52,399 nucleotides of DNA from Deltaproteobacteria bacterium (GTDB lineage Bacteria > Desulfobacterota > Desulfomonilia > Desulfomonilales > Desulfomonilaceae). The stretch covers positions 1 to 52,399 of the forward strand of contig VGSG01000018.1 of assembly GCA_016875095.1 (NCBI GenBank). The letters are read 5' to 3'. This document shows positions 1-52,399 of the stretch, piece after piece. The notes below the pieces were generated by a model, which was given only the letters and a program-made list of their open reading frames with translations, did not search any database and was not told where the DNA came from. Position 1 is the stretch's first letter, and the number at the start of each line of letters is the position of its first letter. Position numbers and translations under genes: made by a program.

Positions 1-629
1 TGGCTGTGCTTTTTCTCGAAATAGGCCAGGAGGTCCATTTCGAGGGGGGATCGCTCATCGATGCAATCCACGAAGGCGTGAGGCTTGGTTACCGAGACGG
101 TTATTTGCGAAAGTCGGTGCTCCATCCCATCACACGCCTAAATACGGGTGACAATACTCCTGCCGTCATTCATACAGAGATCGTTCCCGGTGACAGATTC
201 AAGATTACTATGGCGCCGAAAGGGTTTGGCTCGGAAAACATGAGCCGCGTGGTGATGTTTCCACCGTCTGCGGGTTTGGACGGGGTCAAGGAATTCGTCG
301 TTCAGCGCGTGGAAGAGTCGGGAGGCAATCCGTGCCCTCCTATTGTTGTGGGTGTGGGTCTCGGAGGAACCTTTGAAAAAGCCGCGTTACTAGCCAAGAA
401 GGCGCTCCTCAGGCCTCTCGGAACAACCAATCCCGACAGCTTGCTTGCTGAATTGGAGAGCGATCTTCTGGACAGGATAAACCGTCTTGGCATAGGGCCT
501 TTGGGGCTGGGCGGCAGGACAACCGCCCTGGCAGTGCATGTGAACGCGTATCCGACTCATATCGCCAGCATTCCCTGCGCAGTGAACATCCAATGCCATT
601 CCAGCCGTCACCGGGAGATTGAACTATGA
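1..629 (+). CDS. fumarate hydratase, alpha subunit (3' part; start outside window)
   Basis: The visible 209 codons match the C-terminal three quarters of the alpha subunit of two-subunit class I (iron-sulfur) fumarases and related tartrate dehydratases, which hydrate fumarate to malate in the cytoplasm. Visible signatures are the glycine-rich segment [20 protein letters not shown] and the terminal NIQCHSSRH. The family is about 280 residues long, and the reading frame is open to the window edge, so the GTG at position 6 is an internal valine codon and not a start. The stop overlaps the start of the beta gene (ATGA), indicating translational coupling. Substrate choice between fumarate and tartrate cannot be decided from this part alone; fumarase is the commoner role in anaerobes. 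Confidence 0.88.
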
Positions 630-1183
630 ACAATGAAGTCAGGCACATAGTCGCTCCTCTTGAATCGCGGCTGGTTGGGGAGCTGAGGGCAGGCGATAAA
701 GTTTTGTTGTCCGGAACCATAATCACTGGTCGCGATGCTGCTCACAAGCGCATGACGGATCTGCTCAAGGCCGGCGAACCTCTGCCTTTTTCCATCAAGG
801 GTGAAACCATCTACTACGTGGGACCCACACCCGCGCCGCCGGGAAGGCCTATCGGAGCTGCCGGCCCAACCACTGCATACCGCATGGACGCGTATGCCCC
901 GCTCTTGATCGAACACGGCCTGAAAGGGATGATCGGGAAGGGTCGCAGGTCGGAGGAGGTTAAGCGGGCAATGGCCCAGTGGGGCGCGGTCTATTTCACA
1001 TCCGTGGGAGGCGCGGGAGCCCTGATCTCTCAATGCGTCAAACAGGCGGATATCTTGGCCTGGGAGGAGCTTGGCGCCGAAGCTGTGCGCAGGCTGGTGG
1101 TTGAAGATCTTCCGCTTATTGTGGCCACTGATGTTCATGGCGGTGACCTGTATATATCCGGCCCCGCGCAATATCGACGTTGA
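626..1183 (+). CDS. fumarate hydratase, beta subunit
   Basis: This 185-residue protein is the expected size and sequence type for the beta subunit of heterodimeric class I fumarase (TtdB/FumA C-terminal family). The hallmark stretch GPTPAPPGRPIGAAGPTTAY lies near residues 66-85 and is followed by a MIGKG segment. It pairs with the alpha subunit to form the [4Fe-4S] hydro-lyase for the fumarate/malate step. The ATG overlaps the alpha stop codon by four bases, so the two are coupled. The gene is followed by a convergent Gfo/Idh gene. Tartrate dehydratase is the alternative assignment. Confidence 0.88.
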   Translation: MNNEVRHIVAPLESRLVGELRAGDKVLLSGTIITGRDAAHKRMTDLLKAGEPLPFSIKGETIYYVGPTPAPPGRPIGAAGPTTAYRMDAYAPLLIEHGLKGMIGKGRRSEEVKRAMAQWGAVYFTSVGGAGALISQCVKQADILAWEELGAEAVRRLVVEDLPLIVATDVHGGDLYISGPAQYRR

Positions 1184-1293
1184 CAAATAGAATCGCCGCA
1201 ATTCGTGGGGATCGGCAGCCATATCGAACGCAATGAATTGCGCTCTACGTATTCCCGCAGATCCGTTCGATGAGAGATTGCCAGGGGCCGCTC

Positions 1294-2286
1294 TTACAGC
1301 GAGAGATCTTGCTTCTCTTCTATGGAGCGCTTTATCAGCTCCAGGGTTTCCATGCCGCGCAGGGCTCGTTCGCCATCCACCACCGGTCGAGAGGCGTGCT
1401 TTATGGACCGGAAGAAGTCGTCCAATTCGGCGCGAAGCGGTTCGTGCTGGGGCACCAGCGCGTCTTCACGTCGGATGTTTCCCATCAAGCAGATAGTCCG
1501 GTCCGGGGTGGCCACCTGATCCGCAGTATGCACCGTGAGGCTGTTGCACAGTGTATCCACTTCGAAGTAACGCCGTGGGGTGGTAATCGCGATGGCTCGC
1601 ACTCTCTTCGCGGAACACTTGCCTGCGCAGAGAGCCGCGCATGCCTTGTTTTCGAACTCAAGCGTTGCGTGGACCACGTCAATCTGTTGCGAGAAGACGG
1701 ACCTGCCGGAAGCCGAGACCCTTCGGACAGGCGATCCTGCGATCTCTAGCGCCAGATCCACGTCGTGGATCAGCAGATCGTGTAACACGTCCACATCGAG
1801 ACAGCGGGCCCCGTCAAAGGGCGCCAGACGGCGAGTGTCGATGGAGACAATCTCTTCCGGCTCTTGAGCGAGCATTGCCATGAGCTGCTGCACCGCGGGG
1901 TTGTACCGTTCAACATGCCCCACCATGAGCGTGACATGTGCGGCCGCAGCGACTTCCACGAGCCGCCTGGCCGCGTCAAAGCTGTGCGCAAGGGGCTTTT
2001 CCACGAGAAGATGAACCCCGCGTGAGATGCACATCTGACCGATTTCGTGATGCAAGGAGGTCGGAGCGGCGATACTCACCGCATCCACGTGATCCAGCAG
2101 TTCATCCAGGGTTTCAAACGCGGTACAACCGTAGATCGAGCAGTATTCCTTTGCCCGCTCCAAATCGGGCTCATGGAATCCAACGAGCGTCACGCCAGGG
2201 GTTTGGGATACGAGCCTGACGTGGTGGCGTCCCATAGATCCCACACCGATCACACCGGCTCTGAGGTTGTCCTGGAGCTTCTTCAT
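1294..2286 (-). CDS. Gfo/Idh/MocA family NAD(P)-dependent oxidoreductase
   Basis: A 330-residue protein with an N-terminal Rossmann fold, dinucleotide motif GVIGVGSMGRHH near residue 13, and the family's EKP motif (VEKPLAHS, near residue 96) whose lysine is normally part of the active site. The segment GHVERYNP and the C-terminal alpha/beta region fit Gfo/Idh/MocA dehydrogenases acting on sugars, inositols or nucleotide-sugar intermediates. The exact substrate cannot be read from sequence. It is transcribed away from the ABC importer operon, with about 110 bp between them, and convergent with the fumarase genes. No strong Shine-Dalgarno precedes the chosen ATG, so the start is less certain than the family. 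Confidence 0.8.
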   Translation of the reverse strand: MKKLQDNLRAGVIGVGSMGRHHVRLVSQTPGVTLVGFHEPDLERAKEYCSIYGCTAFETLDELLDHVDAVSIAAPTSLHHEIGQMCISRGVHLLVEKPLAHSFDAARRLVEVAAAAHVTLMVGHVERYNPAVQQLMAMLAQEPEEIVSIDTRRLAPFDGARCLDVDVLHDLLIHDVDLALEIAGSPVRRVSASGRSVFSQQIDVVHATLEFENKACAALCAGKCSAKRVRAIAITTPRRYFEVDTLCNSLTVHTADQVATPDRTICLMGNIRREDALVPQHEPLRAELDDFFRSIKHASRPVVDGERALRGMETLELIKRSIEEKQDLSL

Positions 2287-2334
2287 GCCCGGGGAAGATA
2301 CACTGCCGACCTGGTTTCGTCAAAGCCTAAACCG

Positions 2335-2364
2335 TTTACTTTGGTGAAGCGTTTGTGCTTATAT
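2335..2364 (+). promoter_or_regulatory. candidate sigma-70-like promoter for the ABC importer operon
   Basis: TTTACT at 2335-2340 and TTATAT at 2359-2364 are separated by 18 bp and lie 33-62 bp upstream of the binding-protein ATG, in the gap between two divergent genes. Both boxes are imperfect, so this is a guess from pattern only. Confidence 0.3.
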
Positions 2365-2384
2365 ATGGTCCCATTCCTTATCCC

Positions 2385-2393
2385 AGGAGGTGA
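2385..2393 (+). promoter_or_regulatory. strong ribosome binding site
   Basis: AGGAGGTGA is a near-perfect match to the 16S rRNA 3' end and ends three bases before the ATG of the binding-protein gene. It fixes that start and suggests high expression, as is usual for periplasmic binding proteins. Confidence 0.7.
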
Positions 2394-2396
2394 CCG

Positions 2397-3512
2397 ATGC
2401 TCAGAATCCTGTCCTTGGTGGTGGTAATGTGCCTGGCGCTTGCCGCTCCCTCGTGGGCCGCTGAACCGATCCCCATCGGAGCCTTGTTGCCTATGACCGG
2501 GGTCGTGGCGGCTTACGGCCAGATGGGATGGAGCGGCGTGAAGGTTGCTCAATCAATGGAGCCGGAAGCGCTGGGAAGAAAGGTGGAACTGAAACTTGTG
2601 GACACCAAGTCCGATAAGGTTGAAGCCGCGAACGCGGTCTCACGCCTCATAGAAAAGGAAAAGGTGGCAGCCATCCTTGGGGAGATGATATCGGGGAACA
2701 CCATTGCCGCGTCCGATGCCGCCGAACGCAGCCAGATCCCCGTGGTCTCGCCTACAGCCACCAATCCGATCGTGACCCAAGGAAAGAAATACATCTTCCG
2801 GGTTTGCTTCATCGATCCGGACCAGGGCCGCATCGCCGCCAAGCTGGCGAAAGATGAACTGAAAGCCAAGAGCGCGGGTCTGATTTACGACATCTCCCAG
2901 GATTACTGTGTGGCTCTCGCTGCCTTCTTCAAAAAGGAGTTCACGCAGGCCGGCGGAACGATCGTTGCCGAAACCAAGTTCAAGAGCGGAGACAGGGACT
3001 TCACCCCTCAACTGAGCAGTATCAAGTCAGCCAATCCGGACATTATTTACGCGCCCATTTACTACACCGAGGCTGCATTGATCGCGAAACAGGCGAGAGA
3101 CATGGGCCTGAATGCCCCGATACTGGCGGGAGACGGAGTGCAAGCGCCTGAGTTGATCCAACTGGGTGGAAAGGCTGTAGAAGGCGTTTATTTCACCGCT
3201 CACTTCCACAAAGACATGATAAGCACCGAGCGTGGTAAGAAATTCGCCGCCATCTACGAGAAGGATACGGGCAAGGCGCTCGACGCGTTCAGCGCTATGG
3301 GCGCGGACGCCTATTTCGTGATTCTGGACGCGATCAAGCGGGCAGGCTCCTCAGACCCGAAGAAGATCCGGGAAGCGCTGGTGGCTACCAAGGACTTCGA
3401 CGGAGTGACGGGAAAGATCTCGATGCAGCCCGATGGAAATCCGATAAAAGCAATGGTTATCAACAAGGTCAAAGACGGCCAGTTCGTTTACGTAACAACC
3501 ATAACTCCTTGA
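2397..3512 (+). CDS. branched-chain amino acid-type ABC transporter, substrate-binding protein
   Basis: A 371-residue LivK-type protein (Peripla_BP_6). It begins with a signal peptide (hydrophobic segment ILSLVVVMCLALAAPSWAA with an A-x-A cleavage site near residue 21), followed by the family opening IPIGALLPMTG and the segment VVSPTATNPIVTQGKKYIFR typical of the ligand-binding lobe. It should be exported to the periplasm and deliver its ligand to the permeases encoded just downstream. In anaerobes these importers carry leucine, isoleucine and valine but also urea, aromatic acids and short-chain amides, so the ligand is uncertain. The start is fixed by a strong ribosome binding site. Confidence 0.9.
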   Translation: MLRILSLVVVMCLALAAPSWAAEPIPIGALLPMTGVVAAYGQMGWSGVKVAQSMEPEALGRKVELKLVDTKSDKVEAANAVSRLIEKEKVAAILGEMISGNTIAASDAAERSQIPVVSPTATNPIVTQGKKYIFRVCFIDPDQGRIAAKLAKDELKAKSAGLIYDISQDYCVALAAFFKKEFTQAGGTIVAETKFKSGDRDFTPQLSSIKSANPDIIYAPIYYTEAALIAKQARDMGLNAPILAGDGVQAPELIQLGGKAVEGVYFTAHFHKDMISTERGKKFAAIYEKDTGKALDAFSAMGADAYFVILDAIKRAGSSDPKKIREALVATKDFDGVTGKISMQPDGNPIKAMVINKVKDGQFVYVTTITP

Positions 3513-3540
3513 CGCGCCTTACGATACTGAGCGTTAAAGC

Positions 3541-4428
3541 GTGAATTACGAAGCGTTGGTTCAGCATCTGATGTTCGGTGTGACCCTCGGTTGCCTCTAT
3601 GGTCTCGTGGCCATCGGCTACACCATGGTGTACGGGGTCCTACGGCTGATCAACTTCGCGCATGGCGATCTCCTCATGGTTTCCGCGTACATTGCCTTCT
3701 TTGGCATTGCGATGTTCCATCTGCCTTGGCCGGTGAGTTTCGCTGGCTCGGTAGTATTGACCGGTTTGTTAGGAATCCTCATAGATCGCGGAGCGTACAA
3801 ACCGCTCAGGACCAGCCCGCGCATAAGCGCGTTGATCACGGCTATCGGTCTTTCCTTTCTTCTGGAGAACCTTGCGTTGGTCATAATCGGCGGGCGGCCC
3901 AAGTCTTTTCCTATGCCCTCACCCTTTGACGGCGTTTTCGTAGCGAGAGGGATTCACGTCCCTTACCTCTCCCTTTGGGTCATTGGAATCACCGGTGTTT
4001 TGCTGGTGATTGTGCTCTTGATCGTTCATCGGACGAGGGTGGGAATGGCGATGAGGGCCCTGTCCAGAGACGTGGAAACTGTTCGGCTCATGGGCGTGGA
4101 CGCTGATCGGGTGATATCGTTCACCTTTGTCCTCGGGTCTGCGCTGGCCGCTGCGGGCGGCATGATGTGGTGCATGAAATATCCGGCGCTGGAGCCTTTC
4201 ATGGGGGTAATTCCCGGGCTCAAGGCTTTCGTGGCTGCGGTGTTGGGCGGAATCGGCAACGTTGCGGGAGCCGCGCTGGGAGGTCTCCTGCTTGGGCTCG
4301 CAGAAATCCTGATCGTTGCGATCAAGCCCGAATGGTCGGGATATCGGGACGCGATTGCATTTGGCGTGCTTATCGCAATTCTCTTAACCCGACCCACCGG
4401 TATTCTCGGTGAGGAACTACCGGAGTAA
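3541..4428 (+). CDS. livH: branched-chain amino acid-type ABC transporter permease (LivH family)
   Basis: A 295-residue integral membrane protein with about eight hydrophobic segments. It opens with the LivH-typical MFGVTLGCLYGLVAIGYTMV and contains the conserved INFAHGDLLM and the EAA-like loop near TVRLMGVDADRVISFTFVLG. It forms one half of the transmembrane pore with the LivM-type protein. It starts with GTG 28 bp after the binding-protein stop. A 252-bp gap, unusually long for this operon type, separates it from the second permease and holds a palindromic repeat. Confidence 0.9.
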   Translation: MNYEALVQHLMFGVTLGCLYGLVAIGYTMVYGVLRLINFAHGDLLMVSAYIAFFGIAMFHLPWPVSFAGSVVLTGLLGILIDRGAYKPLRTSPRISALITAIGLSFLLENLALVIIGGRPKSFPMPSPFDGVFVARGIHVPYLSLWVIGITGVLLVIVLLIVHRTRVGMAMRALSRDVETVRLMGVDADRVISFTFVLGSALAAAGGMMWCMKYPALEPFMGVIPGLKAFVAAVLGGIGNVAGAALGGLLLGLAEILIVAIKPEWSGYRDAIAFGVLIAILLTRPTGILGEELPE

Positions 4429-4504
4429 TACCGGCATCGCCTTCAGGGGTTCCAAGTGGCTGGAAGACACCGAGGTTTCGGGGAAGTTGCCGAGGAAGCT
4501 CTTC

Positions 4505-4645
4505 AAAATCCCCCCAACCCCCCTTTACAAAAGGGGAGTCCGCCGGCTCCCGCTTTCACAAGGGAGAGCCCATACACTCCTCCTTTTCTAAAGGAGGAGC
4601 GCCCATGAATCCCCCGTTTCTAAAGGGGGATAGAGGGGGATTTTT
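4505..4645. repeat. palindromic intergenic repeat, family A, copy 1 (complete)
   Basis: The left end AAAATCCCCCCAACCCCCC with TTTAC is mirrored by TAAAGGGGGATAGAGGGGG followed by ATTTTT at the right end, enclosing a core with GGGGAGTCCGCCGGCTCCC and an extra hairpin (CTCCTCCTTTTCTAAAGGAG). It lies between the two permease genes. Related copies are at 47022-47098 and, in part, at 20766-20800. Transcribed, it would form a long stem ending in a U-run, so it may act as an attenuator or as an mRNA processing site. Confidence 0.8.
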
Positions 4646-4680
4646 GTTGGCATTCCTATTTTTCTAAAGGCTTCTGGTTT

Positions 4681-5763
4681 ATGAGTGTGGAAGCCAGTCC
4701 GTATAGAGCGCATGTGGTCCGGGACCGGGTGTTGTCCGCCGCGTCGCTCGGCGTTCTTTTGCTCTTTCTCTGGTATGCGGACAGCCACTTTAGCCCTTAT
4801 TCCATACGTATTCTCAATGTCACGGCGATCTTTATCATCCTCGCGGTAAGTTATAACCTCATCAACGGAGTGACCGGCCAGTTCTCCCTGGAGCCGAACG
4901 CATTTCTTGCGCTCGGCGCGTATACCAGCGCTATCTTGACCTTGACGCCGGCGGAAAAGGCCCGGACCTTCATCATTGAGCCCATGATATGGCCCCTTTC
5001 GGATATTGCCGTCTCGTTCCCGGTTTCTCTAGTGGCCGCGGGGCTTGTCACCGCATTCATGGCTTTCCTCATGGCTATCCCGGTCTTTCGGGTTCGCGGC
5101 GATTACCTGGCAATTGTGACCCTCGGTTTAGGTGAAGTAATCCAGGTGCTCGCGAACAATTTGGTCCCTGTAACCAACGGGTCATTGGGCCTCAAGGGGC
5201 TCCATCCCTACACCAACCTCTGGTGGGCATGGGGCACATGCATTTTCACGGTCATTTGCATCGTCCGGCTCGTAAATTCCTCTTATGGTAGGGCCATGAA
5301 GGCGGTTCGGGAGGACGAGACCGCGGCCGAAGCCATGGGAATCAATGCGTTCTGGACTAAGACGCTCGCGTTCACCCTGAGCGGGTTCTTTGAAGGTTTG
5401 GCCGGAGGTCTGCTCGCACATCTCATCACAACCATTTCTCCATCGCTTTTCACGTTCTTTTTTACCTTCAACCTGCTGATTATCATTGTGGTAGGCGGAT
5501 TGGGGAGCACAACCGGTTCGGTGATCGCCGCGGTGCTCTTTTCATTAGGCGGCGAGTGGCTCCGGGCAGTGGAGGAGCCTTTCACTATCTTCGGCTACAC
5601 GTATTCCGGGGTGCCGGGGATGCGTATGGTGATTTTCTCAGTCATCCTGATCCTGGTAATGCTCTTTGCACGTCAAGGACTTATGGGCCGGAACGAGTTC
5701 ACGTGGCAGGGGTTCTTCGAGTGGACAAGGGGCCTGGCTGCAAAGATACGGAGACAGGAATGA
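4681..5763 (+). CDS. livM: branched-chain amino acid-type ABC transporter permease (LivM family)
   Basis: A 360-residue membrane protein with multiple hydrophobic helices and the LivM-typical segments YNLINGVTGQFSLEPNAFLA (near residues 57-76) and FRVRGDYLAIVTLGLGEVIQ (near 137-156). Later, MKAVREDETAAEAMGINAFW is the cytoplasmic loop that contacts the ATPase. It partners the LivH-type permease. Its stop overlaps the ATG of the ATPase gene (ATGA). The start follows directly on the palindromic repeat and has only a weak ribosome binding site (AAAGG). Confidence 0.9.
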   Translation: MSVEASPYRAHVVRDRVLSAASLGVLLLFLWYADSHFSPYSIRILNVTAIFIILAVSYNLINGVTGQFSLEPNAFLALGAYTSAILTLTPAEKARTFIIEPMIWPLSDIAVSFPVSLVAAGLVTAFMAFLMAIPVFRVRGDYLAIVTLGLGEVIQVLANNLVPVTNGSLGLKGLHPYTNLWWAWGTCIFTVICIVRLVNSSYGRAMKAVREDETAAEAMGINAFWTKTLAFTLSGFFEGLAGGLLAHLITTISPSLFTFFFTFNLLIIIVVGGLGSTTGSVIAAVLFSLGGEWLRAVEEPFTIFGYTYSGVPGMRMVIFSVILILVMLFARQGLMGRNEFTWQGFFEWTRGLAAKIRRQE

Positions 5764-6530
5764 GCCTCGCTCTCCTGGAAACGCAAGGGCTGAGCGTAAC
5801 GTTCGGCGGCCTCAAGGCTCTGAATGGGTTGGATCTCCAACTTCACCAAGGGGAGCTCATCGGGCTGATCGGTCCCAACGGCGCGGGAAAAACAACCGCG
5901 TTCAACGCGATCACGGGACGCGTTCGCCCGACGAAGGGAAGAGTGCTCTTCCAGGGCCAAGAAATCACCGCATGGCGTCCTTATCGCACCGCGAGGATCG
6001 GTATCGCCAGGACATTCCAGAACATCCGGCTATATGACGACCTCACGGTCCTCGAAAATGTTATGGTGGCCAGCCATTGCTCGATCCGCTACTCTTTCGT
6101 TGAGGCCATCGTAGGACTGGGCCGCTTCAGGAGCGATGAGCAGAAAATCCGAGAAAAGGCGGAACAACTCCTGCGACTGATGGGCCTGATCCACGCCGCG
6201 GGCGAAAAGGCATCCTCACTCCCCTACGGTGGCCAGCAGAAACTGGAAATGGCCCGTGCGCTTGCCCTGGAACCCAAGCTGCTCCTCCTCGATGAGCCCG
6301 TAGCGGGCATGAACCCGATGGAGACACGAGAGTTCGGTGAGCTGCTCCGAAGGATTCACTTGGACTTGAGACTGACTATACTTCTTATAGAGCATGATAT
6401 GCGGTTCGTCATGGGCGTGTGCCAGAAGATCAAGGTGATTGATCACGGCGCGCCCATAGCCTGGGGCAACCCGGAGGAAATTCAAAAAAATCCCAAGGTG
6501 ATCGCGGCATACCTAGGTGATAACGGCTAA
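5760..6530 (+). CDS. livG: branched-chain amino acid-type ABC transporter ATP-binding protein (LivG family)
   Basis: A 256-residue ATPase with Walker A GPNGAGKTT at residues 38-46, the LivG-typical ITGRVRPTKGRVLFQGQEIT, a signature region LPYGGQQKLEMARALALEPK and Walker B LLLLDEPVAGMNP. These are the LivG variants of the ABC motifs. I chose the ATG at 5760 because it overlaps the permease stop and gives the family's normal length; the same frame is open further upstream. The partner ATPase LivF, normally the next gene, is absent: a CoA-binding protein gene follows instead. The importer either uses a LivF encoded elsewhere or a LivG homodimer. Confidence 0.9.
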   Translation: MSLALLETQGLSVTFGGLKALNGLDLQLHQGELIGLIGPNGAGKTTAFNAITGRVRPTKGRVLFQGQEITAWRPYRTARIGIARTFQNIRLYDDLTVLENVMVASHCSIRYSFVEAIVGLGRFRSDEQKIREKAEQLLRLMGLIHAAGEKASSLPYGGQQKLEMARALALEPKLLLLDEPVAGMNPMETREFGELLRRIHLDLRLTILLIEHDMRFVMGVCQKIKVIDHGAPIAWGNPEEIQKNPKVIAAYLGDNG

Positions 6531-6588
6531 GACGCCCATGAACCGAGTGACACCGGTTTGCCGGATCGGATCGGGAAGGAGGCGCAAG

Positions 6589-7008
6589 ATGGCAACACCG
6601 GACAAACCCGCAGATGGTGAACTTAAGAAACTGTTCCAGGAAATAAGGACCATAGCGGTGGTGGGACTTTCCGACAACCAGTCTAAACCGAGTAATCGCG
6701 TGGCAGCGTATCTCAAGAACAAGGGCTATAAGATCGTTCCCGTCAACCCGGGCGCTGAAGAGATCTTGGGAGAGAAAAGCTACCCCGACCTCAAGTCTAT
6801 CCCCGTCCCTGTCGATGTGGTCGATGTCTTCCGTAGGCCGGAATTTGTTCCTCAGGTCGCGGAGGACGCGGTTGCGATCGGCGCAAAAGTTCTGTGGCTT
6901 CAGGAGGACATTACTCACGAAGAGGCCGCGAAGAAGGCAAGGGCCGCGGGGCTTACGGTTGTTCAAGACGCGTGTATGCTTGAGGAGCACTCGCGCCTTT
7001 CGGGTTGA
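6589..7008 (+). CDS. CoA-binding domain protein (YccU-like)
   Basis: A 139-residue protein consisting of a single Rossmann-like CoA_binding_2 domain. Visible signatures are IAVVGLSDNQSKPSNRVAAY near residue 21, then KGYKIVPVNPGAEEILGEKS, VDVVDVFRRPE, and VLWLQEDITHEEAAKKARAA. Proteins of this family bind CoA, but their cellular role is not established. The start at 6589 is supported by an AAGGAGG site at 6576-6582; an in-frame upstream ATG would run into the end of livG. It lies close behind the ABC ATPase and may be cotranscribed with it. Confidence 0.82.
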   Translation: MATPDKPADGELKKLFQEIRTIAVVGLSDNQSKPSNRVAAYLKNKGYKIVPVNPGAEEILGEKSYPDLKSIPVPVDVVDVFRRPEFVPQVAEDAVAIGAKVLWLQEDITHEEAAKKARAAGLTVVQDACMLEEHSRLSG

Positions 7009-7064
7009 GGCTTGAAGTTCGTACAAGACGTGACGGCAGCTTCAATGAAAGAGAGGTGGGGCGC

Positions 7065-7775
7065 ATGGGCAGAAAAACTAAGGAGGCTAAAGTCGCCTTT
7101 GACGGTTTTCCCCAAAAGGGTGTTGAATTCCTGCGGCAGCTTGCAGAGCACAACGATCGGGAATGGTTTTCCCGGCATAAACCCGATTACGACGAGTTTC
7201 TGTTGGCCCCTGCCCGGGATTTTGTCACCGCTATGGGTGCGCGTCTTCAAAAGATGTCACCTGGAATCATCGCGGATCCTCGAACCGATAGGTCAATATT
7301 TCGCATCAACCGGGATACACGGTTCGCTAAGGACAAATCGCCGTACAAGACGCACCTGGGCATATTTTTCTGGGAGGGGAACCGTCCGAAGATGGAGTGT
7401 CCGGGCTTCTATTTCCACTTGGAACCGCCGACATTGATGCTGGCCGCGGGGCTGTACTGCTTTCCGAAGCATCTTTTGGAAACGTACCGCGATGCGGTGG
7501 TAAGCCCCAAGCATGGGCCCGCGCTGGCAAAAGCGATTCGAGAGGTGACCAAGCCGAAGGGCTACGAGGTGGGCGAAGTCCACTACAAGAAGACTCCACG
7601 GGGATATGACGCGAACCACGCGAACGCGAAATACTTGCTCTACAGTGGACTTTACGTGATGGTGAACGAACCGGCGCCCCAGGAACTTTTTTCAAGCAAG
7701 CTTCTGGATCATTGCTTTGAGCGATTCCGGCTCATGGCGCCTTTGCACAGGTGGTTACATACGATCACGCAGTGA
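7065..7775 (+). CDS. DUF2461 family protein (TIGR02453)
   Basis: A 236-residue protein with the DUF2461 hallmarks FLRQLAEHNDREWFSRHKPD near residues 23-42 and DTRFAKDKSPYKTHLGIFFW near residues 85-104. The family is conserved in many bacteria, but its biochemical function is unknown. The ATG at 7065 has a GAGAGGTGG site upstream and gives the standard family length; the same frame is open to an upstream TTG. It lies 56 bp after the CoA-binding gene and ends convergent with glcF. Confidence 0.82.
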   Translation: MGRKTKEAKVAFDGFPQKGVEFLRQLAEHNDREWFSRHKPDYDEFLLAPARDFVTAMGARLQKMSPGIIADPRTDRSIFRINRDTRFAKDKSPYKTHLGIFFWEGNRPKMECPGFYFHLEPPTLMLAAGLYCFPKHLLETYRDAVVSPKHGPALAKAIREVTKPKGYEVGEVHYKKTPRGYDANHANAKYLLYSGLYVMVNEPAPQELFSSKLLDHCFERFRLMAPLHRWLHTITQ

Positions 7776-7808
7776 AAGTTCGTTCGCGGCGTGGACTGAC
7801 AACGGAGG

Positions 7809-9053
7809 TTACCGAAGCCTTTCGGCCACCAGTTCAATGGAATGCCTTGTCTGCGGATCTTCCTCTTCACAAAGGTTTCCTGAGAGTGTGAGATTGCATC
7901 CGGGGCAACCTGTGGCCACCACCGACGCGGCCGTTTCGCGGATGTTGGCTTTCTTCCGGTCCGTCACTCCTGCCGAGATCTCCACGTGCTCGAACTGAAA
8001 CGATCCCGCCCCACCGCAACACTGGTCCGAACCGACCATTTCCACGAGCGTCACATCATTGAGCGCCTTGAGCACTTTTCGTGGTTCGTTGGAGACCTTC
8101 ATGCTGCGCGCCAGGTGGCAGGGATCATGATAGGTCACCCGGAGCGAGGACCGTGCCGCACGAGTGTCCAGCGGCAGGTCTTCGAGTCGCTCTGCAACGA
8201 TTTCCGTGATGTCCCTCACCTTGGAGGCCACGCGACGGGCCCTTTCAGGGTCTTGCCCCAGGTCTTCCATGAGATGAGGGATGGCCTTTTTCAGACCTCC
8301 ACCGCAGGTCGCGCAATCCACCACGATGAAGTCCGCATCGTCACGATCGAAGATGACAAGGTTCCTTTCCACGTTCGGAAGCGCTTCCTTTCGTGCGCCG
8401 CTCAAGAAGATGGGAACAGAGCAGCAGACCTGATCCTGCGGGATGACCACCTCGATGCCGAGAAGGGTAAGCGTCTTAACTACGGCTTCTCCCACGCGTT
8501 CGTTGATCAGATCGGTCGCGCAGCCGGTGAAGTACAGGGCCCGCGCGGTTCTCTTACCCGCGGCCGGGACAACTTCTCCCATTCGGGCTCTGAATGAAGT
8601 CCGGTTGAAGGTCGGGAGCCGATTCACGGAGATGTTGCCCAACTTCCAGCGTACGTTGAGAGGCGCAAGAAAGACTTGTTGCCCTATTCGGCCTATTCTC
8701 GCGCCCAGCCGCATGAGCAGCGGGTTCTTCAGCGCGGTGAAAAGCGCTTTCTTCGCGAACTTCTCACCGAGCGCCTCATGGAGCTCCATGCGCATGTTTT
8801 CGAAAACACGGTCCAGGCGCACCCCGCTGGGACACGCATTCGCGCACGCCTCGCACAGGATGCAGCTCATGAGGGCTTCCTGGAGGCCCCTGGTGACTGA
8901 GAGATCGCCGTCGAGGTATTTTTTTACCATCTGCACCCGCCCTCGGGGGGCGTGACGTTCCATCCGCGTGACTTTGAACGTGGGGCACACCGGCTGGCAC
9001 ATGGCGCATTTGAAGCAGCTAAGCAGGTCTTCCTTAATGTTTGTTGCGAACAT
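7809..9053 (-). CDS. glcF: glycolate oxidase-like iron-sulfur subunit (GlcF/CCG domain)
   Basis: A 414-residue cytoplasmic redox protein. Two [4Fe-4S] ferredoxin motifs are at residues 13-24 (CFKCAMCQPVCP) and 64-75 (CILCEACANACP). Two cysteine-rich CCG domains follow, one containing GCATDLINERVGEAVVKTL and QVCCSVP, the other HDPCHLARS with DQCCGGAGSF and GCPGCNLTL. This arrangement is that of GlcF and of D-lactate dehydrogenase Fe-S subunits, which pass electrons from the flavin subunit to the quinone pool or another acceptor. It lies directly downstream of the GlcD-type gene on the same strand with a 49-bp gap, so the two probably form one enzyme. Glycolate and D-lactate are both plausible substrates. 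Confidence 0.87.
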   Translation of the reverse strand: MFATNIKEDLLSCFKCAMCQPVCPTFKVTRMERHAPRGRVQMVKKYLDGDLSVTRGLQEALMSCILCEACANACPSGVRLDRVFENMRMELHEALGEKFAKKALFTALKNPLLMRLGARIGRIGQQVFLAPLNVRWKLGNISVNRLPTFNRTSFRARMGEVVPAAGKRTARALYFTGCATDLINERVGEAVVKTLTLLGIEVVIPQDQVCCSVPIFLSGARKEALPNVERNLVIFDRDDADFIVVDCATCGGGLKKAIPHLMEDLGQDPERARRVASKVRDITEIVAERLEDLPLDTRAARSSLRVTYHDPCHLARSMKVSNEPRKVLKALNDVTLVEMVGSDQCCGGAGSFQFEHVEISAGVTDRKKANIRETAASVVATGCPGCNLTLSGNLCEEEDPQTRHSIELVAERLR

Positions 9054-9102
9054 GCTTTTTCCCCGAAGGGCCGGCGCCGTGGCTTTTGGGCAATTGAAGG
9101 AG

Positions 9103-10473
9103 TTAAACGAATTTCCCCGGATTGAGAATCCCTTTGGGGTCGAGGCTCTCTTTGATTCGCCTGGTCACCGACATGCCCACCTCGTCTATTTCCATGGGCA
9201 AGAAACGCTTTTTCGCTAGGCCGATACCGTGCTCGCCCGTCAAAGTCCCTCCGAGGCTCACGGCTTCTCTGAAGATCTCTTCGGTGGCCTGTTCGACCCT
9301 GCGCAGCTCGTCCTTGTTGCGCGCGTCGAAGAGGATGAGCGGGTGAAGATTCCCGTCACCCGCGTGGGCGAGAACGCCGATCTGCACGTCATACTTCTTG
9401 GAAATCTCTATGATTCTTCTGATCATGACGGTCATCCGAGAGACCGGGACCGTTGCGTCTTCTATTCTGGCATTCGGGCGCAATCTCGCCATTGCCGGGA
9501 TGGCCCCGCGGCGCGCCGACCAGAGTCTTTCCGCTTCCTCGCGGCTTGTTGCGGCAGTAACCGTGGCCGCACGCTTATCTTGCAGTATCTCGCGGATCTT
9601 CTTCACCTGCCCGTCAAGGCTTTCGGGGTCTCCGTCCACCTCAACGAGAAGGATTGCGTCAACATCCGTGGGCAGCCCCAATTTCGCGTCCGCCTCCACC
9701 GCGGATATCACCGTTTTGTCCATGAGTTCAAGGCAAGCCGGAACAATTCCTGCGCCAATGATGGCGGCAACCGCGTCGGAGCTGTCCTCCAATTTGGGGA
9801 AGCTCGCCATGATCGTCCGATTGGCAAGAGGTTTGGGCACGAGGCGAACTGTGATCTCCGTTACCACGCCGAGCGTGCCTTCCGAACCGCATATGAGGCG
9901 AGTCAGGTCGTATCCGGTAACATTCTTGATTGCGCGGCCGCCGGTGTTGAGCACATCTCCATTTGCGAGCACCACTTTCAGCCCGAGCAGGTAATCTCTG
10001 GTCACGCCGTACTTGACGGTTTTGGGACCGCCTGCGTTGGTCCCCACTGTTCCCCCCATGGTGGCCATCTTCCAGGAACTGGGGTCAGGAGGGTACATGA
10101 GGCCATGCTTTTCCACCTCCTGCTGGAACTCGAAGTTGATCACGCCCGGTTGAAGGCGCGCAAGACGATTCTCTGGATCTATTTCCAGGATCCGGTCCAT
10201 ACGCGAGAAGGCAAGAACGATGCCGCCTTCCACCGGCACGGTCTCTCCGGCAAGGTTCGTCCCTGAGCCCCGCGGGGTCACAGGAATGCCTTCCCGGTAA
10301 GCCACCTTCATAATGGACGATACTTCCTCGGTGCAGTCCGGATAGAGCACGATGTCGGGCCGATTCTCTTGAGTATAGGGATCGAGCGAGTACGCAACCA
10401 GGTCTTCGGGCCGGTCCGTAGCCCTTTCAGGCCCTACGATCGCGATCAGCTCTTCCTTAACGCGCTCCTGCAT
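9103..10473 (-). CDS. glcD: glycolate oxidase-like FAD subunit (GlcD/D-lactate dehydrogenase family)
   Basis: A 456-residue FAD-linked oxidase. The PCMH-type FAD-binding domain is in the first half, with PVTPRGSGTNLAGETVPVEG near residues 60-79, then YPPDPSSWKMATMGGTVGTN and GYDLTRLICGSEGTLGVVTE. The C-terminal FAD-oxidase domain includes GVLAHAGDGNLHPLILFD and GTLTGEHGIGLAKKRFLP. It would oxidise glycolate, D-lactate or a similar 2-hydroxyacid and hand electrons to the GlcF-type protein downstream. The divergent neighbour is a glyoxylate-using aminotransferase, which favours glycolate as substrate. Confidence 0.88.
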   Translation of the reverse strand: MQERVKEELIAIVGPERATDRPEDLVAYSLDPYTQENRPDIVLYPDCTEEVSSIMKVAYREGIPVTPRGSGTNLAGETVPVEGGIVLAFSRMDRILEIDPENRLARLQPGVINFEFQQEVEKHGLMYPPDPSSWKMATMGGTVGTNAGGPKTVKYGVTRDYLLGLKVVLANGDVLNTGGRAIKNVTGYDLTRLICGSEGTLGVVTEITVRLVPKPLANRTIMASFPKLEDSSDAVAAIIGAGIVPACLELMDKTVISAVEADAKLGLPTDVDAILLVEVDGDPESLDGQVKKIREILQDKRAATVTAATSREEAERLWSARRGAIPAMARLRPNARIEDATVPVSRMTVMIRRIIEISKKYDVQIGVLAHAGDGNLHPLILFDARNKDELRRVEQATEEIFREAVSLGGTLTGEHGIGLAKKRFLPMEIDEVGMSVTRRIKESLDPKGILNPGKFV

Positions 10474-10800
10474 AATCGCCTCTATTGAAGGATTTCTTTG
10501 GAAACGCCGCGCCCACTCGAAGTCGCCATGCGACTGGGTGGCTTGTGGCGTAATTTCTTTTCACAAAAAGTCATGGATGATGATCTGGGGAAATTGGAGT
10601 TACGACTATTTTTCGGGCATGAGCTTTAGGTAGTTACCATATGCGAACCGGAGACAAGATTCAAGCCCTCATGATTTCTCTTCGATGACGCCCTGTGCGG
10701 CCTACCTCTCATTGTTGTGTTGCAATGATTCGTCGGCGTGCGTATCATGCGGGGTGTTTCTCCTCATAGCGCAGGAATCCATTTAGTTCGAGGCCACCAC
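10474..10800. other. intergenic region between divergent glcD and aminotransferase genes
   Basis: This 327-bp stretch has no convincing open frame on either strand. It should hold the promoters of both divergent units. One candidate promoter is listed separately; I see no obvious operator palindrome or riboswitch. Confidence 0.6.
10720..10748 (+). promoter_or_regulatory. candidate promoter for the glyoxylate aminotransferase gene
   Basis: TTGCAA at 10720-10725 and TATCAT at 10743-10748 are separated by exactly 17 bp. The boxes lie about 50 bp upstream of the ATG at 10801, a reasonable 5' leader. The -10 box differs from consensus at one base and the -35 box at two. Confidence 0.4.
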
Positions 10801-11958
10801 ATGACAGACAAGAATGCCGTCATTGATGAGTCGCATTTGATTGACACTGCTCAACTCACTGTTCCTCCACGCCTTTTGCTGGGCCCGGGACCTTCCAATG
10901 TGCATCCGAGGGTTCGACAGGCCATGGCCATGAACGAGATCGGGCACTTGGATCCTTTTTTTATCAATCTTATGACTGAAGTCCAGGAACTGCTCAGATA
11001 TGTTTGGCAGACAGACAATCGCTTTACCATACCGGTGAGCGGCACGGGAAGCGCGGCTATGGAAGCCACGCTGGCCAATTGCGTCGAACCGGGGGATGTG
11101 GTCCTCATCGGCGTGAACGGGTACTTTGGTGAGCGCCTCTGCGACATGGCTTCCCGGTACGGCGCGGACGTCAGACGGATGGAAAAGCCTTGGGGGGAGG
11201 TCTTCTCTCTCGACGAAATCCGCGAAGGTCTTCGCGAGCACCGTCCGGCAATATTGGGCCTTGTCCATGCGGAGACATCAACCGGAGCGCAACACCCGAT
11301 GGAAGGCGTGGGGATGCTTTGCCGCGAATTCGATGCGCTACTGCTGCTGGACACAGTGACGAGCCTCGGCGGTGCGCCGGTGCTCTTGGACAAGTGGTTC
11401 GTGGATCTGGCGTACAGCGGAAGCCAGAAGTGCTTGAGTTGTCCTCCGGGCATCGCTCCGCTCACTTTTGGGGAGCGGGCTCTGAACAAGCTCAATAACC
11501 GGAAGACAAAGGTTCCCAACTGGTACCTGGACATGACGCTCGTTGGGAAATATTGGGGCTCTGAGCGCACGTACCATCATACCGCGCCAATCACCATGAA
11601 CTACGGGCTCCGGGAAGCCCTCCGGCTGGTTGCCGAAGAAGGTCTGCAAAACCGGTGGGAAAGGCATCGAAAGACAGCGGAGCTTCTCTGGGACGGATTG
11701 GAGGAATTGGGAATCAAGTGTCATGTGGCGCTGGAGCACCGATTGCCGAGCCTCACCACTGCGATCATCCCGCCGGGTGTGGACAGTAAAGCGGTCAGCA
11801 GTTACTTACTTCAGAACTACAATATTGAAATTGCGCAGGGCCTGGGCCAACTGGCGGGGAAGGTCTGGCGCATCGGACTCATGGGCTTCAACAGCCGACC
11901 GGAGAACGTGAAGCTGCTCCTCTCTGCAATGAAAGAGGCTCTCGAAGCGGTCAAATAG
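10801..11958 (+). CDS. alanine/serine-glyoxylate aminotransferase family (PLP class V)
   Basis: A 385-residue class V aminotransferase. It opens with the family motif RLLLGPGPSNVHPRVRQAM, has GTGSAAMEATLANCVEPGD for the cofactor phosphate region, and AYSGSQKCLSCPPG, where K210 should carry pyridoxal phosphate. The family includes alanine-glyoxylate, serine-glyoxylate and serine-pyruvate aminotransferases. Next to a GlcD/GlcF pair, conversion of glyoxylate to glycine is the likely role. A GTG at 10738 in the same frame is possible, but the ATG at 10801 matches the family length; neither has a strong ribosome binding site. Confidence 0.87.
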   Translation: MTDKNAVIDESHLIDTAQLTVPPRLLLGPGPSNVHPRVRQAMAMNEIGHLDPFFINLMTEVQELLRYVWQTDNRFTIPVSGTGSAAMEATLANCVEPGDVVLIGVNGYFGERLCDMASRYGADVRRMEKPWGEVFSLDEIREGLREHRPAILGLVHAETSTGAQHPMEGVGMLCREFDALLLLDTVTSLGGAPVLLDKWFVDLAYSGSQKCLSCPPGIAPLTFGERALNKLNNRKTKVPNWYLDMTLVGKYWGSERTYHHTAPITMNYGLREALRLVAEEGLQNRWERHRKTAELLWDGLEELGIKCHVALEHRLPSLTTAIIPPGVDSKAVSSYLLQNYNIEIAQGLGQLAGKVWRIGLMGFNSRPENVKLLLSAMKEALEAVK

Positions 11959-12405
11959 CGGTTGATCGCTTAGATCGGTTGTCAAGAATGATCGCGAAAT
12001 GAGATCTCGCTCTTGTCTATCCCCCGGAGGGGGAACACCTTGAGTAGCCACGGGTGAAACCCGTGGAACGTAGCGCCAATAATTCGTTCGTTTCGGCCCT
12101 GGAGGGGCCGGCCCCTCCAGGGCCGCTCCAGAAAGAGGTTGGTTGGGGCCGTTTTCCCCTGGGTTTCACCCAGGGCTACTCACAGTATTCCCCTTTGGGG
12201 AATTTCGAAACGCAGATGAAGTCTAATGAAGGTGACGCTCAGTTGAGTGGGAAGGCAACTGCCGGTTCGTCCAGGAGCACGATCCAATTCCGGCAGAACA
12301 TTGAAGAATGAGTATAGATTACGCGATCCTACATACTTCGTCGGGATTCCTCCTGTAATGCAGGAGAGCTTCCAGGATCTTGAGATGGTTTTTCGGGTAC
12401 GCTTC
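11959..12405. other. intergenic region with an inverted-repeat element
   Basis: The gap holds the 180-bp inverted-repeat element described separately. Short open frames crossing it show no family features and are products of the repeat. The rest (12201-12405) shows no gene that I recognise. Confidence 0.6.
12021..12200. repeat. composite inverted-repeat element (family B)
   Basis: The left arm reads CCCCCGGAGGGGGAACACC, then GAGTAGCCACGGGTGAAACC and CGTGG. The right arm is an inverted, diverged copy: CCCCTGGGTTTCACCCAGGG, then CTACTCACAG and TTCCCCTTTGGGG. In the centre, 12095-12124 is a perfect 30-bp palindrome with arm GGCCCTGGAGGGGCC. The nested hairpins and inverted ends suggest a non-autonomous mobile or REP-type element; there is no open frame for a transposase. 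Confidence 0.75.
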
Positions 12406-13104
12406 TCATTTCAGGCACCGCGGATCGATGGTCATCGTACCCGATATTTCTGGAGTCGTGCCGGATGTAGTGACCGGATACTCAGTCAGTGAGTGCAGAT
12501 CAGACGTGAGACAGCGTTCGACTTTTCCTCTGAGCTCTCCCCGAGTGGCATCATCCTTTTGCCGTAACTCGTCTAGCTTTTGGGCGATTTGTAGAACAAG
12601 CGTCTGGTTCTTACCTTTGCTCACCTTTTCATACAGGAGCTCAATGGCCCGCAGGAAATCTTTCGCGAGGACGTCGGACTGGAGGGTGAGGGTTCCCTCC
12701 GGGAAATCGCCCAGAACCTCATTCATCCTTGGATCTCTGGTAATGGCACACGCCTTGGGTAAGAACTGATGTGCCAAGCCGTGTCTGAACAGGTCTATGA
12801 AAACCTCCTGAGCTGTCTCCTTCTGATACAACTTGTTGACCTTGCTCATGAACCTATTACAGAATGCTTTGATACTAGCTTTAGTATCATCTGGTTCGCC
12901 TTTGAGGCAGATGAGCGCACCCAGGAAATTCATCGCCGAAAACACAGTCATGGCGAGAGGCACTGCGCACGATCCGAGTCCTTGCCCGTCGGGCTTTATT
13001 TGTTCGAGCAGATGGCGAATGTCTTCTCGGACATATCCAAGTACGACGCGATCAAAGTGATCCACCACTCGGACGTGGATTTCCTGGAATTCTTCTGGGC
13101 TCAT
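12406..13104 (-). CDS. hypothetical protein
   Basis: A 232-residue protein that I do not recognise. It starts with ATG preceded by an AAGGA site at suitable spacing, which favours this strand over the overlapping open frames on the other strand. The protein is mostly helical-looking and soluble, with a weakly hydrophobic stretch near residues 46-64, a region rich in charged residues around 140-190 (LVLQIAQKLDELRQKDD) and a proline/threonine-rich tail. Base composition is lower in GC than most of the window and it sits in an accessory stretch beside a decayed MNT/HEPN pair and a repeat element. Confidence 0.5.
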   Translation of the reverse strand: MSPEEFQEIHVRVVDHFDRVVLGYVREDIRHLLEQIKPDGQGLGSCAVPLAMTVFSAMNFLGALICLKGEPDDTKASIKAFCNRFMSKVNKLYQKETAQEVFIDLFRHGLAHQFLPKACAITRDPRMNEVLGDFPEGTLTLQSDVLAKDFLRAIELLYEKVSKGKNQTLVLQIAQKLDELRQKDDATRGELRGKVERCLTSDLHSLTEYPVTTSGTTPEISGTMTIDPRCLK

Positions 13105-13325
13105 TCGTATATCCTTTGTGCAAAGGCCTCGTCAATAGTGTGTCGAAGAGCCAGAGCCGACGGCAAAGAGGCCGGTAACCACGACAGTGCGCATACGGTG
13201 CCAGATCCAAGCCACATGTGGGTTGGGACGGTTCCCTTCAACTACGTGTTTGACGTGGGTTTGAACGGAGATGATGCCTGGGCACCTTTCACGCGCCCGG
13301 CCTCACACCTCCGGGACCCCTTTGC
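13105..13325. other. unassigned sequence between unknown gene and HEPN remnant
   Basis: About 220 bp with no supported gene. On the minus strand it continues the broken HEPN gene with stops and no recognisable HEPN sequence. A segment bounded by GGTGCC and GGCACC could mark an insertion that cut the HEPN gene, but I cannot identify it. Confidence 0.35.
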
Positions 13326-13391
13326 TTATCCCTTCCGCCACAACTTGAGCGTGTCCAGAAGGTATCCCTGGTCGCGCGCATCAGGCTGCAT
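13326..13391 (-). pseudogene. HEPN (DUF86-like) domain gene, remnant of the N-terminus
   Basis: The frame opens at an ATG overlapping the end of the nucleotidyltransferase remnant and reads MQPDARDQGYLLDTLKLW, then RKG and a TAA after 21 codons. The opening resembles the N-terminus of DUF86/HEPN proteins, which normally run to about 110 residues and start in just this overlapping way after an MNT gene. No continuation is found in any minus-strand frame of the next 220 bp, so the toxin-like partner is truncated. Confidence 0.5.
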
Positions 13392-13686
13392 AGATCACCT
13401 CTGCGGCTCGGAGGATCTCCTTGCGGCGAAACGGGTTCTTCAGGCCTCCCTTTGCGACTAGGTCCACATCTCGACCGAACATGCCTTTCAGTTCGTTGAT
13501 CAAATCGAGCCAGTCTTAGAGCGTCAGACCGTGGCCGGGTTGGAGCTCCACCAGCACGTCCACGTCGCTGTCAGGACGGAATTCGTCCGTCAATACGGAG
13601 CCGAAGAGAGAAAACTCTCGGATTCTCCATTTCTGACAGAATTCCTCAATCTTATCTAATGGGATTTGGATGCGTGGCTTTTCCAT
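13381..13686 (-). pseudogene. MNT-type minimal nucleotidyltransferase with one in-frame stop
   Basis: Read on the minus strand this is a 101-codon MNT-family protein with one TAA at codon 57 (bases 13516-13518). Before the stop it has FSLFGSVLTDEFRPDSDVDV, the catalytic G-S and D-x-D signature (residues 29-30, 41 and 43). After the stop the same frame continues with LINELKGMFGRDVDLVAKGG and FRRKEILRAAEVIYAA, the family's usual C-terminus. Such proteins act as antitoxins or AMP-transferases for HEPN toxins. Only one codon is damaged, so decay is recent or the stop is a sequencing error. The HEPN partner downstream is truncated, which favours true decay. Confidence 0.75.
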
Positions 13687-13852
13687 CTCAGTCTGCCTTC
13701 AGATTGTATTGAGCCTGCGCTGAGGCTCCGGCACGCTCTTTCGCATTGTACAGCAGGAGCGGTCCGAACGCCACATGCTTCCTTCGCCGGGGCTCGGATT
13801 TGTCCCCGGGCCTTTGCTGGTGTATGCTAAGGGCCGTGTGAGGGTAACAACG

Positions 13853-16132
13853 ATGCTGTTCGCAAAAGACAAGAAAAGCCGGTTGCTGGAAGCCGTGGTT
13901 AAGAACGAGCCCGACTTGGTTAGAGAACTCCTGCAGAAGGGAGGTGACGTTAATTCAAGGGACGAGCTCGGTCGGACCCTCCTCATGAGAGCCTCCGCCG
14001 CAGGAAATCTCCGGATGATGAAACTTTTGATCGATGCTCGGGCGTCGGTGGAGGCCGTAGACGCGAAAGGCGCGACAAGTCTCATGGTCGCGCTCATGGC
14101 CGGCCAGACTTCGTCAGTGAAATTGTTGCTGGCTGTGGGCGCGAACGCCGAAGCCACGGACTCCGAAGGTTTTACGCCTTTGATGCGCGCTGCGGTGCAC
14201 GGCAAAGGCGAAATGATTGAGCTGCTCCTGAACAAGGGCGCGTCCACTGAGGCAAAAAGTCCGAAGGGCGACACCGCTCTCGCCATTGCGCTTTTTGCTG
14301 AGAGGCCTCTGATCATGAGTTTACTGCTGGAACGGGGCGCGGACGCGAACGCAACAGACGGCAGCGGTCGGACTCTTCTCATGCACGCGGCCTCAGAAGC
14401 AAATATCGGCATCATAAATCTGCTCCTCAAATGGGGAGCGCACGTGAACGCGGGGGACCGCGCCGGCAGAACGGCTCTGATATACGCGGCGCTCAAAGGG
14501 CATCGTGAGGTGGTTGAACGCCTCCTGGAGGCGGGCGCGGATGTCAACGCGGCCGATAATTCAGGTTGGACGCCATTGATGGTCGCCGCTGACAGAGGGC
14601 ATGGGCCGGTGGCACGCGCTCTCCTGGACGGAGGCGCGGACGTGAACCGAACCGACAAGGCCGCCAGGACGGCTCTTATGTGGGCAGCGCGAGCGGGCCG
14701 CGCTCAGATAGCCAATCTTCTCATAGATCGGGGCGCGGACATCAACGCGGAGGACAGGGCCGGCATGTCCGCGCTCGTGTGGGCGTCTCAGGAATCCCAC
14801 GAAGAAGTGGTGGAACTCCTCTTGGAACATGGCGCCCAACTGACCGCCGAGGCTGAGAAGACCATCGAGGCAATGATCGATACTTCCAATGAGAGCCGCA
14901 CTGAAACCCTCGAACTCACCATGGATCGGGGAGTCTTAATTGACGCCGCGATCAAGTACGGACCGTCGAGCCTTCTTGACGCCGCGGCCCGTGGGCTCAC
15001 GGAAGATCTGAAAGCTATGCTGGCAAAAGGAGCGCGCGTGAACGAGCCTGACCGATATGGGCTTACCCCCTTGATGAGGGCCGCGTTCAACGGTCACAAA
15101 GAAATCGTTGCGCTCCTCCTGGAACATGGCGCAGATGTGAACCTGAAGGACAAGGACGGCAAGACAGCCCTCATGAAGGCATCTTCTCGAGGGGATCTGC
15201 CAATCGTGAAGGCTCTACTGGATCGGGGCGCCGACGTGGACGCGGTGAACAGATTTAATCTCACGGCGCTCATGCGCGCGGCGTACAAGGGCCACTTCGA
15301 CGTGGTCCACCACCTCCTGGACCGAGGCGCAAACCTCTATGCGCAGGACAAGCGAGGCTTAACCGCGCTGGACTGGGCTCTGCAACGCGGCCGACTTGAC
15401 ATAGCGGAGGCCCTCCTCTCAAGGGCCCCCAATGCCCAATCCGCTGGGGTCGCACAGTCGGAAGACGGCATTCAGTGCGTGACCGTGCAAGCAGACGGCG
15501 ACGCGCCTGCGCCCGAGATTCTCACGGCGCCCGGTGAGACTTCCCATACAATTGTGGAGCAGCTTATGGAGGCCTGCACTCACGGCGATTTACGGACACT
15601 CAAAGAGCTCGCGCAATTGAATGTGGATGTGAATGCTCGGGACAAAACCGGCAGGACATGCCTCATGTGGGCCTGTTATAAGAGTCAGGGACACGTAGCG
15701 CGCATGCTCGTGGAGTTCGGCGCGGACGTCAATGCGCGCGATCGAGGCGACAGGACACCCATCATGTGGGCCGCGCTCTACGGCACGCCTGAGCTTGTGG
15801 AAACCCTCCTCGAAGCTGGAGCGGACGTGAACGCGGCTGATGACCGCGGTCGAACCGGCCTGATGTGGGCCTGCCTCAACCGCGATCCCGCCGTGGTGAA
15901 GTTGGCTCTGAGCACCGGCCCGAACGTTGACGTGTGCGACCGGGAGGGGAAGACGGCGCTGATGTGGGCGGCGGAAAGAGACCATGCCGAAGGGGTCGAA
16001 TTACTGCTTCAGTGGGGCGCGGACCCGGCCGTAACGAACCCCTCGGGCAAAACGGCCCTCGATCTCGCCAGGGAGAGAGATGCGCGGCGTGTGGCGGAGG
16101 TGTTGGAGCGATACGCGGGACGGGATCGCTAA
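13853..16132 (+). CDS. long ankyrin-repeat protein
   Basis: A 759-residue protein made almost entirely of about 22 ankyrin repeats of 33 residues with the usual pattern (RTALMWAARAG, LLLEHGADVN, DKDG). Repeats 1-16 fill residues 12 to about 540. A short linker rich in Ala, Pro and Asp follows, then six more repeats to the C-terminus. One repeat near residue 355 is degenerate. There is no signal peptide, membrane segment or catalytic domain, so a cytoplasmic protein-binding scaffold is likely; its partner is unknown. The ATG at 13853 has GAGGG at suitable spacing; the frame is open another 78 bp upstream. Confidence 0.85.
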   Translation: MLFAKDKKSRLLEAVVKNEPDLVRELLQKGGDVNSRDELGRTLLMRASAAGNLRMMKLLIDARASVEAVDAKGATSLMVALMAGQTSSVKLLLAVGANAEATDSEGFTPLMRAAVHGKGEMIELLLNKGASTEAKSPKGDTALAIALFAERPLIMSLLLERGADANATDGSGRTLLMHAASEANIGIINLLLKWGAHVNAGDRAGRTALIYAALKGHREVVERLLEAGADVNAADNSGWTPLMVAADRGHGPVARALLDGGADVNRTDKAARTALMWAARAGRAQIANLLIDRGADINAEDRAGMSALVWASQESHEEVVELLLEHGAQLTAEAEKTIEAMIDTSNESRTETLELTMDRGVLIDAAIKYGPSSLLDAAARGLTEDLKAMLAKGARVNEPDRYGLTPLMRAAFNGHKEIVALLLEHGADVNLKDKDGKTALMKASSRGDLPIVKALLDRGADVDAVNRFNLTALMRAAYKGHFDVVHHLLDRGANLYAQDKRGLTALDWALQRGRLDIAEALLSRAPNAQSAGVAQSEDGIQCVTVQADGDAPAPEILTAPGETSHTIVEQLMEACTHGDLRTLKELAQLNVDVNARDKTGRTCLMWACYKSQGHVARMLVEFGADVNARDRGDRTPIMWAALYGTPELVETLLEAGADVNAADDRGRTGLMWACLNRDPAVVKLALSTGPNVDVCDREGKTALMWAAERDHAEGVELLLQWGADPAVTNPSGKTALDLARERDARRVAEVLERYAGRDR

Positions 16133-16184
16133 TCGAAAATGGGAGCCCGTTCTCACGGAATGTTGCCCGCAGAGGAACCAAATA

Positions 16185-16586
16185 GTGAAATGGCACAAAG
16201 TCCTGGCTTCTGCCTTGCTGTTCCTGACGCTGCTCGATTTCCCCGCGCTGGGGCAGACCTCATCCGGACGGGAGAAGCTGAAAGCCGCGCGCTCCTTGAT
16301 CTCTGCAAATTCGAATGATCCCCGGGTCAGCTCGGGGCCGACCGGCGCAGCGTCCCGCGCATGGGCGGCGGCAACCGTCGCGCGGGCCTGCAAGACCTAC
16401 CCTTCAGCAATAGCGGGCCTTCTAAAGGCGCCTGTTTCGCGGCCGAGCAGGCGATTGCAGACTGACACGCGGGGTAGAGAGCTGAGAGGAATCGATGAGA
16501 CCCAGCGACGCATTGACAGCCGAATTCGTGACATGAGAGGAATGGTGGAAAGGATCAAACGTCTGGACAGGCGTCTTATGCGCTAG
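16185..16586 (+). CDS. small secreted hypothetical protein
   Basis: A 133-residue protein that I do not recognise. It starts at GTG preceded by AGAGGA and opens with a signal peptide (WHKVLASALLFLTLLDFPALG) ending in a plausible A-L-G-Q cleavage site near residue 22. The mature part is basic and rich in Ala, Ser and Arg, with a C-terminal helix of alternating charges (RIDSRIRDMRGMVERIKRLD). It lies 52 bp after the ankyrin gene and could be cotranscribed with it. Export to the periplasm is the only inference I would make. Confidence 0.55.
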   Translation: MKWHKVLASALLFLTLLDFPALGQTSSGREKLKAARSLISANSNDPRVSSGPTGAASRAWAAATVARACKTYPSAIAGLLKAPVSRPSRRLQTDTRGRELRGIDETQRRIDSRIRDMRGMVERIKRLDRRLMR

Positions 16587-16675
16587 GCGGCGCGCCTTTT
16601 TCCACGGCAATTCCTTGCCCCTGCAAGCGCTTCGGAAGGTTGAGGGACCTCGTTTGAATACCCGGGAGATGATTG

Positions 16676-17212
16676 GTGGCGGCAAAACCGGTAATTAACG
16701 CATATGAACTGGTGCGAGACATTAAAGCGGGCTTGAACGACGCGGAGCTCATGCAGAAGTATAGACTTTCCCACAAGGGTCTGCAGAGCGTCTTTCGAAA
16801 ACTGGCGGATGCCAAGTTGATGTCTCCGGGCCAACTCTATGGCCGTTCTTCGGAGTATGAGGACACCGCGGACCTCGGGGATTACCGCCTAACAGACCGT
16901 GCCTACCTGGAAGTGAGTTTGCCGATTTACGACTTAGGCTCTCCTGACAACATCGGCGCGGTGCGGGACCTCACCGAGAGAGGGATCAGCGTGAGAGGGC
17001 TGCAAGCGGCTCCGAACGAATCCAAGACCCTCGTGATTCGAGCGGACGAACTATTTTCCATACCGCATATTGTGTTCCAAGCCGTGTGCCGCTGGGCCAA
17101 GAGAGATAGCGGAAACGATCAATGGACGGCGGGATTCCAGATAACTGAGATCTCTCCCGAAGACTTGGAACATCTTCAAGCAGTGGTAAGACTTCTCTCG
17201 TTCAGCGATTAG
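16676..17212 (+). CDS. helical DNA-binding-like domain plus PilZ-like domain protein
   Basis: A 178-residue protein in two parts. Residues 8-48 (YELVRDIKAGLNDAELMQKY, then LSHKGLQSVFRKLADAKLMS) match a small helix-turn-helix-like module that I know from deltaproteobacterial proteins. Residues 75-178 look PilZ-like, with GAVRDLTERGISVRGLQ in place of the usual (D/N)-x-S-x-x-G region. The first PilZ arginine motif is not clear, so cyclic-di-GMP binding is uncertain. The GTG at 16676 follows a GGGAG site; an adjacent TTG is an equal option. The gene is convergent with the histidine-rich gene. Confidence 0.6.
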   Translation: MAAKPVINAYELVRDIKAGLNDAELMQKYRLSHKGLQSVFRKLADAKLMSPGQLYGRSSEYEDTADLGDYRLTDRAYLEVSLPIYDLGSPDNIGAVRDLTERGISVRGLQAAPNESKTLVIRADELFSIPHIVFQAVCRWAKRDSGNDQWTAGFQITEISPEDLEHLQAVVRLLSFSD

Positions 17213-17286
17213 AAGCCCCCTCCCCCGCCCCATGCGCGAAACAAGCTTCTACCCGGCCTCATCGGAGGTCGAAGGCGCCCAACCTT

Positions 17287-17547
17287 TCAGTGAGCATGCT
17301 CGTGAACGTGAGATTCGTGGCCCTCATGCCCATGATCGTGGAAGCCGTGATCTCCTGAGTGCTCGTGGTCATGAACGTTCTCCGTTCCCGCGTGCTCGTG
17401 CCGGTGACCGTGCTCGTGAAAATGTTCGTGCGCATGCGTGTGGGAATGCTCATGGGTGTGCGTATCGCTTCCGTGGCCATGCTCGTGGCTGTGCGTGTGA
17501 GTATGCTCGTGAGTGTGCAGATGTTCGTGCTCATGGTCGCCAAGCAT
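17287..17547 (-). CDS. histidine-rich metal-binding-like small protein
   Basis: An 86-residue protein with 35 histidines (41%), arranged almost throughout as x-H dipeptides (DHEHEHLHTHEHTHTHSHEH), with Glu, Thr and Gly between them and no cysteine. There is no signal peptide, so it should be cytoplasmic. A clear AAGGAG ribosome binding site precedes the ATG, which supports a real gene over a low-complexity accident. Such sequences bind Ni, Zn, Co or Cu; nickel stores such as Hpn and the His-rich tails of metallochaperones are analogies only. It lies 450 bp from a cobalamin adenosyltransferase gene on the other strand, so a cobalt or nickel role is possible but unproven. Confidence 0.65.
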   Translation of the reverse strand: MLGDHEHEHLHTHEHTHTHSHEHGHGSDTHTHEHSHTHAHEHFHEHGHRHEHAGTENVHDHEHSGDHGFHDHGHEGHESHVHEHAH

Positions 17548-18000
17548 AACTGAACTCCTTTCCGGTCTGTCGCGTTGACTCCTATGTCGCCCGAATATGC
17601 GTTCTCTTCTCTACAAAATAGCGTAGATACGTGTGGGCGCGCTGTCAAGTTGATGCTACCGAACTACTGCCGCTTCACACTTCAGGCATACATTTTCCGC
17701 AAAACTTCGTTTCTTATGTCATGAAATACCAATTCAGCGCTCCGGACCGCGGGAGTAAGAACAAAGTTACGGTGCAAAGCACGCAACAGGCCCCGGTGGA
17801 ACTGACGACTCTATTGTCATCAGCGCGTTCCTCCGGTCGCGCAGCGTGTCTAACGGCGTGGGACTGGATGAGCGAAGCAGGGGCGCCATCTTGTTCGGCG
17901 GTTGAGCGCGGCGTCAGTACGTGGTAGTGGTGTGCTCGGAACGGGCCGCCACATTCGGCGCGCAACGTCTCGGAAAGAGTTCAGACGGAGTTTTGGGGCT
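17548..18000. other. intergenic region between histidine-rich gene and cobO
   Basis: About 450 bp between two divergent genes. I find no convincing coding frame, and no cobalamin-riboswitch box (GCCACTG-type) upstream of the adenosyltransferase gene. It presumably holds both promoters. Confidence 0.45.
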
Positions 18001-18522
18001 ATGAAAAGATGCCTCCTCATGGTCTATACCGGGAACGGCAAAGGGAAGACGACCGCTGCGATAGGCCAAGCGGTGCGCGCTATGGGCCAGGGCATGAAGG
18101 TGTGCTTTATCCAGTTCTTAAAGGGGTCGTGGAAGTATGGTGAGTTGACGGCGGCGGAACGGTTCTCGGATCTTATGGAATTCCATGTGCTCGGCAGGGG
18201 TTTTACATGGAAATCCGAAGACCTTGAAAAGGATATCGCGGTTGCTCGTGCGGCCTGGGAGCTGGCGAAAGAGAAGATCTTATCGGCCGAGTTTCAGATG
18301 GTCGTTCTTGATGAGCTTACATACCTCATTCAGTACAATATGGTCGAAGAGGCGGAAATAGTGGGATTCCTTTCAGCCCGCCCCGCGAATCTGCACGTGG
18401 TGGTGACCGGCCGGGACGCTTCCGAGGCCCTGATCCAAGCCGCGGATTTGGTTACGGAAATGAGAGAGATCAAGCATCCATACAGCGCAGGTGTGAAGGC
18501 GCAAAAAGGGATAGAGTTCTGA
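18001..18522 (+). CDS. cobO: cob(I)alamin adenosyltransferase, CobO/BtuR type
   Basis: A 173-residue P-loop enzyme. The motif TGNGKGKTTA at residues 10-19 is diagnostic for CobA/CobO/BtuR corrinoid adenosyltransferases, and VCFIQFLKGSWKYGEL and VVLDELTYLIQYNMV are further family segments. It transfers the adenosyl group of ATP to Co(I) corrinoid to make adenosylcobalamin in the cytoplasm. The length is a little shorter than E. coli BtuR. The ATG is chosen for its family-typical start MKRCLLMVYTGNGKGK. Corrinoid enzymes are abundant in anaerobes of this type. It is followed within 30 bp by the MNT gene. Confidence 0.88.
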   Translation: MKRCLLMVYTGNGKGKTTAAIGQAVRAMGQGMKVCFIQFLKGSWKYGELTAAERFSDLMEFHVLGRGFTWKSEDLEKDIAVARAAWELAKEKILSAEFQMVVLDELTYLIQYNMVEEAEIVGFLSARPANLHVVVTGRDASEALIQAADLVTEMREIKHPYSAGVKAQKGIEF

Positions 18523-18552
18523 ATTCTCACGCGGTCAAGCGGAACAATCAAC

Positions 18553-18891
18553 ATGAACCGAGACCTCGAAGATATAGCTACAGCGCTGCGCGAAATCTTC
18601 CGCAATCACGGCATCCTGCGCGCCATAGTCTTTGGATCGAGGGCGCGAGGTGAACCGTCCCGGAAAAGCGACCTGGACCTGACACTCATCCAAGAGACGG
18701 ACAAACGCTTCTTGGATCGGTACGATGGAATTTATCTGGAGATTGCGCGCGCGGTGAAGTTTCAGGGTGTAGACTTGCTGATATACACTCCCGAGGAGCT
18801 TTCCCGCATAGCCGACCGACGGTTTATTCAAAAGGCGCTACAAGAGGGGGTCATCATCTATGAGTCGGAGCGCGAATCGCCACGAGGCTAA
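18553..18891 (+). CDS. MNT-type nucleotidyltransferase (antitoxin-like)
   Basis: A 112-residue minimal nucleotidyltransferase with the catalytic pattern VFGSRARGEPSRKSDLDL: G28-S29 and the metal-binding aspartates D40 and D42. A C-terminal segment VKFQGVDLLIYTPEEL carries a third aspartate at the usual place. Proteins of this kind pair with HEPN-domain proteins, and in studied pairs the MNT partner neutralises the HEPN RNase, sometimes by AMP transfer to it. The HEPN gene overlaps it by 32 bp. It is intact, unlike the related pair near 13.4 kb. Confidence 0.82.
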   Translation: MNRDLEDIATALREIFRNHGILRAIVFGSRARGEPSRKSDLDLTLIQETDKRFLDRYDGIYLEIARAVKFQGVDLLIYTPEELSRIADRRFIQKALQEGVIIYESERESPRG

Positions 18892-19279
18892 TCGCCGGCT
18901 CACCACAGCCAAAGAAGATCTGCGCGCGGCAGAAACTCTTTATGGCGCTCGGATCTTCGCGCAGGCCTGCTTCCTGCGCCAACAGGTGGGGGAAAAGGCG
19001 CTGAAGGCTGTATGGCATTTCTTGGATTTGGATCCGTGGGGCCATTCCGTGATGACCCTGCTCTCGGACTTTCCGCGCAGGACAGAACTTGGCGACGACG
19101 CGTTGACCGAAGCTGCGGCTCTTCTGGATAAATTCTATATTCTCACGCGCTATCCCAATGGCCTTCCGGACCTCACACCTGGAGTCGTTTACGGGAAACG
19201 TGATGCGGATTCGGCCCTGGAAGCAGCCCGGCAGTTTATTCAAGCATGTGAACAGTGGATGCTAGAGCGCTCGCCGTGA
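18860..19279 (+). CDS. HEPN domain protein (toxin-like partner of MNT)
   Basis: A 139-residue all-helical protein of the HEPN family (PF05168 type). Visible hallmarks are AKEDLRAAETLYGARIFAQA near residue 17, FLRQQVGEKALKAVWHFL near residue 38, and YILTRYPNGLPD near residue 95. HEPN proteins of this type are often RNases or RNA-binding partners of MNT nucleotidyltransferases. The canonical R-x4-6-H RNase motif is not evident, so RNase activity is uncertain. Its start overlaps the MNT gene by 32 bp, which indicates coupled translation. Confidence 0.78.
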   Translation: MSRSANRHEANRRLTTAKEDLRAAETLYGARIFAQACFLRQQVGEKALKAVWHFLDLDPWGHSVMTLLSDFPRRTELGDDALTEAAALLDKFYILTRYPNGLPDLTPGVVYGKRDADSALEAARQFIQACEQWMLERSP

Positions 19280-19375
19280 TGGCTCCCTGTCCGAACCTTG
19301 TTCGACCGACGTTTCAATTTCCGCCGCGCGCACGGAGAAGGCCCGGTCACCGAAGACCGTTTCTAACCCCGTCTT

Positions 19376-20308
19376 TCAACCATCGGCGGAACCTGAACTT
19401 ACCTTTATTGAAGGCTCAGGCCGGTTGACCAAATAGATTCCCGTAGCGACAAGCCCCAACCCCACCCAGAGCGGCAGCGTGAGCGACTCACCTAACAAAG
19501 CGCCGCTCAGGATCACCCCGAATAGAGGCGCGAGGAAGGTGAACGCGGCCAAGCGCGTAACCTGATACCGATGAATCATCCAAAACCAGAGCAAATAAGT
19601 GAAGAAGGCCACCACGAGCGTCTGGTAGAGAAACGCGCAAACCATGAGGGGACTGAGCGCCACGGGTTTGTCCCACTCGAAGATCACCGTACCGGCCGCA
19701 AGAAAAGGAACGGAATAGAGAAGCTGCGCAAAGAGTGTCTGGAAGTGCGTTATGGGCCGATTCTGGATAACCTTCTTGATGTAGATGCTCGTTGATGCCC
19801 AGAACAGGGCCGCGATAACCTCCATAAGGTCACCCAGCCAATAGAGCGGCCCCAGAGTAGTTGACCGAGAAGCGAACACCGCGGTGAGTCCCCCGAAAGC
19901 CAAGAGCAAGCCCGCGCTCTTGGGCCGGTTCAGGCGGTCCCCGATCAGAATGAAATGCGCGCCCAGCGCGGTCCACAACGGCTGCGTATAAAGAAAAATC
20001 ACGGCTCGGGAGGCATCCGTGAACGAAGGCCCCCAGTAGAGAAACAAGAAATCCATTCCGAACAAGAACCCGAGCGCCAGGCCATGCTTCAGGTCCTCCC
20101 GTGACAGGAATACCTTTTCACCTTTCCAGCGAGCGTATGCCCAGAGCAGGCCCGCAGCCAGGAGCGACCTCAAGGTGGCCGCCAGAATCGGCGGAATCCC
20201 CTGGTTGCTCACCTTGATGGTTACGATGTTTCCTCCCCACAGGAAGCACACCATAATCAGGAGCAGTATTCCCGTAGGCGGTATGGTCTGTGATGCGCTC
20301 GGCTTCAA
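19376..20308 (-). CDS. EamA/DMT family transporter
   Basis: A 310-residue membrane protein with ten hydrophobic segments in two homologous halves, as in EamA (drug/metabolite transporter) proteins. The first segment is IMVCFLWGGNIVTIKVSNQG; the second half opens near LYWLGDLMEVIAALFWASTS. The C-terminal helix pair ends in LPLWVGLGLVATGIYLVNRP. Members export amino acids, metabolites or drugs; the substrate is unknown. The start is a TTG, with no in-frame ATG before the first helix, so the N-terminus is uncertain. It lies 59 bp downstream of the Smr gene. Confidence 0.82.
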   Translation of the reverse strand: MKPSASQTIPPTGILLLIMVCFLWGGNIVTIKVSNQGIPPILAATLRSLLAAGLLWAYARWKGEKVFLSREDLKHGLALGFLFGMDFLFLYWGPSFTDASRAVIFLYTQPLWTALGAHFILIGDRLNRPKSAGLLLAFGGLTAVFASRSTTLGPLYWLGDLMEVIAALFWASTSIYIKKVIQNRPITHFQTLFAQLLYSVPFLAAGTVIFEWDKPVALSPLMVCAFLYQTLVVAFFTYLLWFWMIHRYQVTRLAAFTFLAPLFGVILSGALLGESLTLPLWVGLGLVATGIYLVNRPEPSIKVSSGSADG

Positions 20309-20367
20309 CTTTACCTGCTCGATAATCTCACTCTTCTGGATGCGAATTAAAACTATCTCTCGGAAGT

Positions 20368-20694
20368 TCAGTCCATCGGTCTTTTCTTGAGCGTCACCAG
20401 CGTTGCGCCCCAGCCGCCTGCTTCGAGAGGCGCTTGAGCTATGCTTTGCACCAGAGGGTGTTTCTGAAGGAGCGCCGCGACCCGGTCCCTTAGGACGCCC
20501 TTACCTTTGCCGTGAATTATTCTCAGATCCACTATGTCTTTCTCGGCGCACGCCGCGATGTAGTCGTCCAGCAGCCCTGGAAGCTCTCGAGGGGAGAACG
20601 TGTGCAGATCCAGGACCCCGTCGATCGATATCTCGATCGGCTCAACTTCGGCAGGCGCGCCCCCTTCTTCGGCTTCGTATTCCGTGCTGCTCAT
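20368..20694 (-). CDS. Smr (small MutS-related) domain protein
   Basis: A 108-residue protein holding one Smr domain. The acidic N-terminal 25 residues are followed by IDGVLDLHTFSPRELPGLLD, which contains the D-L-H-x motif, and LRIIHGKGKGVLRDRVAALL, which contains the H-G-x-G motif. Smr domains are nucleic-acid nicking or ribonuclease modules found in MutS2 and in free-standing proteins of poorly known function. It heads a two-gene minus-strand unit with the EamA transporter and is divergent from murF-alr. Confidence 0.82.
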   Translation of the reverse strand: MSSTEYEAEEGGAPAEVEPIEISIDGVLDLHTFSPRELPGLLDDYIAACAEKDIVDLRIIHGKGKGVLRDRVAALLQKHPLVQSIAQAPLEAGGWGATLVTLKKRPMD

Positions 20695-20765
20695 GGAAGA
20701 CTTTCTCGCACGGATTCGTCATGGGTGTAAAGCTTTGCACGCGTTTCGACTTGGAAAATCAGGGA

Positions 20766-20800
20766 ACCCCCTTTTCTAAAGAGGGGCAAGAGGGATTTCC
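20766..20800. repeat. palindromic repeat, family A, partial copy
   Basis: ACCCCCTTTTCTAAAGAGGG followed by GCAAGAGGGATTT matches the right-hand hairpin and tail of the repeats at 4505-4645 and 47022-47098, without the left part. It lies just upstream of murF-alr. Confidence 0.6.
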
Positions 20801-20895
20801 CCTTGGATAACTGACGCCCGGCTCCAACGGCAGGGGATCTGTTGTGTTTTCGTCAGTATCATGATAGAGCATGGACCGCGAAGACGCTTCAGATC

Positions 20896-23460
20896 ATGAA
20901 CAGTCCTACGAGCCAATCATCTTCCTCGGCCGAGAATCACGGGATCGAGAATGCCGGCTTCCTTGATCTGCACGAGGTCATTGATATCGTGCGGCCGTTG
21001 AGGGTCACCGGTCCGTCCCAAGGCCCGGTATCAGGCATTTCCATTGATACTCGCAAGCCGCTCGGGGACAACCATATCTTCTGGTCCATCAAGGGCCGCC
21101 ATTTCAACGGGAACGACTTCGCCGAACAGGCGCTCAACAGCGGAATCAGGGCCGCGGTGGTAAGCCGAGCCGAACTCTTTAACAAGCCTCTTCCATCCGG
21201 CAAGACGTTGATCGAGGTCCAGGACACCCTGGCCGCGTTGCAGAATCTTGCCGTATCGTACCGGCGCCGGTTCACGCGCCCAGTGATCGGCATCACGGGG
21301 AGCAACGGCAAGACTCTGGTCAAGGAGATGCTCGCTTCGATCCTGTGCCTGGAGCGCCGCACCTATCGGTCACCCCTTTCTTACAACACTCAGGTGGGCG
21401 CTGCCTTGGGACTGCTCGGGATGAGACCGGAGCACGAGGTCGCGCTCATCGAGGCCGGAATCAGCCTTCCCGGCGAGATGGACCGCTTGGAAGCCATGAT
21501 CAAGCCGGATCACGGAATCCTCACCGTGATCAGTAAGGCGCACATCGGAGGCCTGGGCAGCCTCCGGAACACCCTGGAAGAAAAACGACGCCTCTTCGCG
21601 AATCTGCGTGACGACTCCTTCTTGATCCTCAACGCGGACGATCCCCTCAGCATGAGCCTCGCGCCGGAACTCAACTGCCGGGTGGTAACCTTCGGCATCG
21701 CGGCTGAAGCGAATGTGCGAGCGGACGACATCGAATCGATCCCTGAAAAAGGCCATACGTTCAGGATCGCGCTCGCGGGCGATCAAATCCCTGTGACCTT
21801 GAACGTTCCCGGCGCTTTCAACATTCATAACGCGCTCGCGGCGGCTGCGGCCGCGCACATGCTCGGGGCTTCCAACGAATCGATCCGCAAGGGTCTGGAG
21901 GAGTTCCGGCCGTCGCCTATGCGACTGGAAATCCATACCACGGTCACGGGCGTCACCCTCATTAATGACACGTACAACTCCGATCCCGCTTCCATGAAAG
22001 GCGCGCTGGACGTGCTTGCAAAGGTGGGCAAAGGCCGCCGCAAGATAGCCATCCTCAGCGACATGCTCGACCTGGGGCTCTTGAGCCGAGAAGAACACCT
22101 GGCCGTTGGCAAAGACGTGGTCAGGGCCGAGGTCGATCAGCTTATCACCGTAGGCCAGTATGCCGCGCTGATCGGTCAAGCCGCGGTGGACGCGGGGATG
22201 AATTCCCGGCGGATCATCAATACCAGGAGCTACAGCGAAGCCGCGTCCGAACTGGAAAAAATCATGAACCGGGGAGACATGATCCTGTTCAAAGGTTCCC
22301 GGTGGTTCGGACTGGAACGCATTGCAAAAGAGCTTGTGGGCTCCATCGGGCCCACCAGACTCGTGGTGAACCTGGACGCAATCGCGGCTAACATAAAGTC
22401 CGTGCGCGCGATTGTGGGCGAACACGTCGAAATCATGCCCGTGGTGAAGAGCTTCGGGTACGGGAACGATTCCATTCGAACATCCAGAGTGGCGCTTGAA
22501 AACGGCGTGAACTACCTGGCCGTCGCGTTCCCCGACGAAGGCGCCACCCTGCGTGAGAATCGTATCGAAGCGCCCATACTGGTCTTTACCGTGCTTGCTG
22601 AAGAAGCGGACAAGATCGTCCGTTACCGGTTAAGCTCCGTGGTGAGCTCCATAGATCTGGCTGAGGCCCTGAATCAGGCCGCCGCGCGAAAGGGCAGTCG
22701 AATACCTGTTCATATTAAGATTGACACGGGAATGGGCCGTTCCGGCGTGTGGGTAGAAGACGCGGCGCCGTTCATCGAGCAGGTTTCAAGGCTGAAGCAC
22801 CTGGAGATGGAAGGCATCATGACTCACCTTTCGTCCGCGGACGATCCCAACGCGGACGACTATACCCGGAAGCAGATTGATTCCTTCAAATGGCTGCTGC
22901 GCAAGCTGGAACAACGCGGCATTGGATTCCGTTACACCCATGCTGCAAATACTTCAGCGCTGGTAAGGTTTCCCGAAACCCACTTCAACATGGTTCGGCC
23001 GGGACTGGGAATTTACGGCATGTATCCTTCGGACGCGATCCGTTCTCTGTTGCATCTGGAACAGGTAATCACTTTCATTACCAAGATCGCACAGATCAAG
23101 GAACACCCGCCGGGCCGGGCAATCTCCTACAACCGGCGTTTTGTCACGGACCGGCCTTCCAGAATCGCTACGCTTCCGGTGGGATACAATGACGGTTATC
23201 CCCGCTTTCAATCAAATGTTGGTGAAGCGCTGGTTCGAGGCAAGCGAGTTCCTGTGGTCGGAACCGTTTGCATGGACATGACCATGATCGATGTGACCGA
23301 CGCGCCTGAAGTCAGAATCGGTGACGAAGTGGTCCTAATCGGCCGCCAAGGCGATGAAGAAATCCTCGCGGACGAAATCGCGGCCAATGGTAACACCATC
23401 AACTACGAAATCGTCTGCAAGATCTCCCCCCGCGTCACGAGGATCTTCCTCCAGAGCTGA
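20896..23460 (+). CDS. MurF-alanine racemase fusion
   Basis: An 854-residue bifunctional protein. Residues 1 to about 460 are a Mur ligase: N-terminal MurF domain (ISIDTRKPLGDNHIFWSIKG), P-loop GITGSNGKTLVKEM with K139, the central segment LINDTYNSDPASMKGALD and a C-terminal domain. Residues 470-854 are alanine racemase: K518 in MPVVKSFGYGND should bind PLP, and PVGYNDGYPRFQ and VCMDMTMIDVTD are further signatures. It would interconvert L- and D-alanine and add D-Ala-D-Ala to UDP-MurNAc-tripeptide. The K-S-F-G-Y-G variant and the phrase LAVAFPDEGATLR resemble the fused Bacteroidetes enzymes more than free-standing Alr. An in-frame TTG at 20842 after AGGGGA is an alternative start. Confidence 0.9.
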   Translation: MNSPTSQSSSSAENHGIENAGFLDLHEVIDIVRPLRVTGPSQGPVSGISIDTRKPLGDNHIFWSIKGRHFNGNDFAEQALNSGIRAAVVSRAELFNKPLPSGKTLIEVQDTLAALQNLAVSYRRRFTRPVIGITGSNGKTLVKEMLASILCLERRTYRSPLSYNTQVGAALGLLGMRPEHEVALIEAGISLPGEMDRLEAMIKPDHGILTVISKAHIGGLGSLRNTLEEKRRLFANLRDDSFLILNADDPLSMSLAPELNCRVVTFGIAAEANVRADDIESIPEKGHTFRIALAGDQIPVTLNVPGAFNIHNALAAAAAAHMLGASNESIRKGLEEFRPSPMRLEIHTTVTGVTLINDTYNSDPASMKGALDVLAKVGKGRRKIAILSDMLDLGLLSREEHLAVGKDVVRAEVDQLITVGQYAALIGQAAVDAGMNSRRIINTRSYSEAASELEKIMNRGDMILFKGSRWFGLERIAKELVGSIGPTRLVVNLDAIAANIKSVRAIVGEHVEIMPVVKSFGYGNDSIRTSRVALENGVNYLAVAFPDEGATLRENRIEAPILVFTVLAEEADKIVRYRLSSVVSSIDLAEALNQAAARKGSRIPVHIKIDTGMGRSGVWVEDAAPFIEQVSRLKHLEMEGIMTHLSSADDPNADDYTRKQIDSFKWLLRKLEQRGIGFRYTHAANTSALVRFPETHFNMVRPGLGIYGMYPSDAIRSLLHLEQVITFITKIAQIKEHPPGRAISYNRRFVTDRPSRIATLPVGYNDGYPRFQSNVGEALVRGKRVPVVGTVCMDMTMIDVTDAPEVRIGDEVVLIGRQGDEEILADEIAANGNTINYEIVCKISPRVTRIFLQS

Positions 23461-23821
23461 CCTGCATAATCCACCGTCACTGAGGCCGGCCTGGTGAATG
23501 CCATTGCCGGCCCATTGGTTCAATTGCCGATATTGTTGGCCTTCGTTGCGGTGAGGAAAGGGAACACAAGGGGAGCAGGCAAACAATCTATTCACAAGTC
23601 ATTTAGGGACCCCTGGCGGTGTGTGCGGGACAGGCGACGGCTACCGCGCCGAAACGACGCGCTGGAGTGCAGACTATACTCAGTTTAGAGGAGATTAGCT
23701 CTCCCGGTAAAGTTTCCAAGAGGTTATTTGAACTAAGTTCCCAGGCGGGAGTAGTTTCTCCACCACGTAGCCGGGATTGGAAAGAGTTACGTCTCTGCTT
23801 TTGGTCGCTGGTTCGCGCTCT
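23461..23821. other. intergenic region without recognised feature
   Basis: The 361 bp between murF-alr and the convergent phospholipase-D-like gene contain only short unconvincing frames and no tRNA, terminator or repeat that I can support. Confidence 0.5.
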
Positions 23822-24880
23822 CTATCGAAATAACTCTTGAATTCCGGTTTCTTCAAGGATGAAGTTTATTGCATCAGTTAGGTCCACTATTGCGGCACCA
23901 AACCTTAGTTCATCGTCTACTACGGGGTAATCGCCTTCGTATTCAAGACCGTCGCAGTTAGCGACGGCCCCACTGAGGATGTACTTCATGTAAGCTTTGA
24001 CCGCATCAAGCGACCCAATGGCCCCAGAAGAGGCTTCCTCTAAACATAAGTTCAGGTGCCATCCACAGCGATCAATCGCCCTGCCCACCAAAAAAGTATT
24101 GTTGCCAAAATCGATTGCCCAGCCGTGGACAGCGTGATCGTAGAGGTTCTTGGCGTGGCCCGGAGCTCGCACGTAGCCATATTCAGGATGATAAGGCCAC
24201 CATACTGATCTCTCAACAAATCTGCGAGCCAGTTCTTTGGGGATTATGCTGTCGCCGCTTAGCCAAGGTGCTTTTTCCCTAACATTCCTGATAAACTTCT
24301 CTATTCGCTCTCTCTTGTTCTCTCGCTGGCGGAACACCTCATCAAAATCCCGCCTACACTCTCCCACCAAGGCTTCGAATTGGCAAGAGCGGCTCCTAAG
24401 GCACTCTACCAAGAGATCGACCAAAGACGTGTCTATGGGTTGGGCTTCTTCTCTCCACCCAATAAGAGTTCTCAAGAACTTCGTTCCATTCAAGAGGTCA
24501 AAAGCCCCTGCTGAGACTTCCTTACTCTGGCGCGCGTATGCGGTGAAATTTTGCGAACCCAAAATGGCAACTCGGTCATCAACCAGAAGGACTTTAGCGT
24601 GCAACCGTGGCAGATACTTGACTTGCACCCCCTGATCGAGAAGCTTTCTAACTGCTGTCAACTGCTTTGGGTGGCTTATAAGGACTTCGACCCTGAAATC
24701 CGTAACTACGGTAATATTGCGACGAGGGATCTGTATATTCGCATCAACGAGTCGAAGAATCAGAAAGTCAAAGAACGGTGTATAAAAAGTTACACTGTCG
24801 GTTGCTCCAGCAATGAATTTTCGCCATTTCTTAGAAATATTATGCGCATGGAGGACTACGTCCAGGGCTTTTCTTTTCAT
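23822..24880 (-). CDS. phospholipase D-like domain protein
   Basis: A 352-residue protein with one HKD motif: RLHAKVLLVDDRVAILGSQN, giving H94, K96, D101 and the following G-S-x-N. The preceding part (residues 10-80) looks like the rest of a PLD half-domain. One HKD per chain implies a homodimer, as in Nuc-type nucleases and some restriction enzymes. The C-terminal 200 residues are charged, with Trp-rich patches (SVWWPYHPEYGYVRAPGHAK), and match nothing I know. A nuclease role in defence is possible, but phosphodiester substrate cannot be read from sequence. The ATG at 24880 after a G-rich site is preferred; the frame is open to 25024. Base composition is lower in GC than its neighbours. Confidence 0.7.
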   Translation of the reverse strand: MKRKALDVVLHAHNISKKWRKFIAGATDSVTFYTPFFDFLILRLVDANIQIPRRNITVVTDFRVEVLISHPKQLTAVRKLLDQGVQVKYLPRLHAKVLLVDDRVAILGSQNFTAYARQSKEVSAGAFDLLNGTKFLRTLIGWREEAQPIDTSLVDLLVECLRSRSCQFEALVGECRRDFDEVFRQRENKRERIEKFIRNVREKAPWLSGDSIIPKELARRFVERSVWWPYHPEYGYVRAPGHAKNLYDHAVHGWAIDFGNNTFLVGRAIDRCGWHLNLCLEEASSGAIGSLDAVKAYMKYILSGAVANCDGLEYEGDYPVVDDELRFGAAIVDLTDAINFILEETGIQELFR

Positions 24881-25300
24881 CTTGCCCCCCGCAGATGGAA
24901 TTCTCGTTCTGCCTTTTCGGATAGCGCCCAACGTAAAATCTCTGCCTAAAAGGCTATGACCCAAATAGTCCTTGCCCCGCCACACGAGCGCCTGTTCTCG
25001 TGCGGCGACCTCCGATTCATGCATCAGGCTTCATCTGGGATCGCTTCGTCACTCACGTACATCATGGATTCGCGGGATGCACGAGTTAGAGACGGCTTTA
25101 GCTTGGCAAGCCCGCGACGGGCAGACATGCGCCAATAACCTGCCACCGATGGCGTTACGCAGTTGTTGACCGTACTTCAAGGGGAACCGTGACCTACGTC
25201 CGGCCAAAGCTTTTTCGGGAACAGTTACCCTGAATCTTCGCTTTCCTGCGCTGATGGTACTGCCGGGCGATCTCGTAGATCTCAGTAGTGCTTCGAAAGG
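24881..25300. other. intergenic region without recognised feature
   Basis: About 420 bp between the PLD-like gene and the membrane protein gene on the same strand. No supported gene. The first 144 bp would be coding if the PLD-like protein starts at 25024. Confidence 0.4.
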
Positions 25301-25900
25301 TTAGCCTACGTGCCGCGTCACACTTGCCCAATCAATATGTTCCCGCTTCGATCCTAGCTGGTTGCCGCGCAGGGCATTTGACGGGTCGCTCACCTCTGCA
25401 AGGTATCTTTCCACTGCACAGCGGGCTTCATCGATCTTCTCTGGCAGATCATTTACCTCGTACCAATCCTTGACTTCCCCGTTCCTGTTTTTTTCAGATA
25501 TCTTTGACTTCGTCGACTGCCTTGCGCGTTCCATGGCACGGGTAAACTCTTCGCGAGTCGGACCCAGGTCCTCAGTAACCTGACGGAAATAGCGTCGGTA
25601 GAAGATGAGCTCGCTAAGTCTCGCCGGCACGTGTTTCAGGCTTGCCATCCGCCCGTTGAAGTCGCCAGTCTCCCACAGCTTCTTGCCATTTTGCTCGATC
25701 AGTGCTGATCCAGGGGGACATCCGTCTACAAGGTAGTCAATCACTTGAACGGACGTGGTCACTACGCGATCCAATAACCACTTGTGACGTTGGAACTCAA
25801 TCGCTTTTCTGCCTTGGCGCCATGCAAAGAACCCCGAAATGAGAGCGCCCAAAAAACTTAGGATCGCTGGCAAGTAGGTCCAATTGGCATATTCCGCCAT
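25301..25900 (-). CDS. membrane-anchored hypothetical protein
   Basis: A 199-residue protein that I do not recognise. One N-terminal transmembrane segment (TYLPAILSFLGALISGFFAW, residues 8-27) is followed by a basic stretch (RQGRKAIEFQRHKW), giving a predicted cytoplasmic domain of about 170 mostly helical, charged residues. No enzymatic motif is visible. The ATG at 25900 follows GGGGG; a GTG four codons earlier is an alternative. It sits in a low-GC accessory stretch with the PLD-like gene on the same strand, and the two may form a functional pair. Confidence 0.55.
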   Translation of the reverse strand: MAEYANWTYLPAILSFLGALISGFFAWRQGRKAIEFQRHKWLLDRVVTTSVQVIDYLVDGCPPGSALIEQNGKKLWETGDFNGRMASLKHVPARLSELIFYRRYFRQVTEDLGPTREEFTRAMERARQSTKSKISEKNRNGEVKDWYEVNDLPEKIDEARCAVERYLAEVSDPSNALRGNQLGSKREHIDWASVTRHVG

Positions 25901-25914
25901 CCCAACCCCCACGA

Positions 25915-26217
25915 TTAGGATAGTTCTTCAGACAGGGCCGCGGGGCGTGGCTTCGAGCCAGTTAGCAGAATAACTCCGGTCTTAAAGCAGAGCCACTTCT
26001 TTGTGAGGTTTAGTTCGCGATCATACTTCTCGCATTTCAATACCGTGGCGCATTGCGTCCTGTCAAGTTTTGGAGCAATGTAGAGTAACTGAACAAATCC
26101 TAAGAGAGAGCAAGACTCATTGATGGGAGAAATGGAGTTCTCCAGTAGGGTCGTAAAGGCAGCACCTATGCTTCCTAGCGTCGCAGACAGCAGGCTGAAA
26201 TTTCGATGTATCACCAT
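25915..26217 (-). CDS. possible small hypothetical protein
   Basis: An open frame of about 100 codons directly before the membrane protein gene on the same strand. It has a hydrophobic N-terminal half (LLSATLGSIGAAFTTLLENS, LLGFVQLLYIAP) and a basic C-terminal half. No family is recognised and there is no clear ribosome binding site. It is listed because the stretch has no other explanation; it may be non-coding. Confidence 0.25.
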   Translation of the reverse strand: MVIHRNFSLLSATLGSIGAAFTTLLENSISPINESCSLLGFVQLLYIAPKLDRTQCATVLKCEKYDRELNLTKKWLCFKTGVILLTGSKPRPAALSEELS

Positions 26218-26255
26218 TTCAAAGAGAGCCAATAAGGCTACAGGTGTTTGGGGTG

Positions 26256-27494
26256 TTACCCCGAAGTTGCCTCTCCCACCGCGCTTTGTCGGGGCGTGGT
26301 CAAGAGTAGTTCCACGAGGCGGGTAGCGTTCTCTACGAGGTTGCCCGCGGAGAGCGCAGTTTCTTCGGAAAAGGCTCGGGTGGCTTTCTTGCCTGCACGG
26401 GCCCATTCTTCGCTGTCGAGCAAGATGTACGGAACCGGCTCGGTTGAGTGCGCGCGCGTTACAAGCGGCGTCTGATGGTCAGGCATGAGGAGCACTCGCC
26501 AATTGGCAAACGCAGACAGGCCTTTGAGCACGGGCCCGACCACCTTTCGGTCAAAGTCTTCGATGGCCTGTTTCTTGAGGTTCAAATCTCCCGAATGGGA
26601 AGCTTCATCAGGCGCTTCCACATGCAGGAAGACCAGATCTCGTTCGCTGAGCGCTTTGAGCGCGGCCTGCGCCTTGCCTTCGTAGTTGGTGTCCACAAAA
26701 CCCGTCGCGCCTTCCACGTTGATCGGCGCCAGTCCTGCGTAATGTCCGATGCCTTTGATAAGGTCCACCGCGGCCACTACCGAGCCTGTTATGCCGTATT
26801 TCTCCCGAAGCGATTTTATCTTTGGGGCCCTGCCCTGGCCCCAAAGCCACACGGAATTGGCCGGCCTCAAGCAATCTTTTACCCGCTGCTGATTTACAGG
26901 ATGATCCTTGAGCAGCTTCCATGACTTGAGGATGATCCTCAGCAACTTGTCCGCGCCAGGACCCGAAGGAAACCGAGGAGACACGAGCTGTCCTGCGAAA
27001 TCATGAGGCGGATAGGTCACGGCGCCGTCCGGGCCGTTCTTCCAGACCAGAAGGTGCCGGTAAGAAACTCCCGGATAGAGGTGCATACCCAGGGATTCGA
27101 CAAACGGCGTAAGCGTCTTGATGAGCTGCGCCGCTTCATCACTGGAGATATGATTCGCGCTATGGTCCGCCATGATCGTGTAGTTACGATCGAGAGTGAC
27201 AAAGTTCAGACGAAATGCCACGTCGTCGGGCATGAGTTCCACGCCCATGGAGGCCGCTTCAAAAGGCGCTCTACCAGTATAGATTTCGGATGGATCGTAT
27301 CCGAGTATGGAAAGATTGGCCACGTCGCTTCCGGGCTCCATTCCCGGCGGAACCGTGCGTGCGAGGCCGATGGTCCCGGCTGAGGCCATCTTATCCATCC
27401 AGGGTGTGTCATACGCGGCCAAGGGAGTGCGGTTCCCCAATTCGGGCATGGGCTGATCGGCCATGCCGTCAGGGACCAGGATTACGTATTTCAT
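26256..27494 (-). CDS. phosphoglycerate mutase-like protein, probable homoserine kinase (TIGR02535 type)
   Basis: A 412-residue member of the alkaline-phosphatase-like archaeal-type phosphoglycerate mutase family. Visible features are the opening KYVILVPDGMADQPMPELGN with a metal-binding Asp, the segment PGSDVANLSILGYDP with the catalytic-type serine, LHVEAPDEASHSGDLNLKKQ, and MPDHQTPLVTRAHSTEPVPY. It follows thrC and hom directly on the same strand. The subfamily TIGR02535 was proposed as homoserine kinase precisely because it sits with hom and thrC in organisms lacking ThrB. The start at 27494, two bases after the thrC stop, gives the family's MKYVILVPDG opening. The alternative is true phosphoglycerate mutase. 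Confidence 0.82.
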   Translation of the reverse strand: MKYVILVPDGMADQPMPELGNRTPLAAYDTPWMDKMASAGTIGLARTVPPGMEPGSDVANLSILGYDPSEIYTGRAPFEAASMGVELMPDDVAFRLNFVTLDRNYTIMADHSANHISSDEAAQLIKTLTPFVESLGMHLYPGVSYRHLLVWKNGPDGAVTYPPHDFAGQLVSPRFPSGPGADKLLRIILKSWKLLKDHPVNQQRVKDCLRPANSVWLWGQGRAPKIKSLREKYGITGSVVAAVDLIKGIGHYAGLAPINVEGATGFVDTNYEGKAQAALKALSERDLVFLHVEAPDEASHSGDLNLKKQAIEDFDRKVVGPVLKGLSAFANWRVLLMPDHQTPLVTRAHSTEPVPYILLDSEEWARAGKKATRAFSEETALSAGNLVENATRLVELLLTTPRQSAVGEATSG

Positions 27495-27495
27495 T

Positions 27496-28566
27496 TTAGA
27501 TTCCGAGGACATTCAGCACTTTCTCCAGTTCGGGTTCGCACGTGACCGGCTCACACGTAGCCATCGGCCCTGTGGACACCTTGATTGCAGTGTCAGGATC
27601 TTTGAGCCCATGTCCGGTGAGCGTGCAAACAACCCGACCGCCTTTTTCAAAATAGCCCTGCTTGTTCTTCTTGATAACACCCGCAATGGAAGCCGCGGAT
27701 GCGGGTTCGCAGAATATCCCTTCCGTGGATGCCAGCATTTGATACGCCGCGAGGATTTCGTCATCGCTTACCATGTCGATCAGGCCGCCTGACTCGTCAC
27801 GGGCAGCTTCAGCCGGTTTCCAAGACGCGGGATTCCCGATGCGGATCGCGGTTGCGACGGTTTCGGGATTCTCGATGACGTGGCCTCTGACGATGGGCGC
27901 GGCCCCTTCGGCCTGGAATCCGATCATTTTAGGCAATGCATTTATTTTCCCCGCATCCTTGTAGGTCTTGTACCCAGCCCAGTACGCGGTGATGTTGCCC
28001 GCGTTCCCAACGGGAAGCGCATGATATTCAGGAGCGCCGCCCAAGACATCGCAGATCTCGAATGCCGCAGACCTTTGGCCGTCGATCCTGTGCGGATTAA
28101 GCGAATTCACCAGCGTAATGGGATGACTCTCCGAAATCTTCCGTACGAGCTTCAGGGCTTCATCAAAATTTCCCTTGATCTGAATCACCACCGAGCCGTG
28201 AATCATGGCTTGAGCCAGCTTACCCAGCGCTATCTTTCCTTCGGGAATTACCACGAACGCCTTGATTCCTGCGCGAGCCGCGTAGGCAGCGGCAGCCGCG
28301 GAGGTATTTCCTGTGGACGCGCAAATAACCGCCCGGGAGCCGGCTTCAACCGCTCTGGAGACAGCAAGCGTCATACCCCGATCTTTGAACGACGAGGTCG
28401 GGTTGAGCCCTTCGTACTTCACGTACATGGTGAGTTTCGGGTTGATCTTGGCTGCCAAACGAGGCGCCGGGATAAGAGGCGTGTTCCCCTCAAGGAGCGT
28501 CACCACATGGTCCGGGTTCTTGAACTGATAGAATTCAGGATATTCTCTGATAACGCCTTTCCACAT
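27496..28566 (-). CDS. thrC: threonine synthase
   Basis: A 356-residue PLP enzyme converting O-phosphohomoserine to threonine. The cofactor lysine is in NPTSSFKDRGMTLAVSRAVE. The glycine-rich phosphate loop region is VICASTGNTSAAAAAYAARA, and VTLLEGNTPLIPAPRLA is the usual entry segment. The length matches the short (class without long N-terminal extension) threonine synthases of bacteria and archaea. I chose the ATG at 28566 because GGGAG lies seven bases upstream; the reading frame extends further into the end of hom. It lies between hom and the probable homoserine kinase, forming a complete homoserine-to-threonine unit. Confidence 0.9.
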   Translation of the reverse strand: MWKGVIREYPEFYQFKNPDHVVTLLEGNTPLIPAPRLAAKINPKLTMYVKYEGLNPTSSFKDRGMTLAVSRAVEAGSRAVICASTGNTSAAAAAYAARAGIKAFVVIPEGKIALGKLAQAMIHGSVVIQIKGNFDEALKLVRKISESHPITLVNSLNPHRIDGQRSAAFEICDVLGGAPEYHALPVGNAGNITAYWAGYKTYKDAGKINALPKMIGFQAEGAAPIVRGHVIENPETVATAIRIGNPASWKPAEAARDESGGLIDMVSDDEILAAYQMLASTEGIFCEPASAASIAGVIKKNKQGYFEKGGRVVCTLTGHGLKDPDTAIKVSTGPMATCEPVTCEPELEKVLNVLGI

Positions 28567-28594
28567 GCGCATTCTCCCGCCTTTGGAACCGCTT

Positions 28595-29911
28595 CTAATC
28601 CAGGCTTTCGTCCTCAATCCTGATTATGACCGGCGGCCCTTCCACCGCATCGAGATCGTTGATCTTGCGGGCCGCGGCCTGAACATCCTTCTCACGCGCG
28701 TTGTGAGTAAGGAAAACCACCGGCACTGTGCCCGACTGTTGGCGTCCTTTCTGAATGACCGAATGGATGCTGATTGAATGGTCAGCCATGATGCCCGCGA
28801 TCCGAGAGAGCACTCCCGGACGATCCAAAGCCTGGACTCGCAAGTAGTAGTTCGTTACCACCTCTTGCATATCCATGACGCCGCCGGTATCAATCCGGTT
28901 CTGCGGATAGCCCAGCGGGGGCACTCTGCCCACCTGTCCGCCAATAACATTCCTGGCCAGTTCGATCACATCTCCCACCACTGCGGACGCGGTCGGCTCT
29001 TTGCCCGCGCCTCGGCCGTAGAATAGCTGATCGCCCACCATGTCACCCCTGAGGTAGATGCCGTTAAACACGCCATCCACCCTCGCAAGGGGGTGATTTC
29101 TCGGTATCATGGTCGGATGGAGCCTTACTTCGACCTGTTCGCCATGCTGGATGATGAGGGCCAACAGCTTGATCTTGAATGAGAATTCCTTGGCCATCTC
29201 CACGTCGAACGGGTCCATTCTGTTGATCCCTTCCACGTATATTCGGGCCAAAGGAAGCCGGATGCCGTGAGTGAGGGCCAATATGATCACCAGTTTGTGC
29301 GCGGTGTCGATCCCCTCGATGTCCAAGCTGGGATCGGCTTCTGCGTACCCGCGGTCCTGGGCCTGCTTCAGCACGTCGTCAAACGGGATACCCGGGTTCT
29401 CATCCATTGCGGTCAGGATGAAGTTGCACGTGCCGTTGAGTATGGCCAGCACCTTCCCGAACCGGTTCGCCACCAGCCCTTCCCTGAGCGCGCGAAGAAT
29501 AGGAATGCCGCCGGCCACGGCTGCCTCGAACGCGATTTCGCGGCCCGCCTGGCGCGCGGCCTTAAAGATCTCGGCGCCGTGCTCCGCAAGCAGGGCCTTG
29601 TTGGCGGTCACGACCTGCTTGCCGCTTCGAAACGCGTCAAGGATGAAGGCCTTGGCCGGCTCAATCCCGCCGATGAGTTCAATGACAATGGAGATTTCCG
29701 GATCTTCCAGAACTTGCCGCACGTCGGTGGTGAGGACCGAAGGGTCCACCCGAACCCCTCGGTCCGTTGTAACGTCCAGGTCTGCAATACGTTTGAGCTT
29801 GACCGGAAAGCCGACTCGGGCCTCGATGATCTCCTTGTTTTGCTGAAGGATCTTGACCACCCCCGAGCCGACCGTGCCAAACCCGATGAGCCCCACACAA
29901 ATCTCATTCAT
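28595..29911 (-). CDS. hom: homoserine dehydrogenase (with C-terminal ACT domain)
   Basis: A 438-residue enzyme reducing aspartate semialdehyde to homoserine. The NAD(P)-binding motif GLIGFGTVGSGVVKIL is at the N-terminus. The catalytic domain carries VVTANKALLAEHG, ILNGTCNFILTAM and the characteristic GYAEADPSLDIEGIDTAHKL. A C-terminal ACT domain (YYLRVQALDRPGVLSRIAGI onward) suggests feedback control, typically by threonine. The start at 29911 is chosen because GAGG lies six bases upstream. It follows the AlaC-like gene by 24 bp and precedes thrC. Confidence 0.92.
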   Translation of the reverse strand: MNEICVGLIGFGTVGSGVVKILQQNKEIIEARVGFPVKLKRIADLDVTTDRGVRVDPSVLTTDVRQVLEDPEISIVIELIGGIEPAKAFILDAFRSGKQVVTANKALLAEHGAEIFKAARQAGREIAFEAAVAGGIPILRALREGLVANRFGKVLAILNGTCNFILTAMDENPGIPFDDVLKQAQDRGYAEADPSLDIEGIDTAHKLVIILALTHGIRLPLARIYVEGINRMDPFDVEMAKEFSFKIKLLALIIQHGEQVEVRLHPTMIPRNHPLARVDGVFNGIYLRGDMVGDQLFYGRGAGKEPTASAVVGDVIELARNVIGGQVGRVPPLGYPQNRIDTGGVMDMQEVVTNYYLRVQALDRPGVLSRIAGIMADHSISIHSVIQKGRQQSGTVPVVFLTHNAREKDVQAAARKINDLDAVEGPPVIIRIEDESLD

Positions 29912-29935
29912 CGGTTGCCTCATGTCGGCTGAAGG

Positions 29936-31159
29936 TTAGACGGCCGCGCCCCCCGCGACCATCCGAACCACCTGCTCGTCCTGCCGCCACTCCTGTAAGA
30001 ATTGGCGGATGCCTCGCACAGCTTGCTTTATCCGCATCCGATTCTCGACCAACGCGAACCTCACGTGCTCGTCGCCATGCGGGCCGAAACCGATTCCGGG
30101 GCTCACAGCGACTTTGGCCTTTTGCGTGACCAGCTTGGAGAATTCAAGCGATCCCAGGGCCCGAAACTGCTCAGGAATGTGAGCCCACACAAACATGGTG
30201 GCCTTGGGAGGAGGCACCAGCCAACCACTATCAGTGAGGCCCTCGCAGAGCGCATCCCGGCGGTCACGGTACTCGTTCACAATCTGTTGCACGCATTCCT
30301 GCTCGGCTTGGAGCGCGATGATGGTCGCAATCTGGATCGGCTGAAATATGCCGTAATCAATGTAGCTTTTCAGCCGTCTCAGGGCCTCCACCATCTTAGG
30401 ATTACCCGCCACGCATCCCACGCGCCAGCCGGCCATGGAATAGCTCTTGGACATGGAAAAGACTTCCACCCCAACCTCTTTCGCGCCGGGAACCGCGAGG
30501 AAACTGGGCGCTTTGTACCCGTCAAAGGTGAGGTCGGCATATGCGAAATCGTGGACGATCATGATCTTGTATTCCATGGCAAAATCCACCACTTTCTCGA
30601 AGAACTCCTGATCCACGACCATGGTGGTGGGATTATGCGGGAATGACATGATGAGCATCTTCGGCAAGGGCCAGTTCAAGCGAACGGCCTCCTTGAGGTT
30701 ATCGAAGAAATCGCAATCGGGCCGAATGGGAACATGGATCAGGTTGGCCCCCACGATGACCACGGAGAACGGGTGAATAGGGTAGCTGGGCGCGGGCACC
30801 AAGACCCCGTCACCCGGTCCTACGGTGGCTAGAACAAGATGCGCCAACGCGTCTTTGGCGCCCATCGTCGCGACCACTTCCTTGTCCGGGTCGAGTTCCA
30901 CGCCGTAACGCCTCTGCCACCAGTCCGCGAACGCCGCTCTCAGCTTCGGAATACCCGCGGACGCGCTGTACCGATGATTTCTGCTGTTCCGCGTCGCCTC
31001 GATCATCTTTTCCACGATATGATCGGGGGTGGGAATGTCCGGATTGCCCATTCCGAGGTCAATGATGTCTTCGCCCTGTCTACGCAGCTCCATCTTGAGC
31101 TCATTGACCACCTGAAAGACGTACGGCGGTAGCCTCTTGATTGTCTTGAACTCTTCCAC
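29936..31159 (-). CDS. alaC: AlaC-like class I/II aminotransferase
   Basis: A 407-residue PLP enzyme very close in pattern to E. coli AlaC (glutamate-pyruvate aminotransferase). Shared segments include [40 protein letters not shown] and [20 protein letters not shown], whose second lysine region S-K-S-Y holds the cofactor. Its place directly before hom, thrC and the probable homoserine kinase also allows an aspartate or other amino-acid aminotransferase role feeding the threonine branch. The GTG start at 31159 is preceded by GGAGG. Confidence 0.85.
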
Positions 31160-31265
31160 GGTCACCTCCAGGCCGTTGTTACGGCCGTGCTCTATTCCAA
31201 ACCGGTCCGAAACCAGGCGCGCTCAATTTTGTTGCGCCGGCGAGCGTCAATTTCCTCAACTTGGG

Positions 31266-32024
31266 TTATCGTATCCATTCGCCGTTGAGGATCGCTTTCG
31301 CCTCCCCGGTTCTATTGCCTTTTGTATCATAGAGGATCAGGCGATCCTCAATCAAGGGGCCGGCATAGGGGGCCCTCTCCGCCTCTATGCACATCAGATG
31401 CGGCGGGGCCCCTTCATGGGTGTAAATCCATAGCATACTTGAGGGGTTAAATCCAGCCTCTTTCAAACTCCTTTGCACACCTGCCGCGTTGGCGGCGGGA
31501 TAAACAAAACAGAGTTTCCCGTCCGGTGTCAGCAGGACCTTGGAGGCCGCAAGGAGATCCGAGAGCGGCATGATGAGCTGATGGCGCGCAAGCGCCTTCT
31601 CCTCCCTGGAACTCACATAGCCTTGCCCCTTGCTATGAAACGGAGGATTGGAAACGACCCGGTGGAAACTACCCCTCCGAAACAATCGATCCCCGTCCCG
31701 AACATCACCTCGAACCACGGACACCCGATGGGCCAGTCTGTTCAGGCCCACTCCCCTCACGGCTCGATCCGCGAGGCCTACCTGGATCTCAAGCGCAATG
31801 ACTTTCACCCTGGGATGAGCGGCGGCGAGGCCCAACGCAATGACACCGCAGCCGGTTCCCGCGTCGAGGATGAGTTCGCCTGGCTTGGGTTTGACAAACC
31901 AGGTCAATATGAGCGCGTCTTCTGAAACGCGGTACCCTTTTCGGGCTTGGATTACCTTGATCTTGCCGCGGAAAAGCCCGTCAATCGTCTCGTCCTGTCG
32001 GGCGCTTAAAGGTGGACACGTCAT
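31266..32024 (-). CDS. TrmN6-type tRNA1(Val) adenine-N6 methyltransferase family protein
   Basis: A 252-residue SAM-dependent methyltransferase. ILDAGTGCGVIALGLA near residue 52 is the SAM-binding motif, and VVSNPPFHSKGQGYVSSREE contains the N-P-P-F motif of adenine-N6 (and some other) methyltransferases. The N-terminal KVIQARKGYRVSEDALILTW is typical of YfiC/TrmN6 proteins, which modify A37 of tRNA1(Val). The tRNA target is inferred from family only. It lies about 100 bp upstream of the aminotransferase gene on the same strand. Confidence 0.8.
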   Translation of the reverse strand: MTCPPLSARQDETIDGLFRGKIKVIQARKGYRVSEDALILTWFVKPKPGELILDAGTGCGVIALGLAAAHPRVKVIALEIQVGLADRAVRGVGLNRLAHRVSVVRGDVRDGDRLFRRGSFHRVVSNPPFHSKGQGYVSSREEKALARHQLIMPLSDLLAASKVLLTPDGKLCFVYPAANAAGVQRSLKEAGFNPSSMLWIYTHEGAPPHLMCIEAERAPYAGPLIEDRLILYDTKGNRTGEAKAILNGEWIR

Positions 32025-32157
32025 TCCGCGATCATCACGGGCAGACGCGCGGTTCTGCCCTTACAGGAGAATTTCTGCATGCGTGGGCAGCCTGCGGACG
32101 GTAACGTCCCCTGGACCGGAGCGTGTCACTGCGCGCCGGCCCCACAGTCCATGCGTC

Positions 32158-33486
32158 CTACGACGCGAATACGTTGAGGACAAGGCCGGATGAAAGTTTC
32201 GGATAGAAATACGTGGATTTGTGAGGCAGCTTGTGTCCAAGTTCCGCGGCTGCCCGGACTTGTTCAACTCGTGTCGGGTTCAGGACAAAACCGACCTGAA
32301 TCTCTCCCCTCTGGACCCGTTGGATGGCATCCGTAGCAGAAGGCGTGTATTCGATCAATCCTTCCGCATTGTGCGTATCGATGCCGAAGCCCACCCCCAT
32401 GACTATTTCCCTGAGTATGGTGACATCCAAATCCCGCAAGCTCGAAGGAACGGACGGGTCTATAAGCTGGTCCACGCACTGGAAGCTCTTCAGGCGCAGC
32501 AAATGGAAACAGGGCTCGCCCCGAACCGCCATCCCGTAGTTCCCGCTTTTCTGTGAGAGTGAGGCCACTCGCTTCACCAGCGCTACTTCTGAATCCCGGC
32601 GGCTTTCCGGTGAAAACGGGAACTCTTCGATATTGAAGAAGGGGCGCAACTTTTCGAGCACCGTTTCCACCTCCACGTCTCCCAGTTTAGTGATCATCCG
32701 ATGCGCCGGGAGAATGGTCAGGCCGGGGTGAGACATGGCCGTGAGATACATCATCACGTAATCCGGCCACTCTCCGAGGTCTGTTCTTCCCGAAGCTCTC
32801 ACTTCATCTCTGAATGCGAGCGAAGTTTCGTAACGGTGATGACCGTCGGCGATAAAGATGCTCCGGTCGGCAATCACGGCTTTGATCCGAGCCATAACGG
32901 CTTCGTCGTTGAGAGTCCAGGTGCGGTGAATAGTGCCCTGAGCATCGCGGGTCTCCTGCTCGGCTTTTGCGCTCATGAACGTCTTGTACTCACGGCGCAC
33001 CGTCTGCTCAGAGTCACTGAAAAGCGCGTGAATCGGTGTTATGTTCGTGAGACACGCGTGCATGAGCTTGAGCTGATCTTCTTTGGGGCCTTTGTACGTC
33101 TTCTCGTGCGGCAAGACTTTTCCCGGGCCGTAGTCATCCACTTTCACCAGCGCCACAAGCCCGTCGATGATCCTATACTCTCCCAGTGGATCAGCGAACT
33201 CCATCTGGTAAATGGTCATGCCCGCGCGAGGGGCCCTAACCAGAACGCCTTTCTCCAGCCATTCTTTCAGTGTCGCCGCCGCCCTGGTGTACCGATTGTC
33301 AACCGCTGAATCCGTAAGAAACTGCTTGCCGAGAACCACCCGAATTATGTTTAGCGGATGAGCCTGGTAGAAGCCCTCCTGCTCCTTGCGCGATATCACG
33401 TCGTAGGGCGGTGTAATGAGCCTGTTTAGTTGTCCCGCATGCTTTCCGTCATAATGCACCGGTTTGAATGGGATGATCTCTGCCAT
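32158..33486 (-). CDS. DUF1015 family protein
   Basis: A 442-residue protein of the DUF1015 family, recognised by the opening IIPFKPVHYD with LITPPYDVISRKEQEGFY, the segment VDDYGPGKVLPHEKTYKGPK, and IADGHHRYETSLAFRDEV, which carries the family's conserved D-G-H-H-R-Y. The biochemical function is not known. In several genomes it lies near amino-acid genes such as serA and serC, and here it heads the minus-strand block that includes the threonine genes. Confidence 0.85.
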   Translation of the reverse strand: MAEIIPFKPVHYDGKHAGQLNRLITPPYDVISRKEQEGFYQAHPLNIIRVVLGKQFLTDSAVDNRYTRAAATLKEWLEKGVLVRAPRAGMTIYQMEFADPLGEYRIIDGLVALVKVDDYGPGKVLPHEKTYKGPKEDQLKLMHACLTNITPIHALFSDSEQTVRREYKTFMSAKAEQETRDAQGTIHRTWTLNDEAVMARIKAVIADRSIFIADGHHRYETSLAFRDEVRASGRTDLGEWPDYVMMYLTAMSHPGLTILPAHRMITKLGDVEVETVLEKLRPFFNIEEFPFSPESRRDSEVALVKRVASLSQKSGNYGMAVRGEPCFHLLRLKSFQCVDQLIDPSVPSSLRDLDVTILREIVMGVGFGIDTHNAEGLIEYTPSATDAIQRVQRGEIQVGFVLNPTRVEQVRAAAELGHKLPHKSTYFYPKLSSGLVLNVFAS

Positions 33487-33867
33487 ATATGAGACGACCT
33501 TTCGGAACTAAGAGAGTCTCCGCCCCCCGGACGGGTACGATCCCAGTACGCGCTCGCCGAAGATGGTGGTGCGGGGAGTCGAAGGTGGAGCTTCCGGATA
33601 AAGTTTGTCAAAAAATTTTTAGCACGCTGAAGGCAGGTGGTCAACTCCTTTACGCCGCTTATCACCCGTTTGATGCGTTGCAAGAATGTTGCTAAAGTGG
33701 GATCTTGTTTCCTTCCAAAGGGCCGTTCGCGGCCCGGTCCCGGGGGAATATGGAGGGCGCCCCGCCGTGGCGGATGGATGTCACCCGTGCTCTCCAGGAA
33801 CAAAGCCATTATGCCCCTCTAGGGGGCGAAAATCGTCACGTGGCAACGCGAAGAGGTGTGAAAATTC
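33487..33867. other. intergenic region between divergent DUF1015 and acyl-CoA ligase genes
   Basis: This 381-bp region has no supported coding frame. It should contain promoters for both directions; one weak candidate is listed separately. Confidence 0.5.
33670..33698 (+). promoter_or_regulatory. candidate promoter for the acyl-CoA ligase gene
   Basis: TTGATG at 33670-33675 and TAAAGT at 33693-33698 have a 17-bp spacer. Each box matches consensus at four of six positions. The leader would be about 160 bases. Confidence 0.25.
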
Positions 33868-35739
33868 ATGGATCGAGTGAAGATCTCCAGGTTAGCCGAT
33901 GTGGAGGAATTCGAGCGAGTTCCCCTTAACCAGAGGCTCCCGTTTACCAACACCTATGACATGATCAAACATGGCGCCGCGATGGCGCCCCAATCGCCGG
34001 CGATCAGCTTTCTCCCCTCCGGCGATCGGTACACCGAGCCGGTGAAGATCAGCTACTCCGAACTTGTGGCGCAGATCACCAGGACCGCAAACCTCTTCCA
34101 CGATCTGGGCGTCGCTCCCGGCAAGGTGATCTCATACCTGCTGCCGAACCTCCCTCAGTGCCACTTCGTCCTCTGGGGCGGAGAGGCTGCGGGAATCGTG
34201 AATCCCATCAACCCATTGTTGGAGCCCTCTACCATCCGAGACATCTGCCAGAGGGCGGGCACGGAAGTCCTGGTCGCGCTCGGGGAGGCCCCTGGATCGG
34301 ATATCTGGGATAAGGCGCTCGCGATACGCAAGAACCTGCCAAACCTCCGAGCCATTATCAGAGTCATGGGTCCGAGCGATGAGAAAGAAGGCGTCTACGG
34401 TTACGACGAGATAGTGGGGGGGTATAATCCGGATACTCTTGATTCTAAGCGGGAGATCGATCCAAATGACACAGCGTCGCTCTTTCATACGGGCGGGACT
34501 ACCGGAACTCCGAAGCTCGCGCCCCATACTCATTTCAACGAAGCGGCCATGGCCTTTATGGTTGCGGCGTCCAACGACCTGTATACGGGCGAAACCATAA
34601 TGAGCGGGCTCCCGCTGTTCCACGTGAACGGCACGACAGTGACCGGCTCCATGCCCTTCACCATGGCCGCGCATGTGGTGATCCTCGGACCTCGAGGTTA
34701 CCGTGACCCGGCCATCATAAAGAACTTCTATAAAATCGTGGAGCAGTGCCGCGCCGTAACCTTTTCGTCCGTGCCCACGGTGCTCTCCGCGTTGTTGGAC
34801 GTGAGCACGGAGGGGGCTGACCTTTCGTCGCTCCGATATGCCGTCTGCGGCGCCGCGCCCCTGTCTGTGGAGCTTTTCCGACGCTTCGAAGAACATACGG
34901 GCCTAAAGATCCTGGAAGGGTACGGCCTGACCGAAGGGACCTGCGTGACCTCACTGAATCCTCCATTCGGTCCGCGTAAAGTGGGCTCCATAGGCGTGCG
35001 ACTCCCGTACCATCAAGCTAAAGTCTTCCAAGTGGACGATCAGGGTCGCTTTGTCCGCGAGGCTGCCACGGATGAAATCGGGTCGGTCTGCATCAGCGGC
35101 CCTAATGTATTTACCGGATACTTGGATGACGCCCATAACCGGGGAACCCGGCCGAAAGAAGGATGGTTCAACACCGGCGATCTGGGAAGACAGGACGCGG
35201 ACGGCTACTTGTGGCTCACCGGTCGCAAGAAGGACCTGATCATTCGTGGAGGTCACAACATAGACCCTTCCGCAATAGAAGATCCCTTGTATCGAATTCC
35301 CGGGGTTCAGATGGCTGCTGCGGTGGGACGTCCCGATCCGCACGCGGGTGAAGCGCCGGTGGCGTATGTGGAGGTCCAGGCCGGGGCCGGGCTGACACCT
35401 GAAGTGATCCTGGAAAAGGTCAAGCAGGAGATTGGGGAGCGCGCCGCGATTCCCAAAGAAATCTTTATCGTGGACCGAATACCCCTGACTCCTGTGGGCA
35501 AAATCTTCAAGCCTGCGCTGCGGTGGGATTCAATCAAGAGAGTGTATGAGAAGGACCTGGAAAAGCTTGGCGATCTTGCGGAGTCAATCACGGTGACCGT
35601 GAACGAAGATAAGGTTCATGGCTCAGTGGCTAAGATTACCATCAAGCCCGCTCCGGGGGCGACCGTAGAAACCATAAGAACCAAAGTGGACGAGATACTC
35701 GGGCTCTACACCATCAGGTATCGCGTGGAATTAGTCTGA
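33868..35739 (+). CDS. acyl-CoA synthetase (AMP-dependent synthetase/ligase family)
   Basis: A 623-residue adenylate-forming ligase that would activate a carboxylic acid to its CoA ester. The P-loop-like motif SLFHTGGTTGTPKLAPHTHF is near residues 207-226, the A5-type motif LEGYGLTEGTC near 350, the hinge WLTGRKKDLIIRGGHNIDPS near 449, and the C-terminal catalytic lysine in LTPVGKIFKPAL. A further 60-residue extension follows the usual end. The substrate is unknown; chain length cannot be inferred. A GAGGTG site precedes the ATG. It is not in the TetR-controlled operon 7 kb downstream but could feed it. Confidence 0.87.
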   Translation: MDRVKISRLADVEEFERVPLNQRLPFTNTYDMIKHGAAMAPQSPAISFLPSGDRYTEPVKISYSELVAQITRTANLFHDLGVAPGKVISYLLPNLPQCHFVLWGGEAAGIVNPINPLLEPSTIRDICQRAGTEVLVALGEAPGSDIWDKALAIRKNLPNLRAIIRVMGPSDEKEGVYGYDEIVGGYNPDTLDSKREIDPNDTASLFHTGGTTGTPKLAPHTHFNEAAMAFMVAASNDLYTGETIMSGLPLFHVNGTTVTGSMPFTMAAHVVILGPRGYRDPAIIKNFYKIVEQCRAVTFSSVPTVLSALLDVSTEGADLSSLRYAVCGAAPLSVELFRRFEEHTGLKILEGYGLTEGTCVTSLNPPFGPRKVGSIGVRLPYHQAKVFQVDDQGRFVREAATDEIGSVCISGPNVFTGYLDDAHNRGTRPKEGWFNTGDLGRQDADGYLWLTGRKKDLIIRGGHNIDPSAIEDPLYRIPGVQMAAAVGRPDPHAGEAPVAYVEVQAGAGLTPEVILEKVKQEIGERAAIPKEIFIVDRIPLTPVGKIFKPALRWDSIKRVYEKDLEKLGDLAESITVTVNEDKVHGSVAKITIKPAPGATVETIRTKVDEILGLYTIRYRVELV

Positions 35740-35839
35740 GGGCGCTGTCCTCGACTACAGGCGGTCCCAGTTTGTCACCCGCGTGGACATGCATATTTTC
35801 AGTGCGGACAACACGTTTTTCAGCGTCGGCATGTGGGCC

Positions 35840-36685
35840 ATGGGAAAGCTGGTTGTATTTACTGATCTGGACGCGACTCTCCTGGATCCGGATGACTACT
35901 CGTGGACGGCAGCCACGGAAGCGCTGGCAACCCTAAAGCGCGTGAATGCGATCTTGTCGCTGGTTTCCAGCAAGACCTTTGCAGAGATGGCGCCTATTCA
36001 TAAGGCTCTTGGAATTGAAGATCCCTTTGTCACCGAAAATGGCGGCAGTGTGGTGGCGAGGGAAGGCTCAGCTCTTGCGGATGAGCTCAGACGTGACGAA
36101 GAATTTCCTAAAGCTGTTCGGGAGGGGAAGTGGCTTATCTTTCCGCAGGGAACAGCCTACAAAGACCTTGTGACGGCCTTGTCGGAAATCGCTGAAGTCC
36201 TAGGCTGTCCGTTGGTCGGATTCAATGCTCTATCCGTGAGGGAGGTGGCGCGGCTCACCGGGCTGAGCGAAGAAGAAGCCCAGAAGGCCAAAGATAGGCA
36301 GTTTGACGAGCCCTTTCTCGTGACCGACGACGCGTGGGAGCGTGAAGATCAGATCCGAGAAGCTGCGGCTGCGCGGGGCCTTGCGGTGGTGGCCGGGGGA
36401 CGCTTCTGGCACCTAATGGGTCACGGGGGCAAAGGCTCCGCGGTATCGCGGCTGATAAGGGCTTCTCGCCGAGTTTTCGGAGAGATTGTCACCGTAGGGC
36501 TGGGTGATAGCCCAAATGATTATCCTTTCCTGGAAATAGTGGACATCCCGGTGGTCTTGCGCGGCGCCCACAAGGCCGCTTCTCTACCGCCCAGCCTCGC
36601 TCGCGGCCTCTTCACGAAGCAATCGGGTCCGGTAGGCTGGAACGAAGCCATATTGCGAATTGTCTCAGGGTTAGATTCCGAGTAG
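35840..36685 (+). CDS. mannosyl/glucosyl-3-phosphoglycerate phosphatase family protein (HAD)
   Basis: A 281-residue HAD-IIB phosphatase. Motif I FTDLDATLLD has nucleophile D9 and D11; SLVSSKTFAEM and FVTENGGSVV follow the pattern of MPGP (YedP) enzymes; the motif IV segment VGLGDSPNDYPFLEIVD is intact. These enzymes dephosphorylate mannosyl- or glucosyl-3-phosphoglycerate to give the compatible solutes. The downstream GpgS-type gene makes the glucosyl form the likely substrate, as in known GpgS/GpgP pairs where GpgP is MPGP-like. The ATG at 35840 is chosen for the family opening; earlier in-frame starts would add residues without family features. Confidence 0.82.
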   Translation: MGKLVVFTDLDATLLDPDDYSWTAATEALATLKRVNAILSLVSSKTFAEMAPIHKALGIEDPFVTENGGSVVAREGSALADELRRDEEFPKAVREGKWLIFPQGTAYKDLVTALSEIAEVLGCPLVGFNALSVREVARLTGLSEEEAQKAKDRQFDEPFLVTDDAWEREDQIREAAAARGLAVVAGGRFWHLMGHGGKGSAVSRLIRASRRVFGEIVTVGLGDSPNDYPFLEIVDIPVVLRGAHKAASLPPSLARGLFTKQSGPVGWNEAILRIVSGLDSE

Positions 36686-36921
36686 CGCTTTGTGGTCTCA
36701 TTGTTATTTGGCGCGCTGAAAAACCGACTCGCACACTTGAGCATCTTACGGGTTACTGGAATATGGCCTCGGCAGCGCAGGCGGAGTCTGCTCAGCCCCG
36801 AATTGCGTTCGAGCTACGTTTCGGCCCCTAAGCTCTCTCGGAATCTACGCCGCGTCCGGGGTAGCCTCGGGGGTCATACGATCCAAATGGAATAATATCT
36901 TAGAAACGGAGGGGGTGAACA

Positions 36922-38151
36922 ATGAGCGATTTTTTGCAGAGAGGGCCGATCACCACGCTGCATATCCTGCGTGAGCGCGATCCAGAGTCCATAGAAGCGG
37001 AAATCGCCAGCCGAGCAAGATTACGACCCATAGCCCTTGTCTTACCGTCATTGATCTCGGAAATGGATTCCCCAGCTCTCGCGGGGATCCTCGATGTGCT
37101 CAAAGAAGTGGACTACCTTTCCGAGATTGTGGTCACCCTGGGACCAGCTGGTCCCGAAGAATTCCAACGCGCTCTCAAGTACTTCCAGCCCCTCCAAAAG
37201 GAGGAGCGGAAAGTTCGACTCATCTGGAACGACGGAGAACGCATCAACTCTCTTTACCGAGAGATGGATGAACAAGGGCTGTGCTGTGTGACACCGGGCA
37301 AAGGGCGGAGCGCTTGGATGGCTTATGGGTACGTGGTCGCGGAGAGGGATGCCTACGTGATCGCACTCCATGACTGCGACATCATCTCCTATGATCGAAA
37401 CCTCCTCAGCCGCCTAGTGTATCCTACGGTCATGCCGCAGCTCAATTACGAGTTCTGCAAGGGATACTACGCGAGAATCGCGGACCGCATGTACGGGCGG
37501 GTAACGAGACTATTGGTTACCCCCTTGATACAGGCGCTGATCACGATCGTGGGAAATATGCCCGTGCTCAATTACTTCAATTCGTTCCGGTACGCGCTGG
37601 CCGGCGAATTCTCCATGGTTGCGGATCTGGCTCGCGTGAACCGCATTCCCTCCGACTGGGGCCTCGAAGTGGGAGTCCTCGCGGAAGTATATCGGAACTG
37701 TTCGGTCAACAGAATCTGCCAGGTTGAGCTTTGCCAAAATTATGAACACAAGCACCAGACTCTCTCGCAGGAGGATCCGAGTAAGGGCCTCAATAAGATG
37801 GCGATCGATATCTGCCTAACTTTTTTTCGGGTCTTGCGGGGTGTTGGCGTGATATTAGGCGAGGACTTCTTCGGAACGCTGCGGGTTGCGTTCCTCGAAG
37901 AAGCCCAAACGTGCATGGCCATGTACCATGACGATGCCAGCATCAACGGGCTTCATTATGACCGCCACGAGGAAGCGGTGGCTTTCGAGATGTTCTCTGA
38001 AGCGATCCGCATAGCAGGCGATATTGTTCGAGAAAACCCGCTGGGACCGCCGCCGATCCCGAACTGGAATCGGGTGTTTGCGGCGATTCCGGATTTTGAC
38101 GAAAAGCTTGTTGAGGCTGTCGAACTTGATAATATAGGGTTTTTTGACTAG
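36922..38151 (+). CDS. GpgS-type glycosyltransferase (probable glucosyl-3-phosphoglycerate synthase, GT81)
   Basis: A 409-residue GT-A glycosyltransferase with no membrane helices. D151 and D153 in ALHDCDIISYD form the metal-binding D-x-D. The loop PGKGRSAWMAYGYVV, the segment YGRVTRLLVTPLIQAL, and GEFSMVADLARVNRIPSDWG follow the order seen in GpgS, which joins glucose from a nucleotide sugar to 3-phosphoglycerate. HKHQTLS near residue 286 is the usual His-containing loop. A strong site (GGAGGGGG) precedes the ATG. The phosphatase gene upstream supports the pathway. Mannosyl-3-phosphoglycerate synthase is less likely because its family is different. Confidence 0.75.
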   Translation: MSDFLQRGPITTLHILRERDPESIEAEIASRARLRPIALVLPSLISEMDSPALAGILDVLKEVDYLSEIVVTLGPAGPEEFQRALKYFQPLQKEERKVRLIWNDGERINSLYREMDEQGLCCVTPGKGRSAWMAYGYVVAERDAYVIALHDCDIISYDRNLLSRLVYPTVMPQLNYEFCKGYYARIADRMYGRVTRLLVTPLIQALITIVGNMPVLNYFNSFRYALAGEFSMVADLARVNRIPSDWGLEVGVLAEVYRNCSVNRICQVELCQNYEHKHQTLSQEDPSKGLNKMAIDICLTFFRVLRGVGVILGEDFFGTLRVAFLEEAQTCMAMYHDDASINGLHYDRHEEAVAFEMFSEAIRIAGDIVRENPLGPPPIPNWNRVFAAIPDFDEKLVEAVELDNIGFFD

Positions 38152-38235
38152 CGCTCCCGACGCCTTAAGACCTGTGCAGCAGCCGCTTCGGTTCAAATTA
38201 GCCGAATGGCAAGCTTGCCCTAAGTGGAGAAGACA

Positions 38236-39519
38236 ATGAAATATAGCAGTGCACTACGACCGTACGCAGTGAAGAGGCTGGAAGAAATCGAGAAAGCCGA
38301 TCTGGTGATCGGAATTCCGTGTTTCAATAACCAGACCACCATAACGCACGTGATCAAGATGGTTTCTCACGGCCTGCATGATTTCTACCGAGACCTGAAA
38401 CCGGTTATCATCGTATCCGATGGCGGTTCGACCGATGATTCACGTGACGTGGCAAAAGACTTCCAACTCAAACCCTGGCAAGAAAAGGTCGTCAGCATCT
38501 ATCGCGGGATGCCCGGCAAGGGCACCGCTCTTCGCATGGTCTTTGAGGCCGCCAACGTGCTCGATGCGCGGGCCTGCATGGTAGTGGATTCAGACCTGCG
38601 AAGCATCAGTCACGAGTGGGTCAAAAGGCTTATCGATCCGGTTCTCGAACATGGATACGATCTTGTGGCGCCGATTTATACCCGATACAAATATGACGGC
38701 ACCATTACCAACAACATCGTGTTTAACCTCGTGCAAGCGGTCTTCGGCAAGAGGGTTAGACAACCCATCGGCGGGGACTTCGCGTTCAGCAAAGATCTGG
38801 TAAGGTTCTATGCGTTCCACGATGTATGGGGAACGGACGTGGCCCGCTTCGGCATTGATGTATGGCTCACAGTTGAAGCAATTCTCAATGGGTTCAAGAT
38901 CTGCCAGTCGCATCTGGGGATCAAGATCCATGATGCCAAGGATCCGTCGGAGCACCTGGGGCCCATGTTCCGTCAGGTCGTGTACACGCTCTTTCAATTG
39001 ATGGAAGACAATGAAAAGACCTGGAAACGGACAAGCGGCGTTGAAGACGTGCCGGTCTTCGGAGAGCCCTCCGCGGAGGAACCCGAGCCGATTCAGGTGA
39101 ACTTCCGTAAATTGGTGAATTCGTTTCTGGCAGGCTTGCAACGCTTCGGCACGTTGTGGAGAGACATCTTCTGCCCCGATTGCTTCGCGGCGATCCAAGC
39201 CGCGGCCTCAATGGATCTGAATCGCTTTCGCCTCCCTGTGGATACCTGGGTTCGGATACTCTATGAACTTGCTGCAACCTATCATAACTGGCCGGACAAT
39301 CGTCGCCGCCTCGTGGACCTCATGACTCCCCTGTACTATGGCCGCGTGGCATCCTTCGTCAATGAAACCCGTGACATGGATTCTATCCAGGCGGAACGCC
39401 TCGTCCAAGAGCAGGCCCAATTCTTTGCCGACGCAAAAGACTATCTGGTGCAACTGTGGGATAACCCCCGCGCGTGCGACATCGGTTTCATGGAGGCCGT
39501 GGAAGACCTGTCCGTCTGA
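38236..39519 (+). CDS. glycosyltransferase resembling mannosylglycerate synthase (possible MggS)
   Basis: A 427-residue GT-A glycosyltransferase. It has a GT2-like nucleotide-sugar region VIIVSDGGSTDDSRDVAKDF and a D-x-D at D118/D120 (MVVDSDLRS). The later pattern PIGGDFAFSKDLV, RFGIDVWLTVEAILNGFKIC, KIHDAKDPSEHLGPM, and YELAATYHN matches, in order and spacing, what I remember of the GT78 mannosylglycerate synthase of Rhodothermus. Beside GpgS and GpgP genes it may mannosylate glucosylglycerate (MggS activity). A GGAG site six bases upstream fixes the ATG. Other hexosyl transfer remains possible. Confidence 0.65.
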   Translation: MKYSSALRPYAVKRLEEIEKADLVIGIPCFNNQTTITHVIKMVSHGLHDFYRDLKPVIIVSDGGSTDDSRDVAKDFQLKPWQEKVVSIYRGMPGKGTALRMVFEAANVLDARACMVVDSDLRSISHEWVKRLIDPVLEHGYDLVAPIYTRYKYDGTITNNIVFNLVQAVFGKRVRQPIGGDFAFSKDLVRFYAFHDVWGTDVARFGIDVWLTVEAILNGFKICQSHLGIKIHDAKDPSEHLGPMFRQVVYTLFQLMEDNEKTWKRTSGVEDVPVFGEPSAEEPEPIQVNFRKLVNSFLAGLQRFGTLWRDIFCPDCFAAIQAAASMDLNRFRLPVDTWVRILYELAATYHNWPDNRRRLVDLMTPLYYGRVASFVNETRDMDSIQAERLVQEQAQFFADAKDYLVQLWDNPRACDIGFMEAVEDLSV

Positions 39520-39582
39520 ACTCTTAACGCCATGTATGATACTTTCGTTCGTCTAATTCGAGGAGCAGAGGCACGGAGTCGT

Positions 39583-40470
39583 ATGACCGATTTCAAAAAA
39601 ATCGACCTTACCCATAAGCCCCTCTTTGACAGGATTTTCGCTGAAAACCCTCCCCAGGTCTCGGAGCTGACCTTTACCAACCTGTTCATGTGGCGGCATC
39701 GGAATCGCCCTGCATGGCGTGTTCACGACGGCTTCCTATTCATCGTGATGAGACCGGAAGAGGAGCCTGGCTTTGCTCTGCCTCCCGTGGGCAAAGGCGA
39801 TGTTCGCGCCGCCCTGGAGGAGTTGTCCGATGACTTGATGTCGTTAAGAATGGAGCCGCGCATCTCCCGCGCGGACAAAGCGTTCGTCGAAGCCCACGTT
39901 GATCGCAAGCGGTTCGAGGTTATTGAAGATCCTGCCAATCACGATTACGTGTACTTGACCCACGAGCTTATTGAGCTTCCTGGCAACAAGTTCCACCAGA
40001 AAAAGAATCACCTGAACAAGTTCATCAAGAACTACAAATACGAATATCAAACACTCGACACGGACCTGGTGGATTGTTTCCTGAATCTTCAAGAAGTCTG
40101 GTGCGAGCTGAAGGACTGTGACCTGACTCCGGGCCTCTTTCACGAAAACCAGGCAATCTGCCAGGCCCTGGCGAACTACGAGGATCTGGGATTCGAGGGA
40201 GGAGCGATCCTCATCGACAAGAAGGTGGAGGCTTTCGCATTAGGCGAGAAGCTCAACCCCGATACCGCGGTGATCCACGTGGAAAAAGCCAACCCTGACA
40301 TCCCCGGACTCTATGCCGCCATAAATCAGCAGTTCTGCTCGGAGCATTGGAACAACGTCACCTACATTAACCGGGAGCAGGATCTGGGGGTGGAAGGCTT
40401 AAGAAAAGCCAAGAAATCCTACCATCCTCACCATATGGTGGAGAAGTTCACACTTATTCGTAATTCGTAA
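39583..40470 (+). CDS. DUF2156 / LPG-synthase C-terminal domain protein
   Basis: A 295-residue protein of the DUF2156 group (GNAT-like fold found at the C-terminus of phosphatidylglycerol lysyltransferases). Visible segments are ELTFTNLFMWRHRNRPAWRV, LPGNKFHQKKNHLNKFIKNY, GGAILIDKKVEAFALGEKL and WNNVTYINREQDLGVEGLRK, which ends in KSYHPHHMVEKF. No membrane part is present, so it is a soluble stand-alone form, whose function is not known. It starts 63 bp after the glycosyltransferase gene with a GGAG site and may be cotranscribed with the solute cluster. Confidence 0.78.
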   Translation: MTDFKKIDLTHKPLFDRIFAENPPQVSELTFTNLFMWRHRNRPAWRVHDGFLFIVMRPEEEPGFALPPVGKGDVRAALEELSDDLMSLRMEPRISRADKAFVEAHVDRKRFEVIEDPANHDYVYLTHELIELPGNKFHQKKNHLNKFIKNYKYEYQTLDTDLVDCFLNLQEVWCELKDCDLTPGLFHENQAICQALANYEDLGFEGGAILIDKKVEAFALGEKLNPDTAVIHVEKANPDIPGLYAAINQQFCSEHWNNVTYINREQDLGVEGLRKAKKSYHPHHMVEKFTLIRNS

Positions 40471-40515
40471 GTACTCTGATTCTCGAATTCGATCTCGAAC
40501 TTGGGCGCCCGTTGC

Positions 40516-40573
40516 GTCATTCCGGCGGAATCCGGAATCCAGAAGGCTGGACCCCGGCTTTCGCCGGGGTGAC
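40516..40573. repeat. dispersed palindromic repeat (family C, GTCATTCCGG type)
   Basis: GTCATTCCGGCGGAATCCGG followed by AATCCAG is mirrored by CTGGACCCCGGCTTTCGCCG followed by GGGTGAC, with AAGG between. This is a well-known type of small palindromic element in environmental proteobacterial genomes; its minus-strand translation gives the familiar database artefact HPGESRGPAFWIPDSAGMT. It lies directly upstream of the tetR operator. Confidence 0.85.
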
Positions 40574-40638
40574 GTCTCGGAATACGGCGCCTTGCGTGCG
40601 CCATCGCGTAAGACGCGGCGTTCCGGCTGCCGGCGCTT

Positions 40639-40658
40639 TTGATTGACATGTCAATCAA
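40639..40658. promoter_or_regulatory. perfect 20-bp palindromic operator upstream of tetR
   Basis: TTGATTGACATGTCAATCAA is its own reverse complement over all 20 bases and ends 19 bp before the TetR ATG. It contains a TTGACA hexamer (40643-40648) that could be the -35 box, so binding would block RNA polymerase. Its size and form are those of operators for TetR-family regulators of acyl-CoA genes. Confidence 0.75.
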
Positions 40659-40677
40659 TGCATGTTACTGCTCCACC

Positions 40678-41301
40678 ATGCCGAATAGTCACCTGCACAT
40701 CGACGCAAAGAGAGATGTCAAGGCCGCCATCTTCGACGCCGCGTGCAGGGTCATTCGCGGGCGAGGATTTCATCAGGCGCGGGTTACGGACATTGCCCGG
40801 GAGGCCGGGATCTCGTACGGGCTGGTGTACCACTACTTCGGCAGCAAGGCGGACCTGTTCGACGCGATATTCAATGAGTGGTGGAGCGGGCTGTTCGGCC
40901 TTATGGAGGAACTGGAAGCGCAGACCATATCCCCGCGAGAGAAGCTCGCTGCAATTCTGGACCATTTCCTCGATGAGTACGAGGCCCGGCCCGAGCTGGT
41001 GCACATCTTTGTCACGGAAATATCCCGATCCACCCCGAATCTCACGCCCGAGCGGCTTGAGTTCTTCAAGGAATTTTTCAGGCGCGCCGAACGGATCATC
41101 ACCCAAGGCCAGCAAGAGGGTGTCCTGCGCAAAGATATGAAGGCTCGTTATCTGACCTACATCTTCGTTGGGGCGATGGAGGGGTTCCTTTCCGCGATGG
41201 TTCTTGCGAATCAGCCGCTCAAGGGCAAGAGCCAAAAACGGAACATAGCGTCCGCGCTCCTGGATGTTTTCTTCAATGGGGCTGGATTGATGCGCGGCTA
41301 G
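40678..41301 (+). CDS. TetR/AcrR family transcriptional regulator
   Basis: A 207-residue regulator with an N-terminal TetR helix-turn-helix: AIFDAACRVIRGRGFHQARV, then TDIAREAGISYGLVYHYFGSK (residues 38-58), followed by the ligand-binding helical domain. The YHYFGSKADLFDAIF phrase is diagnostic. The ATG at 40678 starts just after the palindrome at 40639-40658; an in-frame TTG lies within that palindrome and is rejected. By context it probably represses itself and the following acyl-CoA genes and is released by an acyl-CoA, as FadR- and LiuR-like regulators are. The effector is unknown. Confidence 0.88.
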   Translation: MPNSHLHIDAKRDVKAAIFDAACRVIRGRGFHQARVTDIAREAGISYGLVYHYFGSKADLFDAIFNEWWSGLFGLMEELEAQTISPREKLAAILDHFLDEYEARPELVHIFVTEISRSTPNLTPERLEFFKEFFRRAERIITQGQQEGVLRKDMKARYLTYIFVGAMEGFLSAMVLANQPLKGKSQKRNIASALLDVFFNGAGLMRG

Positions 41302-41331
41302 ACCGCTCTGCAATCCTGCTGGAGGTTCCTG

Positions 41332-42474
41332 ATGGACTTCGCGTTGACCGAAGAGCAGCTCATGTTCAAGGAACAGGCGCTCAAATTCGCCCGCAAGGAG
41401 ATTGCGCCCCGCGCCCGGGAGAACGACCTGAACAGCCGTTTTGACTGGGAATCCTGGCGAAAGCTGGGCGAATTCGGGATCCTGGGCCTTCATTTCCCCG
41501 AAGAACTCGGGGGTGGCGGCTCGGACGTGATGACCACGGTGGTGGCCGCGGAAGCCTTGGGTGAAGCGGGCGTGGATGGCGGGCTCATGCTGAGTTACGG
41601 GGCGCACACCTACCTGTGCGCGGACACGATCTATACGCACGGAACGGACGAGCAGCGCAAGAAGTACATCCCCAAATTGGCCAAGGGCGAATGGGTCGGA
41701 TGCATGGGTCTCACCGAACCGGGCGCGGGCTCGGATGTGGCGTCGATACGCACTCGCGCCGAGCGCGATGGGGACAGTTGGGTGCTCAATGGCAGCAAAA
41801 TGTTTATCACGAACGGCGCGATTGCGGACGTGGCCGTGGTGTACGCGAAGACCGACCCTTCCTCGGGGCAGACAGGCATGTCCGCGTTTATCGTGGAAAA
41901 GGGCGCGCCCGGTTTTTCCGCGGGTCGTAGTCTGATAAAGATGGGGGTCCGCACTTCTCCAACCTCGGAGCTGATCTTTGAAGACTGCCGAATCCCTGCC
42001 GAGAACCTGCTTGGAATGGAGAATAACGGGTTCCTCATGGCCATGCAGACGGTGGAGTGGGACCGGAGCACGCTCTTGGCGCCTTTTGTGGGTGGAGTTC
42101 AGTTCGTAATCGAGCGTTGCGCCCGATATGCGCAGGAACGCCACCAGTTTGGGAGGCCGATAGCCGAGTTCCAGGCGGTGCGCCACAAGCTGGCTGACCT
42201 GAAAATCTTTCTCGAAGCCGCTCGTTCATTGATTTATCGCATCGCGTGGCGCAAGGACCAGGGACAGCCGTTGAATCACCTGGAAGCGGCCGTAGCAAAA
42301 CTTTTTGTGGGGGATTGGTCCCTGAAACCCGCCAATGACGCCATGCAGGTCATGGGCGGTTACGGCTATTGTCACGAATACGACGTGGAGCGGTTCTTTC
42401 GGGATAGTCGCCTCGCGCCGATCGGCGGCGGCACCTCTGACATTCAGAAGGTTCTCATCTCCCGTCTCATGTAA
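41332..42474 (+). CDS. acyl-CoA dehydrogenase (isovaleryl-CoA dehydrogenase-like type)
   Basis: A 380-residue flavoprotein with the acyl-CoA dehydrogenase layout: helical N-terminus (FALTEEQLMFKEQALKFARK), the signature GCMGLTEPGAGSDVASIRTR near residue 123, and C-terminal GGYGYCHEYDVERFFRDSRL. The catalytic glutamate appears to be E242 in QTVEWDRS, the position used in isovaleryl-CoA dehydrogenase, because IGGGTSDIQ (from residue 364) has Gly where medium- and short-chain enzymes have Glu. It would oxidise a branched or unusual acyl-CoA and pass electrons to ETF. It follows tetR by 30 bp. Confidence 0.88.
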   Translation: MDFALTEEQLMFKEQALKFARKEIAPRARENDLNSRFDWESWRKLGEFGILGLHFPEELGGGGSDVMTTVVAAEALGEAGVDGGLMLSYGAHTYLCADTIYTHGTDEQRKKYIPKLAKGEWVGCMGLTEPGAGSDVASIRTRAERDGDSWVLNGSKMFITNGAIADVAVVYAKTDPSSGQTGMSAFIVEKGAPGFSAGRSLIKMGVRTSPTSELIFEDCRIPAENLLGMENNGFLMAMQTVEWDRSTLLAPFVGGVQFVIERCARYAQERHQFGRPIAEFQAVRHKLADLKIFLEAARSLIYRIAWRKDQGQPLNHLEAAVAKLFVGDWSLKPANDAMQVMGGYGYCHEYDVERFFRDSRLAPIGGGTSDIQKVLISRLM

Positions 42475-42485
42475 GGACTACGCGC

Positions 42486-43628
42486 ATGAACTTCGATTGG
42501 ATCCCGGAAGAGAAGGAACTTGCCGACAAGACAGCAGCGCTCTTCGACCCGGAGACCCGCTCGGAGTTAGAGGCGATGGAGCAGGCCGGCCTGGAGGAGA
42601 TCCGTGCGATCACGCTGCGGCGCCTGGGACGTCTCGCGGAGATCGGGTATCTCCATGTCGGAACGGGACCTGAGGCCGAGCGCGAGACAACGGCTCTCAT
42701 TGCGGCCCAGGAGCAGCTTGCTCGCCTTTCCGGGTCGCTCTTTCTTGCGGTGGAGACGACCGCGCGGCTTTTCGGGGGCCTGCTGGAAGGCTTTGGAGAC
42801 GGCCAGAACGTGACCGATATCCTGGAGCCGCTCCGGCGCGGTGAGCTGATCGCCGCGGTCGCGATCTCCGAAACCGAAGAGCGAGATGCGCCGGAGGGCC
42901 CGGTTACCTGGGCTCGCCGCGATGGCGACGGATATGTGCTCACAGGCAGAAAGAGCTTTGTCACCAACGGTCCGATAGCGGATTTTGTGGCTGTCCTGGC
43001 CGATTCTGGCGGCAAGTCGGTGGTCTGTCTCGTGGAGCGGACCAACGAAGGGGTGAGTGTTGGTCCGAGGCTTCGCACCCTTGGGTACAACGGGCTGGCT
43101 GTAGCGAGTATTGAATTCAAGGACGTCAAGGTACCGGCGAAACGGGCGCTGGGGCCTTTCGACAGCCGCCAACCGCTCGACTACCTCACGCTTATGCAGG
43201 ACCTGGTCCTCACTATGGCTTCCGTGGGTCTGATGCATCGGGCGGTGTGCGATGCGAAGGACTACGCCCAGTCTCACCTGAAAGGCGGCAAACCGATCTT
43301 TCGTTTCCAGGAAATTCGCTTCAAGCTTGCGGAAATGCTGACCCTCGCTCAGACCGCTCAGCTCCTCGCGTACCGCGCGGGCTGGCTCTACTCGCTTGGG
43401 GACAAGGAAGCGCTCGGGGTGATGCGCTGCGCCAAGGTATTCAGTTCCGAGGCCGCGGAGCAAGTGACAGGGCTGGCCATGCAGATTACGGCAGGTCAGG
43501 GATATCTATGGGACAGCCCCATTCAGCGAGCGTATCGTGAAGCCAAGTATGCGTCCATAGCGGGGACTACTTCAGAGGTGGCCCGTATGGCCATCGCGGA
43601 CGAGCTTCTCACACGGCGCCAGGTGTAA
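42486..43628 (+). CDS. divergent acyl-CoA dehydrogenase-like protein
   Basis: A 380-residue acyl-CoA dehydrogenase homologue immediately after the first one (11-bp gap). The flavin region is diverged but recognisable: AAVAISETEERDAPEGPVTW and YVLTGRKSFVTNGPIADFVA. The two known positions for the catalytic glutamate do not hold one: the helix-G position reads MQDLVLTM (V241 instead of Glu) and the C-terminal position reads SIAGTTSEVAR (A359). It may be a non-catalytic partner of the neighbouring dehydrogenase, as in heteromeric acyl-CoA dehydrogenases, or use a different base. Confidence 0.8.
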   Translation: MNFDWIPEEKELADKTAALFDPETRSELEAMEQAGLEEIRAITLRRLGRLAEIGYLHVGTGPEAERETTALIAAQEQLARLSGSLFLAVETTARLFGGLLEGFGDGQNVTDILEPLRRGELIAAVAISETEERDAPEGPVTWARRDGDGYVLTGRKSFVTNGPIADFVAVLADSGGKSVVCLVERTNEGVSVGPRLRTLGYNGLAVASIEFKDVKVPAKRALGPFDSRQPLDYLTLMQDLVLTMASVGLMHRAVCDAKDYAQSHLKGGKPIFRFQEIRFKLAEMLTLAQTAQLLAYRAGWLYSLGDKEALGVMRCAKVFSSEAAEQVTGLAMQITAGQGYLWDSPIQRAYREAKYASIAGTTSEVARMAIADELLTRRQV

Positions 43629-43632
43629 GGCC

Positions 43633-45249
43633 ATGGAAATCATCGATAGCCGCATCGACAAAACGAGCGACGAGTACAAGGCCAACTACGAGCAAATGGA
43701 ACAGAAAGTGGCCGAACTCAAGGCCGAGCTGAAACGAGCTCGTGAAGAGCGCTCTGACAAGGCCATCAAACGAAACGCGGAACTGGGTAAACTTACCGTG
43801 CAGGGACGACTGGACCGACTGCTCGATCGGAATTCCCCCTGGCTCGAGATCGCGCCTCTGGCCGCAAGAGGAATGTACGACGGGAAAGTCCACGGAGCGG
43901 GCAGCCGTATAGGCATAGGGCTGGTTCACGGTCGTGAAATCTTTGTCCATGCCAATGATCCTATGATCAAAGGCGGCACGGTCTACCCAATGGGGGTAAA
44001 GAAGGCGCTTCGCGGTCAAACCATCGTGATGGAAAATCATCTGCCCGCGATCTCCCTTGTGGACTCGGGCGGCGCGTTCTTGCCGTTGCAAGCGGAGATC
44101 TTTCCTGACGTGGATGATGGCGGCAGGACCTTCTATAACCAGGCCCTTATGTCAAAGATGAACATCCCTCAAATCTGCGCGGTGATGGGCCTGTGCACCG
44201 CGGGTGGGGCATACGTGCCGGCCATGTCGGACCACGTGGTTCACGTGAACCGTACGGGCGCCATCTTCCTGGGAGGACCTCCGCTGGTAAAGGCCGCGAC
44301 CGGCGAAGACGTGACCGCGGAAGAGCTGGGCGGCGCTATGGTCCACTGCCGCGAATCGGGAGTTTCCGACTATTTCGCGGAAGACGACGAGCACGCGATC
44401 GACATACTCCGCAACATCGTGGCCATGCTGCCGCCTAAAGAAAAGGCTCGCGTCCCCCGCCGCGCTCCGGAGGATCCCCTGTACGACCCGAAAGAGATCT
44501 ACGGGATTGTGCCGCAGTCGATTTCTAAGCCTTATGATGTGCGTGAAGTGATCGCGAGGATGGTGGACGGATCGGAGTTCCTTGAGTTCAAGGCGCTCTA
44601 CGGCCCTACCTTGGTATGCGGCTGGGGCTATATTCACGGTTACCAGGTTGGCATTCTGGGCAACAATGGCGTGCTCTTTTCCGAGAGCGCGCTGAAAGCT
44701 ACTCAGTTCATCTCTCTCTGTGATCGACAAGGTATTCCACTGATTTTCTTGCAAAATATCAGCGGGTATATGGTTGGCCGTGAATACGAGCGAGGCGGGA
44801 TCACAAAAGACGGCCACAAGATGGTCCATGTGGTCTCCACAGCGACGGTTCCGAAATTCACCGTAATCATTGGGGCCTCATTCGGCGCCGGAAACTACGG
44901 CATGTGCGGGAGGGCGTATTCTCCGCGCTTCCTCTGGATGTGGCCCAATTCACAGATAGGGGTCATGGGGGGCGAGCAAGCGGCTGATGTGCTCGTCACC
45001 GTCAAGAACGATCAACTGGCGCGTGAAGGCCAACCGCCGCTACCGCCCGAGATGGTGGAACAGATGAAGCAACCGATCATTCAGGCGGCTCTACAACAGG
45101 GTGACGCATGGTACAGCACCAGCCAGCTTTGGGACGATGGGATCCTTGATCCGGCAATGACTCGCGATGCGCTGGGTCTGGCTATTTCCGCATCGCTCAA
45201 TGCTCCGCTGGAAGACCGAAATCAAGGCCACGGGGTGTTTCGGATGTAG
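43633..45249 (+). CDS. acyl-CoA carboxylase, carboxyltransferase (beta) subunit
   Basis: A 538-residue carboxyltransferase of the methylcrotonyl-/geranyl-/propionyl-CoA carboxylase beta type. Visible are LVDSGGAFLPLQAEIFPDVD (near residue 141), AVMGLCTAGGAYVPAMSDHV (near 182), FLGGPPLVKAATGEDVTAEE, and IIGASFGAGNYGMCGRAYSP (near 413). The Q-A-E-x-F-P and A-G-N-Y-G-M-C-G phrases favour methylcrotonyl- or geranyl-CoA carboxylase over propionyl-CoA carboxylase. It transfers carboxyl from biotin to an acyl-CoA, with biotin carboxylase and carrier encoded downstream. The N-terminal 45 residues are a charged helix. Confidence 0.88.
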   Translation: MEIIDSRIDKTSDEYKANYEQMEQKVAELKAELKRAREERSDKAIKRNAELGKLTVQGRLDRLLDRNSPWLEIAPLAARGMYDGKVHGAGSRIGIGLVHGREIFVHANDPMIKGGTVYPMGVKKALRGQTIVMENHLPAISLVDSGGAFLPLQAEIFPDVDDGGRTFYNQALMSKMNIPQICAVMGLCTAGGAYVPAMSDHVVHVNRTGAIFLGGPPLVKAATGEDVTAEELGGAMVHCRESGVSDYFAEDDEHAIDILRNIVAMLPPKEKARVPRRAPEDPLYDPKEIYGIVPQSISKPYDVREVIARMVDGSEFLEFKALYGPTLVCGWGYIHGYQVGILGNNGVLFSESALKATQFISLCDRQGIPLIFLQNISGYMVGREYERGGITKDGHKMVHVVSTATVPKFTVIIGASFGAGNYGMCGRAYSPRFLWMWPNSQIGVMGGEQAADVLVTVKNDQLAREGQPPLPPEMVEQMKQPIIQAALQQGDAWYSTSQLWDDGILDPAMTRDALGLAISASLNAPLEDRNQGHGVFRM

Positions 45250-45283
45250 GGGTGGCAATGACCAAGAGCTTTGGGAAGAGTGG

Positions 45284-45321
45284 CCGGTGAGGGCCCTTCT
45301 TGCAAAAAGGGCCCTCACCGG
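45284..45321. repeat. hairpin repeat between carboxylase genes (family D)
   Basis: CCGGTGAGGGCCCTT is followed by an 8-base loop and its exact complement AAGGGCCCTCACCGG, a perfect 15-bp stem. It lies in the 216-bp gap between the carboxyltransferase and biotin carboxylase genes. A G/C-rich tail (ACCCCTCCCCCAAAAACTCC) follows; there is no U-run directly after the stem, so it is not a standard terminator. Confidence 0.75.
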
Positions 45322-45465
45322 ACCCCTCCCCCAAAAACTCCTGGACTTTGCAAGCCTTTTCAGCGGTTCCAGGTTTGGCGGTACTCGAGCGCTAATGCTC
45401 CACTCTCGGGGAGTGGGCATGCGCGCAAGCGAGAGCGCGGTTCTGAACATATGGGGAGTTCCTCG

Positions 45466-46965
45466 ATGTTTTCCAAGATACTGGTAGCAAACCGTGGCGA
45501 GATTGCGGTTCGAGTGATGCGCACCGCGCGAGAGATGGGCATTGCCACGGTCGCGGTTTGCTCCGATGCGGATCGGGACGCGCTCCACGCGCTGACCGCG
45601 GATGAGACGGTCTTCCTGGGCGATTCAGACCCTGCCTCCAGTTACCTGAACATCGATAAAATCATCGACGCGGCCCTCAAGACCGGTGCGCAAGCGATCC
45701 ACCCGGGTTACGGTTTTCTGGCGGAGAATCCTACTTTTGCAGACCGGGTTGTTGACGCGGGGCTCGTGTTCATAGGGCCGCCCGGGGATGTCATGGCCAA
45801 GTTGGGCGATAAAACCACCGCGCGGACCATCATGTCCGATAGCCATGTGCCCATTATTCCGGGGATGACCGCGTCGGAAGCGGATCCGGCAAAGCTCGCG
45901 TCCATCGCGAAAGAGATGGGATATCCGGTGCTCGTGAAGGCTGCCGCAGGGGGTGGCGGGAAAGGCATGAGGATCGTCTCCTCGCCCGACTCGTTGGCTG
46001 AAGCAGCCGCCACTTGTGGCAGAGAAGCGTTATCTGCGTTCGGCGACGGCTCGATCTATCTGGAGAAGTACCTGGAACGGCCTCGCCATGTGGAATTCCA
46101 GATCCTAGCGGATACGCGCGGAAACGTCGTGCATCTGTTCGAGCGGGAGTGCTCCATTCAGAGGCGTCATCAGAAGATCATCGAGGAGACACCTTCGCCC
46201 GCGCTCAACCCCGAGCTCCGAGCCGCTATGGGCGAGGCCGCGGTGGCTGCGGCTCGAGCCGCGGGTTACGTGAACGCGGGAACAGTGGAATTCCTCCTGG
46301 ACCAAACCGGCAGATTTTACTTCTTGGAGGTGAACACGCGGCTTCAGGTCGAGCATCCCGTCACAGAGCTGACCACCGGCATGGACCTGGTCCGACGCCA
46401 ATTGGAGATCGCGGCGGGACTTCCGCTGCCGTTCACACAAGAGCAGGCGCAGCCGAGGGGTCACGCGATCGAATGCAGAATCTACGCTGAGGATCCTGAA
46501 CTGGATTTCATGCCCGCTCCGGGAAGAATTCTCTTTGCGCGGGCGGCGGAAGGCCCCGGCGTCCGTTTCGATCACGGGATCTACTCCGGCTGCACAGTGC
46601 CGATGCACTACGATCCGATCTTAGGCAAACTGATCGTTTGGGCTGAGGACAGGCCCTCGGCGTGCGCCCGCATGATGCGAGCCCTCAAGGAGAGTGTAAT
46701 TCTGGGAGTCCGCACCCCGATTGAGTTCTTGCTGGATATCCTGGAATCCAAGGCTTTCAGGTCGGGCGATATTCATACTTGGTTCATAGACGAGCATTTC
46801 CCCGGTTGGAAGCCTGATCCGAGCGACGACGGCATCGCATCGCTTGGGTATGTGTTTTACGACATGGTGGGCCCCAGGCCGGAGCTTGTTGCGGCCGGCG
46901 GCGAAACGGACCCTGAAGGCTCGTCTCCGTGGCGCACGCTCGGGGCTTGGGACCTGGCCCGGTGA
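45466..46965 (+). CDS. acyl-CoA carboxylase, biotin carboxylase subunit
   Basis: A 499-residue ATP-grasp biotin carboxylase. It opens with FSKILVANRGEIAVRVMRTA, has the ATP-binding loop VKAAAGGGGKGMRIV near residue 156, and FLEVNTRLQVEHPVTELTTG near residue 285. The C-terminus runs on past the usual 450 residues to SSPWRTLGAWDLAR, which resembles the opening of the BT linker domain in fused alpha subunits of methylcrotonyl- and propionyl-CoA carboxylases. The carrier domain is encoded separately 190 bp downstream. The ATG at 45466 is preceded by GGGGAG. Confidence 0.9.
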   Translation: MFSKILVANRGEIAVRVMRTAREMGIATVAVCSDADRDALHALTADETVFLGDSDPASSYLNIDKIIDAALKTGAQAIHPGYGFLAENPTFADRVVDAGLVFIGPPGDVMAKLGDKTTARTIMSDSHVPIIPGMTASEADPAKLASIAKEMGYPVLVKAAAGGGGKGMRIVSSPDSLAEAAATCGREALSAFGDGSIYLEKYLERPRHVEFQILADTRGNVVHLFERECSIQRRHQKIIEETPSPALNPELRAAMGEAAVAAARAAGYVNAGTVEFLLDQTGRFYFLEVNTRLQVEHPVTELTTGMDLVRRQLEIAAGLPLPFTQEQAQPRGHAIECRIYAEDPELDFMPAPGRILFARAAEGPGVRFDHGIYSGCTVPMHYDPILGKLIVWAEDRPSACARMMRALKESVILGVRTPIEFLLDILESKAFRSGDIHTWFIDEHFPGWKPDPSDDGIASLGYVFYDMVGPRPELVAAGGETDPEGSSPWRTLGAWDLAR

Positions 46966-47021
46966 CACCGGCTCGTCGTTAAGGCGCGGGATACTTGGAG
47001 AGTAGTCGATGGACATCATTC

Positions 47022-47098
47022 AAATCCTCTCAACCCCCCTTTAGTAAAGAGGAGTCTGTCGGCTCCCCCTTTTCTGAAGAGGGACGCAGGGGGATTTT
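47022..47098. repeat. palindromic intergenic repeat, family A, copy 2
   Basis: AAATCCTCTCAACCCCCCTT at the left end and GACGCAGGGGGATTTT at the right end are inverted copies of each other. The core GGAGTCTGTCGGCTCCCCC matches that of the copy at 4505-4645 (GGAGTCCGCCGGCTCCC). It lies exactly between the biotin carboxylase and carrier-protein genes. Confidence 0.8.
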
Positions 47099-47155
47099 CC
47101 GACTCTTCCGGAACACGTGTTTTCCCAGTGCTGGGAGTTCGTGCGGAGGCCGTTC

Positions 47156-47677
47156 ATGCGCTACAGGGTAAGAATTAACGAACAGATCCATATCGTAGAA
47201 GCGGCTCCTGTCGACAGCAGCGGTCAATCAGTGGTGACAGTGGGGGAGAATGCGCGAAATGTGACAGTTCGAATAATCTCTCCCAATCAGCTCCACATGG
47301 TGATAGACGGCGCGCCTGTGAATCTCTTCGTTGCTCCGGACGTTGATGGCGCATGGGTATGGGTGAATGGCCGAGCCCGACTCGCGCAAGACGCGGATCA
47401 AGTGGCGCGTCGCTCGTCGCGCGGTCCGGGAATGGGACCCAGCGAGGTAACGCCTCCCACGCCGGCCTCGGTGGTGAAGGTTCTGGTAAGCGAGGGGGAC
47501 CGCATCGAGAAAGGACAGCCTGCTGTGGTGGTATCAGCCATGAAAATGGAGATCACGCTGAATGCGCCCTATTCGGGCGTTGTAAAAGCCGTGAACACTG
47601 TTGTGGGAGCCCAGGTTTCTCCAGGACAGATACTGGTGGAAATCGAACGTGACCAGGAGGACCTCAGCAATGAGTAA
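47156..47677 (+). CDS. biotin carboxyl carrier protein of acyl-CoA carboxylase
   Basis: A 173-residue protein. The C-terminal 75 residues form a biotinyl domain with SAMKMEITLNAP, in which K130 is the biotin attachment site. The N-terminal 90 residues (YRVRINEQIHIVEAAPVDSS onward) are beta-strand-rich and look like the BT domain that links carboxylase and carrier in fused alpha subunits. A GGAGG site at 47144-47148 supports the ATG. Its stop overlaps the enoyl-CoA hydratase start by 8 bp, so those two are translationally coupled. Confidence 0.87.
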   Translation: MRYRVRINEQIHIVEAAPVDSSGQSVVTVGENARNVTVRIISPNQLHMVIDGAPVNLFVAPDVDGAWVWVNGRARLAQDADQVARRSSRGPGMGPSEVTPPTPASVVKVLVSEGDRIEKGQPAVVVSAMKMEITLNAPYSGVVKAVNTVVGAQVSPGQILVEIERDQEDLSNE

Positions 47678-48443
47678 CCCCGATCTCCTGTACGAAATAA
47701 AGGGCCATACGGCCTGGATAACCCTGAATCGGGAGGCTCGTCGCAACGCGCTCAGCCTGGAGATGATTGATTTGTTCTACGAGCGCCTGGACAGGGCCGA
47801 GGGGGATGCAAACGTTCGAGTGATTTGTATTACAGGAGCCGGCGAAAAGGCATTTTGCTCGGGCGCGGATTTGGCGGCGTCTCTCGGTGGTGAGGAGACC
47901 CTCGCAGGGGCCCGAAAATATGCGGGCCTCCTCAAGAAGCTTGCGACTCTCGGCAAGCCGCTGGTCGCAAAAGTGAACGGACATTGCATGGCCGGCGGCA
48001 TGGGGTTGCTCCTCTCTTGCGACATGGCATATGCCCGTGATGAAGCGAAGTTCGGCACACCGGAAGTGAACGTGGGGCTCTTTCCCATGATGATCGCGGC
48101 GCTCATATTCCGCAACGCGAGCCGTAAGAAAGCTCTGGAGATGATTTATACCGCGCGAATGCTGACCGCGGCGGAAGCGGAAGAGATAGGGCTCATTACG
48201 CGAGCGCTCCCCAGAGAGGCATTCGATCGTGTTGTGGATCAGACCTTGGAGACCGTGGCTTCCAAGGCGCCTTTGGCAATTGGTTTGGGACGTCGCGCGA
48301 TGGCTCATGTGGATGCATTCAGCCTGCCCGAAGCGCTCGACTTCCTCTGCGAGCAACTGTCCGTGGTGGCAAAGACCGAGGACGCGATAGAGGGTTTGAC
48401 CGCGTTCTTGCAGAAACGAAAACCCGATTGGAAAGGCCGATAA
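47670..48443 (+). CDS. enoyl-CoA hydratase/isomerase family protein
   Basis: A 257-residue crotonase-fold protein. AFCSGADLAASLGG and HCMAGGMGLLLSCDMAYARD supply the oxyanion hole, and GTPEVNVGLFPMM and KALEMIYTARMLTAAEAEEI hold glutamates at both positions used by enoyl-CoA hydratase. In this operon it could hydrate the carboxylated enoyl-CoA made by the carboxylase (as methylglutaconyl-CoA hydratase does in leucine breakdown) or an ordinary enoyl-CoA. The start at 47670 has CAGGAGG nine bases upstream. Confidence 0.85.
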   Translation: MSNPDLLYEIKGHTAWITLNREARRNALSLEMIDLFYERLDRAEGDANVRVICITGAGEKAFCSGADLAASLGGEETLAGARKYAGLLKKLATLGKPLVAKVNGHCMAGGMGLLLSCDMAYARDEAKFGTPEVNVGLFPMMIAALIFRNASRKKALEMIYTARMLTAAEAEEIGLITRALPREAFDRVVDQTLETVASKAPLAIGLGRRAMAHVDAFSLPEALDFLCEQLSVVAKTEDAIEGLTAFLQKRKPDWKGR

Positions 48444-48470
48444 GTTCTGAGGAAGAGAGGGAGCGCACCT

Positions 48471-49358
48471 ATGGCGTCGTTGTGGATCAGAGATAATCAG
48501 GATTACGAGCGACCTTGCATGATAACCTGCGCGCTCTCCGGAGTGGTCGCAAACCGAGCGCAATGCGCCGCGATCCCGTACACCCCCGAAGAGTACGCGG
48601 CCGAAGCCAAACGAGCGTACGAGGCGGGCGCGGCTGTGGCGCACATTCATGCCAGGACGCGGGAGGGGCTCCCGAGCTACGAGGTGGAAGACTATCGCAA
48701 TATCTACGATGCGGTAACCGCGGCTTGTCCTATTATTATCAATTTCTCCACGGGCGCGATCAGCATCACTACCCAGCAGAAGATCGCGCATATACAGGCC
48801 ATAAAGCCCGCTATCGGCGCGCTGAACATGGGATCGATGAATTACGCGAAGTACAATCCGCAGAAAAGGAGCTTTGTCTTCGAGTTTGTCTTCCCTAATC
48901 CATTCTCCGAGATCGTTCAAATTGTGACCGCGATGAACGAGGTAAATACTAAGCCGGAACTTGAGTGCTTCGACCTGGGCCATGTGGGAAACTCGTATCC
49001 GCTTATCGACATGGGGCTTTTGAAACCGCCATATCAGTATAGCCTCATCGTAGGCGTGCTGGGTGGAATTCCGCCCACGGTCCCGAATCTCATCAGAATG
49101 GTAGAGATGCTGCCGCCTCAGAGCGACTGGGAAGTAATCGGAATCAGTCTTGACCAGTGGCGTCTCGTGGCCGCGGCTATTGGGCTGGGCGGCAATATCC
49201 GGGTGGGTCTGGAAGATAACTTCTACCTCAGCGCGAGCGTGATGGCCCAATCCAACGGCGATCTCGTCGAAAAGGCCGCGCGCATGGCGCGGGACCAAGG
49301 TCGAGAGGTCGCGACGGTTGAAGAATGTCGAAAGAGGCTCGGACTGGTGAACACCTGA
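48471..49358 (+). CDS. beta-keto acid cleavage enzyme (BKACE, DUF849)
   Basis: A 295-residue TIM-barrel protein of the DUF849/BKACE family. AVAHIHARTREG near residue 55 carries the two zinc-binding histidines, and VGLEDNFYLS near residue 244 the conserved glutamate. NFSTGAISITTQQK and ALNMGSMNY are further family segments. Known members condense a beta-keto acid with acetyl-CoA to yield acetoacetate and a new CoA ester; the founding member is the 3-keto-5-aminohexanoate cleavage enzyme of lysine fermentation. The substrate here is unknown, but the acyl-CoA operon suggests a beta-keto product of its carboxylase and hydratase steps. Confidence 0.88.
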   Translation: MASLWIRDNQDYERPCMITCALSGVVANRAQCAAIPYTPEEYAAEAKRAYEAGAAVAHIHARTREGLPSYEVEDYRNIYDAVTAACPIIINFSTGAISITTQQKIAHIQAIKPAIGALNMGSMNYAKYNPQKRSFVFEFVFPNPFSEIVQIVTAMNEVNTKPELECFDLGHVGNSYPLIDMGLLKPPYQYSLIVGVLGGIPPTVPNLIRMVEMLPPQSDWEVIGISLDQWRLVAAAIGLGGNIRVGLEDNFYLSASVMAQSNGDLVEKAARMARDQGREVATVEECRKRLGLVNT

Positions 49359-49377
49359 TTCCGACGAGGTGATCCAC

Positions 49378-50181
49378 ATGGATTTTGAGCTTGGTCTGCC
49401 CTACGATGAGATCGAAGTGGGCATGAAAGCCTCCTTCAGCAAGACGATTTCCGAGAGTGACGTTTACCTCTTTGCAGGGATCAGTGGCGATTTTAACCCG
49501 ATGCATGTGAACGAGGAATTCGCTAAACTGACTCCGTTCGGGACTCGAATCGCGCACGGGGCCCTCCCGCAGAGCCTCATTGCCCCGGTGCTGGGCACGA
49601 AGCTACCCGGTTTGGGAACCATAGCGCTGGAGATTACAACGCGCTTCAAAGCTCCCACGTTTTTCGGCGATACGATTACCGCTACCGCGGAGGTTATCGA
49701 GAAGATCGAGGGAAAACATCGGGTGCGCTTGAAGCTTCTCTGGACCAATCAGCGAGGAGAGACGGTGGGCACAGGAGAGGCCCTCGTCATTCCGCCGCCT
49801 AAGAAAGAGGAGCTCTTCGCGCCCAAGATCCAACCAAGAGAGGAGAAGAGCATGGCATTGACATCAGTGAAGGAAGTATTCGAAAAGATGCCGCAAGTCT
49901 TTGATTCGTCCAAGGCCGCAGGCGTGGACGCGGTATTTCAGTTCCACATTACCGGTGGCGAGGCGGGCGATTGGTATGTGACCGTCAAGAATCAGGCCTG
50001 CGAGGTCGCCCAAGGCGTTCACGCCGGCCCCACCGTCAGCCTTACTATGGCTGACTCTGATTGGCTCGCCATGTGCAACGGCCAGCTCGACGGCATGACA
50101 GCGTTCATGAGCGGCAAGCTGAAGGCCACCGGCAATATCATGGCGGCCCAGCAGATTTCCAGGTTGTTTCCGCTCCAGTAG
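49378..50181 (+). CDS. MaoC-type hydratase fused to SCP2 sterol-carrier domain
   Basis: A 267-residue two-domain protein. Residues 1-140 are a MaoC-like hot-dog domain with the (R)-specific hydratase motif LFAGISGDFNPMHVNEEFAK, whose Asp and His are the catalytic pair, and FGTRIAHGAL. Residues 160-267 are an SCP2 domain (KEVFEKMPQVFDSSKAAGVD, VSLTMADSDWLAMCNGQLDG), ending FMSGKLKATGNIMAAQQISR. A linker of about 20 charged residues joins them. It would hydrate a trans-2-enoyl-CoA while binding a hydrophobic acyl chain. This domain pair recalls the C-terminal half of eukaryotic peroxisomal multifunctional enzyme 2. Confidence 0.87.
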   Translation: MDFELGLPYDEIEVGMKASFSKTISESDVYLFAGISGDFNPMHVNEEFAKLTPFGTRIAHGALPQSLIAPVLGTKLPGLGTIALEITTRFKAPTFFGDTITATAEVIEKIEGKHRVRLKLLWTNQRGETVGTGEALVIPPPKKEELFAPKIQPREEKSMALTSVKEVFEKMPQVFDSSKAAGVDAVFQFHITGGEAGDWYVTVKNQACEVAQGVHAGPTVSLTMADSDWLAMCNGQLDGMTAFMSGKLKATGNIMAAQQISRLFPLQ

Positions 50182-50207
50182 ATCCGGGGCCGTTCTCTGC
50201 CCGTATA

Positions 50208-50231
50208 GGGAGGCCGCCGTGGCGGCCTCCC
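50208..50231. repeat. 24-bp perfect palindrome (family E)
   Basis: GGGAGGCCGCC-GT-GGCGGCCTCCC gives an 11-bp stem in the gap between the MaoC-SCP2 and third acyl-CoA dehydrogenase genes. No U-run follows, so an mRNA-stability or partial-stop role is more likely than full termination. Confidence 0.6.
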
Positions 50232-50287
50232 GGACACAGGCTCTTCCTAAAGGGCAACGGTTGATTTGCGTCCGGAGGTAACCGCGA

Positions 50288-51430
50288 ATGAGTGACGGTT
50301 TGGATTACTTCAACGAGTCTCACCATATATTGCGCCGGACAGTGGCCCGGTTCGTCGAGCGGGAGATAAAGCCGTACGTGAACGAGTGGGAAGAAGCCGA
50401 GGAGTTCCCCCGCGAACTGTACCGCAAAGCAGCGGAAGTCGGCCTGCTGGGAGTCCCTTACCCTGTGGAGTGGAGCGGCTTCGAGGCCGATGTTTTTCAC
50501 GAGGTGGTGGTCACTGAGGAGCTTATCCGCTCCGGCTCCGGCGGAGTGGCCGCAGGCCTGAATTCTCACCACATTGCCTTACCTCCTATCGTTGCCCTGG
50601 GCACTCAAGAACAGAAAGAGCGCTTCATACCTCCTGTGCTGCGCGGTGAAAAGATCGCCGCGCTCGCGATAACCGAGCCCGGTGGAGGCTCGGACGTGGC
50701 AGCCATCAGAACCCGCGCGGTTCGCGACGGCGACCACTATATCGTGAACGGCAGCAAAACCATGATCACATCCGGCGTTCGCGCGGATCAGGTCACTTTG
50801 GCGGTGCGCACCGGTGGTCCCGGGCACAAGGGAGTGAGCCTCCTTGTTGTAGACACGCATACTCCGGGTTTCTCGGTCTCAAAGAAGTTGCGCAAAATGG
50901 GCTGGCGGCCTTCGGACACGGGCGAGCTTGCGTTTCAAGACTTGCGCGTCCCTGTGGAAAACCTCCTGGGCGAGGAGGGGATGGGTTTCTACGGAATCAT
51001 GCATAATTTTCAGAAGGAACGGCTTCATTTGTGCGTCATAGCTAATGCCACCGCGCAGTTAGCCCTGGAGGAGTCGCTCAAATACGCAAAGGTGAGGGAG
51101 GCGTTCGGCCGAACGCTAAGCGGCTTCCAGGTAACAAGGCACAAACTGGTGGATATGGCCACCCTTGTGGAGGTCAGCCGAGAATTCACGTACCGGGTTG
51201 CGGCCAGAATCCAGGCTGGAGAGAACGCGGTCAAAGAGATCTCCATGGCAAAGATCTTCTCTACCCAGGTTTGCGACAAGGTTTGTTTCGACGCGGTGCA
51301 GATTCACGGCGGATATGGGTACATGCGTGAGTATCTTGTGGAGCGGCTCTTCCGGGACAGTCGCATCCTGTCCATCGGTGGAGGGACCTCCGAGATCATG
51401 AAAGAGATCATCTCCAAGATGATGCTGTAA
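50288..51430 (+). CDS. acyl-CoA dehydrogenase
   Basis: A 380-residue acyl-CoA dehydrogenase with ALAITEPGGGSDVAAIRTRA near residue 120, NGSKTMITSGVRADQVTLAV and HGGYGYMREYLVERLFRDSR near the C-terminus. E244 in NFQKERLHL occupies the isovaleryl-CoA dehydrogenase-type catalytic position; the C-terminal position reads SIGGGTSEIMKEI. It would oxidise an acyl-CoA and reduce ETF. The site GGAGG eight bases upstream supports the ATG. It is the last gene of the TetR-headed block and differs clearly in sequence from the other two dehydrogenases, so its substrate probably differs. Confidence 0.88.
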   Translation: MSDGLDYFNESHHILRRTVARFVEREIKPYVNEWEEAEEFPRELYRKAAEVGLLGVPYPVEWSGFEADVFHEVVVTEELIRSGSGGVAAGLNSHHIALPPIVALGTQEQKERFIPPVLRGEKIAALAITEPGGGSDVAAIRTRAVRDGDHYIVNGSKTMITSGVRADQVTLAVRTGGPGHKGVSLLVVDTHTPGFSVSKKLRKMGWRPSDTGELAFQDLRVPVENLLGEEGMGFYGIMHNFQKERLHLCVIANATAQLALEESLKYAKVREAFGRTLSGFQVTRHKLVDMATLVEVSREFTYRVAARIQAGENAVKEISMAKIFSTQVCDKVCFDAVQIHGGYGYMREYLVERLFRDSRILSIGGGTSEIMKEIISKMML

Positions 51431-51790
51431 TCCCGTATTCGGTAGATCCCGGATTCCCGTTTTGGCTTGATCTCGCACTCGCGTTCGAGTAACGTGAGGG
51501 GAAAGCCCATAACTGGCCAACCAAGAAACGGCGGACCGCGGCTACTGCGAGTAGGCTTTTCCATTAATATACGCGTTTGCGCTGAGCTGTCGCGTGCTCA
51601 AGGTCGGTTTGCCCCGGAGAAGGAAGAGAGACCGCGCGCGGCTTTAGAGGTATGGTGCGGCAAGAAACTTCCGCAATAATGGGACCTTCCCATGGCAACA
51701 CTGCGTGAATGAGCCTGTGAAGGTCCTTCGGCGAACAGGCGGACTGCAACAGGGTGAACAGAACCACGAAGAAAGAAGGGGGATGAGACC
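51431..51790. other. intergenic region upstream of the second binding-protein gene
   Basis: A 360-bp region without a supported coding frame or palindrome like the TetR operator. It should hold the promoter of the ABC binding-protein gene, although no clear -35/-10 pair stands out. Confidence 0.45.
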
Positions 51791-52399
51791 ATGGCCATGA
51801 AGAGGATAGTCGCCATCGTTCCGCTCTTGTTGATCTTTGCGTCCGTACCGGCCATCGCGGCCGGCGCGCCGGGGGTCACGGAGAAGGAGATCGTGATCGG
51901 AGTAACTACGCCTGTTTCAGGGCCGGCCGCGCTCTGGGGCGTGACCGCTCTGGGTATGAAAGCTTGGGCTGACTACGTGAATGAGCAGGGCGGCGTGAAC
52001 GGGAGGCAGATCAGGCTCATCATCAAGGACGACGCATACAATCCCACACGGGCCATGGCCAACCTCCAGGAGATGAAGGGGAACACATTTGCAGTGTGTG
52101 GTCTGCTCGGAACCGCGATCCTCAATACCGCCAAGGATTTTTTCCCTGAGAACAACATTCCCCTGATCACGCCGTATGGTGACGTTCGTATCTGGGCCAA
52201 GCAGCCCAAGGACAAGCGGAAGCTCGTCTTTGTGGCTTACCCGGATTACGAGGATGAAGCGGAATACATCACCAAGTACGCGGCGTACAAGCTCAATGCC
52301 AAGAAATTGGCCCTCTTCTACCAAAACGACGATTACGGTAAGACAGCCCTCATGGGTGTGGAAAAAGCCGTGAAGGAGATGAACGATAAGGCCAAACTG
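51791..52399 (+). CDS. ABC transporter substrate-binding protein (5' part; runs off the window)
   Basis: The first 203 codons of a LivK-type (Peripla_BP_6) protein. It opens with a signal peptide (KRIVAIVPLLLIFASVPAIA with A-x-A cleavage near residue 24), then EKEIVIGVTTPVSGPAALWG, NEQGGVNGRQIRLIIKDDAY, and LALFYQNDDYGKTALMGVEK, all typical of this family. It should be a periplasmic carrier for a second importer lying beyond the window. Located just after the acyl-CoA operon, it may bind the compound that the operon degrades. It is not a copy of the binding protein at 2.4 kb. A G-rich site (GGGGGATGAG) precedes the ATG. Confidence 0.85.
   Translation, partial: MAMKRIVAIVPLLLIFASVPAIAAGAPGVTEKEIVIGVTTPVSGPAALWGVTALGMKAWADYVNEQGGVNGRQIRLIIKDDAYNPTRAMANLQEMKGNTFAVCGLLGTAILNTAKDFFPENNIPLITPYGDVRIWAKQPKDKRKLVFVAYPDYEDEAEYITKYAAYKLNAKKLALFYQNDDYGKTALMGVEKAVKEMNDKAKL

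Follow-up and report, generated by a model that had tools for sequence, protein, structure and literature searches.

A predicted glucosylglycerate gene cluster in Desulfobacterota with a third enzyme probably of the glucosylglycerate synthase type

Three consecutive genes on a 52,399-nucleotide stretch of a Desulfobacterota genome (contig VGSG01000018.1, positions 1 to 52,399, here called the window) are best read as a real glucosylglycerate (GG) cluster, the third enzyme of which is usefully reassigned from the mannosyltransferase MggS to the glucosylglycerate synthase (Ggs) type. The cluster probably makes 2-O-alpha-glucosylglycerate by two parallel routes, one through GpgS and GpgP and the other through Ggs. 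An earlier note on this DNA had proposed a compatible-solute cluster ending in mannosylglucosylglycerate (MGG); the solute theme and the GpgS and GpgP families were retained, while MGG is an unlikely product, with no MggS match found in the genome. These assignments draw on computed families, folds and motifs, on the recurrence of the trio, and on genome searches for glgC and MggS.

The locus and its GpgS/GpgP pair

The three open reading frames were confirmed on the plus strand where the earlier note had placed them, and lie in the window as follows.

35840..36685, plus strand: gene 1, HAD-IIB phosphatase of the mannosyl-/glucosyl-3-phosphoglycerate phosphatase type (GpgP-like), from TIGR01486, PDB relatives and HAD motifs
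36922..38151, plus strand: gene 2, glucosyl-3-phosphoglycerate synthase GpgS, methanogen/Persephonella-type, from NF040724, the GRVT motif and the neighbours of homologues
38224..38229, plus strand: ribosome-binding-like GTGGAG before ATG 38236, read from the sequence
38236..39519, plus strand: gene 3, MGS-fold retaining GT-A glycosyltransferase, probably of the glucosylglycerate synthase (Ggs) type, from the AF2 model, the match to mannosylglycerate synthase (MGS), profiles and Thermotogota homologues
39583..40470, plus strand: LPG_synthase_C (DUF2156) protein directly downstream of gene 3, from PF09924 (7e-52)

A longer GTG start is possible for gene 1 at 35783, and the ATG of gene 2 at 36922 is backed by a ribosome-binding-like stretch. 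The listed frame of gene 3 (38224-39519) opens on a GTG that falls within the GTGGAG stretch, so ATG 38236 is the better start. A real gap of 236 bp separates genes 1 and 2, which overlap by 4 bp in a relative (locus L025). A promoter and terminator scan gave no signal clearly exceeding shuffles. The DUF2156 gene, for which ATG 39583 is favoured over 39532, has no counterpart at any of the 40 homologous loci and is probably not part of the system.

In the profile search, gene 1 scored 215.9 bits against TIGR01486, the MPGP family, above the cutoff of 164.75, and its PDB relatives include E. coli YedP (1xvi, 2e-29) and Thermus MpgP (3ztw, 9e-28). The HAD motifs FTDLDATLLD, SSKT and GLGDSPND are present and align across homologous loci, bearing out the reading of this gene as a HAD phosphatase of the MPGP/GpgP type.

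Gene 2 matched NF040724 (GpgS_Meth) over 402 of 409 residues with 351.7 bits (E 5e-105), below the equivalog cutoff of 700 of a profile built for methanogens. Mycobacterial GpgS proteins are its closest PDB sequences (2e-7 by profile), and Gly192, Arg193 and Thr195 of its acceptor motif are invariant in the alignment, matching the GRVT of GpgS. The earlier assignment to GpgS-type GT81, the family in which the literature places this type, is thus upheld, and gene 2 is most likely a GpgS that would act on NDP-glucose and 3-phosphoglycerate. An AF2 model of gene 2, built from 8 sequences, reached a pLDDT of 60 and was left unused. Plasmids of marine or saline-soil bacteria carry homologues of gene 2 (43-48%) that adjoin a HAD-IIB hydrolase, and in Leisingera and Qingshengfaniella a sugar phosphorylase lies beside the homologue as well; genes for glucosylglycerate phosphorylase are frequent companions of gpgS/gpgP (PMC7178133).

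Fold and pocket of gene 3

The likeness of gene 3 to MGS (GT78), suggested previously, proved very strong in the fold. An AF2 model with a pLDDT of 93.6 aligned with MGS (2y4m) over 355 residues, including the C-terminal helical part, at Z 35.9 and an rmsd of 3.0, compared with Z 21.4 against GpgS, where 224 residues aligned; Foldseek agreed on MGS as the full-length match. The sequence tells a different story: identity to MGS is about 12-14%, and the nearest solved proteins by profile are GpgS (4e-13), then MGS (7e-6). The profile checks placed gene 1 with MPGP and gene 2 with GpgS, but left gene 3 at 23.9 bits against PF21969 (MGS_GT), under the gathering cutoff of 27, with GT81 GpgS as its closest sequence family. 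Among its homologues, 17 of 43 matched PF21969 at E<=0.01 (best 1e-10). Gene 3 also falls short of GT81 GpgS itself, with a PRK13915 score of 74.5 bits (cutoff 262) and a PIGGD motif in place of PLSGE. Gene 3 scored 49.5 bits against PF00535; an ordinary GT2 enzyme is ruled out by profile and fold.

Gene 3 keeps the DxD and the conserved Lys and His. The acceptor carboxylate is contacted by Val186-Thr187 in GpgS and by the equivalent Ile138-Thr139 in the MGS-glycerate complex (PMC2581804). Where GpgS has GRVT, gene 3 has DGTIT (Thr160-Ile161-Thr162), and the Arg found before Val186 in GpgS is missing. With an MGS-like Ile-Thr pair and without this Arg, gene 3 would be expected to use unphosphorylated glycerate. 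On the donor side, a Gly at the Ser position of the GpgS PLSGE motif has been argued to allow mannose, and Ser81 of GpgS to exclude guanine and so block GDP (PMC2581804). In gene 3, Ser210 of GpgS is replaced by Gly183 (in PIGGD) and Ser81 by Gly67, and the donor is therefore not settled by motifs.

Two alternative readings draw on this pocket. In one, gene 3 is itself a mannosylglycerate synthase using GDP-mannose and D-glycerate, so that mannosylglycerate is made alongside GG; its best structural match is Rhodothermus MGS, and it has both the Ile-Thr pair and, at Asp212, the Asp of MGS. The low identity, the sub-threshold MGS_GT score and the closer sequence relationship to GpgS all speak against this, as does the pairing with MggS in Thermotogota described below, which needs GG, not mannosylglycerate, and we consider it quite improbable. 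In the other, which is the main rival, gene 3 acts after GpgS and GpgP and adds a second sugar to GG, either mannose to give MGG or glucose to give glucosylglucosylglycerate. The MGS-like fold, the Gly of PIGGD and the Gly at the GDP-blocking position would suit such a step; we regard it as unlikely for reasons that emerge from the genomic comparisons.

Recurrence in Desulfobacterota and comparison with Thermotogota

A gene-3 relative was found at E<=1e-10 in 50 of 60 relatives. Besides sequences of the gene-3 type, these comprise a paralogous clade B, to which a second copy (38%) within the window's own genome belongs. The full trio of phosphatase, GpgS and gene 3 was seen, in varied order, at eight of the 40 fetched loci: L024, L025 and L027, all from Desulfomonilaceae-like genomes, and L042, L043, L056, L058 and L063. 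At L026 and L057 there are GpgS and gene 3 alone. Since the same three genes recur, rearranged, in other Desulfobacterota, the trio is not a chance arrangement. Gene-3 sequences with phosphatase or GpgS neighbours fall in three separate parts of the gene-3 tree, a pattern that favours a sequential pathway with gene 3 as its second step, and the clustering of redundant routes is odd.

Loci centred on GpgS point the other way, in that those expected to make GG mostly have no adjacent gene 3. The phosphatase adjoins GpgS at 8 of 12, and gene 3 at 0 of 12, the weak gene-3 matches there being GpgS itself; GpgS and GpgP thus appear to form the common core, with gene 3 as an addition. Across 28 genomes, 13 carried both the gene-3 type and GpgS, 2 gene 3 only, 4 GpgS only and 9 neither (Fisher p 0.006, kinship ignored). 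The two genomes with the gene-3 type and no GpgS at E<=1e-40, G045 and G051, are 91% and 98% complete; gene 3 therefore need not depend on the product of GpgS, which again counts against a second-step role.

The Thermotogota provided the closest view of what the gene-3 type may do. A homologue was found in 65 of 103 genomes, and those compared were 38-40% identical to gene 3 over nearly the full length (39% for the Petrotoga homologue), with every pocket residue inspected identical. Two of the genomes were taken as those of Petrotoga mobilis SJ95 and Thermotoga maritima MSB8. In T. maritima, the homologue neighbours a GT4-type gene, a GH38 alpha-mannosidase and an ABC transporter, and the GT4-type gene passes the NCBIfam MggS equivalog NF041101 (680.7 bits, cutoff 640). 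At 12 of 20 Thermotogota loci, an MggS-type GT4 gene lay next to the gene-3 homologue or close by. MggS needs GG, and neither of two profiles found GpgS in the T. maritima genome, so we read the gene-3 type as the GG supplier; we infer that in Thermotogota it is best read as Ggs. GG could instead enter T. maritima through the neighbouring ABC transporter.

In P. mobilis, GpgS passes the mycobacterial-type GT81 GpgS profile (385.5 bits, cutoff 262) and overlaps a 505-aa gene, which we take to be MggA from its position. In BLAST, this gene had weak similarity to the MggS of GT4 type and none to gene 3. P. mobilis also has an MggS orthologue (40%). By elimination, the Petrotoga gene-3 homologue is presumably Ggs.

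The proposal of an MggS-like role for gene 3, as the mannosyltransferase of the last step to MGG, found no support. MggS as defined by NF041101 is a GT4-type protein that neighbours the gene-3 homologue in Thermotoga, and gene 3 gave no match to that model. When nine genomes were searched for MggS at E<=1e-5, only P. mobilis and T. maritima matched, and the window's genome gave none; MggA had no match in the window or the fetched loci. Gene 3 was likewise rejected as MggA or MggS because both enzymes, identified by position in Petrotoga and by NF041101 in Thermotoga, respectively, are of GT-B type and unrelated to it by BLAST. As MggS is GT4-type, unlike gene 3, and unmatched in the genome, an MGG route is unsupported here. 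Gene 3 and its Desulfobacterota clade could still represent a new MGS-fold second-step enzyme, independent of the GT4 MggS, that turns the GpgS/GpgP product into MGG or glucosylglucosylglycerate, a reading as unlikely as the second-step rival above. Mesophilic MGG producers do exist, Rhodopirellula baltica being one that accumulates it (PMC3694870).

Proposed pathway and known systems

In the favoured two-route model, GpgS (gene 2) would transfer glucose from NDP-glucose to D-3-phosphoglycerate, after which removal of the phosphate by the HAD phosphatase (gene 1) would yield GG. Gene 3 would provide a second route, transferring glucose to unphosphorylated D-glycerate in one step. Its donor is probably ADP-glucose, since the genome carries glgC (477.5 bits, above 424.9). 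In cells under salt or nitrogen stress, GG may then serve as a charged compatible solute. We infer these substrates, the product and the physiological role. A sequential pathway would be more parsimonious than clustered redundant routes. The Gly of PIGGD, an identity to the Thermotogota proteins of only 38-40% and the paralogue in the same genome weigh against a Ggs assignment.

MscS channels, CLC channels, Na/Ca exchangers, NhaA and a Na/H exchanger lie near several gene-3 loci of relatives. Transporters were counted at 8 of 25 gene-3 loci and at none of the 13 loci of the paralogue (p 0.03), a comparison biased by the choice of query transporters from gene-3 loci. GpgS starts a methylglucose lipopolysaccharide in mycobacteria (PMC2674218), and GG might similarly be the precursor of a polymer or glycolipid extended by gene 3; with no polymer-type genes adjacent, and ion and osmotic transporters near the relatives' loci, this is very improbable.

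The solute predicted for this lineage of Desulfobacterota is GG rather than MGG. GG has been discussed mostly for thermophiles, cyanobacteria and mycobacteria; GpgS-type genes occur beyond these usual groups, in 103 of the 297 Desulfobacterota genomes sampled (about a third). The Ggs reading also gives a widespread, uncharacterised family of MGS fold an assignment that can be tested, and likeness to MGS does not predict MggS. 'Glucosylglycerate synthase' is in use as a GT81 annotation (PMC8790579).

Among characterised enzymes, Rhodothermus marinus MGS (GT78) shares with gene 3 the whole fold including the C-terminal helices, the Ile-Thr glycerate contact and an Asp replacing Glu232 of GpgS, but differs in overall sequence, in having PLGGE for PIGGD, and in that gene 3 lies under the MGS_GT cutoff. 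Mycobacterial GpgS (GT81) supplies the closest PDB sequences to genes 2 and 3 and shares the DxD, Lys and His with gene 3. Gene 3 departs from it in the absence of GRVT and PLSGE and in an additional helical part at the C-terminus. The MGG genes of P. mobilis and T. maritima (GpgS with MggA; Ggs with MggS) include the homologues of gene 3, but there the mannosyl step is carried out by GT-B enzymes, MggS passing NF041101 and MggA adjoining gpgS, and the Petrotoga GpgS is of a different subtype from gene 2. Closest in gene roles would be Persephonella marina, which is described as having two alternative GG routes, GpgS/GpgP and Ggs. By this analogy, both would combine a GpgS and its phosphatase with a direct synthase; the P. 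marina gpgS and gpgP accessions are consecutive (ABX75857/ABX75858; PMC2874817).

Genes bordering the cluster

Two further genes flank the cluster in the window:
39583-40470, LPG_synthase_C (DUF2156) gene, directly 3' of gene 3 (the MGS-fold GT-A glycosyltransferase)
32158-33486, minus strand (opposite to the cluster), DUF1015 protein, just upstream
The former had no counterpart among the 40 homologous loci.

Relatives of genes 2 and 3

A gene-3 paralogue (clade B of the gene-3 tree) was located in the same genome and elsewhere:
G000:C51:7370-8623 (L004), 38% identity to gene 3
L044-L047, L050, L052-L055, further clade B loci
Its nucleotide-site motif is altered (CDNNSPDDT, QGKG). The paralogue is widespread across the class, and a gene for a CheY-like receiver protein comes immediately after it in many genomes.

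Divergent GpgS-like proteins (~455 aa, 32-35% to gene 2, the GpgS) are encoded near gene-3 homologues, in opposite orientation:
L028:2046-3416
L029:6877-8238, weak Osmo_MPGsynth match
L032:6386-7780
Many Desulfobacterota also carry this family, at weaker E-values.

Fusion proteins and the Thermotogota operon

In two fusion proteins, a domain resembling gene 3 is followed at the C terminus by a GT4 domain similar to the trehalose synthase TreT:
L060:297-4238, minus strand, 1314 aa
L061:1814-5806, minus strand, 1331 aa
GpgS was not detected in either genome, and the fusions are perhaps two-step glycosylglycerate or disaccharide synthases.

In Thermotogota, one operon has relatives at L195, L198, L199, L201, L204-L206 and L212:
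L203:6612-12590, ABC sugar transporter, GH38 alpha-mannosidase, GT4-type MggS (mannosylglucosylglycerate synthase), gene-3 homologue, RpiR-like regulator
This arrangement looks like uptake, breakdown and synthesis of mannosylglucosylglycerate combined.
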